Positions 1 through 64,000 of a stretch of DNA of 64,000 bases are shown here, in pieces; the first letter of the stretch is position 1, and the number at the start of each line of letters is the position of its first letter. The notes beneath the pieces were generated by a model. It saw only the letters and a list, made by a program, of their open reading frames with translations, had not been told where the DNA came from and did no database searches. This DNA comes from Dioscorea cayenensis subsp. rotundata (taxonomy: Eukaryota; Streptophyta; Magnoliopsida; Dioscoreales; Dioscoreaceae): assembly GCF_009730915.1 (NCBI RefSeq), contig NC_052481.1:19464386-19528385 (forward strand). Direction: 5' to 3'. Position numbers and translations under genes: made by a program.

Positions 1-3000
1 CCTTATAATATATATATATATATATAGATAATATTATTTGTTTATAAATAAATTATATAATCATAAGTTTAAATATTATATGAAAATAGAATATAGTATG
101 TTTCATTTCCCTCTCAATTTTCTATTTTTAAAGTAATTTTGAGCTTAAAATTTTTAAAATCTAAAGCTCAACAAATCCTAGAGCTTAATCATTCAAATTA
201 AAATTTCAAAATTTAAATTTAGCCTAAAAATTGGGATTTTGATTTATATGCACATCTCTACTTCAACAAACCTGTAACCGAAACAACCTCTTATTATTAT
301 CTTTTTATTCATATAAGTAAAAAATTTTGAGTAGTGTAATTCGAATTTCAAAAGCTCCACCTGAATTTATTTATTTAACCAAAGAAAGAATGTGCCTAAA
401 AAAGAAAAATAAAATAAAATTCAATATTGGAAACCTTTGGGTTGGGTTGACCAGACCACATTGGTCCCATTTTTTATAACTGGGAAAAAAAAATCTCAGA
501 CATTTTCCTTTTCTTTTTCATTATTTTAATTTTTGAAATATTATATCTTTTTTTTCTGTATAATTTACCTTCTCATTACAGCATTTCAAACATTTACCAT
601 GAAGGGTAGTTTTGGAATTTTCGTTGAAGAATTGGAAAGGATGAGCTTTTCTCTTTTGTAAATTATTACTATTAGTAAATAATAAATATTGAGAGTTTTT
701 TTTTTTGTTTTTATATCATTAATCTACCTCAATTTTTAAGGTATTTTTGACAACTAATTTTCTAAAAGCCACCGTCCCTAATCTAGTTCTAAGTTTCTAA
801 AACAAAGCTTTGCATGTATAAAAATCAGAGATTAAAATCACTTACTTAAAATAACTTAAATCTCTATAATTTAAACCAACTCAACATGATTCGTGAAACT
901 ACTTAACTCATATTATAAATATTATTTATTTTTAAATAATATTAAACTCAAATATATAATATAATAATTAATGGCAACTTGCTTTATTAATACGGGTCCT
1001 AGTTTTAAAAAAATCAGAAGTTAAATTCTAAAACTAAATAAGACAAAAATATTGGTGCTTGTTGAGTTTACGAATACGCTTTTAAACCCGTGCACGTTTA
1101 TGATTTTATTTGGATGAAATAACTTGTCGCTTATTTGTTAAAATAAACAAATATAATATAATAAGTTAGATTAAGTACATAAATGGTAAAAATCTAATAA
1201 AAGAAGCAAAACAACAATATCCGTGACCCCACAAGGGCACCACAAGTCATGCCAAGAGTAACTACTGTTAAGCAACATGCGCAGTTCAAAGCTTCAAAGG
1301 AATCCTTGTTCTTATTATTCTGCCTTCAACTGACTCTCTCCAACCTTTTCAATTTTTTAAACAACCATTCAAATTTATCAAATCTCTTAAATATCTCTGA
1401 TTTTTTAAAATTTTTATTTTTAAATTTAAACAAAATTAATATTATTAAATTATATTAATCTTACTTCTAAACGGACACGCTAACGCTTTATAATGATGTC
1501 ACTTATACACTTACTTAGAAAAAGAGCGAAACTCACCCCTTACATACTTAACCGTGTTATCCTGTTTTGTTGATGTGAAAAATATTTTTAGTATTTTATT
1601 AAAATATTGAGAGAGTGATAAATCGAAATAGAAAAAAAGTTCAAAATTTAAAAATAATAAAATAAATATAAAAGTCAAGAGTTATATGGTCAAAATAAAA
1701 TTATAGATGTTTTTAGTAATTTTCCCATTTAATATATAAATATATATATATATATATAATTGATTGGAGAACAAAAAGCTCAAGGCTGAAAGCATTATAT
1801 CAATCACATGAGCATGTCTCCACTTTCACTTGTTGTTATTGTACAAACAAACATATATATATATATATATATATATAATAAATAATCATTATCCATGCAT
1901 GTCTCAAATTTGTTCACGAGTCCTCAGGACTTGTTTTCACGTGCATCCTGTGTAAATGAATGAATGAATGAATAAATACTTAGCAGTTAGCACCATGGCA
2001 TTGTTTCATGTGGATGGATAAGCATATATCCATTGCCAAATTAAAGGAAAAACCAGACCTTCATTCACTGAATCACAAGCAACTGTTTTGACTATGATTG
2101 TAAAAACATAACAAAAGTAGCAGTACCAGTGTTTCACTTTCTTTCTTTCTTTCTTTCTTTAGTTTTTTCCCCCTTTTTATTTTTCTTTTTCAGTTTGTGT
2201 GTTTATGATGATATCATGAACATTCAAAAGGGCAGTATGGTGACCACTGTTGCATTTGTTGCTATTGGTGCCAATTCTGGCAGTGGACCACATCTTCTTT
2301 TGAAGTTCAGTAAAATGTAAAATAATTTGAATAAAAACTTCAAAAGATTTCTGAGCCTTTCAGTTGAATTTTTGTTTTAGCTCTGAAGCTGCTTTTGACA
2401 TCACATCAAGTTAGAGAGTAGCAGTGACACTCATGTATTAGTACATTATTTAAGTCTTCTAGAAACATAGATTTTACATTTGTATATTCAAAGTACAATA
2501 GATTGATTTAATACAGGAAAAGAAAAAGAAAGGAAGAAAAAAATATTGCTGAGAAGGTATTTCAATCCAATCTTGGAAGTAGCTTTATGAGTTTAAGGGA
2601 CCACAGTGATATTAATGATGAAGTGTTGATTAATTTGTCCAAAAAAAATAAAAAGAAAAAAAGTTTTAGTTGCCATTTCAAGTGTTTTCTAAGCTCATCA
2701 ATTGCTCTTCTTAGATCTTGTCAGTATTTCAAGGCATGGTTGAGAAACCAAGGAATTATCAGCAAGTGGAATTTCTTTCTTTCTTGCTTTCTTTCTGTAT
2801 TTTTTTTTTTAAAAATAATTATATTTATTTAGTTGCAAATGGGTCCATATATGCTAAAAAAAAAGGAATAAAATGATAAAGCAAAGTGGGCCATGGGGGT
2901 TTATTGGGTGATGTGGATAATCAGTGACCACTTGAATTTTAGTGAAGATTGAAGAAGGAAAATTCAGTGGGGATTTGTTTTCTGTTTGGTAACAATTGAG

Positions 3001-3036
3001 AAAAATTTTTGCTTGCTGGGTTTCAATCAGTGACAT
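1..3036. other. AT-rich intergenic region, no gene recognised
   Basis: Very AT-rich sequence with short simple repeats: (TA)n near 8–26, 1738–1760 and 1852–1876, and a CTTT run near 2138–2160. The open frames here are short and low-complexity and resemble no family known to me. The last kilobase probably includes the distal promoter of the MYB gene. Confidence 0.6.

Positions 3037-3040
<4 letters not shown>

Positions 3041-3106
<66 letters not shown>
3041..3106. repeat. Compound microsatellite (TG)n(AG)n
   Basis: An uninterrupted TG run (about 16 units) passes directly into an AG run (about 17 units). It lies about 1 kb upstream of the MYB start codon, in the promoter or a 5' leader. Such compound tracts are usually length-polymorphic. 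Confidence 0.95.
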
Positions 3107-3108
<2 letters not shown>

Positions 3109-4052
3109 GAGGGAGCATCTTGCACTCTATTTGGTTGGTGGGTTGTTTCACTGTCCTGTGTAGCAGGGAACTGTACAAACAAAAAAGAGGTTCATGTCTG
3201 TTGTTTTCTTTTGATTCTTGAATTTGAATGATTGGAAGAGTCTGATTACAAGAAGAAAAAAAATTGATTTTTTTTTTTTAATACCAAGCAGTGCTGTATG
3301 GCAAAAAAGAAAGACTTTTTCTTTTACACCAGTTGTTGTATTTTGACTGCTAGGTTTTCACTGCAAGGTTAAGAGGGAAACCAGCAAAACAAAAGGGGCT
3401 GTTTGAAAGGCCTCTCTAGATTTCACTGGCATCTGGGGGTGTTTTGTTTGGGTGCTGGAGGTCTCTTTCCAATCTCACTATCCAAACCCTAAATTTCCAT
3501 CCACTTGTATTCTGGTAAGAAGATTTTTTTCTCTTCTGCTTCTTGTTATTGTTGCTGTTGTTGTTGTTATTGTTGTTCTTGTTATTGCTTTGATTTCAAA
3601 GAATCATGGTTCCTCTCTCCTATTATTAGGTAGGCAGTGGTGTCTTTTTTCATTGCATTTCCAGAAAGCCCCATTTTTTTCTCATCAATTGCTGAACTTC
3701 CAGCAATTCTTCTTTACCCTTGTAGTGCCTTTTAGGGTTCTTTTTGGTGCATTACTCTCTTCTTGGTCCTCTTTATCTATCCCTGCCCACCTTTGCTCTG
3801 ACACCTCAGGCCACCATACTTGAAAGTAATCACCAATTCATCATCTTCATCATCAAATTGCTGCCCTTTTTTTTTTGTCCAAAATTTTCTTCTTTCAATT
3901 AGCTTCAAGGTGTTTCCAATCAAACAAGCAGCAGCTCAGATCCAGTTCTCAAGAACCCTTGCTTAAAAATCTCGCCTTTCCAAGACATATCTATATATTG
4001 GTTTCAAGAGGAAAACCTGCTTGTCTGGATACTTGAATTTTGAGAGGATTAT

Positions 4053-4250
4053 ATGCGCGGTTGTTTGAAGAGAGCTAGATGGTCACTGAAGAGGCTAGCA
4101 GCAGCTCCGTGTGGAGCAGAGACCAGGAGAAGGCGTTCGAGAATGCCTTGGCCACTGTCCCGGAGGATAGCAGCGACAGGTGGGAGAAAATTGCTGCTGC
4201 AGTGCCCGGAAAATCCATCGAGGAAATCAAGTGCCACTATGACCTTCTAG
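4053..4250 (+). promoter_or_regulatory. Overlapping upstream ORF of the MYB gene
   Basis: An ATG at 4053 lies 26 bases before the MYB start at 4079 and opens a 65-codon frame in a different phase. That frame runs through the MYB start and stops at 4250. If this ATG is in the mature 5' leader, ribosomes starting there bypass the MYB start. The peptide is Arg-rich and resembles nothing I know, so any role would be translational. The transcript start is not known from sequence. Confidence 0.45.
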
Positions 4251-7200
4251 TGGAGGACATCAATGGCATCGAGTCAGGTCGAGTGCCTGTACCTAGCTAC
4301 AAATCTTCGTCGGAAGGTTCAGCTGACCATGCTAGTGAAGGCGGAAGTGGTAAGAAAGGTGGGCATTCTTCCCATTTACATGGGGATTCCAATCATGGAG
4401 GCAAGGGATCGAGATCGGATCAAGAGCGACGAAAGGGGATAGCATGGACTGAGGATGAGCACAGGTTAATTTCACTACTCTTTACTGGTTTTCCAGTTTT
4501 TCCTTGTGCTTATATAGATAACAACTGTAGAGACAACCAAGTGTGATGTTTCTGCAAATGATTTCAATTGGTTGCATTAGTTTATTTGGGAGTAGTTGTT
4601 GAGCACCTTTAGTTACTTGAATATACAACTATTTGCACAAAAAGTAGGCATGTGCTGCGTAGATCTGAGCATGGAAAACAGCTTATTGCTTTTTAGAAAT
4701 TGAAATCATGGTAGTAAAACTATACTTTTGTTAGGTCCAGTTGAGTTTGAAGCAAACAATGGAAACTTTTTCAAGGTTAATCATATCTATACTTTCTTTA
4801 TGCTTCCCTGTCATGACTTGGTCTTACGTCCCAAGATCACCCTGGGGACTTAAATTTCTCATCCAACTTAGCTTCTTTGCCTCCTTCCCAATATAACTGC
4901 TTCTTAATGCTTTTTTTTTCTTACTTTTGTTTGGCACCATCGTTAGCTAATGGTGGCTAGTTGCTTAATGTTTCATCCTCCTGTCTATTCCTTATTTCCG
5001 ATCTATGACAAATTAGTCATTTGGTTTGAAATGAATTTGTGGTTCTTGTTTGTTAAACTTTCACGAAAGATATTGGCGCTCAAACTTACCATTTATGGAA
5101 GTTGTGTGCTTTAGTAGCTCTCTGCCTCCCTTTGGATTAAATTTATTTTTGGAAATGTTTTTTGTGGGTATTCGAATTGTCACTAGTCTTGGGTTGAAAT
5201 TTTCTATATTAATACCTTGACTTTTAGATTGGCTACTACTTAGTCACTGTCGTGTTCTTTAGATAGGGGAAAAAACATCCACCTATATCGCATGTCAAAA
5301 TATCCGAGTTTCCATGAAATGAATCATAGTAATATGCCACTGTTTACCTGGCTCTAGCTTCTGTCACGAAGTATATCATGTATTGATAATAAATCAGTTG
5401 ATGAGCATGACTACTGTTATAAACAGATGAATGAGTGAATACTAGTGCATTGAAATGCAGAAATGGTATTGCAAGGTTCGCCAACTGAAAAAAAAATTAA
5501 TGGGTTTGATTATCAAATCACTAATTACCAAAAAGAAGAACACAAGAGATATTGGCATGATAAATGTACATAGCGATCAGGTTTGATGAGTGTGTAAATT
5601 CTGTTTGAATTACTCAAAAAAATCTTAGTGATGATTTTGCTTTTCCCTACAGACATCAATGTACTTGCAACTTGTTCTAGTCCTTTTAGAAGGTATGTTT
5701 AAGGTGTCGAAAATGAGTTTTCTTGGGATGCCTATAAAGATAGGAGAATAATGAAGCTGAAATGATCCATAGTATTCTTCAGTTGCTTAGTTTCATTTGC
5801 CACGTTGATAGCTCTTGTAATTTAAAACCGTCGAATGCCCAACCAAAAGCAAAAGTGAGTTTCTGATGCATAAAACTTGGCTGTAGTTGAGTGTCATCTC
5901 TTCTTATTCTCACCGTTATAAATACAAAAAGTGTTTGCTGAATTCATGCTATGATGTTCCAAGTCTTGTGAAGCATAAATAAGTGAATTTTTATTAGAAA
6001 TCTTGGTTAGATGTAGATTGTTGAGCAACATCCTTATCATCATTTATATAGTTACAAACAAAAGCAGCAGCAGCTTAAAAACTCAATAATTTGCTTCTTG
6101 TGTGGATATGGTGGTCCATTTATATTTGCAAGTGCCATGTACCACTTGTCATATTCATGCAACTCAGAAACTACAGCTGAGGGAGTTTCTTATTTGAGTC
6201 CTTTATACTTGTCAGAAAATTGTTTGTGTACCACTCATTACTTTTGACTACCATTTTCCATCAATGGATATCATGATCAGCAATGATTGTGCCTTTTGTT
6301 TTAAACTCATCATAATGTCCAAGGGTGTTTTGATAGAGATTGTTTGGTGTTTCTCTATTGATATCTTTTCTTGACTTATTTGCACAGTTACTGTTGTGCA
6401 TGTCTTTATTATTTTATTGGAAAGCTATATTGACTATTCGCTTAAAGCATTGAAATAAGTCAATAACTTAACTCACAGGTACTGTCTAAAGTTAAATGCA
6501 TAATTGTGATCATTAAATTCTGTTGATGAGTTCATTAATAAATTCGCCAGTATTATTTTTAGCCTTTTAGTTTGCATCATGAGAAAAACTAAGAAGCCAT
6601 TAAATACAATTCCCTCACACATGCCTTAAATTTCTGAAATGATTTTGTAATTCTTTTTTATATTTTACAAGTTTTGTTTTAGTACATGTCTCTTTTGAAA
6701 AGCCATGCTTCAGTTTGATGCAAGAAAAACTTTTTTCAAACATACAGTTCTGGCATGATATTAGAGCCCTTATGAGTGGGGGGATTATTTCGTTGTTGCT
6801 TAGAATTGATCTTGTAATTGTTTGAATTTGAATTTTTTTATTGCTTAAAACTCTCTTTGCTAATAATGAGATTCAGTTATTGACACATTGTTAGCACCTT
6901 CTCAATTACTTATCTGCCTAATCCTCACTGAAACAGGTTGTTTCTTCTCGGCCTTGATAAGTACGGCAAAGGTGATTGGCGAAGCATATCGAGAAACTAC
7001 GTGATATCTAGAACACCTACACAAGTGGCAAGCCATGCGCAGAAATACTTCATCCGTCTGAACTCAATGAACAAGGATCGAAGGCGGTCAAGCATTCATG
7101 ATATCACCAGTGTCGGCAATGGAGATATGTCAGCTCCTCAAGGACCGATCACAGGTCAAGTGAATGGACCGGTGGTAGCTTCAGGAAAACCCGCTAAGCA

Positions 7201-7435
7201 GACCTCTCAACCTCCGCCGGGTCCTCCTGGAGTTGGTGTCTTTGGCACTACTATCGGACAACCAGTTGGGCCTCTAGTTTCTGCTGTAGGCACTCCTGTT
7301 AACCTCCCGGTTCCTGCAGCACCACACATGGCCTACGGGGTTCGGGCTCCGGTTGCCGGAACAGTAGTTCCTGGTGCTCCGGTGAACCTCCAGCCGATGA
7401 CCTATCCTATGCCTCATGCATCTGCCCATAGATGA
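4079..7435 (+). CDS. SRM1: MYB-related transcription factor, SRM1/DIVARICATA type
   Basis: Two coding exons, 4079–4464 and 6937–7435, separated by a 2472-base GT–AG intron, encode 294 aa (885 nt, in frame). Plant relatives (SRM1, MYBS and DIV classes) are nuclear factors of about 300 aa that bind I-box/TATCCA-type elements. The first MYB/SANT repeat covers about residues 10–60 (VWSRDQ…RWEKIA). The second, about 122–170, starts [10 protein letters not shown] and contains SHAQKYF (about 161–167), the hallmark of this class. The intron cuts the second repeat after the Arg of EHR, the junction restoring [17 protein letters not shown] Ser/Gly/His-rich linker joins the repeats and the C-terminus is Pro/Gly/Val-rich. 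SRM1 is the closest match from memory; a paralogue in the same clade is possible. An overlapping upstream ORF may dampen translation. Confidence 0.93.
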
Positions 7436-8507
7436 GCTGTACCGTGATCTGTGTACAAATTAAACAGAGAACAGAAAGCACTATGTTCCTATTATCTCGT
7501 CTTTCATCGAGGTGGAATAAGCTAGCTGTGGCGAGCACATAGGTTCTACTGCCATTGTGAGTAATTTAGTCGCTTAGAGTTGAACCTTGTCGAATTATCA
7601 TGTTTTAAGGAAGTCATAGAGCCAGGGGATCAGATTCGTGTACAATGTACCATGATACAAGTAGGAATCGAGACCAGGACAATACGCTCCGTTGCGCGTG
7701 TCCTTGAAAGCTCTGGTTTCTTTTGCTGTTGTATTTATCCAACTCATCTGTGAAGAAGCAGGGATGTAAAATCTAAGTAATAAAGAGACATGTATCATGT
7801 TGACATTTTTAGTATTTCTGTTCATATCTGCATTGTCTCAATTTCTGCATTTTCTGGTTAGGAATTTATTGAATTCCACATTTGATATTAATTCTTTTTA
7901 TGAATTCAAAGGCACAAAGTTCAATGCATCGTTTGGTTAGATTCACTTAGATTTGTTCTTCTTTCTGCTCAGATATAGACAACTAAGCTACCATTTTTCT
8001 GTCAAATTTCTGCTAATCCTCACCAAACACAGATTGGATTGGTTAATTAATCGGTGACTCAGAGCTGCGTCGGCATGTGATAAAGGTGAAGAAAAAAAAG
8101 TAAAGCTACCGGATTTGGTGCCAAACACATCATGTAGGGCCAATTCCACACCAGCAAACAACTGTTCTGATTTCATGGTTCAATTCTTGATCTTATGTTC
8201 TTCTTTCCAACATGTACACATGACATGTTCAAGATATCTTTTATTATTACATCAGTATATAACTGCTTTTCTTCTCCTAAATTCTCTTTCTGTTTTTTTT
8301 TTATTGTTTTCTGATGATGTGGTGATTAGTCAGTTGCATGGCTTGGTGACTCATTCAACCAATTGGTTACATGCCTTTGAATTCAATGCTCTTGTTTATA
8401 AAAAGCCATCTTGCTGCTGCATTTGGAACAAGAGCATTCTCAGAAAGACTAACCAAATTAGCAGTTGCAGCAGAAGAAGAGAGTTTGAGTTTGATCCTCA
8501 TTGAACA
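7436..8507. other. MYB 3' region and GEM-like promoter
   Basis: The first few hundred bases are likely MYB 3' UTR (T-rich, with an AATAAA-like AGTAATAAAG near 7776). The rest is the upstream region and probable leader of the GEM-like gene on the same strand. No coding family is seen. Confidence 0.5.
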
Positions 8508-9246
8508 ATGATGGACACAAACAATGGTGAAGTGATTGGTTTTCCGGTTGGTTCGATCACGTATTCAGCTGAGAAATTGATTGATTTTCCTGCCCCTGAT
8601 ATTGAAGTTGTTTTTGGCTGCAATGTCTGCAATTCTCATGCATCATCTCAGTTCAAGAAGAGTAATAATCATCTCTCTCTCTTTTCATTCTTTTCGGCAA
8701 AATTCACCTTAGTTTCATTTTGCTAATAAGCAGACATCTTGTTGAATGCAGATAGAAAGGATCCAGTAAAGTATTGGATGAGCAGGTTCAGCAAAACAGC
8801 AAAGAGTTATGCGAAAAGCATTCGAGCAAATGGTAAGTACCGATGAAAATTAATGCCAGCTTCCTTGGAGTTTTTTTTTTTAAAAGAATTCTTCATCATC
8901 TAAAGTCATATTTTCTTTGTTCAAATCTGCAGTGAATTTTGGACCGAAAATTGTTGATACTGTGAAAGGAAAACTGAGCTTGAGCAAGAGAGTTCTTCAA
9001 GTTGGAGGGGTTGAAAAAGTCTTCAAGCAAAGTTTTTCTGTCGGAAAAAGAGAGAAGCTTGTGAAGGCATTACAATGTAATATATCAACAACAGCAGGTC
9101 CAATTTCTGGCATGCTTTTTATCTCCACCGAAAAGATTGCTTTTCATAGCGACAAACCCATCAACATTACCTCTCCGAAAGGAAACCAGGCCAAAGTTCC
9201 CTACAAAGTAATCATCGATAAAATTTTTCATTCTTCATTTCTGCAA

Positions 9247-9277
<31 letters not shown>

Positions 9278-9505
9278 CTCAGGTTATTGATTGTAATTCT
9301 TTCTGCACAGGTTGTGATTCCACTGAATAGGATCAAGAGAGTTCATCCAAGTCGAGACAAGAACAAGCCTGATCAGAAATACGTTCACCTTGTAACCGTC
9401 GATGATTTTGAGTTTTGGTTCATGGGATTTGTTAGTTATCAGAAATCACTCAAGCACTTGCAAGTACAACAAGCAAACTGCAATTCAAATGCATTGTTCC
9501 TATAA
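8508..9505 (+). CDS. GEM-like protein with GRAM domain (copy 1)
   Basis: Four exons (8508–8661, 8752–8832, 8933–9207, 9311–9505) join in frame through GT–AG introns to give 234 aa, the usual size for GEM-like/ABA-responsive GRAM proteins. The N-terminus (MMDTNNGEVIGFPVGSI) is variable. The second exon gives the family motif around KYWMSRFSKTAKSYAKSIR. Exons 3–4 encode the GRAM domain (about residues 110–190), with QCNISTTAGPISGMLFIST, EKIAFHSD, YKVVIPLNRIKRV and FEFWFMGFVSYQKS. Family members act at membranes, and Arabidopsis GEM binds TTG1 and CDT1; the role of this copy is not visible. The exon 2 and 3 lengths (81 and 275 nt) and all intron phases match the second GEM-like gene 2.2 kb downstream, so the two arose by tandem duplication. 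I chose the first of two adjacent ATGs. Confidence 0.92.
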
Positions 9506-10916
9506 ATTATGTTTTTTGTTTCAACTCATAAACTTAGAATTAAGTTCTTGTAATCAGTATTGGAATTGCCGGCAATTTTTCTCATTGAGGGATTTCAATA
9601 CTTGTCTCAAGATCATGATGTAAATGTATGTCACCGAAATGATTGTTAATGAAACACAAAGTGTTCTTTTTGTTGATTATATCTTCATTTCTGCATAATT
9701 TTTTTCTGTAATTCTTCTTGGAGAATCTGAAATAATAATTTGAGTATATTCAGTATTTGCACTTTATCTTTTCAAACTCCATCTTTTCTTTTTTCACATC
9801 AAAGTTACCTTTCCACCTCCAAATGAAATAAATTAATGACAAGACTTGGTTTTACAGCTAAGTATTGAGTCATGATACAGTATTTCTTAGTCTTTCCAGG
9901 TCATTTGGCAATTCATTTGGTTGTCAAAAGTATTACACAAACTTGAGTGTGTTTGTATTGAATTGAAGTAAATCAAATATAGATACGAAGAGAAAAGCAA
10001 ATGCACCGATAAAGTTTTCTTTTCTGTTTTGCATATTCGATATGTTTTTCTTTTTTCTTTGTAGCTATTGCTTTTGGAGTCACTACTAGTCTCATTTCTG
10101 CTAAGTCAATAAATTTTATTTTTCTTTCTTTTAGTTAAAATGGGGCCAATGTAATACATGTTTGATTTACTACTGCCTTAAGTAGCATTGGAGATCAGTT
10201 AACAACATAGCTAGATTAACATCAATATGGTTGGCTCAAATGGTTGAAGTTTGACTAATTTTAAAAAGTATTTTCGAGTTTAAATTCTTCTCTACGTAAA
10301 AATAATATCCACTGAATGAGATTTATTTTTTTTATAAGACTGTCATTATGTTATCCCAAAAAACCTATAAGTCAGAGACCCAAACCTCCACATATACACA
10401 ATCACGCAAAAAAAATAAAATAAAATTTTTGATCTGCTAATTTCTTAGATGTTAAACTTTAAACTAATCTAAACAAGATATTGGAAGTTCTATAAGAAAG
10501 TAAACCTTTCTCAATGGGTGTTATTTTGCATACATAAAAGTACAAATTCAATAATATTATTTGATTTTGTGAACCAAGCATCTATCACTTAGGTCAATCT
10601 CTTGCTAATATCAAAGGATTTATTAGATGATTTATGAGAGTAACTTGCAGTATTACATCATAAACTTACTGAATTTGAACATTAATCTATAAGCCTATGT
10701 ACTTACCTGTGCTGAATTGAGTATTGCCACTTCACACATTTAATCTAATTTGTAACTAAATTGGATAACATAAAATATTTATTAAATATTGATAATGTGA
10801 GGGTTAAGTCACACACACACACAACACATGAGTTATGGTAGATAATATAAATTTTTTGTTAAATATTAATAAGGTGAGGCTTGAATCACACATAATGCAT
10901 GGAATATAATGAATTT
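9506..10916. other. Spacer with possible SINE trace
   Basis: AT-rich spacer between the two GEM-like genes. Around 10225–10300 a stretch resembles a decayed tRNA-derived promoter, with a TGGCTCAAATGGTTG-like A box and a TCGAGTTTAAATTC-like B box. It is too diverged to delimit. A short CA run lies near 10811. No gene is seen. Confidence 0.4.
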
Positions 10917-11681
10917 ACTTTTGAATTAAATATTAATAAATTTAATTAATAAATACATGCGTCAAAAATGCATGATGCAAACTGAACATATTACGTGCAT
11001 TTGATTCAATTTAATAACTTAAGCTGATAAGATGAAAAATATAAATTTATATATTTAAGTATTTTTTTTGTTAAAGTAACCTACATGAGACTATCAATTA
11101 CTATAATAATCAGGAAAAATACAAAAGTTAATTTAGCAATTCAACCCTCAAGAACAGTCAACATGGCAAAAAAGCAAACTCAAAAATAAACAGCAGCACC
11201 AACAAACAACCAACAACTAACATGCAGTTTTGGACCCAAAAGCCTCATCAAATGCTGGAAAGTAAAATAAAGTCCTATCATTTGTAGGATATGATAAAAG
11301 ATTCATCTTTCCTTTATATCCCACTTGACCACCTCCTCAATTCAAGGAAAAAGCCTGAAACTTAACATGAAAGTTCCCATGAAAATTTCACCCACAAAAG
11401 ATACAAATACTGTTGCAACACCATACATAAACTTTTAAAGAGACTTAATAGCAAAGGATTCAAGGATCCCTTTCTTTTGTCATCTGGACATCATAATATG
11501 CCCTTTTTATGCCTGGTGAGAAGATGGTGACACTAAAGTTTTAAGTGGTGATTCACTTGATGGCTTTTGTTTCTTTTAGTAAAGAACTTAGTACCAACCA
11601 AGTTCATGAATCTGCTATATAAGATTCCACATTGTTCATTTGTTCAGCAAAGAACAGGAGACATATCACAAAGAGTTAAAC

Positions 11682-12600
11682 ATGAAGAATTTCTACTTTG
11701 ATCATCATGCCATTGGAATTCCGGTCAATTCTGTTGCTAACGAAGAATCGGCTTGTGTTGTTCCTCGTACTGATTCATACTTGTCCACCCAATTCAAACG
11801 AAGTAATGACTGCTCCTCTCTTAATGTATCTTGGCATTGTCATCTATTCTTTTATGCGAAATATTAAATCGATTATTTATGGATATGCAGATACATTGAA
11901 TTCGGTAATCAACCACATTATCAAGTTGAGCAAACGAGCAGATAGCTATGCACAAGGCATTCGTGACCATGGTAATTATTCGCCGATAGAATGTATCATT
12001 TCTGAATATTGGTAAGAATTTACATCTAAATTTTTATTGTTGGATTGAAACTGCAGTGAGTTTGGGTCCGAAGATATCTGAAACAGTGAAGGGAAAGCTG
12101 AGGTTGGGAACACGAATTCTCCAAGCAAGAGGACTGGAGAGAGTTTTCCGAAAAAGTTTTAATGTCGGAGAAGATGAAAAGCTGATAAAGGCTTTCCAGT
12201 GCCATTTATCAACCTCAGCTGGTCCGATTGCAGGATTGCTCTACATTTCAACAGAAAAAATCGCCTTTCATAGTGATATGTCTTTCAGATTCACATCTTC
12301 AAAGGGGAATACTTTGAAAAGCTACTACAAGGTGAGTCTCCATCCCAACAAACATCATCGATAAATATGTACATAAATATATCTATATTTCCTGAATCTA
12401 TATATCTTTTGTAGGTTTTGATTCCATTGGGACGGATAAAGAGAGCAAACCCAAGCGAAAATGGAAGCAGGCCGAACCAAAAATACATACAAATAGTAAC
12501 AGAGGATGAATTTGAGTTTTGGTTTATGGGATTTCTTAGTTACCAGAGATCTTTCAAGTACTTGCAACATGCAATAACAGAAGTACACATGAGCTTATGA
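11682..12600 (+). CDS. GEM-like protein with GRAM domain (copy 2)
   Basis: Exons 11682–11802, 11891–11971, 12057–12331 and 12415–12600 join in frame to give 220 aa. The start is the ATG of MKNFYFDHHAIGIPVNS. An upstream extension in the same frame has no ATG. Exon 2 gives SVINHIIKLSKRADSYAQGIRDH. Exons 3–4 encode the GRAM domain, with GPKISETVKGKLRLGTRILQ, QCHLSTSAGPIAGLLYIST, EKIAFHSD, YKVLIPLGRIKRANPS and FEFWFMGFLSYQRSFKYLQ. Exons 2 and 3 have the same lengths as in copy 1. Its stop lies 396 bases from that of the convergent hydrolase. A dead duplicate lies at 49976–50895. A distinct N-terminus suggests divergence from copy 1; its function is not inferable beyond the family. Confidence 0.92.
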
Positions 12601-12996
12601 TTTAAGTGTGATCAGTTATTTGGTCTTTGCATATCTTTTTTATGTACATTATCACTGTAATATCACAACAAACCATTTCATTCGTGAGAAATGAAGATGA
12701 TAACCAAAAGTTTGATAAATTTCTCATCATTCAGTACATGGACATGGTCTATTATTGCAAGCAAAAAATTGAGTATATGTCACTTCTTTTCTCATAAATT
12801 GATATCATCACAATAATCAAATAATCTGTAGATGACACAGGTTATCTCTTCAAGTAAGAGAACAGGTTACAGAAATAATATTTATCTGGTATAAAATAAA
12901 ATAACATGCCCGGCAAAGACATTAGACAGCCAGGGAAAGAATGAATATCAAAGAAAAGAAAAAAAAAATGAAAACATATGTTCAGGACAAGGTCTC

Positions 12997-15066
12997 CTAT
13001 GAAGAATCTTTGCAACAGGTGATCACGCAATCATTTAAAAAGGTAGTGAGTTGAGTAGTATAGAGGACTGGATGGTTGCGAAAATGGTCGACATGAGGTG
13101 AGGACACAAAATCACAAGCTCTTACCACATGTCCAGCTCTTCTTTGCCTCTCAATGAATGTTTCCACAGATTTTGCCGGAATGACTCTGTCAGCAGAGCT
13201 GTAAATATACAGTTGTGGGCATTTTGGTTGTTCTGATGATAGAACTTCCAATACATCAGATAGCCTCCTGTCAAAAGGGCAAAAAGTAAAAGTTAAGATG
13301 GATATTTCATAGATATAAGGGTGAAAACAGTCATATATCCACTGCATATTATAAATTCTAGGTATGTCACACACATTGAGCTGATAGAAAGCCCAGTAAA
13401 AATCCTAATAAAGCAACATCTACTAAGTTCCAACTACATCTTATGGTGATATTAGGACCACATCTACATGTGTTTTCAATAGGTTCAAACATGTCTATGA
13501 CCATTTTAGTTATATTTTCATAATGTACATCAAACCATATCATGCACAACTGAAAAAATGCATCGAAGTTTCACCACCTACTAATGTTTACTAATCTTAG
13601 CAAGCACAAAGCTCAGGTGTCAGGATTGAATGCATGTAGCTGCTAATTCAGAATCATAGAATGACAAAATCTGGAAAAAAAAACAGGATACCTGTTAATG
13701 CTTGGAAGGTTCAAAACCACCCCAAAGAATCTCTCAAGAATGGTCAGCAGAGCAGTTTCTGCAAGTGCTGGTTTTTGATCAAATTTAGAATTGGAATGGA
13801 CCATCATGCTCAGCCCAGCACCATTTGAAACCAACCCACCCTTTGTTGCTACACTCTGCTTCTTCAAAAAAATGCAGCAGAGAAACCGGACGCCCAAAAC
13901 CTAGAATGAACATTTTTGAAGTTGTTTAGTTTACATAAAATGACTTCAAAGGTTGCCACTTTCTATACTATTAAAACAAGAATACATCTGACTAATGAGA
14001 CAATTTCCAACAACAAGATACATATGAAAAAGAATCTACTTCGACTTGAGTTCTTCCATAAGAAAATGGCATCACATCAACAGAGTAAAAACAAGCCTTG
14101 TTAACAAAAGCACTAGGAACAATGTGATTAAAAAGAAGAGCATCGAACCAATGCTGTGAACACTAACAAAATTATAATTTTAACCTGCCACGACTAAATT
14201 CCCAAGATATACTATTTAATAAAGTAAACATTAGACAGAGTTCAGCATTATCTCTCACCTGAGGGTCAGGAGCAGCAACAGGTGCAGAGTCCACAATGCA
14301 ACCTTTGATCTTCCCCATTAATGAAGGATCATTCTTCTTAAACTTCTCCAATAAAACTCCATATCTGTAGCAAGTTCAACAAGAAATCCAAATCAATACT
14401 GCAACAAAATTCACTACATAAAAAAAAAACCACCAAAGAACACAACACTCACGTCAACCAGCCAGTATTACTAAACGTATGAAAGACCAGTTTTTTCCCA
14501 TCCTCTTCTGCAACACAACCAGCCAAGTGCTCAGCAAACAAATCAAGATTCTGCTCCACCTTCCCCCCAACCTTGTACCCAATGATATCTCCCATGGGAA
14601 AGGTGAAAGTAATAGCATGAAACCCTCTCGCAGTGTACCATTCAGCATACTTGTTCAAATGCTTCTGCTTTGCACCCAACCACCCCAGCAAAACCACCAC
14701 CGTCTGAGACTTAGCCAAAGAGCATTCAGACTCCCCCAAACTCGGTGCCGGCAAGTGCCACTGATACATAACATCATCCGCCGGCGAAGAACGGATCGCT
14801 GGACCAATTTCCTGCGGCTTCGCAAGCTTAGCATACTGATAAGGAGCGATGAGAACCGGAAGGGAGGCCCTTGTTAGGTTGGAAATGGAAATCCGGGGAA
14901 ACCAAGAAGGAGACGCAGAGAAACCCAGTGAAGGCGAGGGAGATGGCTGTGTTTCGGCGGCTTTTGGACCAGGGAACCTCTCAGGGAGGTCAGTAGACAC
15001 GGCGGCAACGGCAACGGCAGCGATTGCGGAGAGAGGACGGTGGAGAGTCGTGGAGAAAGACGCCAT
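12997..15066 (-). CDS. DUF829/TMEM53-type alpha/beta hydrolase
   Basis: Four exons, read on the minus strand (15066–14453, 14364–14259, 13900–13692, 13267–12997), join in frame to give 399 aa (1200 nt). The N-terminal 60 residues are rich in Ser, Ala, Thr and Arg (MASFSTTLHRPLSAIAAVA), compatible with a plastid transit peptide. The hydrolase core starts near SQTVVVLLGWLGAKQKHLNKYAEWY. Candidate catalytic residues are the Ser in FHTFSNTGW (nucleophile elbow), the Asp in YIYSSADRVIP and the His in SSPHVDHFRNHP. The family is conserved in plants and animals, but substrates are poorly known. The last exon holds both the Asp and His motifs. A multiply frameshifted duplicate lies at 51287–53344. 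Gene identity is confident; localisation and activity are inferred. Confidence 0.9.
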
Positions 15067-15466
15067 TAGAGAAGCTTAGATGACCTCGTGATGTTGGAGA
15101 CGATGATCTAACCAACAACCTGAAGGAAATACAGATATGCTCGTCATGTGTTCGATTAAATGCGTCAAAAAAAGACGGATAGGACTCCGTCGCATTCAAT
15201 AATGAATAAACTCCCGCCTAAAAAGCCACGCGGGGTCGAGATGGTCAAAAAAGACTAGCAAGGGTAGTGTTGTAATTTCACACGCACCGAATCGTGAAAA
15301 CGTGATTGGGAAACGGACAGGCTGTTTTGACAGCCCGTCCCAACTGCATCCACACGGGCCCACCAAGACGGGTTTTTGTTTTTCTAAAATAAAATGAATT
15401 ATTAATTATTATTACTGAAAAAAAAGAAAATTAATAATAAATAATTTCGGGAAAAAAGAAACGCAC

Positions 15467-15639
15467 CACCGGCCTAATGCCCTAGTGGTACCGGGTCCCC
15501 AAGAGTTTCATGGAAATTGCGTGTTCGAGCCTTGCTCCACGCGATGCTTTGTGCTTGAGTGAGGGTGCTTTGGCGCCTGTCCTTGACTTTCCTTAGTGGG
15601 GGACAGTGATGTTTATCGTCCTGTGTCACCCAAAAAAAA
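15467..15639 (+). mobile_element. tRNA-derived SINE
   Basis: The element has an A-box-like TAGTGGTACCGG (near 15483) and a B box GTTCGAGCC (15533–15541) at tRNA-like spacing. A short unrelated body follows, ending in an A-rich tail at about 15632. AAAAAGAAAC occurs just before it and just after its tail, a plausible target-site duplication. The matching place in copy B (near 53745) has no SINE, though copy B also lacks adjacent sequence there. The family is not identified. Confidence 0.6.
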
Positions 15640-16213
15640 GAAACATGCGCAATTCACGATTCTGAGAACGGGACAAAAGAAGAAATTAATAATAATAAAA
15701 AAAAATTAATTATTATTCTTGTTGCAAAAATTAGACATGTAGAAAGGATTAACAATCTTTTTTTTTTAAAAAATAACGATAAAAAAATAACGATAAATTA
15801 CCAAAGAAAAAAAAAGGCCGACATTAAAATAGGAGGAGAAGATGGAGAGAAATAAAAATAATAAAAAAAATATTATTCTTGTAGAATGAGTGAAGACGGA
15901 GATAAACTCAAAATATAAATTAAAAAGACATTAATACCCTTCTTCAACGACAATCCTAAGAGAAGATAGCGCCTGGGATCAAATAAAAAAAAAAACAAAT
16001 TAGAAAACCCAATAACTCCAACCCAATGCGTAAAGAGAAACAAACCCTAATAATTTGCAAGAAATTTATAAAAATCAAAGAAGAAGAGTGGAAAGTTTTG
16101 GGGGAATTGAAAGATGATGGTACCTTGAAATCAGGACAACTAAACCTCGATCCGGCGAGAAGATTGGGAGAAGGCGAGCGAATGAGGAATGGAGATTTTA
16201 AGAAGGGGGGGGG

Positions 16214-16249
16214 GAGATAGAGGTAGAGATAGAGATAGAGATAGAGATA
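16214..16249. repeat. AGAGAT microsatellite
   Basis: Several tandem copies of AGAGAT follow a G run. The same position in copy B (near 54190) has only one to two units, so the array expanded in copy A or contracted in copy B after the duplication. Confidence 0.85.
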
Positions 16250-16354
16250 GTAGCGTGGAGTTTCCGTTGATTCAAATTGGGGGCGTGTGTTTCTGGGTCA
16301 CTGGATCTGCGGGAATATTCTTTGATTAGATAACAGCCGTCTGATCTCTTCTTT

Positions 16355-16364
16355 GCCACGTGGC
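16355..16364. promoter_or_regulatory. Perfect G-box palindrome GCCACGTGGC
   Basis: A perfect 10-base palindrome with a CACGTG core, the site class bound by plant bZIP and bHLH factors. It lies about 1.3 kb upstream of the hydrolase start. The same 10 bases, with the neighbouring CAGCCGTCTGATCTCTT, are kept at 54343–54352 in copy B although that region is otherwise indel-rich. It could serve the hydrolase or a neighbour I do not recognise. Confidence 0.45.
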
Positions 16365-17227
16365 TAACTGGGATGGATTCCAAAAGCTTCTAGATTAGTT
16401 GTTACACGTATCTCAAAGACAATATGTTTGGGCTTTTTTTGTATGGGCTAAGTATATGCCCAAATTAGGAATATGTTCCTTGATTTAAATATCTATTTTC
16501 TTAAAATTATTATTATAAGATTTTAGAAAATCCTCATTTATTAATTTTTTTTGAGTTTTGGTATGTCTCCTGACAATCGGGGGTTTTTCTCCTAATAATA
16601 ATAATAAATTCTTAATTTTCTCTTTTTTTTATCGAAAATTTTGTGTAATTTTTATAAATAATCACACATTTAAAATTTAAATTATTTACATTGAAATTAT
16701 TAATTATTTGTATAAAAATGTATTATATTTTAATAAAAGACCAAATCTCCCCCATATAATTTAAATTTTCTTAAAATTTGATTAATTGGTGGTGCAATTT
16801 CATAAATTATGGTATTTATTTTAATATTTAATATATAGATAGCTTGGTTATTAAATGACAATGTTGTTATCTTTTACTCTAAAAATTACTAAATTAAGAT
16901 GGTCAGAGGGCTAAAAATAATGCACATCATGGTTTCGTAATAATTATCAGAGAAATATGTTCATGGGATCATTACTTTATTGTTAATGAAAGAAATGGAA
17001 GTATCAAACGGCTAGAATGATATTAATAACAAAATTAAAAGGATTACAATAATATCAAATTACTATAAAAATTTATCTAAAATATTCTAAATCCTATAGA
17101 AAACAGCAAGAATAAAGAAACAGATTTTATTTATTATATAATCCAATATTCATCTGAATCACCTCTCAATACTTTCATAAAGTAGTTTTTTTTTCTTTCT
17201 CTACTCAAGCTAAGATAATTGATATCA

Positions 17228-17998
17228 ATTACCCCTCGCTTTGGTCTCGGAGGGGAGGGGAGGAGGGGGAGTGAGGGGAGGAGTATGGAGGGCTTTGAGT
17301 AAAAATATCGTGTTTGGCTCACTGGCAGGGTGTGGAGGAGTAGTTTATTTTTGTTTAGCTGAAAAGAGAGGAGTGGGGAGGAGAGAGAAAGAGTGTAATG
17401 TGATTCGACTATTTTTGCCTCGCATAATAAAATAGGTAATAATATATATAATAATCAATTGTAGAATAATAATAATAACACAATATATAATATATGATAA
17501 ACATTATAAAACACACACAATAATTAGGGAAAAATATTTATTTGAAAAAAAAATTATGAGGAGTCATAACATCTTGATTATAATTGACAAATATTGGTTA
17601 AAATGTGAACACCCAATGATCATTCAAACATACCCTATTTTTGTCATATTTATTCATAAACTTATGGTGAAAACATACTTGAAAAGCATACCCTATCATA
17701 TTTAACAAAAATTATGCTTTCATGATAAACATATTCACAATCCCAAACAAACAATCACTATGATACAATAGGAATTCTACATATAGGTGAAGGGCATTAA
17801 TGATATTTTGCATTATTTAAAAAAATAAAAAAAATAAACATCCACTCCCCCAAAAGACCCCAATTTGGGGGAGTGGATTATGAGGTGAGGAGGGGTGCCA
17901 CCCTCCTCACCCCTCTCACCCCCTTCACTCCCTCAACCAAACAACACCCACACCCCCAACACCCCTCACCCTCCTCCTCCCCAACCAAACAAAGCCTT
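17228..17998. mobile_element. Possible non-autonomous TIR element with G-rich ends
   Basis: The left end reads CGCTTTGGTCTCGGAGGGG. The right end, read on the opposite strand, gives GGCTTTGTTTGGTTGGGG, the kind of terminus seen in plant hAT-like MITEs. Both ends pass into long guanine-rich tracts (17247–17340 plus; 17880–17995 minus) that could form G-quadruplexes. I found no clear target-site duplication, so the call and limits are tentative. Confidence 0.35.
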
Positions 17999-17999
17999 A

Positions 18000-19981
18000 A
18001 TGAGGACAAGTATAGAAGAATTAAAATTTGAGTGAATGTTTGTGTTTTGGCTATCGCTATCCTTAATCGACATTGATCCCGACACCAATCCAGAGTGCTT
18101 TCAATCATCTCTTTCTGAACAAGTCTCGAACCCTCTGCCGAGCTCTACCTTGCCCGCATTTCTATTTCGTTGAAGGAGGCCAAAGAATGCTTGAGTTAAT
18201 GTTTGTGTTTTTAAAATTCTGTTAAAGGGGAGGTCATGGGTTCAAATCCCTCTCTCGAAAGTATTGTTCTCCTACTGTTCATGCAATGTGCATTCGGGAT
18301 TTCTATGCTATTATTGCACTGTATATACACTATACACACGGACTTCAGTACTGTTCAGTACTGTTTATATTCATAAAAAATGTGTTTGTCGCCTATTATT
18401 TTTTTTTTAAAAAAAATCTATTAAGTTCGTTAGTTGCCTGAATTTATATAGAAGAAAATGAATGGCCTGGATTAGTCCATCAAGGTTTGTCTTGTGAGTT
18501 CAAAGGAGGATGCGTAAAGATAAGTGTGTCTTAGTTAGGGTAAAAATCCTAAGAGTTCATCAAACTATAGCCAAATATCAAAATGGGCATCACTCTTCAA
18601 TTTGTATTTTTTTGGGTATTATATTTAAATTTCACTTCAACGGGAGGGTACCAGCCCATTTTCGATGAGAAATTATTGATGTGGCCGCAGGAATGATCAT
18701 GTGGCATGTGTTTTGACAACTCATTCACTGATGTGGGAACGCCAGCGAGGATGTTGTAATCCTTATCACCCGTTTTGTGCCACACCATCCCAATCCTTAG
18801 AATGTAGCTTTTTCTCTTGTTAGGGCATATAAGTGTCCAACTTTTCAAGAATAACTTCACACTTCAAAGGTGGTAGCTCTTGCCATTTTCCTTATACTTA
18901 GTTACTTTTTTATTTTTTATTTTTTATATTTTTAAGGGTACTAGGTAAGAAGAATAATGTGCTTTAAGTTTTGCACTAACTCCTGAATAGGGTGTATTAA
19001 CAATTAAACACAATGAAAAGTAAATGTTTTACAAGGTGTCATAATCCTAAACTTAAGAATTTTCAACATTAAACTAAAGCCATCATGAATCTCTACACTT
19101 ACCATTAATACACATGAAATGTCCATCCCTCATTTAAAGATATATATTGCCCTCAATGTACTATGCAATATGAAACAAAGAGACAATTAATGCAAAAATG
19201 TAAGAAGGAATGAACAAAAGAAATTGATACTTCCCCGATAAAAATTTGACGAGTTACACCTACAAAACCAAGTGTGCAGTTCCCCCTCTCGTCTTAATAT
19301 GTGCTCCTTGATACTGGAGGCTTGTTTAGACAAGTGGGAAGAGATGAAAGAGTCATAAGGGAGACATAAAGGGTTAAGTGCATATCAAATCATAAACAAA
19401 GTACAACTGTAGGCAAAGCGAAAATAAAAGACTCAAAAGAATGGCCCATTGTGAGTACATGACCAAAATACAAGGTAGTATAACTCTAACCGTGCCTGTG
19501 TAGATTGTAGGTTACTATTGAAAAATGGTGCACGACCTTGTACACGGGCATGCAAATCACCATCAGCTCATGTACTTCTCTGTTTTGCCGAAAGAATAAA
19601 ATTCTCTTCACCTAGGAGATACATGGCCAGAACCCAAGTATACACGATGGTGTACACAATCGTGTACTTTCTATAGATTCTGAACTGACACTAATGAGCT
19701 CAAAATCCTCAGAACTTGGTACTGCGAATAAAGGCCAAACATCTAAGAATCAACACAACATACACTCAACCTACAATTTATTCAAAACATTTCAAAACAA
19801 ACAAAATATGTGGAAACCTCAAAGAAACTTCGGTTGCCTATCAAGAAGCGTTTGTTTTACGTCATTAGCTTGACATACCTCTTCCTTACCTTATGGAGGC
19901 TTAAAAAGAGTATGCTCCTCCATGCTAGTAATTGCATAACTGCTTCCTATAAAGTACAAACTTACTTGCCGAGGTTGAGTA
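18000..19981. other. Unclassified repeat-like spacer
   Basis: No gene is recognised. Around 18215–18260 a GGTTCAAATCC B-box-like motif hints at an old SINE. From about 19490 to 19700 there are repeated TACACGG/CGTGTA phrases like those inside the LTR at 20738–22912, so this may be a fragment of a related LTR. The open frame near 18597–18860 (minus) matches nothing I know. Confidence 0.4.
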
Positions 19982-20428
19982 TAGGGTTGTAAACGAGCCA
20001 AGCTGAGCCGAGTATCACCAGGCTTGAGCTCGGATCTAGTATAGTATTCGAAGGCTCGAGCTCGGCTCGAGCTCGTTTGAGCCATTTTTTTTGTGCTCGA
20101 GCTCGGCTCACTGAAAAGCTCAAGTAGCTCAAGCTCGGCTCATTTAAGTTCGATTAGCTTGTATACAAAAGTATTTTAGTAATTTAATATAGTTTATATA
20201 ATTATGTATTTTTGTAATTTATATATAAATAATTTAATATTTTATATATAAAAGCTCGTCTAGGCTCGCGAGCCTTACGAGCTGAGTATTTTTTGGCTCA
20301 AGCTAGGCTCGTCAACGTAAACAAGCAGCTCGAGCTTGGCTCGGCTTGTGAAAAATTGAATCGAATTCGGGCATTGACCGAGCCGATCTCGAGTAGCTCA
20401 TGAATAGCTTGGCTCATTTACACCCCTA
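19982..20428. mobile_element. hAT-type MITE, 447 bp, 8-bp target duplication
   Basis: The 8-base direct repeat GTTGAGTA flanks the element at 19974–19981 and 20429–20436. Ends are inverted repeats: TAGGGTTGTAAACGAGCC on the left and TAGGGGTGTAAATGAGCC read from the right. The inside is rich in GAGCTCGGCTCGAG-like words and has no coding capacity. The 8-bp duplication is the signature of hAT transposition. Confidence 0.85.
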
Positions 20429-20439
20429 GTTGAGTACTT

Positions 20440-20737
20440 GTTAGATGCTTCAACCTTCTTATTTTAGGCCTCCATCGGAATAATTTGGGTTGGTAATTGT
20501 CTAATCTCAGCACAGGTGGGTCATTGGATGGTTTAAATTTCTTACCCACATTTTCCCTAATTCCCAGCATCTTTTTCTTGCTTTGTATGGGTTGATCAAT
20601 TCCACAAAAAAGTTGTGTGTTTAATTACTTTGGACTTTACTTCTTCCTCTAACATTTCAGCTTGACAGAAATATGGCTTCAACAAACTTCCATGTAGAGT
20701 TTCTTTCTCATAAACACACAATTCATTCAAGTAATCT
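20440..20737 (-). pseudogene. Possible remnant of gypsy polyprotein 3' end
   Basis: On the minus strand around 20640–20710 a short run reads like LHGSLLKPYF, similar to the end of Ty3/gypsy integrase regions (…NGQRLKPY…). Stops interrupt it on both sides. The rest is unrecognised. It abuts the LTR at 20738, which supports a retroelement origin, but the match is short. Confidence 0.3.
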
Positions 20738-22912
20738 GATAAGTGCTTGAAAGTGCATAATTTTCATATTATTTACACTACATTTAGCATAAGATTTTAC
20801 ATGTTTAGCACTCAATTAATATGGAATATCATTCTTTTGTTCACCACGGCCTTTTATTTTGTTTTAGGGCCAAAAAAAAGAGAATTTGGGGGGCATTTTG
20901 AAGCAAAATGGACTAAGTTGCTGAATCTAAGCTTTACCACAGCTCACAACGGCTGTGGTGACATCTAACCACGGCTGTCGTCCACTCTTAACACTATCAT
21001 TATCAAGCCTTGACAGTGTGGACTCACTGGGAGGAACATATAAGCCACAACATCCTCAGCACGGCCATTATGAATCCATCAAGACTATGATCCACCCACA
21101 CAATGCTTAGAGAAGCCGTGCCAGGACGTGACTTGGAGCCCACACAATAACTTACTCACCATGGGTATTACAACGCTTGTGGTGAGGCCTTGGAGGACTT
21201 GACACTATATAAATCCTAGGGTTTTCTGATCTATAGGAGGTTCTTTTGCCGAATAAGGTAGGGCGACTGGAGTTTTGGAGATCTGAGCGATGGGAGACGA
21301 CTTTCATCACTATTTTAGCAGATTCTGCTGAGTTTTTCCAAGGAACATTCAACATAAATCATTAGAAGGTGGCGCGCGAAGAGATTCAGTGCCATCTTGT
21401 CAATCTTGGAATCCTCTCGACCTCAACCTTTGGAGATCTATTGGAGGAAGTTAGTTTAGGAATTCTTTATACATTATTCTTTATTCTTGTGGATCTATTT
21501 TTGTACATATCTTTATTCTTGATCCATAGGACCCCAATCCGAGGAAAATTGCATGTCTAGATATTTTGATGATAGCTTATAAACTTTGATTGATTATTCA
21601 ATAAATCTATCTAGTATTTTGTGATTCATTCCATGTTTCTTGAATGCTTATCTTGTTAACATGGTGAGGAAGATATGCCCCTACATTAGAACACACATGC
21701 CATGTTAGATCTATGCATGCGCTAAGAGATTAGGTATAGCTAGGTTTCTAGATTAGGGATTAATTACTCCTTCGGCTTAGGGTTTGATTTGTCCTTTCTA
21801 GAGGAATTCTTGTACTTAAGGCAAATATAGGAGGTTGGGATAGGAAGATATTCCATCTTAAGTTCCTAGTGATTTAGACATGGTTGCCAAGAGATTGGGA
21901 CCAATAGGCATTTGAATTCCCCTAGTCCAATACTAGAATATGATTGTTATACTCAATGCATACCATAAATAACAATCAAGAAAACTGTTATACATCTACC
22001 CAACTCCTTCAAATTGTGCTTAATGATCCTCCACTGTATTGTTTAGTAAATTGTAGAACTTGAATAATGAAACAACGTAAAAGTTTATGCTATTAATTAA
22101 GTGAAAAGGAAGTAATAGGAGCCTTTCACCGTTCCTGGAGAAATATGATCCTCGTGCTTACCCATGAGGTATTACTTGATGACCCATACACTTGCGTTAT
22201 TCACAGAATCACTTTAACATTATTTGCATATTCATATGTTCACAACACACACTCACTAATTGGTCACTTGTTGCCCCAAAAAGGTCAAAACAATCAAAGA
22301 ATAGCCCCTCTTTTTCACAAGCCTTTTATACCTCCAGAAATAGGATAAGTGCATGGACTTGTACATGGGCATGTTCCCGGCCGTGTATCTTGGCTGTGAC
22401 GCTCAATGTTCTCAAGAAAATACTGCCTTATAAGAGTTACACGGGCAAAATATGAAGTACACGGGCTTCTATTTTGGCTGTGTAACTCTCGAAATTTTGT
22501 TTGCTCTGCACTGGGAGTTAAATGGACTTGTAACCAGGATATGTAAAAGTACATGGTTATGTACAGAGGCGTGTACATGGCTGTGTATCTCTCTAGAAAC
22601 CAAAATACAAAAGCATAAAAATACTGTAGTAGTGTAATGCAGGTGTGCTACTGTAGCCAAGTTACTGTAGTAGTGAAATCTGGAGAAGTACACAGGCGTG
22701 TTCATGGTCGTGTATTTCTTTGGAAGCTTTCCATTTCTTCAATTTCGCTCTGTTTCACTCCCATTTTTGTCCTTTGGTTTTGAAACACATGTATTTTAGC
22801 CTATAGATACAAAAAGGAACTATTAAGTACCAAAACATTTAAAAATCAACTTAAAGGCAAGTATAATTGCACGAAATTACATGTGGTAAACTATATAGTT
22901 AAGCACTTATCA
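20738..22912 (+). mobile_element. LTR of a Ty3/gypsy-type retrotransposon
   Basis: The segment starts TGATAAGTGCTT and ends AAGCACTTATCA, a perfect 12-base terminal inverted repeat with the TG…CA ends expected of an LTR. A promoter-like CTATATAAATCC lies near 21206. About 2.2 kb is long but within the range for some plant gypsy LTRs. Gypsy RNase H sequence follows immediately, without a primer-binding site or gag, so the element is rearranged or truncated. No second LTR is in the window. Repeated ACACGGGC/CGTGTA phrases occur at 22340–22720. Confidence 0.55.
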
Positions 22913-22914
22913 TG

Positions 22915-23405
22915 CTTTATTAAGGACTTCTCAAAAATCACTTGTCCTTTAACAAAGCTACATGAGACGGATGCCCCTTTGAGTTTGGTGATGAGTGTTT
23001 AATGTCCTTTAATTTGTTAATAAAGAAGCTCACACAAGCTCCAATTTTAATCACACTGAATTGGAATCAACCTTTTGAACTCATGTGTGACACAAGTGAC
23101 CATGCTGTGGGTGTTGTTTTAGGATAACGACAAGATAAGCATTTTTAGCAGATCTATTATGTGAGCAAAACACTCACAAGTGCTCAAGAGAACTACACAC
23201 CATATAGGAGCTGTTGGCAGTTGTGTTTGCTTTCGAAAAATTCAGATCATACCTTATTTAATCTAAAGTAACTATTTTCATGGATCATTCGACACTCAGG
23301 TATCTTTTGAGTAAAGTAGACACAAAACTGAGGATTATTCATTGGGTGCTATTGCTACAGGAATTTGATATGGATCATTTATCTCCTTTGGAGTTGAAAC
23401 TAAAG
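22915..23405 (+). pseudogene. Degenerate Ty3/gypsy RNase H fragment
   Basis: In broken frames the plus strand reads FIKDFSKITCPLTKL, then APILITLNWNQPFELMCDTS, then DHAVGVVLGQ, YYVSKTLTSAQENY and a TDHSALKYLL-like stretch. This is the RT–RNase H region of plant gypsy polyproteins. Several stops and frameshifts make it non-functional. It joins directly to the LTR end and then to a fragment of a hydrolase intron at about 23425. Confidence 0.8.
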
Positions 23406-23424
23406 AATCACGATATCAAGTAAT

Positions 23425-23715
23425 TAATGAATCATCTAATAAGTTCCAATTACATCCTGGTGATATTAGGACCACATATACATGTGTTTTTAATACGTTC
23501 AAACATAGTTATGACCATTTAAGCTATATTTTCATAATGTACATCAGACCATATCATGCACATCGGAACAAATGCATCAAAGTTTCACCCACCATTATAT
23601 GCTTTACTATGTTTACTAATCTTAACAAGCACAAAGCTTGGGCGTCAGGATTAAATGCATGTAACTGCTAATTCAAAATCATGAAATAACAAAATTTGAA
23701 AAAAGACATGATACC
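23425..23715. repeat. Third, partial copy of hydrolase intron 3
   Basis: This matches 13420–13692, the intron between exons 3 and 4 of the hydrolase, including GATATTAGGACCACAT, TTTTCATAATGTACATCA and the stretch up to the splice donor. It also matches copy B near 51720–51970. No exon sequence accompanies it. It is more diverged than A is from B, so it is an older or faster-evolving copy. Confidence 0.8.
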
Positions 23716-24329
23716 TATTGTAGTTGGCAAAACCATTAAATAATTGAGAAACAAGAACATTTCCAGGACTATCCGAAGAATTCAGATAAAGAGGTGTTAA
23801 AGGATCACTAACCGATAATTAACAAGAGGAACTCCCCGTTCTTGGCCAGCACTCGCCATTGAAACAAAGTAAACACAGCAAGAAATGCAGCAGAATCGAT
23901 GCACAATAAAATCAATCAGATGAAAAGATGAGAAAAACAACAAAAACTCTCTGATACCATGAATCTCAGCCTACGACATTGTTCTTCATCAAGAAAATCA
24001 ACCGATCAATTACAAGACATTGTGTTTTAATATTGTTTCAATGTAACAACACCTTTATTTATTTTAACAACCTAATGCTAAATTGGCATAATTGATGCTG
24101 ATCTGGCTGGCCAAGTCCTTTTATATTCGAACAGAAGAACCCATTCTCCCTCAGTGTTGCTTTCCATCATCTGCTCCTAAAATGGGGGGCAATGTTGACA
24201 GGTGGAACAATGTACATATAAATTAGACAAATGACATTCATCATTAAAAATAAAAAGAAAAAAAAATTTTGAATATAAGAGTGTGTTACCTGAGGTTTTG
24301 TGCAAGTGAGCTAAAAAAAACCTTTTGAA

Positions 24330-25540
24330 TTCCCATAACAGTCAGTCAGTCTCCTTAGATCATGTTCAACATCAGACTCCCCAATTTTTGAAGCAGCCTT
24401 ATCAAGAAACTTCACTACCTTTTTCTTTGTTTCATATAGATCATCATCAGTTCCTAGTTTATACCTGCAATATGAACAAATTTTCTGTAGCTTTATTAAT
24501 AAACTTCAGTGCCTTTTTCTTGATTTCATATGGATAATCATCAGTCCCCAAATCATACCTACAATATGGACAAGTTTCGTTGATCTCTAGTCAGCTAAGG
24601 AGACAGTCTCTATGGTGCAAGTGGCCATAGGGCATTTGCTTGCCCTTCTTCCCGATTAGAATGGAATTTGTGCAAATGCAGCACTGCTGATCACCCATCT
24701 CTGAGGTGATGGTCACATCAAGAAGCTCTTGAACAGCTGAGACACAAGCAAGAGCATACGGTGAAGCATCATCCACAAACTTTGACATAGAATCCATGAA
24801 AAAGTCCATGGGTCTAGAGCTGATCAGAGTTGATAGAAATATCTTGATTGAATGGCATTTTGCAAGGGCTGCATGCAGATCTATCCATGGAAGAGAAAGA
24901 GCCCGAGTTATTTCCACTTTGAGAACTCCCGTCTCAACTAGCCGGGTGATAAATTCAGCAAACAGCTTTACATCTTGTGGAGAAACGAAATCAAAGAAGA
25001 TGGACGATGACACAATGGTGGTGGATGATGAAGAAGAAGCCGATGGATCATCCGGAAGGCTGATGTAGTCTTCCACGTGTTTGCTGCTGCATAGTGGGCA
25101 GGAGAGCTCACCGGAGGAGGAGGGATAGGTGAAAGCAAAGGCCTCGGAATATAGATGTGAGAGACCGCCCTCTTAAGAGTGACAGATTAGACAGACAGAC
25201 AGACAGATGGGCCCACAGGCCCCTTATGGCGAGCACCTCTCATCAATTGATCCGGGCTCGCCATAAAAGCGAGATAAAGAGTAGGTCGCGGGTTTGATCC
25301 CCAAAGGGTATGAATTTCGCAGCTACTGTATGATGAGGGGCCCATGAGCCTATATGTCTGTATGTCTGTCTGTCTGTCTGTCTGTCTGTCTGATCTGTCG
25401 CTCTTAGGAGGACGGTCTTTCACAATAGATGACAGTGGTGGCATTTGAATTGGTTGATGAGATCTATCAGGAGGGGATCGATGAAGATGGAGATAGAGAT
25501 CGAGAAGAAGAGAATATTGAGAAGAGACAAAGGGCGTGAA
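24330..25540 (-). pseudogene. BCA2-type zinc-ribbon/RING-H2 E3 ligase, disrupted
   Basis: Read on the minus strand. The N-terminal zinc ribbon is in two parts, CHHCHL just above 25424 and SEAFAF…LSCPLCSSKHVEDY just below 25156, split by an inverted-repeat insertion. The frame then stays open to a RING start (QQCCICTNSILIGKKGKQMP, with HLHHRDC). A TGA at 24591–24593 falls where the family usually has Trp (DCLLS-stop-LEI). Beyond it the second RING half, CPYCRYDLGTDD, is still readable. About 95 bases including that half are then repeated in tandem (about 24380–24476) in a shifted frame (SYCRYKLGTDD). Intact relatives are ubiquitin ligases. Insertion, stop and duplication make a full product unlikely. 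No convincing start codon is seen. Confidence 0.8.
25156..25424. mobile_element. 269-bp inverted-repeat element inserted in the RING gene
   Basis: The ends are long imperfect inverted repeats: TGTGAGAGACCGCCCTCTTA on the left and TGTGAAAGACCGTCCTCCTA read from the right. The similarity continues through a GACAGA-type run, (GACA)n on one side and (TGTC)n on the other, to GGGCCC. ATAGA flanks it at 25151–25155 and 25425–25429, a likely 5-bp target duplication. Removing one copy restores the zinc-ribbon frame. The centre has a GGTTTGATCCCC word resembling a tRNA B box. The superfamily is not assigned. Confidence 0.75.
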
Positions 25541-25719
25541 GCTGAACCAAAAGGATTGTTGGTGGAGTCTTGGAGAAGACGACACACTAAATGGCGCGAA
25601 TTTATACAGAAATCCAAAGACGGTGATTCGCACCTAAAAAAAAAGAATTTGAATTTGAAAACTCGGCAACCGGATCCAAATCCGGATCCGTTTTCGGGTT
25701 TAGATCCGATAAACATTTT

Positions 25720-27084
25720 ATTTAAGTATCAACTGAATAAATATATTAACATATTAAATAAATATAAATATATTTTTATATCATTATATTTATATTTTAA
25801 AATATTTTAAAAATGTGTAATAATTATATATATATTAAATAAATATTTATTGCAAATAAAATTTAATAATTTATCTAGTTAATTATGATAATTAAATTGA
25901 ATAATGATTAACAAAAATTACTTAATTTATATATTTAATCATAATAATTAAATTGAAATAACAACATAATTATTAAAAGAATATGTTTCTTTTAATGAGT
26001 TTCTTTAGTGTTTTGATTTGCATTATTTCCCTAACTTTTATATTGGGCTTACACAAATTTATATATAAAAAAAAATTGCAAATATATTTTTCATATTCTT
26101 TAAAAGAAAATTTCATGTGTTTTAGTGCTTTATTAATTATTAAGACCATTTATGCTGGAACAGATTTTGGATTGACTGGATCTCGATTTTCATGTAGATG
26201 ACCGTGTGTGTTGACACAAAATTTCCAATTAATTATTATTATCTGTTATGTAAATTCTTACATAATAAATTTGTTTGGGTTGTTAATTTTGTATAATTTG
26301 GAATTTAAAATTATATATTTTGATGATGGTATTTTTCTGGCTTTTTCATATTTGAATGCTATTTATACACTTCATATGCTCACAAAAATGATTACATTAA
26401 TCAATATAACAATAAAAGAGTTAATTGTTTTAAAGGTAAGATCACATTATTTTGAGATTTTAGTGCGAATTGTGTTATTGTTAAGTACATCACATTTTAA
26501 TAAATACAAGTGCTTATATTTATAAATGTTAATGGATACTAATTTTGGGTAAATTAATAAATAGTTGAATTTCAAAGGCTTCCTAAAATTTGGGTAGGGT
26601 TCAAAGAAATCGCTTCAATAGTTTTACGAGTCATTTCACTAATAAGAATCATAAATAATTATCTCCATATCTATTTACTTCTTGACAAATCTTAAATGAT
26701 CGGTATTTATCTCTTAATTAACTTTAAAAAAAATTAAAGAAACTCCACCCATTTTATACCCGTTGACTCCAACATTGCATGCTCTTTGTATTTTTACCAC
26801 CTATAGTTAAGTATTTTAGTATGTTGACATGCGATTGTTGGCAAAATTTTAGAAAGATCGATGTGTTACATGCTCATATGGTAAATATAACTTATACAAT
26901 AATCTCTTAAATTTAATCGGTTATTTATCATGAAGTTTGAGATTATTAAAGTAAATATTTGTTTATCTACATATAGATATGAGTTTTTTTTTTGGCATCA
27001 GATTAGTTTTTAGTAAAAAAATTAAAATAAATAATAAAAAACATAAAAAATGAGATAAGCCATACTTTGGATCCGGGTACACCA
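25720..27084. other. AT-rich spacer
   Basis: Extremely AT-rich sequence without recognisable genes. Open frames near 25983–26525 are AT-driven and low-complexity. Confidence 0.5.
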
Positions 27085-27620
27085 AGGGGCCGTTTGGTTC
27101 ATGGTAATGATATATTACGACGTAATGTGATTATCGTGTTAATAAGATCGTGAATGTTATATGCCCAGAAATGTTATGGTAATATATATCAACAATGTTT
27201 GGTTGAAAACTCATATTACATAGTAATCAACTTGGTAATGTTCTAAATTTTTGAAAATACCATTGTGTCTACCATTTTGTGCAAGTTTAAATTTTAAGTA
27301 AAATAAAATTTTGGATAAAAAAATAAATTTTGAAGTTGAACATATTCCCAAAATAATATTCAAATTTAATTTTTTTTATTCAATGAATAAAGTATAAAAA
27401 TTATTATCTTTAAATAAAGGGCATATTTGTCCAAAAAATGTTTCAGATTACCACCCACTTGATATTTCAACATAACCACTTATTTTGGTGGTAATGAGAT
27501 TACCAAGTTTTATAATAATCTTCCAAGGTTGATAATAAAAAATTACCATCAATATTACCACTGCCACCAATCCATAACAGACGTAATGTTTTCAAGTTAC
27601 CGAGAACCAAATGACCCTCA
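27085..27620. mobile_element. Non-autonomous hAT-like element
   Basis: The left end GGGGCCGTTTGGTTCATGGTAA pairs with the right end, read in reverse as GAGGGTCATTTGGTTCTCGGTAA. The inside is AT-rich with scattered GTAATGATATTAC-like words. GCCGTTTGGTT termini are typical of plant hAT MITEs. The flanking 8-bp repeat is not clean, so the exact limits are uncertain. Confidence 0.55.
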
Positions 27621-27850
27621 AAAGTAGACCAAACCCTCTAAGAAAAACACACGTGTCATCGTTCCATTCCTCGTTTTAACAAACCCTGTTTGGTAAGGCA
27701 CAGGAGATCCAATTCCATTTCGTTCGTTCGCCCAAAACTTTCATGCGAAAGGGGTCGCATATTCGGTTCGTAGATCGTTTCTAAACCCTCGATCGAGTTA
27801 TTGGACGGTTGGATTACTCTCGAGCTCGATGGGGCGACAGAGCTGCATCA

Positions 27851-30800
27851 ATGGACGACAGCCAGTACTCCTTCTCCCTCACCACTTGCAGGTACTCTCC
27901 TCATCGATCCTCCTTCTCCCTTCTCGCTTCTCTGCTTCTAACCCTCGATCTCTGAGTTGTTGATGTCTTGATCCATTGTGCAGCCCTTCGGGGAAGCTTG
28001 TCCAGATCGAGCACGCTCTAATGGCTGTTGGATCCGGCCAAACGTCAATCGGGATCAAAGGTAATCACTCTGCATATGGTTTTGGTGCTGTACCCTCAGA
28101 ATTTGTTTGCAATTGATTGGTGTGCCTTTATTTTTTATTCTGCGATTTTGAGGTAAGTTGTTGATATTCATGTTTGTTTACTTTGTGTGTTTTGATGATG
28201 CTTCGAGATTGGTCATTATGTAATTACTTGAGTAATTTGCTGAAGAGTTGAAAAAAATTCGGCATTAGTTAACCAAAAATGCATGAAGTTTAGTATGGAA
28301 TCATCATGGTTTGCTTTCATAGGAAGAGCCATTTGTTTCTATGATATTGACATTTAGTATGATAGACATTAATTAGTTGTTCTCTAGTTGAATGTGTTGC
28401 ATGAGAAAAGTAAAAAATCTGTCTGTAAGATGAAGAATAATGGCACAATACTTTCTGCTGACCCCGTCTTGCCATTTTTAGTGAAAATACCTACAATTGC
28501 TCTGCTCCTGTGTGGGAAAATTCTATATTAAACTGATTGAGTAATTTCATATAAAATTTTTTATTTCACTGTGTGAGTTATGTGCTGCTTGTTGATGCCT
28601 TTTATCAGATTTACCATCCTTTTCATTGTCATAGCTGATTTCAGTCCATTTTCTAATGCACCATTATACTTATTTATCTTGACTGCAGCTGCAAATGGAG
28701 TTGTTATCGCAACTGAGAAGAAATTGTCCTCTATTTTAGTGGACGAGACATCCGTAAGGCTATGTTTGATATTTTTACTCTGTTTTAATGATGCCCTTTC
28801 TATTGTTGCTTTGATTTAATATGAATATCAAGCAAAATTTTTTTAGAGCATGTCCTTACTCATACTCTGCAATACATGCATTCAATATGTGAACTTGATC
28901 AGTGGCTCATTGTCCTCACTAAGCTGTTTCTCTTATTATATTGAGCAAACAATTGCTAGCCATTTCAAATTAATTTTTGAGATTGAACATTGCCATTCTG
29001 AAACATCTGTTTGCATTATTATTTGATTTTATGTATGCTGCCCTTGGAAAATGGGCATACTTCATGTCAATATTTTATCTAATTTCAGGTGCAAAAGAGC
29101 CAGCTGATGACAACAAACGTTGGTGTTGTTTACAGGTTCTCTTTTCTACTCAAGAGACATGCAAATTGGTATATGGAAATTTATAGCTGTCTACTTTAAA
29201 TAATGCCTGCTTGAATATATTAATAGTGTATTAAGCGTGTAACTTCTCTAACTGTTACAATCACTTATTTTTGGATTTTAAATTAGATGAGGTTTTATTG
29301 TTGTTTCTTCTATCTTGGCACAAACAAAAATTCCATGAAAATTTCATTGTGCTTTCTAATTGGAGTGCTCTCTCTGTTTGAGTTTAACTATTATTTCACA
29401 TGGTTAGTACATTTTGTGTGATTTCATCACAGAAATACTGGGAAGTAATGCTTGTGAAAAGATGTTAACCCAGAATGATCCCTTAAGAGAACCTGCAGGG
29501 TCCAAAGATAAAATGGATTTCTTGTCTAACATGAAAATTGTTCCACACATGCTAAATCTCATCAACTGTGTGAAGAAAAAAATGTGAGCTTGTATACTGT
29601 ATTATATGCGGATGATTTGCCATGTTTGATGTACATATCAACTTCAGCTAACAGCTTATTAATCAAATTGTTCTTGAAATTTGGTAAAGTTGGTCAGTTT
29701 ACATTTATGATTGTATATCAGGTATACATTTCCATGTCAATGTGAACATATGCTTAGCAATGCCCATTTTAAACACGTCACTTATCAACTCTCTTCTAGT
29801 ACCTTCACTTTCAATAAACATTGCCGAGAAGTTTGAACATGCACTCTCTTCAGATTGTTATTCGCAGCCCCTCTACAGTAGCTTCTAATTTTTGCGACCC
29901 CCCTGCATTAGTTTCTTATTGCATTCCCTATCCTGTCATTCTAGTTATGTTCATCTTAAACTAATAAGTTTGGTTCTTCTTTGGGTATTTCATTTAACAA
30001 GATTGTAATGCCTTTTTTAATCTTTTGTGTGTGTGTGTAGTGGGATGGGCCCTGATTTTTGGGTTCTTGTAAGGAAAAGCAGAAAACGAGCCCAACGGTA
30101 TTACCGTCTGTATAAGGTACAACTTTATGCGACAATTACTAAAATTGTTAGTCTGATTGCAGGATCTTATGATTTATGGTGCCACAGCCACCAAATGGTT
30201 CACATCATATGTGGAGCCTTTTTCTTGTATACTTGAAGCGGGACATCAATCAAAATTGCAGAATCGTGTGGATTTTGATATTTACAATCCTACATGTTTC
30301 TACATATTTCTTATTCCATGTCTTGTTTCATACTAAAATAACTAGTCTCTGCTTGGTTTGATGCGGTATAGAGGAAAATAAAATAACAGAAAATTATGAG
30401 GGAAGTAAAAATTTATGTGTTGGATTTCGTTCTAGTTCTGTTTTTCATGAGAACTAGTTTACATTGGCGTATTACATAGGTATCTAGATATGCTAATAAA
30501 TTGGTGATTTGGAGTGGTAAAATTAGTTTTATAAAAGCTCCTCTGTTGAATATGATTTTGGAGATCTCTATATCTTATCATTTCTGAGTAATTGTTAAAA
30601 GCTCATGAACAACACTCTAGAGTCTGAACATGTTGTGTCCCCTAGCTGCAACTCTAAGTGCAAGTTAGTTTCAGTGTTATCACAAATTTTAAGTTATTTG
30701 AAGAGTTTGTAAAATCTTACATTTTTTGACCTGATCCTAGGTAGTCCCACATTTATTAGACTACAGATTTCTCCTAGTTGAGCTTGCTTTAGTAGATTTA

Positions 30801-32900
30801 GAGCATCACTATGTGACTGCTCTCAGAGATGAGGCTTTGATAGTGTTTGCATATTGTGAATTTCAGCAAGCTACTTTATTTGAGGTTATGTTCTTTGTAG
30901 GTTATCTCAATGTGTTAATATTTCTGTATATTAGATCATCTACTGCGTGTGCGAGACTACAGTGTTTCATGCAATCTTTATTTGGTTTTTAACGGTGCTT
31001 GTTTGTGAAGTACCTGCCTTTTTACAAATTGATAAGGTGAAGTTTTATGTTGTCTTTCGTATTTCTTGTAGCAGATAGCCCTATTCTTAATGTTTGTTTT
31101 ATTTTATTTTTTATCATCATTTCAGGAGACTATTCTTGTAAACTGTTATGCAAGAGTTCACTCAATCTGGGTATTTTCATGCTCTCAAAATTTCTCTCTT
31201 CAATAATTTTCACAAAAAAAAAAAGAAGCAAAGAAAGAAGTAAAAAAAAAATTTCTTATTGCTTATGATTCCATTAAGAAAGCGATAGAAATAGACTTTT
31301 TTCCCAGGTTGTTGAACTGTTATATTTTTAACACCTTATTCCTTTTTTTTTTTTCTTTCCTTAGTGCTGTGAAGCCATTTGGAGTTTCCCTACTTGTTGC
31401 TGGCTATGATGATTATGGTTTACAACTTTATCAGGTTTTCAACAAAGTTTAGTGCTGGATGTTTGTAAACTATTTTGGATTGGTTTTTATTGCTATGAAA
31501 TACCTAGATTTCATCTCATTCTTTGCTTGCCTCTTGCTTTATTTTATTATACCTGAGTTGTATTTTGGCTTTTCTGCTGTAAATCATACTCTTTTTTGGT
31601 GCAGCAGTTATGATTTGCAGGAGATGATTTTTTACACTTCTCACATACATTTTTGTCTCTTGAAAAATTTTCTTTTTAGGTTGACCCATCAGGTTCATAC
31701 TTCTCATGGAAAACATCTGTTATGGGGAAGAATGTTTCTAATGCAAAGACTTTCCTTGAGAAGAGGTACAAAATTGGTTGCAAGGCTACTATCAGATGAC
31801 GTTTTGTATAGAACAATTATTAATAATTATTTGAAGGGATTTCGTTTTATTTTCTGAAAGTTCTGTTGATAATCAAAGTACCATTGACGTGTTTTGCTTG
31901 TCCGGTTTCTTCTTATAGTTCAGCATGTATAATGTCTGCATCTTTCCTGTGTAAGAGGAAAGTAATATATGAATGTGGTGTGATTATTGTGCCCACTTGC
32001 ATTGTTTGTAGCAAAATTCTAGCCAGTATCCAGTTTTCTCCATAAACTATTTTTGCAAAGTGCATTGCTTTTCTAGGCAGGGTGTTGGCCGTAGTTCTTT
32101 TTCGTTTTCTGGAGTTATTTCTGTTACTTCATTATCTTTCATTAGCTCTTAATTACTTCTTGGTTTGTATGTACACTGATGGTATTGAACTTAATGATGC
32201 TGTTCACACTGCCATTTTGATTCTGAAAGAAGGGTATTTTATACATTAGACTGCTCAACTTACCTTGATTACTGAAAGATATATTGGCAACTTTTTAATA
32301 AGTAATGTTTTAAACAATAGGTTTGAGGGCCAAATTTCAGGCAAGAACATTGAGACTGGGATAATTGGCTCTGACAGAAAATTCAGGTATACTTCTTAGT
32401 TTTTGCTCAATGCTTTGAGATTTTACTTCTATCACAAGCTACAATGGAGTAAATATGTCAGAGATAAATTAATTCAGATTTAATCATAAAATTTTTTGAA
32501 ATTATTTTACATACCTGGACTGAGTAATTCGTAAATAATTAAAATTTGCTCCATTAATGCTATAAAGTCAGTTGTTAACTTCATGGTGGAATTTGAAGAC
32601 ACTCTGCATCTTGGTGCAATTTTAAAATACTCGGTTGCTTCTCATTTCCGCTGACATCTAAATTTCAGCACTTTCTCATATCATGCCAACCTCTTTCTTT
32701 ATCTGAACTTTCAAGTGTTCCTCAATTTTCAGTTTGCCTCTGCACTCTTTCTGTTTTCATTTTGAACAGGAATGTTGTGGCATCGTAGTTTGACTAGATG
32801 GAAAGAAATTATCATATCTTATTTTCTGTTTTATTTTTGTTTTTATTTTATTTTTTAGGTCTGGTGCTTAAGCTTAACTTAATGAATGATGCTGGAGGCA
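27851..32900 (+). pseudogene. PAB1: 20S proteasome subunit alpha-2 (PAB1), copy 1, disrupted
   Basis: Ten exons are recognisable: 27851–27891, 27984–28060, 28689–28753, 29089–29135, 30041–30116, 31126–31170, 31365–31434, 31680–31765, 32171–32233 and 32321–32386. Exons 1–5 are in frame (MDDSQYSFSLTT…SPSGKLVQIEHALMAVGSGQ, NGVVIATEKKL, SGMGPDFWVLVRKSRK). Later exons give [27 protein letters not shown] and LNDAVHTAIL. Intact alpha-2 is an essential, about 235-aa ring subunit. Lesions: exon 6 lacks about 23 bases, shifting the frame; the exon 9 acceptor AG is AT; the last exon is at best a weak trace near 32859–32900. A conserved Phe after LTT is Cys. Retained introns mark a duplicated rather than retroposed pseudogene. 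A functional gene is presumably elsewhere. Confidence 0.85.
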
Positions 32901-35211
32901 AATCTCAGGGTTTTTTAGGTGCACTCCTCATTGATCCTCCTTCTTCGCTTCTCTGCTTTGTGTTGTTGATGTATTGATCCATTGTGCAGTCCTTCCGGGA
33001 ATCTTGTCCAGATCGAGCATGCTCTAATGGCTGTTGGATCCAGACAAACATTGCTCGGGATCAAAGGTAATCCCTCTGCATATAGTTTTGGTGTTGCACA
33101 CGTGCACCCTCTAAAATTTTTTTGCAGGTGATTGGTGTGCCTATGTTTTTTTCTCCTGTGATTTACTTTATTTGTAAGATGAAGGGGAATGACACAAAAC
33201 TTTCTGCTGACCCTGCCTTGCCATTCTTAGTGAAAATACCCTTAGTTGCCCTGCTTCTGTGTGGGATTTTTTTTTTATTAAACTGCTTAACTAATTTCAT
33301 ATAAATTTTGTTTTATGTCACTCTGTGAGTTATGTGGTGCTTGTTGATGCCTTTTTATCAGATTTATCATCCTTTTGCTTGTCATAGCGGATTTTATTCT
33401 ATTTTCTAATGCGCCATTATAAATATTATCTTGAATGTAGCTGCCAATGGGGTTGTTACTGCAACCGAGAAGAAATTGCCTTCAATCTTAGTAGACAAGA
33501 TGTCCGTAGGCCTATGTTTGCTATTTTTACTCTGTTTTAAAGATGCACTTTCTATCATTGCTTTAACTTAATATGAATATCAAGCAAATTTTTTGTAGAG
33601 CATGTGCTTACTCATGCTCTGTGATACATGCACGTATTATGTGAGCTTGATCAGTGGCTGTTCTCACTGAGTTGTTTCTCTTATTATATTGAACAAGAAC
33701 AAACAATGGCTAGCCATTTGAAATTAATTCTTGAGATGGAACATTGCCATTCTGAAACTTTTAGTTGCATTATTATTTGATTTTATGTATGCTGCCCTTG
33801 AGAAAATGGGCAGAATTCATATTAATATTTTATGTAATTTCAGGCGCAAAAGATTCAGCTGATGACAACAAACATTGGTGTGGTTTGCAGGTACACTTTT
33901 CTACTCAAGTGCCATCTAAATTTGGTATATGCAGTTTTCATAGCTGTTTACTTTGAATAATGCCTGCTTGAATAGATTAACAGCGCATTAAGTGTGTAAC
34001 TTCTCAAACTGTTACAATCACTTATTTTTGGATTTTGAATCAGATCAGGTTTTATTACTGTTTCTTCTTTATCTTGGCGCAAACAAAAAAATTCCATGAA
34101 ATTTCCTTGATACTCTCTAATTCTGAGTGCTCTCGGTTGTTTTTTTGTGTTTAACTATTATTTCACACGTTAAGTACATTTTGTGTGATTTCACCACAGA
34201 AATACTGGGAAGTAATGCATGTGAAAAGATAGTAACCTGGAATGATCCCTTAAGAGAATCTGCAGGGTTCAATGACAAAAGGGATTTCTTGACTAACACG
34301 ATAAATGGTTTCGCCACATGCTAAATCTCATCAACTGTGGGAAGGTAAAAGATTTGAACTTGTATACTGTACTATATGTGTATGATATGTCATGTTTGAT
34401 GTACATATCAACTTCAGCTTATTAATTAAATAATTCTTGAAATTTGGTAAAGTTGGTCAGTTGACATTTCTGATAGTATATCAGGTATACATTCCCATGT
34501 CAATGTGAACATTCTCTTAGCAATGCCCACTTTAACCTTATTTAGTCATTCTAATATTGTTCATGTTAAACTAATAATCTTGGTTCTTCTTTGGGTATTT
34601 CATTTAACAAGGTCATAATACCCTTTTTTGTTTGTTTGTTTGTTTGTTTTTTTGTTTGTTTGTTTTTTTTTTTGGGGGGTGTGTGTGTGGTGTGATGGGC
34701 CTGATTGTTGAGTTTTTGTAAAGAGAAGCAGAAAACAAGCACAGCAGTATTACCGTCTGTATAATGTACAACTTTATCCGACAGTTGCTACAATTGTTAG
34801 TCTGATTGTGGGATCTTATGATTAATGATCCCATGTGCACCAGATGGTTCACATCCTATGTGGAGCCTTTTTATTGTATACTTGAAGTGGGACATCAATC
34901 AAAATTGCAGAACTGTGTGGATTTTTTATCTTTACAATCCTTCATGTTTCTACATATTCCTTATTTTATGTCTTGTTTCATACTAAATTCTTACATTTTT
35001 TGACCTGATCCTAGGTAGTCCCACATTTACTAGTCTACAGATTTCTCCTAGTTGAGCTTGCTTTAGTAGATTTAGAGCATCACTATGTGACTGCTCTCAG
35101 AGATGAGGCTTTGATAGTGTGTGCATATTGTGAATTTCAGCAAGCTACTTTATTTGGGGTTATGTTCTTTTTAGGTTATCTCAATGTGTTAATATTTCTG
35201 TATATTAGATC

Positions 35212-36280
35212 CAAGGTTTAAAAAGGCGAAAGGCGTACTTGAGGCGTTTTGCTCTTATGAGGCGAGGCGTAAGCCTCGAGGCGATCCGAGGCGTAAGCCT
35301 CAACAAAAAAATTTATATATATTTTTATTTTATACAATTATTTAAAAATTTTAAACAAATAATTTTGTTGGCTACTAGAACTAGAAGTTCTATAATTTTT
35401 TATTAGTGATTGATGATCATCTTTTATTAATTTAAAAATTATTAAAAAAATTATTTTATTTATGTGCAAGAGAGTTTGTTTTGATTTCCTATCTTTGATT
35501 TCATAATTATTTATAAAACATGTTATAAAAAATACTTTTAAATAACTTGTAGATAATGAATAAAGAATAATGGTTAATGTATATTAATTATTAGTGTTAA
35601 ATTAATATTTAAATTATAAACATATTAAATATTTTTATAATTTTTATTATCATCTTTGATATATTATTAATATATATTATATAATTAATTTTTTTAGAAT
35701 AATCTAATTAATGGATAATGATTTGATGATTATAATTTATAAGTTTGTAAAAACCCTAGCCTCCATCGTCCATTGATAATCATAATGATTGATATTATTT
35801 AAATTATAAATATTTTTAATAATTTTTATTAACATTTTGATATATTATTATATAATTAATTTTTATTTTCAAATAATCTCAACCGTTGAATCGTTGATAA
35901 TGGTTTGATTTGTAAACCCTAGCCCACGTCGCCACCATCATCATCCTCTCAAAGACGTGCCCGCTCAAAGACGCCCCCGTCGCCACCATCATCACCCGCT
36001 CAAAGACGCGCCCGCTCAAAGATGCCAGGCTCGCAACCTCAGTGCCCGCATCCTCTCCGACCTCCGCAACAACCGTCCCCTTCGGCCCTTAGTTCTTATC
36101 CATTTTTTTGTTGCTTCTTGAGGGGCGTACGCCTCTTGAGCCTCGAGGCGGAGCGCCTCACCCGGTTGAGGCGTAAGCTTCGCCACCGGCCATGGAGGCG
36201 TATGCCTCGAGGCAGGCCGTCACCGCCTTGCCTTGAGGCGCCCCTCGAGGCATACGCCTCAATCGCCTTTTTAAACCATG
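35212..36280. mobile_element. hAT-type element, 1069 bp, 8-bp target duplication
   Basis: ATTAGATC flanks the element at 35204–35211 and 36281–36288. Ends are CAAGGTTTAAAAAGGCG and, in reverse, CATGGTTTAAAAAGGCG. Subterminal regions are packed with GAGGCGTAAGCCTCGAGGCG-like words in both orientations. The centre is AT-rich, with a short GCTCAAAGACG repeat near 35946–36020. There is no coding capacity. Copy 1 of the pseudogene has the empty site ATTAGATC at 30930–30937, which confirms the boundaries. Confidence 0.93.
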
Positions 36281-36702
36281 ATTAGATCATCTACTGCATG
36301 TGCAAGACTACAGTGTTTCATGCAATCTTTATTTGGTTTTTATTGGTGCTTGTTTGTGGAGTACCTGCCTTTTGTACAAATTGATAAGGTAAAGTTTTAT
36401 ATTCTTTTTCATATTTCCTGTAGTAGATAGCCTTATTCTTAATGTCTTTTTTTTTATTTTTTATCATCCATTTAGGAGACTATTCATGTAACACAATTTG
36501 TAAGAGTGCAACTGTTATGCAAGAGTTCACTCAATCTGGGTATTCTCATGCTCTCAAAATTTCTTTTTCTCTTCAACAATTGTCAAAACACACCCACGAC
36601 ATAGAAGAAAGAAGTAAAAAGAACTTTTCCTATCGGTTATGATTCCATTAAGAAAGTGGCATAAATAGACTTTTTTTTCCAGTTGTTGAACTGATATATT
36701 TG

Positions 36703-37195
36703 TTACATAGGGACCCACCACCCTAATTTCTCCATAACTGCAGAGAGAATGCGTCTCACAGACGATGTGAGACTATGGACCTGAGTTAACCACTGCGTCC
36801 CAACACCCCCTGGGCCCACAGCGGATGTGGGACCTAAGATCCTAGCTCATCCAAGACACAGCTCGGCATCGACGTGGGATCCAGATACCATATTACATAG
36901 GGACCCACCACTCTAACTTCTGCATAACTGCAGTTGTGGGGAAGGTTTGGTAAGGGTATATGAAGCTAGAGAGAATGCGTCTCACATAGGGATGTCAATA
37001 ATACCCATACCCGACCCGACCCGACCCGACCCGAGTTTGACGGGTAAAACCCGATTTGACCGGGTTTCGGGTCGGGTTCGGGTTTTACCCGACTTGTATG
37101 AAACGGGTGCGGGTGCGGGTATGAGAATTCTAATACCCGACCGGTACCCGAACCCGTACCCGACCCGAAATTAAAATTACTAAAATATTTATATA

Positions 37196-37240
<45 letters not shown>

Positions 37241-37664
37241 CTAATATGTTCTACAACTTCACAATTTAGGGTTTTTTTTCCTCTTTGTTTGGTCTAGTAA
37301 TTATATAATAATTTTATTTTTATTTTTATTTTTATAAAAAAATTATAATTACTTTTACGTTATTTTTATAAAAAAATAATATTTTTTTATTAATTTTTAA
37401 TATTGAGGGCGGGCGGGTATACTGCATGGTACTCGATACCTCGCGTCAGAGGTGTGGGTTTGGGTTTTAAAACCCGTCGGGTTCGAGTTCGGGTTCGGGT
37501 ATGTTAGTGGGGGTATCGGATGCAGATGCAGGGTATGTTAGTAGGGGTATCGAGTGCAGAGTGCACGGGTATGATAATACCCGCACCCGACCCGACCCGT
37601 TGCCATCCCTAGTCTCACAGGCGATGTGGGACTATGAACCTGAGTTAATCACTGCGTCCCAACA
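36703..37664. repeat. Two-unit direct repeat inserted in PAB1 copy 2
   Basis: Two units start TTACATAGGGACCCACCA at 36703 and 36893. Both contain AACTGCAG, GAGAATGCGTCTCACA and CTGAGTTAA…CACTGCGTCCCAACA. Unit 2 is split by the hAT MITE at 36987–37611. The matching intron of copy 1 (31310–31340) has none of this, so the sequence is an insertion. Unit 1 has a GGGCCCACAGCGGATGTGGG stretch. The element type is unknown. Confidence 0.7.
36987..37611. mobile_element. hAT-type MITE, 625 bp, 8-bp target duplication
   Basis: GTCTCACA flanks it at 36979–36986 and 37612–37619. Ends are TAGGGATGTCAATAATACCC and, in reverse, TAGGGATGGCAACGGGTCGG. Subterminal tandem CGACC/GGGTC words surround an AT-rich core with a (TA)n run near 37195–37240. 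The empty site GTCTCACA is in the neighbouring repeat unit at 36753–36760. It has no coding capacity. Confidence 0.93.
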
Positions 37665-39412
37665 ATATTTACCACATTATTCTTTTTTTCTTTCCTTATT
37701 GGCGTGAGGCCATTTGGAGTTTTTCCCTACTTGTTGCTGGCTATGATAATGATGGTCCACAACTTTATCAGGTATTCAACAGAGTTTAGTGCTAGGTGTT
37801 TGCAAGCAAATTTGGATTGGTTTTTATTGGTATGAAAAATTAGATTTCATCTCATTCTTTGCTTGCCTCTTGGTTTATTTTAGCATGTCTGAGTTTTATG
37901 GCCTATTCTGCTGGAAAAATCACGATCTTTTTTGGTTCAGCAATTAAGATTTGCAGGATATAATTTTTTACACCTCTTACATACATTATTTTTTCTTGAA
38001 AAATTTAATTTTTAGGTTGACCCATTCGGTTCATACTTCTCATTGAAAGCATCTGCTATGGGGAAGAATGTTTCTGATGCGAAAGTTTCCATAAGAAGAG
38101 GTACAAAATTGGTTGCAAGACTACTACCAGATGATGTTTTGCATAGAACAATTATTAATAGTTATTTCAAGGGATTTTTTTTATTTATTTTCTGAAAGTT
38201 CCATTAATTTACAAAGTACCATTGGCAAGTTTTCCTTGTCAGGTTTCTTCTTATAGTGCAGCATGTATGATGTCTGCAGCTTTCTTCTGTAAGAGGAAAG
38301 TAATAGACAAATGTAGTGTAATAATTGTGCGCACTTGCAACAAAACCAGCCACTAGGAAAAACTATTGAAATGTTTTTATAACTTTAGTTTTATTTGCTC
38401 AGATGTCCTGAAATTAGTCATCTGTTAACATGAAATATATTATTCTTCCTTGTTAAGCTTTGATTGTAGCAAAAAATTCTGGCAAGTATCCAGTTTTCTC
38501 CATAAACTATCTCAGCAAAGTGTGTTGACCGTATTTCTTTTTCTTTTCCTGGTATTATTTATGTTACTTCATTATCTTTCATTAATTCTTAATTACTTCT
38601 TTGTTTGTAGGTACACTGATGATATGGAACTTGATGATGCTGTCCATACTGCCATTTTAACTTTGAAAGAAGGGTATTTTATACGTTGGACTGCTCAGCT
38701 TTCCTTGATTACTTAAAGCTATATGGCAACTTTTTAATAGGTAATATTTTAAATAAAAAAATAATTTAGGTGAAATTAGATAGGTGTAGTTAGTGTAGTT
38801 CATCATTGGATGTTTGACATGTGGTATGAGATGAGTAATTTTTTTTAAAAAAAGTAAAGGTATTATAGGAAAAGTATTATATTTTTATATATTTTTGGGA
38901 CACATGTCACAATGTGAATTGTGAACTACACTAACTAAACAATAGGTTTGAGAGCCAAATTTCAGGCAAGAACATTGAGATTGGGATAATTGGCGTTGAC
39001 TAAAAATTCACGTATGCTGCTGCTTAGTTTCCAGCCAATGCTTTGCCACATAATTTTCATTATATTTGCTATATTTGCTATATTTGTGTGGGTTTGTCAT
39101 TCATTGAAATTTTACTTCTATCACAAGCTACAATAGAGTAAATATGTCAAAGATAAATTAATTCAGATTTTAATCATAAAAATTATTGCTGTTGAATTAA
39201 ATATTGACAAAATTAATTAATAAATACATGTGTTAAAAGTGGATGATGCAAACAGAAAAACTTAAGTTCTTAAGATAAATAAAGTTTTTTTTTTAATAAA
39301 AATGGATAAACTATATTTTATTAAAAAAAAAACCAAGTACAGAAAAATAAGATGAATAATAATAATGGGATGTATTTAATTTCATATTTCTTTTGAAAGA
39401 CTATCAATTACT

Positions 39413-39447
<35 letters not shown>

Positions 39448-39889
39448 AGGAGAATTTCAAAAATAAACCTTGTGGTTTTACTAGTTTTTGCAAAAAGAGA
39501 ATCGCTTTTTAATCTATGTGGTTTCCCGGTTAACAAAAAGAGGTTAACTAAAGCCTTCTAACAGTGCTAACTCACAAGGGTAAAATGGTCAATTTATTTA
39601 AAAATTATCTAATTTAATATTAAAAAATAATTTTTTTAATCTATTAATCTCTCTCAAAATTCTAATTAAAAAAATTACTTAAATCCCAAAAAAACAAACA
39701 AAATCATGTTGGAAAACATGTTTTTTCATGACATGTGACATTTTTTTATAATAAATTGACCATTTTGCCTTGTGAGTTAACATCGTTAAAGGGTTGTTAA
39801 CTGCTCTCTCTTTTGCTAAAAGAGAATCATATAGGTTATGTCTTTTTGCAAAACTGAAAAACCACAAAATTTATTTTTAAAATTTTCCA
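39448..39889. mobile_element. Small TIR element, about 440 bp
   Basis: The left end AGGAGAATTTCAAAAATAAACC and the reversed right end ATGGAAAATTTTAAAAATAAAT begin inverted repeats of about 50 bp that both continue through TTGTGGTTTT and TTTTGCAAAAAGA. It sits in an AATAAT tract that supplies direct flanking repeats but hides the exact duplication length. No coding frames. TIR length suggests a Mutator-type MITE. Confidence 0.65.
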
Positions 39890-40654
39890 TAATAATAATA
39901 AGTGGAAATTGCAAAAAACCCTTTAAGTTTTAGAAATCGCTAAAACACCCCGTTAGTTTTTGCAATCCCCAAAAACCCTCCTTTTTAAAAGTCTATGTTT
40001 TTCAAACCCCAAACCCTTGTAACGGATGCTGAACGGAGTGAGTTTCAAATTTTTGGACGAAAATGCCCTGCATGGGGAGTCGTGGGCTGCAGCCCATCTC
40101 GGCGATTTGAGAGGAAGTGGGCGTTTTCCGTAGGGTAACCCCGAGAGACAATTTATCGGAGCCGTTTAATTGCTTTTTCTCAACTCACGCCTTCGCCTTT
40201 TTCCATTTCAAGCTGCCTCCGAGTTGTCTCTACCTGCAAGCCTCCTGAATTGGCATTTCATCGCCTTTTTCCCTTTCCACCCAGTATCTCGAAGGAGAAG
40301 TCCCCTCAGCAACTAGTTGGCATTTCATCGATTGCAATCTAAGGTATTGAGTATGGTTTTACGTTAACCTGCTCACATAAAAGAAAGATTTTTGCTTTGT
40401 TTTTCAGGCTCCCTGCTTTTTGTTGGAAGATATCAAGTCTCGCAGGGGATTTCTACTGGGGTTTTCGTTAGTCTCAGAGGAGATTTCTCAGCTAGGGTTT
40501 TGTTTTGTTTTTGCATTTTTCAGATGTATACACTTTCATCGAAATAGTTTTTTTCGATTGTTATGATTTGTGTAATATTTATAATGTACATTTCCGCTTC
40601 GCTTTGATATGGTTGCAGCTTTTACAAATAAGGTCGACGCTTTAAGAAACGAGA

Positions 40655-40810
40655 TGTTACGGGCTTAACATTTGTTGTCTCTGCTCAAGTATTCTCGCCT
40701 CTGCTTTAACAAAATGGGTCTCTGCTTAACATTTTATATCTCTGCTTTAATAACCGAGAGTTTACCGCTTAAAAACCTTATATTTCCGCTTAAACTTTTG
40801 GTCAATACCG
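40655..40810 (+). repeat. 20-bp motif array 1 in the MULE
   Basis: About seven spaced units of GCTTAA/GCTTTAA, mostly 20–22 bases apart and usually preceded by CT or CC, lie just upstream of the Ulp1-like coding stretch. Unit interiors vary and are T/A-rich. Confidence 0.7.
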
Positions 40811-41715
40811 CATGTCGAATGTGTTGTTATTGTCAGCAGCTTTGTGATTACGGGCGGTCAACCTAGTTAATGGGCGCTGCTATTTGACACCGGCCAGGAG
40901 ACCTTAGTCAACTGAAAGTTACCACGACCCTCGACTAACCCGGGAGATTATTCAAGGACACCGCTTTGCAGCTGCTCAATCGAGTCGAAGCCATATACCA
41001 AGAGAGGGCCCTTCTTGATTCTCTTTTGCAAAGCATCGACGGTCGCACCAATAAATTCAGGATCGGGGAAAGCTCTCACGAGTTTTCAGACCCTCAAGAT
41101 GTGGCCCTCGTTTCTGGTCTCTGCGCTATGCGGCGACGCAGTTGGTCTTTCGTAAGAAGAAAAACCGGTCAGCGTCAAGGGCTGTATCTATCAAAGACCC
41201 TACGAGAGACACAGAGACTCCATCAAGAGCACTCAGCGCAACTTGTTCGACAGAGGGAGAAGAAGATAATTTTGTCAAACTCCCTCGATGGTGACTCATG
41301 GGGCATGTCCCTCTTCCCAAATACATCATGCTCGGCTCGAATCGGATCGCTGATTACGCCGATGATCTATCGCCCATGGGGCGATACGCACGGGCGCTAG
41401 CGACGCACATGCCGGGCTTTTGCATGGAGGATATTCCACTAGTTTGCCGCCCGAGCGCAAGATAGATGCGCGGGAAGAAGACCAACACGAGGTACATTAA
41501 GGGTTGCTCGGTCGCGCTTAACGCCTCTGGTTTTACGAGATGACCGTAACGGGAAGAAAGTCCGCTTCAGGAAGATCCCAAGGATGCTGCATACTGTGAA
41601 AGTACTTACCTAAGGAAGCGACTCGGTAGAAACGAGCTTGTCATCGTCAATGGAAAAGAGGTAATAAATCATGGACAATGTTTAACATAAGTCTTTAATG
41701 TTTAAACATTTTATT

Positions 41716-41850
41716 TAGCGCTTAACTTTAGTATTTACCGCTTAACTATTATTTATACCGTTTAAATATTTTGTTCTCCGCTTAATTATATTCTATAACG
41801 CTTTAAATATATAAACACTGCTTAAATATAGTTTTTATAGTTTAAAAATG
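41716..41850 (+). repeat. 20-bp motif array 2 in the MULE (intronic)
   Basis: Six consecutive units start CGCTTAAC, CGCTTAAC, CGTTTAAA, CGCTTAAT, CGCTTTAA and TGCTTAAA at exactly 20-base steps, then a decayed unit. It lies between a GTAATA donor and a GTTAG acceptor of the plus-strand gene. Confidence 0.85.
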
Positions 41851-43054
41851 AATGATCTCACTGAAATTGTTCGTTTATATATGTTAGTTTCCCCGAAATG
41901 GTTCCTAGCAACGTCAAGAAGAAATATTTGTCAGGGGCCAACCGACGGATGGATGCCATCGCTCCCGAACCACTTGCTCAAGGCAAGATGAGAGTGCAGC
42001 CTCTATCGCGTGCGCTACTGGACGCCTGCTCTCCTACTTCCACCCCACCACGCAAGACGCATTCCTCGACGCCGAGAAGCCCTCCCCTACCCCTAGCAGA
42101 TCGCAACAACCCCCTACCACGACAACGATGCGGGCCCTCCGACCACGGCACTCCTCCGACCGCGGGCACTTTCACCGTGACATTGGGCGAAGATGTCACC
42201 GCAACTCTTACGCAGTACGCCAGATATTGACGACCGAAGTTTCCTCGGCTCGCTCGCGTGGAGGCGCTGAAGGACGTTTCACAACCTACCGCGCCTATCC
42301 CTCGAAAAGAACTCGAAGCACCCGTGACCTAACGAGGCGTCTGGGAATTCGACTACCACGTACATCATCCGGGAAGGTCATTCCAAGGCGCCACATTCAA
42401 GAGACTTGCGAAAAAGAGGAGAACAATATCGCTTCGCTCCACCGCCGTACCGACGACGAACACATAGAACACCATCGCTCGGACGCTGCTATCGAGTCTC
42501 GCCGCTGATGATATGGACACGGCGCGGAGGACATCGTAGATGATGTGGCCGCTGTCACGGCTGAGAAGGTCGCCGACTCTCTCTCGATGAAATCGCCGAC
42601 CGCGGAACCGGGCCGCCGAGATTAGCGGCATCAAAGATGGACACAATCCTCAAGATCAAGAACAGTTAAGGAGCGGTCTCCCAACGATGCCGTTGTCATC
42701 GGCCACGCGCTGAGAAGATCGTCGAATCCGCTGCGCCGTGGGCCGCGCCGGCCGACAAGATCGCAGCCCAAGCCGTACACAATCCCACAACAAGAACAAC
42801 CATGTAAGGATGTGTCTCGCAGCTGATGCTGCCGCCATCGTCCCCCTGCATCGAAGGAAGATGTCGACGAAGACCCCGACCGAGCAACGAGAGAGATGAT
42901 CAAGGCCAATCAAAAAATCGATACGACGTGTTCTGAAAACTTTTTATTCAAGAAGAAGAAATGGGTCGGGTCTCGAGTCGTTTTAACAAATACGAGCGAG
43001 GAGTCGATGAGGATCTTCCTCAACCGCTCTACTGGATCGGTAAGTGTAACGCTT

Positions 43055-43230
43055 TTGACGCTATTGTTTAAAAAGGTTTCTTATAGTGTTTAACTATTTC
43101 CTAATAGTGTTTAATACCTTTTATGTTATCATTTAAGTTTTCTACTTATCGCTTAATTATATATAATATCATGTAACAATTGATAATATCATTTAAATAT
43201 TTACAATATGGTCTTATTATATCTCGTTAT
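43055..43230 (+). repeat. 20-bp motif array 3 in the MULE (intronic)
   Basis: About nine units (TTGTTTAA, GTGTTTAA, GTGTTTAA, CATTTAAG, CGCTTAAT, CATGTAAC, CATTTAAA and others) at about 20–23-base steps follow a GTAAGT donor of the plus-strand gene. Confidence 0.8.
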
Positions 43231-44214
43231 CGCTTAATCCCTCAAAGACCGCCGTGTGGAAGAACGACGACTCGCAGCCACCACACGCCGATGCATTATA
43301 CACGCGCTGAGGGGAAGGAGACGGTCATCGATGATGTGATGGACGCCAGATGCATCATACAAAAAGTCACGAGCAAAGAGCCATATCCTCACAAGAGCGC
43401 GCTCCATCACCGTCGATCATTATACTGCTTATGTCAAAGCAGTGACGACGCACTATGACACAATTATGGCTATGATCGATGCTGCACGAACCCCGCATGA
43501 AGTTCAAATTGTCATCCTCCCGATAATCATGAATGGCCACTTCCATGTCGTCGTCCCCGACAATGATAAACAAGAATACAGTGATTATTCTTCATGTCCG
43601 GGCACGATAAGGACGCTATTGGACATGGTAAGTTCTTTTAATTACGTCCGATTAATATCTCGCTTTGGTATTTAAATCGGTATTCTAATCTCGACTCTGC
43701 ATATCTCGACAATGAATCTATTCGACCTTTCGTGTCGATATGGAGTTAGGCGAGCTCGACGACTGCAAAGTACCCGCTGCAAGCACGCATACGTAAAACC
43801 CCACGCCTAAAAACAAGGAAGCGCCGATCGCTACCGCCCACGCTACGCGGTTTATCGAGCACCATCGTCAGGGGTGAGAAGTTACGGCCACCGCAGCATG
43901 AGCGCTCCTTACCTTAGATTACGGTATGTTACCCGCGATACTTAAGGAGGGAGGCATACCTGCGTCCACGACAAAGGGGTGTCGCATGCTGGGTTAAATT
44001 TTTGTTTTTCAATAACATGTCCTCAGATATCTCGACCGACAATTTTGTTTTCAAATGTAAATATGGACAAATTCAATTCATTGTTTTTCGTTCAAGAACA
44101 TGACTTGTATATCTTAATGTAAATTTTTGTTTGTTTTTGAATTGCAGAAAAGGTGTTAAATTCCATCTGGTTTTATTTCATTGTTTAATTTACGCTTGTA
44201 ATTGTGTACATTTC

Positions 44215-44400
44215 ACTTTCATTGTTTAAATATACTATATATCGCTTTAAACATCGGGCTTTTAAATATTTCAAAAATACAAAACATGTACCCGCTTAAA
44301 AATAACACCGTCTCTGTTTAAATAAAACGCACTCATTGTTTAAACATCGACTGAAATATTTCAAATTACAGCAGTATCCGCTTAAAATAACAACGTCCCG
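44215..44400 (+). repeat. 20-bp motif array 4 in the MULE
   Basis: Looser units (TTGTTTAAAT, CGCTTTAAAC, CCGCTTAAAA, CTGTTTAAAT, TTGTTTAAAC, CCGCTTAAAA), still plus-oriented, between the convergent genes. The spacing is about 21 bases where clear. Confidence 0.6.
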
Positions 44401-45064
44401 TCGTAAATACATTCAATTCGTCAGAAAGAGTAAGAGTTTAAACGTGAAAGGTTCCCATCAATACACAATGCTTTCCCCGTCATCGCTTCTATTAACAATG
44501 CCTAGTCGGCGACGCTTTCATTACAAGATCGCCGATCGCGACCGATCCTCGGGCACGGTCGCGAATGTAACTCGCGGACATCAAACGCCATCGACTCGAT
44601 CCTCTTTTCGCCCAGGCCGCCCTAGGTCGCTTTTCTAGTCACAAAGGTCGCAGAACGAAGCTCACGATTTTCGCCCTCAAGGCCCGCCATCGCTCGGGTA
44701 TGGGGAATATAGCTTCCTTTGTACGCCCAGCCTTTGTAATTGTCGACGCGAAGTACCCGCTAATAAATCGACGTACGCTGGTGTTCTGCTCGCATTATTG
44801 CCGCCGCTAAGCATGTTTGCAAGGGATACCATAAACTCGCCACCTCTCGACACGAACAAGTTCCGATGGCGAGATCCACGTAGTTGCACGCATTGGTCGA
44901 TCACTCGTAACGATCATCGACACAACGACCAACACGAAGATTTCGGCCGCCCTCAACAATGATCTCTAACTTCGAATGTATGTCTGGGCATAAGTAGCTC
45001 TCCCATTTGGTCGCTGCTCACGGGCTACATAACATGCGGCATCAACTCGAACCCTGCAAATAAG

Positions 45065-45215
45065 GTTAAACAAAGACAATGATGGTTAACATTGGTCAAC
45101 ATGTTTAAACATTATCGTAATTATTTAAACGAAAATGATTAATATTTAAAGTCGCATAAGTGTAATTAAACAAAAGATTGAGAATGTTTAAAGGGTAATA
45201 CTAAATGTTAAGTGT
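45065..45215 (-). repeat. 20-bp motif array 5 in the MULE (intronic, inverted)
   Basis: Units of GTTTAA/CTTTAA type read on the minus strand (seen on plus as TTAAAC), at roughly 20-base steps. It lies next to a minus-strand acceptor (TTATTTGCAG at about 45052–45062), inside the transposase gene. Confidence 0.65.
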
Positions 45216-46559
45216 AAAACCAACATTCGCAGACACCTTTATGGAGTCGACCATTTTCGCCACCCGAGAAACGACGAGCTTCCTCGATCCAAGCATCGAA
45301 TCGACTCACGACGCTCGAATACATCTCACCCCCAACGATCACCTCCGAACGTATAATTCGACCAATGTGCCATATCCGATTTATTAATCAACCAGCTGAT
45401 GAGCTTCGGGTGATATGGCTCGCAGCTCATTCACTAGTATCATCGAAATCTTTTAGCCGTGGATGCCCACGCACGCTGGAAGCATATGTACTCAAGACTC
45501 TCCCTCAACGCCTTCCCAAGTCCGACATCGGGCTTTCATAAAATTGGCCTCCAAATGTCGAAGACAAGACGCATGTGGCGAAGAAGGGAAGACTCGCAAT
45601 CGCGCTCACAAGGCCCTCGACTGTCCGACTACTGAAGGTAATTATCTCATGATAATCTCCACCCTCGTGATAAGGCATCGCCTAACTTAGATACGAACTC
45701 AAGTCCAATCGCATCGGGTCTCGCTGGTCGACTCATACCGAAGGCGACGGGAAAAACCATTGTTACCATCTTTCCCTCGTGGCACCCAAAGAGTGTACCC
45801 TCGATATTTTTCCAAGGAGGGTGGTACCATCGAGAAAACAGCTAGCCGCCCCGCAAGCCCTCGAATCCCACAATACACGCTACCGAAAAGAAAAAGAATG
45901 CACGCTTAAAAACGATCACCGCTCTCTCCACGATCGCAACGCCGCCGGATTTCGTCTCTCACTCATCTTATCCACATACCAAAGCAAACAATCATAGTCG
46001 GAGATGTCACCGCTGCCGAGGATTACCCGCACGCTCTTTTTCCCAACCAAGCCTCGCTAGTATGGTATGTGGACACCATGTTCCCGCAACATGTCCTTCC
46101 GAATGTCGACGGCCTCAGCATAAGGGACGGTCCCTCGAGCTTCCCGAATCACTCGCGCGCTAACCCATTTTTCGACGCTTTCGACGCTGACGTCAACCTA
46201 CGCCACCACCGCAAGTGCGACGGGTCGATTGTCTTGATTCTCGAAAGTATTTTTTTGTTATACTCTTTTGATGCACGAAGGCGCTAACGACAACCATCTG
46301 CAGCAAGATTCCACACCACTCGACTGTTTTTCGCTCTTTTATGAATTTGAAGTCAAAATTCCTTTTGATCGCATGATTTCGAGCACATCCCTCGAAAATG
46401 TTCGACACCGTCAAAACGTCTGTCCAATATCCAACGACAACACTTCGTAATGATCCGACGAGGAAGGAAGACATCCCACACCGCCGTGGTCACCATGGGG
46501 ACGAATGGGAGCACTCGCAATCTCGAATTCTCGCCAACACTTCACCAAATGAAAAGATC

Positions 46560-46705
46560 AATACGTTAAGCTGAGAGTATAATGTTTAAGCGATAATGAC
46601 AATAGTTAAACGTTAAATTAAAATACTTAAGCAATTAACTAATAACGTAAAGGACTAGTATAATATGTTAACCAAATGACTTTTGATATATTTAAACAAT
46701 AAACT
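46560..46705 (-). repeat. 20-bp motif array 6 in the MULE (intronic, inverted)
   Basis: On the plus strand, units end in TTAAGC, TTAAGC, TTAAAC, TTAAGC, GTAAAGG and TTAACC at 20–21-base steps, so the motif CGCTTAA-type runs in the minus direction. A GTAAGTTCC donor of the minus-strand gene lies just upstream (about 46745). Confidence 0.8.
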
Positions 46706-47354
46706 GACCCCTGCATAACCGGAATAATTAAAAGAAAAGGAACTTACAACGAGTAAACCTCGCTTTTCATTAGGATTCTAGCAACGGGCACATTTTCCTG
46801 CTCTCGACGACAAGATCAACTACAAAGACATTTGAAGATGGAACGGACGTGACACATCCTACTGAAGTCAACATCATTTTCGATCAGCAAACCGCTTTTA
46901 TATCCATCCGTGTGACTGAACTTAACCCTCGATAAGAGAAACTTCGAGACCCCATCGCCACATATCTCGCCTAACACCAACTCCCAAGAAGTCTCGAGCC
47001 GGAACATTAGCACTCTTCCCTCCCCCGTCAATCTAGCAATACCACAAAAACTTCCATAATATATCGGTCGAAAACCAAATCGTACATAAAACCAAAATGA
47101 AATGAAGAACAAAAAAGAAGACGAAGAAGAAGAAGTAGAAGATGTAAAGAACAAACAAGCAAATCGAAAAGGCAAACAAAAATCGACAGACTGTATGACA
47201 TAGAGGTTAGGGACTAGACGTGATGTGATTGGGCGGTATTTTTTTCCCTCCATCCCAAGGGCAAAAAGGGAAATATATGTCACCGTCATGAGGAAGACAT
47301 ATCGTCATCGCTCGAATGAAAGTTTCTCAACACAACATGAGTCTCCTCGTAAAC

Positions 47355-47680
47355 GCTAAGCTTTTTTTATGTTTAAACAGTATACATATAGTGTTTAAAA
47401 AAACGGTTAATTGTTTAACTAAAGTCTATATCATTTAAATAATATGTTATCGTTTAAATCGAATGCTTTCAACGACATCGCATCAAGATGAGTACCTCCC
47501 CGGGTCACCGCTTAAAACATCTTTACGTATTTTCTTAAACACCGTCTGTCATTGTTTAAAGAGTAACTCGAGTAGTGTTTAACTTTTTCTATTATTTACA
47601 CCGCTGTCATTGCTTTTTAAAAGAGTAATCTTTTTCTTAAACACCGCTGTCACTGCTTAAACATATTTACGTATTTTCTA
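47355..47680 (+). repeat. 20-bp motif arrays 7–8 in the MULE
   Basis: Units GTGTTTAA, TTGTTTAA, ATCATTTAA and TCGTTTAA at exactly 20-base steps (47378–47460) are followed by looser CGCTTAAA/TTCTTAAAC units to 47680. They are plus-oriented but lie upstream of the minus-strand transposase, outside any coding block I can name. Confidence 0.75.
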
Positions 47681-47994
47681 TTGCTTACAACGACGCTCTT
47701 TTGCTTCCCACATCGCTTTTGTTTTTACTAGGTCTATGCTTTAAATTTCGTAAGTTCACAAACCAAATAAGCTTGTTTCGCTTTTATTTATAAAAAGATT
47801 TACAACATTTACAACGTCCCGCTCTGGACTTTGACACTCACGACTGACCGTGATAACGAAAACAAGTGTCTCAGACATCTCAACGCTCACACGGTCTAGA
47901 CAACATGCGCATCAACTCTGAACCCGCACAACGCACAACATTAAAAAAGGTTAAACAACACACATTCATGAAAAACGACTATTAATCAATGTGG

Positions 47995-48860
47995 TATGGC
48001 TCTGACTTAAACGAAGATCCCGATAGTTAAACACAAAACGTAATAGTTAGTACAATCGACGTAATGTTCTTAAAACTGGTAATGTAAAAGTCTCATGCGA
48101 TAAATATCAACCCCGCCTTAAAAGGATGTTTCCCGATCTCCTCCTCTAGAGAATCCTCCGCAATCACGAAATACGTGAAAAAAATTTCTTTTCTTACCCA
48201 AGTCGAAATGCTCGCTTAATCGCTTTCGCCTTCCATCCACACGTCAAGAATCCTCTCGCATTCGTGCAATTATGAGAGCATTTCGACTCAAGGGTGAAAA
48301 AGATAGTTTAACTTGTCATGCGGATTACGGCTAAAACGATTCTCAAGATAAGGAAGAAGGTTCACGAAACATCCTTTCTGTGACAGAGTGGTCATTCATG
48401 ATAGAGGGTAGTCCATGGAAGAGGAGGAGGAGGAGGAGGATGATGAGGACGACTGAGGAGTGGTCGTCCACTGGGATGGGTTCTTTTCTGCTATTTATGT
48501 GTGAATTCCACAAGCACGTCGACTCTTCATATCCGGAAAAAAGTTAAACGACAAATGCGCGACATCGATCGATGAGAACGAATCTGTGTTCGAGAAATTA
48601 TGTTACCGCGCATAAATTTTTAATGCCGCCATTAATTTTGCATGCACGGATACCATAATCCCTGCCACCGCCACGTGCCACCGCCAAAGAATTCAGATCA
48701 AACGAAAAAATCACCGCTTTACGCAGAGACTTTGAGAATTTACATCGCTATTATGAATAGTTATACATGTAAATATAACGTTAAACCCGAGATGTGAAGT
48801 ATTACACTGATACTGACAATTATTAAACATATTAGTAAAATATTTAAACGTTAAACCAAG
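47995..48860 (-). repeat. Scattered inverted 20-bp motif units in the MULE right arm
   Basis: Two patches, 47995–48090 and 48765–48860, have TTAAAC/TTAAACG words spaced about 20 bases apart, that is minus orientation. Between them (48100–48760) is coding-like but unrecognised sequence with a GAGGAG run near 48421–48450. Confidence 0.5.
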
Positions 48861-49578
48861 CTAGAAAAGTCCCTTCAAAAAGGCTCGAACACGATGCGAT
48901 TTCGCGCTTTTCTTTTCCCACCATTTTCGTGCTAAAAATGGGATTTCACAACATGGACCCATTCAAGTGAACTGTAGGGGGTAAAAGTAGTTAAACACTA
49001 ACGGAAGGGTTGTCCGAGTGTGCAAAAAGTAGGAGGGTTTTGGAAGTTTTGAAAAATTACGAGTAATCAAGTAATTTTCCCTAATAATAATAAGCGAAAA
49101 AACAAGAGTTAATTAATTTATCATTTCAACCATCAAGAACAGTCAACACAGCAAAAAGCAAACTCAAAACACACAGGAGCACTTCAACTAACAAACCAAT
49201 AACTAACATGCAGTTTTGGACCCAAAAGCCTCATCGAACGCTGGTAAGTAAAATAAAGTCCTATCATTTGTAGGATATGATAAAAGATTCATCTTTCCTT
49301 TATATCCCAATTGACCTCCTCCTTATTTCAAGGAAAAAGCCTAAACTAAACATGAAAGTTCCCATAGAAATTTCACCCTCAAAAGATACAAATATTGTTG
49401 TAACACCACACATGAACTTTTAAGAGACTTAATAGCAAAGGATTCAAGGATTTTTTTTCTTTTGTCATCTGGACGTCATAATATGCCCTTTTTATGCCTG
49501 GTGAGATGATGATGACACTAAAGTTTAAAGTGGTAATTCACTTGATGCGTTTTGTTTCTTTTAGTAAAGAACTTAGTA

Positions 49579-49877
49579 GTTAATTGATAAATCACCACTG
49601 TCGGAAATACACATGCTGACTGTCGGCTTGCTTCAGCTCGTTACAAGTTACTAACTATTTCACAAACGCTCACCGGCGATTAACATCGTCATTACCGACG
49701 CGAGGGTCCCGAAAACCCAATTAGCAAGCCTCCACGCCGCCTAACGACAACGCTAATCTACCGAAAGGATTCGATTGCGAATTAAGTAGTGACTTAGCGA
49801 AAGCACTTCTAAAACAAACCAAAATTTCATGAAGAAACCGATATTTCGACTAAAAGCTGAGCGATTTATCATTAACC
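49579..49877. mobile_element. Mutator-type MITE, 299 bp, 10-bp target duplication
   Basis: GAACTTAGTA flanks it at 49569–49578 and 49878–49887. Ends are GTTAATTGATAAATC and, in reverse, GGTTAATGATAAATC, an inverted repeat with one-base slips. A 9–10-bp duplication is the Mutator signature. Copy A has the uninterrupted site at 11584–11593, so the insertion is in copy B only. It lies just upstream of the dead GEM-like gene. No coding frames. Confidence 0.92.
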
Positions 49878-49975
49878 GAACTTAGTACCAACCAAGCTCA
49901 TGAATCTGCTATATAAGATTCCACATTGTTCATTTGTTCGGCAAAGAGCAGGAGACATATCACAAAGAGTTGAAC

Positions 49976-50895
49976 ATTAACAATTTCGACTTGGATCATC
50001 ATGCCATTGGAATTTCAGTCAATTCTGTTGCTAACGAAGAATCGGCTTGTGTTGTTCCTCATACTGATTCCTACTTGTCCACCCAATTCAAACGAAGTAA
50101 TGACTACTTATCTCTTAATATATCTTGCCATTGTCATCTGTATCTTTAGGCGATAGATTAAATCGATTATTTATGGATATGCAGCTACATTGAATTCGGT
50201 AATCAACCACATTGTCAAGTTGAGCAAACGAGCAGATAGCTATGCACAAGGCATTCGTGACCATGGTAATTATTCGCCAATAGAATGTATCATTTCTGAA
50301 TATTGGTAAGAATTTACATCTAAATTTTACTTGTTGGATTAAAACTGCAGTGAGTTTGGCTCCGAAAATATCTGAAACAGTGAAGGGAAAGCTGAGGTTG
50401 GGAACATGAATTCTCCAAGCAAGAGGACTGGAGAGAGTTTTCTGAAAAAGTTTTGATGTCGGAGAAGATGAAAAGCTGATAAAGGCTTTCCAGTGCCATT
50501 TATCAACCTCAGCTGGTCCGATTGCAGGATTGCTCTACATTTTAAGAGAAAAAAATCGCCTTTCATAGTGATATGTCTTTCAGATTCACATCTTCAAAGG
50601 GGAATACTTTAAAAAGCTACTACAAGGTGAATCTCCATCCCAACAAACATCATCAATAAATATGTATAAATGTATATCCATATTTCCTGAATCTATATAT
50701 CTTTTATAGGTTTTGATTCCATTGGGACAGATAAAGAGAGCAAACCCAAGCGAAAACGGAAGCAGGCCAAACCAAAAATACATACACATAGTAACAGAGG
50801 ATGAATTTGAGTTTTGGTTTATGAGGTTTCTCAGTTACCAGATATCTTTCAATTACTTGCAACATGCAATAACAGAAGTACAGATGAGCTTATGA
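49976..50895 (+). pseudogene. GEM-like GRAM gene, inactivated duplicate
   Basis: Exon equivalents 49976–50096 (121), 50185–50265 (81), 50351–50626 (276) and 50710–50895 (186) match the intact gene at 11682–12600 in length, except for one extra base in exon 3. Splice signals are kept. Lesions: the start ATG is ATT; CGA codons are TGA stops at 50407–50409 and 50443–50445; one A is added in the AGAGAAAAAAATC run near 50550. Exon 4 remains open (FEFWFMRFLSYQISF), with changes at conserved Gly and Arg positions. It is non-functional unless a different start and product exist, which I do not see. Confidence 0.93.
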
Positions 50896-51286
50896 TTTAA
50901 GTGTGACCAGTTATTTGGGTCTTTGCATATCTTTTTCATGTACATTATCACTGTAATATCACAACAGACCATTTCATTCGTGAGAAATGAAGATGATAAC
51001 CGAAAGTTTAATAAATTTCTCATCATTCAGTACATGGACATGGACATGGCATATCACAAGCAAAAAATTGAGTATATGTCACTTCTTTTCTCATAAATTT
51101 ATATCGTTATTACAAATAATTTAAAAATCTGTTGATGACACAGGTTTTCTCTTCAAGTAAGAGAACAGGTTACAGAAATAATATTTATCTGGTGTAAAGC
51201 CCGGCAAAGACATTGGACAGCCGGAGAAAGAATGATTATCAAAGAATATAAAAAAAATTGAAAACATATGTTCAGGACAAGGTCTC

Positions 51287-53344
51287 CTACGTAGAATTTT
51301 TGCAACAGGTGATCACGCAATCGTTCAAAAAGGTAGTGAGTTGAGTAGCATAGAGGACTGGATGGTTGCGAAAATGGTCAACATGAGGTGAGGACACAAA
51401 ATCACAAGCTCTTACTACTTGTCCAGCTTTTCTTTGCCTCTCAATGAATGTTTCCACAGATTTTGCTGGAATGACTCTGTCAGCAGAGCTATAAATATAC
51501 AGTTGTGGGCATTTTGGTTGTTCTGATGATAGAACTTCCAATACATCAGAAAGCCTCCTGTTAAAGGGGCAAAAAGTAAAAGTTAAGATGGATATTTCAT
51601 AGATATAAGGGTGGGTGAACTGTGAACAATCATATATCTACTGCAAAGTATAAATTTTAGGTATGCCATACACATTGAGCTGATAAAAAGCCCAGTAAAA
51701 ATCCTAACGAAGCAACATCTAATAAGTTCCAACTACATCATATGGTGATATTAGGACCACATCTACATGTGTTTTCAACCATTTTAGTTATATTTTCATA
51801 ATGTACATCAAACCATATCATGCACATCTGAACAAATGCATCGAAGTTTCACCCCACCTACTAATGTTTACTAATCTTAGCAAAGCTACAAAGCTCAGGG
51901 TGTCAGGATTGAATGCATGTAGCTGCTAATTCAGAATCATAGAATGACAAAAATTTGAGAAACAGGATACCTGTTAATGCTTGGAAGGTTCAAAACCACC
52001 CCAAAGAATTCCTCAAGAATGGTCAGCAGAGCAGTTTCTGCAAGTGCTGGTTTTTGATCAAATTTAGAATTGAATGGACTCATCATGCTCAGCCCTAGCA
52101 CCATTCGAAACCAACCCACCCTTTTGTTGCTACACTCTGCTTCTTCAAAAATGCAGCAGAGAAACCTGGACGCCCAAACCTAGAATGAACATTTTCAAGT
52201 TGTTTAGTTTACATAAAATGACTTCAAAGGTTGCCACTTTCTATACTATTAAAACAAGAATACATCTGACTAATGAGACAATTTCCAACAACAAGATACA
52301 TATGAAAAAGAATCTACTTCGACTTGAGTTCTTCCATAAGAAAATGGCATCACATCAACAGAGTAAAAACAAGCCTTGTTAATAAAAGCACTAGGAACAA
52401 TGTTATTAAAAAGAAAAGCTTCGAACCAATGCTGTGAACACTAACAAAATTATAATTTTAACCTGCCACGACTAAATTCCCAAGATATGCTATTTAATAA
52501 AGTAAACATTAGACAGAGTTCAGCATTATCTCTCACCTGAGGGTCAGGAGCAGCAACAGGTGCAGAGTCCACAATGCAACCTTGATCTTCCCCATACGAA
52601 GGATCATCCTCTTAAACTCTCCAATAAAACTCCAGATCTGTAGCAAGTTCAACAAGAAACCAAAATCAATACTGCAACAAAATTCATCTATATAAAAAGA
52701 ACCACCAAAGAACACAACACTCACGTCAACCAGCCAGTATTACTAAACGTATGAAAGACTCAGTTTTTCCCCATCCTCTTCAGCAACACAACCAGCCAAG
52801 TGCTCAGCAACAAATCAAGATTCTGTTCCACCTTCCCCAATCTTGTACCCAATGATATCTCCCATGGAAAGGTGAAAGTACAGCATGAAACCCTCTCGCA
52901 GTGTGTGTACCATTCAGCATACTTGTTCAAATGTTTTCTGCTTTGCACCCAACCACTCCCAGCAAAACCACCCACCGTCTGAGACTTAGCGCAAAGAGCA
53001 TTCAGACTCCTCCCACACTCAGGCGCCGGCAAGTGCCACTGATACATAACATCATCCGCGGCGAAGAACGGATCGCTGACCACTTTCCCGCGGCTTCGCA
53101 AGCTTTGCATACTGATAAGGAGCGATGAGGACCGGAAAGGAGGTCCTGTTAGGTTGGAAAATGGAAATCCGGGGAAACCATGAAGGAGACGCAGAGAAAC
53201 CCACCATGAAGGCGAGGGAGATGGCTGTTGTCTCGGCGGTCTTTGACCGGGGAACCTCCTCGGAGGTCAGTAGACACGGCGGCAACGGCAACGGCAGCGA
53301 TTGCGGGAGAGAGGACGGTGGAGAGTCGTGGAGAAAGACGCCAT
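51287..53344 (-). pseudogene. DUF829/TMEM53-type hydrolase, frameshifted duplicate
   Basis: Duplicate of 12997–15066 with the same four-exon order. The last exon (51557–51287, 271 nt, same length) is intact and keeps SSADRVIP and SSPHVDHFRNHP. Exon 3 has indels near 52072–52100, exon 2 is shortened (CCATACGAAGG versus CCATTAATGAAGG), and exon 1 has many one- to three-base indels, so its reading frame changes repeatedly. Most differences in exons 1–2 are small indels rather than substitutions, which is unusual for ordinary decay and may partly be sequence error. As written it is non-functional. Confidence 0.85.
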
Positions 53345-54342
53345 TAGAGAAGCTTAGATGATCCGTGATGGTGAAGATGATGATCCAACCAACAACCTGA
53401 AGGTATGTAAAGATATGCTCGTCATGTGTCTCGGATTAAATGCGTCAAAGAAAGACAGTATATGACTCCGTCGCATCTCAATAAAACCCCGCAAAAAGTG
53501 CACGCGGGGTCGAGCTTAGTCATTAGCAAGGGTAGTGAGGTAATCTCCACACTGCACCGAAACGCAATAAACGTGGTTGATACGGACAGGCTGTCAGGAT
53601 TTCGGCGTTGACAGCCCGTCCCAACAGCATCCACGCGGGCCCACCAAACGGATTTTATTTACCTAAATAAAATTAATTATCAATTATTATTATTAAAAAG
53701 GAAGAGAAAATTAATAAATAAACTAAATTCGGAGAAAAGGGAAACGCAAACGAGAAATTAAGAATAACAATAAATTAGACTGATATTAAAATAGGAGGAG
53801 AAGATAGAGAGAAATAAAAATAAAAACAAAAATTATAATATATATTATTGCAGAACGGGGGACGAGGGAGATGAAATTAAAATTAAATTAAAGAGACATT
53901 AGTACTCCTTCAACTGTAAACCCGACAGAAGATGCGCGTGGACCAAGTAAAAAGAACAAATTGGAAAACCTAATAATTGAACCAATGCGCAAGAGAAAAA
54001 CAAACAAACCCAATAATTTGCAAGAAATTTACCAAAATCGAAGAAGAGGAGTGGAGGAATTTGAGGGAATTGAAATTGATCGATGTGATACCTTCTAAAT
54101 CAGACAACGAAACCTCGATTCGGCGAGAAAGATTGGGAAAAACGGAGGACAAGGGAGACGAAATCAGGAATGGGGATTTTAAGAAGGATGAGATAGAGAC
54201 GTGATGGTAGCGTGAGTTTCCGTTGATTCGAATTGGGGCGCTTGTGTGGTCACCGATCCGCGAGAATATGCTTTTTGGCTCTCTTTGGCGAAGTGACGTA
54301 ATCGTTTCATTGATCGGATACCAGCCGTCTGATCTCTTTTTC

Positions 54343-54352
54343 GCCACGTGGC
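54343..54352. promoter_or_regulatory. G-box palindrome GCCACGTGGC, copy B
   Basis: Exact counterpart of the site at 16355–16364, about 1.0 kb upstream of the dead hydrolase copy. Confidence 0.4.
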
Positions 54353-54810
54353 AAATTGGGATGGATCCCAAATGCTTCTAGATTAGTTGATACACGTATC
54401 TCAAACAATTCTTATATTTGGGCTATGGACCTAAGTAGATACCCTAATTATGAATATGATCCTTGATTTAAAATATCTATTTTTTAAAAATTATTAATAA
54501 GATTTAAGAAAATCCTCATTTATTAATTTATTTTGAGTTCTGGTATGTCTCATGAAAATTGGGATGTTCTTTTTATTTTTATTTTTATTTTAAGAAAAAA
54601 TAAATTGTAGTTATTTTTCTTTTAATAGAAAAATTTTTATACTGCCACTTGTAATATTTAAAAATAATCTTACATTTTGACTTTTCTAAATTATACATTG
54701 AAATTATAAAATTATTTGTAGCAGAAATGTATTATATTTTAATAAATAGCCAATCGTTCTCATATAATTAAAATATAAAATTTCCAAGTCTCTTAAGTTT
54801 GATTGTGTTT

Positions 54811-55038
54811 ATATAGAATTTTCAATTCCTAATTTATTAGGACTTTATTATACTATTTCTAATTAAAGATAATATAATAATAATAATACATAATAATAAT
54901 AATAATAATAATATCTAAGCTCTGTCTTTACTTTGAAATAAAGTAGAAGAAGGGGAAGAGATAATAGAAGAAAGTGCTATTAATTATTCAAATAGAGTAG
55001 GAAGTAAAAATATGAAAGTGAGATATGATTAAAAAGAA

Positions 55039-55069
<31 letters not shown>

Positions 55070-55558
55070 TATATATTGATTTTAAACAATTTTTAGAGAG
55101 AGAGAAAAAGGGTTTGAAAATTTAATCTTTTTAAAAATATAATTAATATAAAATTTAAAATTTTAAATTTTATTAATTAAAATATTTGAATTGAAATTTA
55201 TCTCCCAACATAATGGGAGCTAGAGGATACAAGGAATAAGAAAATTGAGGAAAGAAGAAGCAGAGGAAGACAAAGAGGAGGGAGAAGAAGAGATTTTATT
55301 TGGAGAAGGAGACGAAATGATAAACAAAAGATCATCTGAGGGTCATTTTGATGACAGATACATAAGAACCTCCATTAGTATTATATCAACAAGGTATATA
55401 ATCTTATTTTGATGCAAGAAACATACAGAAAATGACGATACATATATACATATAGGTATATATAGCAATAGAGAGTTTCAGTTGATGAGCATGTGCCTAT
55501 TGATTAGATACATGCATGCATTTTACATTGGGTCCCACCGCCATAATCTTCAAAATTA
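54811..55558. other. AT-rich spacer with microsatellites
   Basis: No gene is seen. It holds an AATAAT run near 54870–54915, a TA run near 55038–55065 and a purine-rich GAAGAAGAG stretch near 55240–55310. Confidence 0.5.
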
Positions 55559-56244
55559 ATGTATGCAGTGCGATGTCTTATCCCCATTCTCTTTAACCAA
55601 ACATTACTTTATTCTCATCTCCACTCCTTTCCCTATTCCTATCCCCATCCCTCATCCCCATCCTCTTCCCATTCCCATATTTCCATTCCATCTAACCAAA
55701 TGGATACTAAATGCACACTGCGATACAAACAAGTTTTCCATATACGCCCTCTCTTCTCCATTGCATACGCCTCTCTTTCTCTCGAATGGTCATCAATGCC
55801 ACCGACACAGATAGCAGCGTGAGCCTCGAACATCCGCTAATCCCGTGTGCCCCTGTACTACTATTATTCTCTCGACTTGGACCTAATTGGGCCATAAGAA
55901 TAAGAGGAGACACATTGATCTTTGGCAATTTACTAGCAAGTCATGGAGGGTTGCAAATCACTCATTTGTCATTCCGTAGGTTGTGGAGAAAGAGTCGGAT
56001 GACTACCAAGGTCGACCATCCTAAGCCTTACAGTAGGAATCTCGGGATGCTTTGGTCGCAGACCATCAAGAATGAAGGTTTTTGCTTCATTGTGGAGAGG
56101 GAGAAGCACTGCAGAAATGTGATTCATTATTTCTCAATTCAGACGCTGGAGGTCACGCTCAATCGCAAGAAAGACAAGGACGAGTGCTTGAAATGGTATG
56201 ATGTCAACTTGCATCCGCAAAGACGGTGGGATAAGCTACTTTAA
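55559..56244 (+). other. Unrecognised open frame of up to 177 codons
   Basis: An open frame runs 55711–56244. Its second half (HLSFRRLWRKSRMTTKVDHP, then KKDKDECLKWYDVNLHPQRR) looks protein-like in composition, but I cannot assign it. The first part overlaps a pyrimidine-rich stretch (CCCATCCTC-type words, 55605–55690) ending in a TAACCAAATGG word like a hAT MITE end. No introns, promoter or neighbours clarify it; a retroelement gag remnant is one option. Confidence 0.25.
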
Positions 56245-57197
56245 TAGTCTTGAGAATCCCTATCGGCTGAAGTTGTCAGCCTTACTATGGCTCTAAACAT
56301 GTTGCGCATTAAAGTTAGCTAGTGTTCATCATGATCTCTGCCTCAGATGTATAATCCTTCGGGTTAGTGGCGCGCGAGGGAGGCATGTCGGATTGTTCCT
56401 CGGTGATTTTCATCCTCGTTGAGTTAATCACATATGAAGCAAAAACTAGTATAAGGTCTTATTAATGTGGTGCATGTAAAGATGATGATGATTTTTGCTT
56501 AAGTGTCAAGCCAAGAGCTTTGCATTCTCTCGCATTTTGAAGAACAAGGAGTGAGGTCTTTGTTTAAGAGTGTTGGAGCAAACATTTCTTCATGTTGTTG
56601 CCTATATATGGCGGCCGCTTATTCAGTCGGCTATTTTAAGCGTGAGGGAAATGAAAAGTAAAAGATGTAAAGAATGAAGATGGTCCTTCGGACATCGGAT
56701 GCCGGTCTTAATATTGAAGAGGTTAACTAAATAGTTCTTAGTACTATTTCCCTAAAATCTCTATTACTTATTTCTTCGTAAGTAATTATTATTACCATCA
56801 TTTAGAAACCTCAAGTCATGCCTTTTTCAAAATCATTTTAGGCCATGCATTTTGTTTTGCTATGTTTCCATGTTTTACATTCTTTTTCTCCTCGTGAGGA
56901 CAATGATATTTCTGTTTTAGACATGGAGGAGGAGTTTATCGAGGAGTGGTACTGGTAGGATGAAAATGAAGAGAGAAAAGAAATGAAGGATGAGTAAAAA
57001 GAGAAGAGTATATAAAAATGAAGGGGTGACTAGAAGGATGAAGAAATGAGTGAAAAAGAGAAGAGAAAAAGTGTAAGTGATAAAACAAAGAAAGATGAAA
57101 AAAGATCGATGTGGGTATGATGGATGAATTCTATCGGAGTAGAGTATTTTGCACTTTGGCAAGTGCCCCTCCTCTCTCAGAGAGCAACCCGCCATGC
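56245..57197. other. Unclassified region
   Basis: No family is recognised. There is an acidic short frame near 56895–56957 (DMEEEFIEEWYW-like) followed by an AAGAGAAG-rich stretch to 57110. Probably internal or LTR sequence of a decayed retroelement. Confidence 0.3.
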
Positions 57198-57610
57198 ATT
57201 TCTCTAACTCCACTCTCGAGATCTCGACACTTTTCGGTAAGTGAGAAATCTACAGAATTTCTCTAACTCCACCTTTACGAGCGCCTTAACACTGGGTATA
57301 GGAGAAATTCTCATAAAATTCCTCTTAACTCCACCTTCCGAGGTTTATGACACTCGCGCAAGTAAGCGAGTAATTTTCACAAAATTTTTCTTAACTCCAC
57401 CTCGAGGTCTGTCTCTGATCCCTGGGTAAGGAGAAATTTCTATCCGAATCAAAATTTCTAACAACTCAAGTCTTGACACCTTTGAGGGTATTCTAATGTG
57501 TCTCTAACACACACTCGCTCATAACGCACTATTGGGGGTAGGAATTTTTCTAAAATCCCTCCTAAGTCAATGCTGAGGTCTTCTTTTGACACTTATTGGA
57601 GTAAAAGAAA
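57198..57610. repeat. Degenerate tandem array, period about 60–70 bp
   Basis: Five to six units each start with TCT(C/T)TAACTCCACCT-like sequence, continue through GAGGT/TTGACAC and a GGTAAG word, and end AAATTTCT…AAAATT. Starts lie near 57200, 57260, 57321, 57387, 57457 and 57557. The units are diverged and the spacing varies. Such arrays occur in untranslated parts of some plant gypsy elements. Confidence 0.7.
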
Positions 57611-60186
57611 AGGTGGAATGAAAAGAAGAGTATGAAAAATTTCACAGAAAATATTCTCGCCAATACTCATTAAAAAGTAAGTTGACAAAGATTTTCCTAG
57701 AAGCCATCAGTGAGGTCTCTTTCGCTATGGAATTGTGAGAACCCTAATTGGGCGACTTAACTAATGCACCAAATATAATTACAACTCGAGATCTACATTT
57801 ATAAAAGCAAAATGTACCCATTGCCAAATTAACGACCCAATCAAAGTTGAAGGTCGTCGACTTAAAAGATTCTAATGGCCAAGACTCAAAAAGCATTGAA
57901 AGAGTCAAGTACTAAATATCTGCAGCTGTAAGACTTTGAATGCAACTCCGCTTTTATAGGCACCAAAAAGTCAAAGACTTAAGGAGTTTCATAAGTCAAA
58001 AGAGCTCAAGATACCAAGCACAAAGACGCCCAAAGTTTCGCCTCTATACAAAGAAGCATCGACAAGCAAGTAACCCAAGGTAAATGCAGCGAGTGGCCGG
58101 GTACTTGAGAGTCATGCAGCAAAGAGTCAAGATGCAAGCACAGCTATTATCAAGAAGGCCACAACACTGTACTAAAGGGATCTTCCTACGACATACTTTT
58201 AGCAAAAAGAGTCAAGTGTGTCACCAAGTCAAAAGTTTAAAGAGTATTACTAATGGACACAGGGCCTTACCAAGGATCATTTGTCATGTTCTTGAAACAA
58301 TAAAAATCAATTTTATGTTTGCTTTAATCGCTTTGGGCTCCGTTATACTTGAGCCTTCCTGACCGCGCTCCCATGAGCATTGTCGTGAACTATTAGGTGT
58401 GGCTTGCCCCATTAGAAGTATGAACTGGTAATCAACTAAAAATATAAAAATTTTACGCAAAAATTTGATTTGTGATCCAGCGTTTTAACCGGCTCAGCCT
58501 TAATTAAAATATCGGTGCAACAGAGCCCACAAAGTTCTGCAGACCCCGGCGACCACTCCCATCTTCAAACAGCCTGAATGAGAATAAAAAAGAAAAAACA
58601 AAACAAATCAACTGTACTTGTTTACTGTGATAAGCTTCTTTCAAGTTTTCGTGAATGGCACTGAAGCGAATAATGCCAACAATGTTGCCACATCATGCAA
58701 CTATTTTCTTGGGAAAGGAACGCCTGTAGTTTCTTTGCACCTTTACGCTCCATCTACAATCGGAGTATGTCAACTTTGCCAAGCCTACCATCATCACCAA
58801 CAATGGACGCCGCCCAAACGAATTCTTCCCTACCGAGACAAGAAGGCGCTGGCTACTGCTAAAGCACGAGCCAACGACTCAATCTTCCAAAGAAGGTAAA
58901 TGAAACATTAAGGAAGGAGGAGGCAGGAGCCCCCATTTACAATCACCGGGCAGGGAAAGAAAGTGAGGCCTCACAGCGGTCAACGCCACCCTGTAAAGGA
59001 AAACTTTATGGTGGGACGCCCAAGATTGACTCAAGAGGAAGGCCCCACCTTAGGAGGTTGTGGAGAGTTTTGTCTCAGTCCAAGACTCAGGGAAATGGTT
59101 CTACAAGTTCATTTTACAAATTCTCACACCACTTCACAAATGGAGAAGGAGAACTCAAAATCGTGAGCTCAATCCTGTAATAACAGAATGAGCGGAGAAA
59201 AGGGGCAACCAATAAAAGTTTCACCCATGCAAAATGGCACTTTAAGCAAGAAAATTTATAATAGCTACACCTCCTACAAGAAACTACAACCAAAAGATGA
59301 TACTGGTGAGTTTTATTTGAAGGAAAAAAGAACTTTACCCCGTAGCCACGAAGCCTGCGGTTTGATAGCCAAATCGCCAAGAAGCAAACTTACAAGAAGA
59401 CCACACACCCTACCCCTTGTCTAAAGTTCCAATGGATGGGGATAACAAGATGAGGGAGATGAAGCACCTGAAGTGCTGGCTGGGCTAATCGTAGGGTACT
59501 ATCAAGGGTTTAACACTGTCTGAGCCTCCTCGAGGCCCCTTCACTAGGGGGCTGAGATAGAAGATAATAGTTGGTACAAGTGGAAGTGCTAAGAAGAATA
59601 TTTTAATCAAGTATTACAAGAAATTGATCAGCTACCTTACAATCTTAAAACTTAAGCTTGAGAATTAATATTTACTAATAAACAAAACTGTTTCAAACCC
59701 TTAAAACGAGTCTGAACCTTTGAACTTTTAAACAAACCAAACCCAACCACAAATACTATATTTTTTTTTTTTAAATCTACTTCATGATTATAAATAAATG
59801 ACTCCTCATCCCTGTATGGTTAAACGCAAATTGATTTTATTTTGAAAAGTGACACAACCACATCAAACAGAGTCCTTTTCACAGTAATCTCTTTCCGCTC
59901 AAATGCAAATGAATCAAACAATATAAAATTCCCTACTCTTTTTTCTCAACACATCAAACATCAACTGGTTCTCTAGCCATTTTACCAAAGCAAACATTAG
60001 TAGGAAACAAAGATCAAATCTAAATTGATTGGCAAATACCTAAATCAGAAAATACGCATCCAATGCCCACTTAATGGAAAAGAAAAAACCAAATATTTTC
60101 ATGTATCTAGCTTCACATCTTTCCCTAGTGACTTTGAAAACAGAATAACAATTTAAAGCCCTCCTCTCAAACATTTATCAACTTCA
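57611..60186. other. Unclassified region, probable retroelement remains
   Basis: Several short frames (for example 58618–58899 and 58963–59166) match no family I know. Cys and His occur (VCQLCQAYHHH) but do not form a recognisable zinc knuckle. From about 59690 the sequence is AT-rich and non-coding. Confidence 0.3.
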
Positions 60187-60516
60187 TCAGATATATATAT
60201 CAAAACAGAACCCGTTAAAAGAACTATCGAAAGAGCCTTCGATTCTCCTGAAGATTGCGACTTGAGCCTCTGTAATAGAAGCCCAGTCCCGCAAGCCAGT
60301 ATTCAGGATCATCCTCCGCCACAAAACTGTCGCTGGAAAGATGTGATGCAACCGGGACATCAACTCCAGCAGTTTCCATCTGCTCAAAAATCCCGGCGCC
60401 AGCGCCTCAAAGATCAGTGGCCAGCGCCTTCTGCACTGGCGAGCTTGATTCTTCGCTGACAAAATAATATGCATACATAAGGCACTTGTATTATCTATGG
60501 ATGAACACATGGTCAT
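60187..60516 (-). other. Unrecognised coding-like block on minus strand
   Basis: One minus frame is open for 109 codons. A second minus frame reads more protein-like: YAYYFVSEESSSPVQKALA, a stop, then VASHLSSDSFVAEDDPEYWL and AGLGFYYRG. It could be a 3' exon of a gene extending into the gap or beyond, with a small frame error. I cannot name the family. Confidence 0.25.
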
Positions 60517-61010
60517 ATAACAAGTTGGTTTAGCTAAACCGCAGCCCCGTGAAGTAATAAATTTGATTAGATCTGGAAATGCCCGGTACTTCTTCCCGTA
60601 ATTTATTTACCATATGGTTGCCCGTTCGCTGATCCATGTATTTCCAAAAGCCCGGCATTACTACTTACTGCTTAGCGGCATCATGGCTAAAAATCATGAA
60701 CATAAAGACGGCACTCAATTAAAACACTTGACCACAAATATGCGGTGGTATGTCGCTCTCAGCAGATGCCAAAAGGTACCATTGTACCCAATTTGTAATC
60801 GATTTCTGTAACAAGTTTCAAACAAATTCTAGAATAAAAAGCAAAGGACAAAGGGGCAGACGAGGTGCGACAGGTCCCAACCATCAACACCTCGTGAACC
60901 ATCGTCACATCATAGTTGCTTAATATCAGGGAATGGTTTGCATCCCTATTTTGTGGAAAGTTTTGGCGTTTCGCCGGAGCAGGCCCACACTGCCATTTGT
61001 AATCTCAAAC
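60517..61010. other. Unassigned flank of the assembly gap
   Basis: No feature is recognised. Short plus-strand frames are not family-like. Confidence 0.4.
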
Positions 61011-62010
61011 NNNNNNNNNNNNNNNNNNNNNNNNNNNNNNNNNNNNNNNNNNNNNNNNNNNNNNNNNNNNNNNNNNNNNNNNNNNNNNNNNNNNNNNNNN
61101 NNNNNNNNNNNNNNNNNNNNNNNNNNNNNNNNNNNNNNNNNNNNNNNNNNNNNNNNNNNNNNNNNNNNNNNNNNNNNNNNNNNNNNNNNNNNNNNNNNNN
61201 NNNNNNNNNNNNNNNNNNNNNNNNNNNNNNNNNNNNNNNNNNNNNNNNNNNNNNNNNNNNNNNNNNNNNNNNNNNNNNNNNNNNNNNNNNNNNNNNNNNN
61301 NNNNNNNNNNNNNNNNNNNNNNNNNNNNNNNNNNNNNNNNNNNNNNNNNNNNNNNNNNNNNNNNNNNNNNNNNNNNNNNNNNNNNNNNNNNNNNNNNNNN
61401 NNNNNNNNNNNNNNNNNNNNNNNNNNNNNNNNNNNNNNNNNNNNNNNNNNNNNNNNNNNNNNNNNNNNNNNNNNNNNNNNNNNNNNNNNNNNNNNNNNNN
61501 NNNNNNNNNNNNNNNNNNNNNNNNNNNNNNNNNNNNNNNNNNNNNNNNNNNNNNNNNNNNNNNNNNNNNNNNNNNNNNNNNNNNNNNNNNNNNNNNNNNN
61601 NNNNNNNNNNNNNNNNNNNNNNNNNNNNNNNNNNNNNNNNNNNNNNNNNNNNNNNNNNNNNNNNNNNNNNNNNNNNNNNNNNNNNNNNNNNNNNNNNNNN
61701 NNNNNNNNNNNNNNNNNNNNNNNNNNNNNNNNNNNNNNNNNNNNNNNNNNNNNNNNNNNNNNNNNNNNNNNNNNNNNNNNNNNNNNNNNNNNNNNNNNNN
61801 NNNNNNNNNNNNNNNNNNNNNNNNNNNNNNNNNNNNNNNNNNNNNNNNNNNNNNNNNNNNNNNNNNNNNNNNNNNNNNNNNNNNNNNNNNNNNNNNNNNN
61901 NNNNNNNNNNNNNNNNNNNNNNNNNNNNNNNNNNNNNNNNNNNNNNNNNNNNNNNNNNNNNNNNNNNNNNNNNNNNNNNNNNNNNNNNNNNNNNNNNNNN
62001 NNNNNNNNNN
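61011..62010. other. Assembly gap of 1000 N
   Basis: Exactly 1000 undetermined bases, most likely a placeholder of fixed length, so real distance across it is unknown. Long frames crossing it are artefacts. Confidence 0.99.
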
Positions 62011-62045
62011 TGGACTTTCTGGGTGACATTTCATATGGAGATGTT

Positions 62046-64000
62046 TGCGGGTAAATGTATTACCTCCTTGGATGCATTTTGAAAGAGATTTTCAGCAGCG
62101 GCAGCCGCGGCGGCAGCAGCAGCAGCAGCAGCAGCAGCGGCAGCAGCTAAGAGGGCAGACTTTGGTACCACCTCCATTATATCCAGTTAAGCAGGATGTC
62201 GTATCTGGAGCCGCTTGGTGTTGATGTTGGTTCGACTAGGAATGCTAATTTTCCGCCATGCAGTCATCAAACCTGATACCATTTACAGAGGGCTCAGCAT
62301 TGATTATGTGTAGACCTGTTGATGGGATGATGGGAAGTCTCCGATTAGGTGATCTTTCTGGGGCTGCCAGATATGGTGAGCAGGAAAACCAGTTGTTAGA
62401 CCAAATTATGGCGTCCCCAAAGATGTAAAACTTGATACTTCATTAATGGCTGGCATAGCCATATGCTATAGAAGTGCAAGTTGGAGGACCATGGCATACA
62501 GGTTTCGAGATGCTGTTGCAAATCATGGGAGTTCTTGAAAGAATGGTGTTATATCAATATAGCAAAGTCAACTACTTTACTCAGTTATGGTGTTTCCTTA
62601 CTTGCAGAGTCTTCCAGACAGAGTGAGATAGGCAGTGCATCAATGGTTGTATAGAGCCCGATGCCTGATTCACATAATTTAGAACCTGGGCATGAGCCTC
62701 CAATTCCCAGTGAGCGTTTGCTAGGGTGCCACATATGCTTCTGCCATTGATTCTACCTACCTGACTAGCCACGCCATTAATCCTTAAGATTGCTGTAGGT
62801 GACTGGAGGTGAGACATCCTGGAGTTCCACATGCAAAATTCTGTTGATCAAATGCCATCTCCTTTAGATGGTAACATGTATCCGAGTACTACCTATGGTC
62901 TCAGCAGGCAATCCTGCAAGTCATGTGGAATCCTCTCCAGAACCTCTATCCTGACTCACTTTTTGTAACCATGACCCTTGGAATGTAGCTGGGGTAACAC
63001 ATCAATTGCCTCCAAGAACTATTAGAGTGGGCGGCAAAGAGGCCAGTTGCGCAAAGAGACTTGTGCATGAAGAAAACTTTGCAGGAAATACCGCACTAGT
63101 TTCCAATCTGTATCTCTTTTTAGAGGAAGGTGCCCTTCACCATCCTCTGGACCCTGTGGCCAAGGAGGCACACCAACATGTTCAATACACATACGAGGTT
63201 CATCTGTGTTTTGTTTATAATATCTTTTATTTTTCATGCTGTGCGAGTATAGTTTCTTACTCTTTTGATAGGAGGCTAAAATACAAAATTTATTATGATA
63301 ATATAAGCCTCCCTGTTGAAGAGGATCAGTCGGGACCAAATTAAGCAAGATTTGCAGGCCATTGCTGAGGTGTTGCTGCATCAGTTCTTGGACTTCTGCA
63401 CCTATTCCAGTCATCTTTCAAATCCTGCGCATAACCCAGATAATGCAGACTTTCTTAGTGCTGCAGCTATGGTTGATCAGAAAGTTGAGGTGATAATGTG
63501 TTTTAATTTCCTTTCTCTTTTCATCTTAAAGCAGTAGGCGAGATGTGTTATATATATTTATTTTTCTGCTTCAGGAAACAAGAGGCAAAACAGTTGGATA
63601 AGGTCAATACTGGTATTCAAATCACTGAGAGACATTGTTAGGCGCCTGCAGAGTTTAACCTAATTGTCAATATCTCCTTATATGTGATAATTGTAGTTTA
63701 TTCTTTTCTACACCTTCTTTTGGGCTGTTATTAGATAATCAAGAGCATTGATCTTGAAGAATTGAGAAGAACTGGGTTCAGGAGCGTTTGGAACCGTGTA
63801 CCCGCAGCCAAGTGGAGAGGTCTCAGATGTTGCTGCAATAAAAGGATTAATGATAGGTGTGTTTTTCTGGCGAGCCATCTGAGCAAGAGCACTTGGTAAT
63901 CACCAAATTGCAACAATTCTTTTCTGTACCTCTGACCGGTTAATCTTACTATTCATACTTGCACATATTATATCGAGAGAGCTGATTTTTGGAATGAGGC
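62046..64000 (+). pseudogene. Raf-like MAPKKK (PB1-type), partial and frame-broken
   Basis: Pieces in different plus frames follow the order of plant Raf-like kinases with an N-terminal PB1 domain. They are a Gln-rich run (62092–62148), NHDPWNVAG…LPPRTIRVGGKEA (about 62965–63050), EGALHHPLDPVAKEA (about 63125), DQIKQDLQAIAE (about 63335) and, after an intron-like gap, KQEAKQLDKVNTG (about 63573). Then IIKSIDLEEL (about 63735) and the kinase glycine-rich loop GSGAFGTVY (about 63777), followed by a shifted KWRG…DVA..IKR stretch. The kinase domain runs off the window. At least five small frame changes occur in under 2 kb, mostly one-base indels. Either the gene is dead or this contig end is poorly polished. 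PB1 itself would lie in or before the gap. Confidence 0.65.
62092..62148. repeat. CAG/GCAGCA trinucleotide repeat
   Basis: Interrupted CAG run beginning CAGCAGCGGCAG, encoding Gln with a few Arg in the frame that best fits the kinase gene, or Ala or Ser in the others. Likely length-variable. Confidence 0.85.

Follow-up and report, generated by a model that had tools for sequence, protein, structure and literature searches.

What are the short, regularly spaced repeats that stand in the non-coding DNA of a MULE in this window, the whole stretch of 64,000 nucleotides under analysis, and what might they do for the element that carries them? The first-pass annotation, made from the letters alone, had seen an octamer returning at close to 20-bp steps and had proposed for it two alternative roles, the binding of a protein with a spacing of about two helical turns or an RNA-level function in splicing. 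We have examined the element, its genes and its relatives, and have compared the arrays with those of known systems.

The element and its two genes

The identification of the element as a MULE is borne out by transposase homology, by 9-bp target duplications and by short degenerate ends, and of the span originally assigned to it (39903–49081) the end was right while the start is corrected to 39902, for a length of 9,180 bp (Table 1). VANDALs have target duplications of 8–11 bp and a Mutator-type transposase gene and, in the available text of one report, TIRs that are absent or short and degenerate (PMC6446971). The duplication of the window MULE falls within that range; its transposase gene is recognised through the domains of a relative, L020, and the collinearity of the window copy; long TIRs are absent, blastn between the two ends giving only short weak matches, and about 12 imperfect bases of the ends match by eye. 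Nine related copies with approximately 80–89% identity in the main blocks are found in the same genome, and among six other copies a 9-bp target duplication can be read by eye in four (L009, L012, L013, L014), is imperfect in L024 and is unreadable in L010.

The element contains two convergent decayed genes, by homology a Mutator transposase on the minus strand and, on the plus strand, a gene that encodes a DUF1985-like domain. A Pfam scan of the window MULE in three frames per strand, with stops read as X, gave nothing useful, the only match being DUF2797 at 0.08. In L020, the transposase matches DBD_Tnp_Mut (2.8e-17), MULE (2.1e-15) and SWIM (1.4e-6), and the convergent gene matches DUF1985 with E=1.9e-6 and 28.4 bits, under the Pfam cut-off of 35.1. 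In L023, DUF1985 reaches only 19.5 bits (E=1e-3; cut-off 35.1) and PMD is the better match at 2.7e-4, and L027 has no Pfam match to DUF1985; the genes of these three relatives are broken. The window MULE shows collinearity with L020, L023 and L027 across both genes, and with L018 across the transposase (tblastx/tblastn). Three introns were predicted from homologous splice sites and the matching exons of relatives, namely introns 2 and 3 in the plus-strand gene and intron 2 in the transposase. The 3' exon of the plus-strand gene resembles a Ulp1 protease by eye only, with no Pfam peptidase match in the window frames or in the scanned parts of L020, L023 and L027.

Table 1. Features of the element, with positions in the window
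Feature	Position	Strand	Remarks
Target duplication, 9 bp, TAATAATAA	39893-39901 and 49082-49090		Flanks the VANDAL-like MULE
Whole VANDAL-like MULE	39902..49081	.	Start GTGGAAATTGC, end AGTAATTTTCCC
Array 1	40638..40793	+	Seven relaxed units, ahead of the DUF1985-like exon
Plus-strand gene, decayed exon	40940..41660 (approximate bounds)	+	tblastn with L020 exon, E=1.5e-5; tblastx; DUF1985-like in L020
Plus-strand gene, intron 2	41661..41887	+	Mostly array 2; homologous donor and acceptor in L020
Array 2	41679-41839	+	Nine relaxed units, every step 20; in intron 2 of the plus-strand gene
Plus-strand gene, intron 3	43040..43247	+	Holds array 3; homologous splice sites in relatives
Array 3	43065-43237	+	Steps 22, 21, 22, 20, 40, 41; in intron 3 of the plus-strand gene
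Plus-strand gene, 3' exon homology	43258..43594	+	tblastn with L020 exon, E=5.1e-13
Array 4	44182..44441	+	Intergenic, between the convergent genes; direction of the plus-strand gene
Transposase exons 2 and 3, decayed	44508..46415	-	Intron 2 between them; tblastn with L020 exons, E down to 3.4e-15
Transposase intron 2	45054..45236	-	Holds array 5; identical intron position in L020
Array 5	units 45214-45072	-	In transposase intron 2
Array 6	46566..46700	-	In transposase intron 1, between exons 1 and 2
Transposase exon 1 homology	46831..47070	-	tblastn, E=6.4e-12
Arrays 7-8	47370..47743	+	Terminal non-coding, against transposase direction
Arrays 9-10	47957..48857	-	Weak terminal units, few and irregular

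Density and spacing of the motif

The sequence G[CT]TTAA occurs 67 times in the MULE, which is roughly five times the mean of the shuffles. Its density within 39903-49090 is 4.35/kb on the plus and 2.94/kb on the minus strand, compared with 0.57/kb and 0.69/kb, respectively, in the remainder of the window. Same-strand pairs exactly 20 bp apart number 12, with a maximum of 1 in 1000 dinucleotide shuffles, and those at 19–22 bp number 20, with a maximum of 2 in as many shuffles; the excess of 20-bp spacing on which the initial proposal was made to depend is thus present. Chance or AT-richness as the origin of the arrays is ruled out by the shuffles. Of 85 close pairs 55 are in phase; when positions were jittered by up to 15 bp, 2000 trials averaged 17.3 and never exceeded 32. 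Across the 584-Mb host genome CGCTTAA-N13-CGCTTAA is found 1042 times and the reversed pattern 3 times. A PWM scan at threshold 7 gave 24 sites in the MULE (2.6/kb) against 39 elsewhere in the window (0.7/kb), a weak signal because this copy of the MULE is decayed.

At the level of individual arrays, the exact 20-bp step first described for six units at 41718–41838 holds, for an array that in fact comprises nine relaxed units, while the same regularity ascribed to units at 47378–47460 proved mistaken, as the units at 47370-47451 are separated by 22, 20, 20 and 19 bp. Steps in the other arrays are mostly 19–24 or about 40 bp, and irregular ones of 6–8, 50, 56, 65, 78 and 83 bp also occur. Majority sequences of the array segments brought a clear gain in regularity only for array 1, which in the majority of ten copies reads YGCTTAA at steps of 20, 20, 21, 22 and 20; copies were too few for array 4 (n=2) and array 10 (n=1), and three were available for arrays 7-8. 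In nine to ten decayed copies of arrays 1–3 core and linker do not differ in conservation (0.929 and 0.931), and these copies therefore give no evidence of constraint or selection.

Orientation and introns

The directions given by the first-pass annotation are confirmed, arrays 1–3 pointing plus with the plus-strand gene and arrays 5 and 6 minus inside the transposase gene, with arrays 7-8, which point plus and opposite to the transposase, as exceptions. The relatives agree with a sense orientation in introns: in or beside introns 25 arrays are sense and none is antisense, and at least one array is present in 19 of 25 such intervals. Terminal arrays are mixed in direction, and those upstream of the transposase are three sense and three antisense. 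Sense units are T-rich and their core is free of AG, the antisense core reading TTAAGCG; most simply, the intronic sense rule would reflect a constraint of splicing.

Relatives and gene-less derivatives

The unit gTTTyCRCTTAAawTT recurs in relatives whose DNA aligns little or not at all, together with similar array positions and a period that fits best at 20.3 bp (280 pairs), a spacing partly ascertained in the L loci, which were chosen for holding a 20-bp pair. The motif is thus present and phased in relatives, where it is sense in or beside introns; no array of at least three units was found in L004, a genome match. Strand coherence is evident from perfect CGCTTAA pairs no more than 130 bp apart in 21 sequences, with 241 on the same strand and 0 on opposite strands; allowing one mismatch, same-strand pairs number 1023 and opposite-strand pairs 242, and a reversed control word gave 64 same-strand pairs. 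Gene-less derivatives of 0.5–0.6 kb retain one end and the array, which makes up most of their length and differs in length among them, and gene-less elements have terminal sequence in common with L020 and L023.

A probable DNA-level role for the arrays

The fact that gene-less derivatives retain the array favours a role at the level of DNA and disfavours one in splicing. We consider it probable that the arrays are DNA-level cis sites, predicted targets of an element-encoded, DUF1985-containing, VANC-like anti-silencing protein. We infer that such a protein binds the motif and that its binding removes methylation. Sites of about 12–16 bp at about two helical turns would place neighbours on the same face of the DNA, where cooperative binding would be possible, and density and phasing would set the element apart from scattered single motifs. 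Binding would remove DNA methylation from the non-coding parts, resulting in reactivation of both genes, and in trans the protein would also open gene-less derivatives retaining the array. Of the two roles proposed at the outset, binding is thus retained as the likely one, and splicing is disfavoured by the gene-less derivatives and by the intergenic and terminal arrays.

The occurrence of one motif with a pitch of about 20 bp across deeply diverged MULE families and gene-less elements raises a more speculative possibility, which we regard as rather doubtful, that of a public anti-silencing code in this plant serving many MULE families, not private and fast-diverging as in Arabidopsis, the intron sense rule then perhaps arising from transcription-coupled reading. 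It appears unlikely that the arrays bind the transposase, or a host factor for transposition, instead of an anti-silencing protein: non-autonomous derivatives do retain terminal sequence and array, as would be expected of parts required in cis, but the arrays are mainly intronic and kilobases from the ends, and in the available text of PMC5735166 ChIP and EMSA identify those of VANDAL21 as VANC sites. A function in RNA, with protein-bound intronic elements steering splicing or export of element transcripts, is very improbable, since the gene-less derivatives keep the array at varied lengths and arrays upstream of the transposase run equally in both directions, in spite of the uniform sense orientation in and beside introns and the frequency with which such intervals hold an array. 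Functionless tandem-repeat turnover in AT-rich intron DNA is the least credible reading, as the equal conservation of core and linker and the variable array length would suit it, but core and 20-bp step persist, with varying linkers, within arrays and across barely aligning families, perfect words are strictly strand-coherent, and minimal derivatives keep the array.

Comparison with known systems

Sasaki and co-workers are said to have described in 2022 the anti-silencing of eudicot Mu-like transposons, in which VANC proteins reportedly carry DUF1985, DUF287 or Ulp1 domains and choose their targets by the sequence, density and helical periodicity of the motif; targeting reportedly extends to non-autonomous VANDALs. 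Nothing on a CGCTTAA-type motif is present among the literature matches listed. The initial view that no such arrays had been described in MULEs is incorrect, as the available text of Hosaka et al. 2017 (PMC5735166) describes VANDAL arrays as VANC binding sites, tandem and in the same orientation, in introns, intergenic and terminal regions. In the same text, binding of VANC21 to YAGTATTAY is shown both in vivo and in vitro, arrays of this motif in one orientation occupying introns as well as upstream and terminal regions, DUF1985 is shown in VANC proteins, and VANC6 motifs occur also in AT9TSD1, there called unrelated to VANDAL. Direct repeats that are possibly VANC6 targets are described for a non-autonomous element in the available text of PMC12312487. 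One feature by which a VANC system is recognised, a short motif arrayed in tandem and in one orientation within non-coding DNA, is found here as well. As a separate observation, the motif is common to families with strongly diverged proteins and, in the available text of Hosaka 2017 (PMC5735166), the VANC21 and VANC6 motifs differ, which counts against the arrays being targets of a VANC-like protein.

As far as the available descriptions go, the closest parallel is VANDAL21/VANC21 of Arabidopsis, likewise a MULE with a transposase and a DUF1985-type gene (DUF1985 here being below cut-off and seen in relatives), and with arrays of a short motif in one orientation that occupy non-coding DNA in introns, between genes and in the terminal regions. 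The motifs are distinct (YAGTATTAY and gTTTyCRCTTAAawTT, respectively), the 20.3-bp period is measured here and the motif is common to diverged families, and DUF287, which Arabidopsis VANC has, was not found by Pfam in any of the six frames of the window MULE or in the scanned parts of L020, L023 and L027. VANDAL6/VANC6 and AT9TSD1 resemble this system in that a motif is arrayed in tandem in non-coding DNA and that targets extend beyond the coding family; the VANDAL6/VANC6 motif, AGTTGTCC/AGTTGTAC, is unlike the one found here, and the gene-less elements of this genome share terminal sequence with L020 and L023, in contrast to AT9TSD1, which the same paper calls unrelated to VANDAL. The kind of array is thus known from Arabidopsis, and what is new is the motif, the fact that diverged families share it, and the rule for its orientation. 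Apparent VANC-type target arrays are in this way extended to a further plant genome, in which the motif differs from those of VANC21 and VANC6 in Arabidopsis, the pitch is about 20.3 bp, and diverged families and minimal derivatives carry one and the same code, so that phased site arrays as a general means of addressing plant transposons for their own demethylation, and the sharing of such a code, become testable.

Spacing and consensus of the repeat unit

Within the window element (39903-49090), a decayed VANDAL-like MULE, the hexamer G[CT]TTAA reaches about four to eight times its density in the remaining window, with peaks in the same-strand distances at 20, 40, 60 and 80. We have taken a dinucleotide shuffle inside 300-bp blocks (1000 shuffles) as null model and observed 67 sites, against a shuffle mean of 14.2 and a maximum of 28, and 12 pairs at exactly 20, against at most one in each shuffle, so that the 20-bp spacing proposed in the first-pass annotation does exceed that of shuffled sequence. 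The 55 in-phase pairs out of 85 were never reached in 2000 trials with sites jittered by up to 15 bp. The exact 20-base steps reported at 41718-41838 in fact extend further, array 2 comprising nine units at 41679-41839 with every step 20; in the remaining window arrays the steps are mostly 19-24 or about 40, some being irregular.

The unit consensus, gTTTyCRCTTAAawTT, was built on 134 units, taken from the window element and from six loci of other families. Each was chosen for at most one mismatch to CGCTTAA and for another such word about 20, 40 or 60 bp away; this choice partly fixes the core in advance, but not the T-rich flanks. The best common period is 20.3 bp (280 pairs, eight sequences), near two helical turns. 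Considering the element and 20 L loci of the same genome, perfect CGCTTAA pairs up to 130 bp apart number 241 on the same strand and 0 on opposite strands; allowing one mismatch these become 1023 and 242, compared with 64 same-strand pairs for the reversed control word. Spacing in the L loci is partly ascertained, since each was fetched for containing one 20-bp pair, and L004 lacks arrays of at least three units. The window and genome-wide counts carry no such ascertainment; genome-wide, where 20 bp was the one spacing searched, pairs at this step occur 485+557 times, versus 0+3 for the reversed pattern. At L028:7182-7395 an array of ten units has steps mostly of 21-22 bp rather than 20; the pitch therefore varies among families around two helical turns.

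Gene content and copies of the element

In the window copy itself both genes are disrupted by many small indels and the Pfam scan returned no useful domain; gene content was settled from relatives. The L020 transposase has DBD_Tnp_Mut, MULE and SWIM domains (Pfam), and its second, convergent gene matches DUF1985 at E=1.9e-6, below Pfam's cut-off. Both genes are collinear between the window element and L020, L023 and L027, and the transposase also with L018 (tblastx, tblastn). The 3' exon of the DUF1985-type gene resembles, by eye, an Ulp1 protease in its catalytic residues; no supporting Pfam peptidase match was found.

By blastn, nine of the first 20 loci match the window element at about 80-89% in their main blocks, four further loci at about 67-78%, L022 and L023 over short stretches only, and five (L016, L018, L020, L026, L027) not at all. 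Only about 12 end bases of the window element are inverted, imperfectly. Among six copies with printed ends, four (L009, L012, L013, L014) show by eye a 9-bp AT-rich duplication, that of L024 is imperfect and the ends of L010 are unreadable. A MULE survey (PMC6446971) describes target duplications of 8-11 bp for MULEs, and VANDAL TIRs as short or missing.

Features of the window element
Feature	Position	Strand	Remarks
Window MULE	39902-49081		9-bp duplication TAATAATAA
Plus-gene intron 2	41661-41887	+	splice sites homologous to L020; mostly filled by array
Plus-gene intron 3	43040-43247	+	splice sites homologous to L020; mostly filled by array
Transposase intron 2	45236-45054	-	splice sites homologous to L020; mostly filled by array
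Array 6			between transposase exons 1 and 2

Elsewhere in the window, a direct duplication (13003-15465 / 51293-53748, about 38 kb apart) has 90.5% identity over 2.5 kb, followed by a 73% stretch; a portion of one gene is present in both copies, that at 51293-53748 looking degenerate by eye. ORFs 4079-4546 and 6932-7435 resemble, by eye, a gene for a SANT/MYB transcription factor carrying the SHAQKYF motif, and a run of N at about 61009-62010 is either an assembly gap or a withheld stretch.

Orientation of the arrays

Motif orientation was counted in eight elements (EL, the window element, and L014, L018, L020, L023, L027, L029, L031), several of them related, so that counts are not independent, over intervals drawn by hand using exon matches. 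Sense motifs outnumber antisense ones in DUF1985-gene introns (70 vs 7), transposase intron 1 (50 vs 7), transposase intron 2 (29 vs 5), the region preceding the DUF1985-like exon (12 vs 2) and, relative to the DUF1985 gene, intergenic DNA (34 vs 7); upstream of the transposase the counts are 41 vs 32, or 5 vs 15 with a stricter word. For arrays of three or more units, omitting the motif-free L018 intron-2 interval and a 17-base stub in L020, all 25 of those in or beside introns run in sense and none in antisense. They come from 19 of 25 intervals, and two stand directly before the DUF1985-like exon, where the intron is presumptive. Intergenic arrays are 5 vs 0, and those upstream of the transposase 3 vs 3.

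Gene-less derivatives

L016, L008 and L026 (the same place as L002 and L003) contain elements of about 0.5-0.6 kb, each with a different array length. In L016 and L026 one end is similar to L020 and L023 at their transposase-side ends, and the other matches L023:8870-8935, which precedes a second DUF1985-like piece at 9570-9998 and presumably represents the opposite terminus of an adjacent copy. No exon of the transposase or the DUF1985-type gene has a match in L016 or L026; 9-bp duplications are seen by eye in both, not clearly in L008. Since genes and introns are absent from these derivatives, the array cannot serve splicing there, a role suggested in the first-pass annotation. L005 has L022-like stretches repeated at about 490-bp steps, with motif arrays, and one end of L022 matches the left end of the window element; judged by sequence, these look like non-autonomous derivatives.

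Comparison with VANC systems

The arrays are best read as phased sites that a VANC-like anti-silencing protein would target. Counting against this reading, DUF1985 scores are weak, DUF287 was not found, and core and linker have decayed equally in arrays 1-3 of the family copies. Sasaki and colleagues are said to have described, in 2022, the domains DUF1985, DUF287 and Ulp1, targets with helical periodicity, and non-autonomous VANDALs. Hosaka et al. 2017 (PMC5735166) show that VANC21, a DUF1985-containing VANC protein of the MULE VANDAL21, both binds YAGTATTAY and brings about loss of DNA methylation. YAGTATTAY forms same-orientation arrays there, in introns, in intergenic DNA and in terminal DNA, the VANC6 motif being AGTTGTCC/AGTTGTAC; RdDM also targets such regions (Sasaki et al. 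2023, PMC10398659). This kind of system is already known, and what is added here is the motif, the host, the sense rule and the finding that diverged families share the motif.
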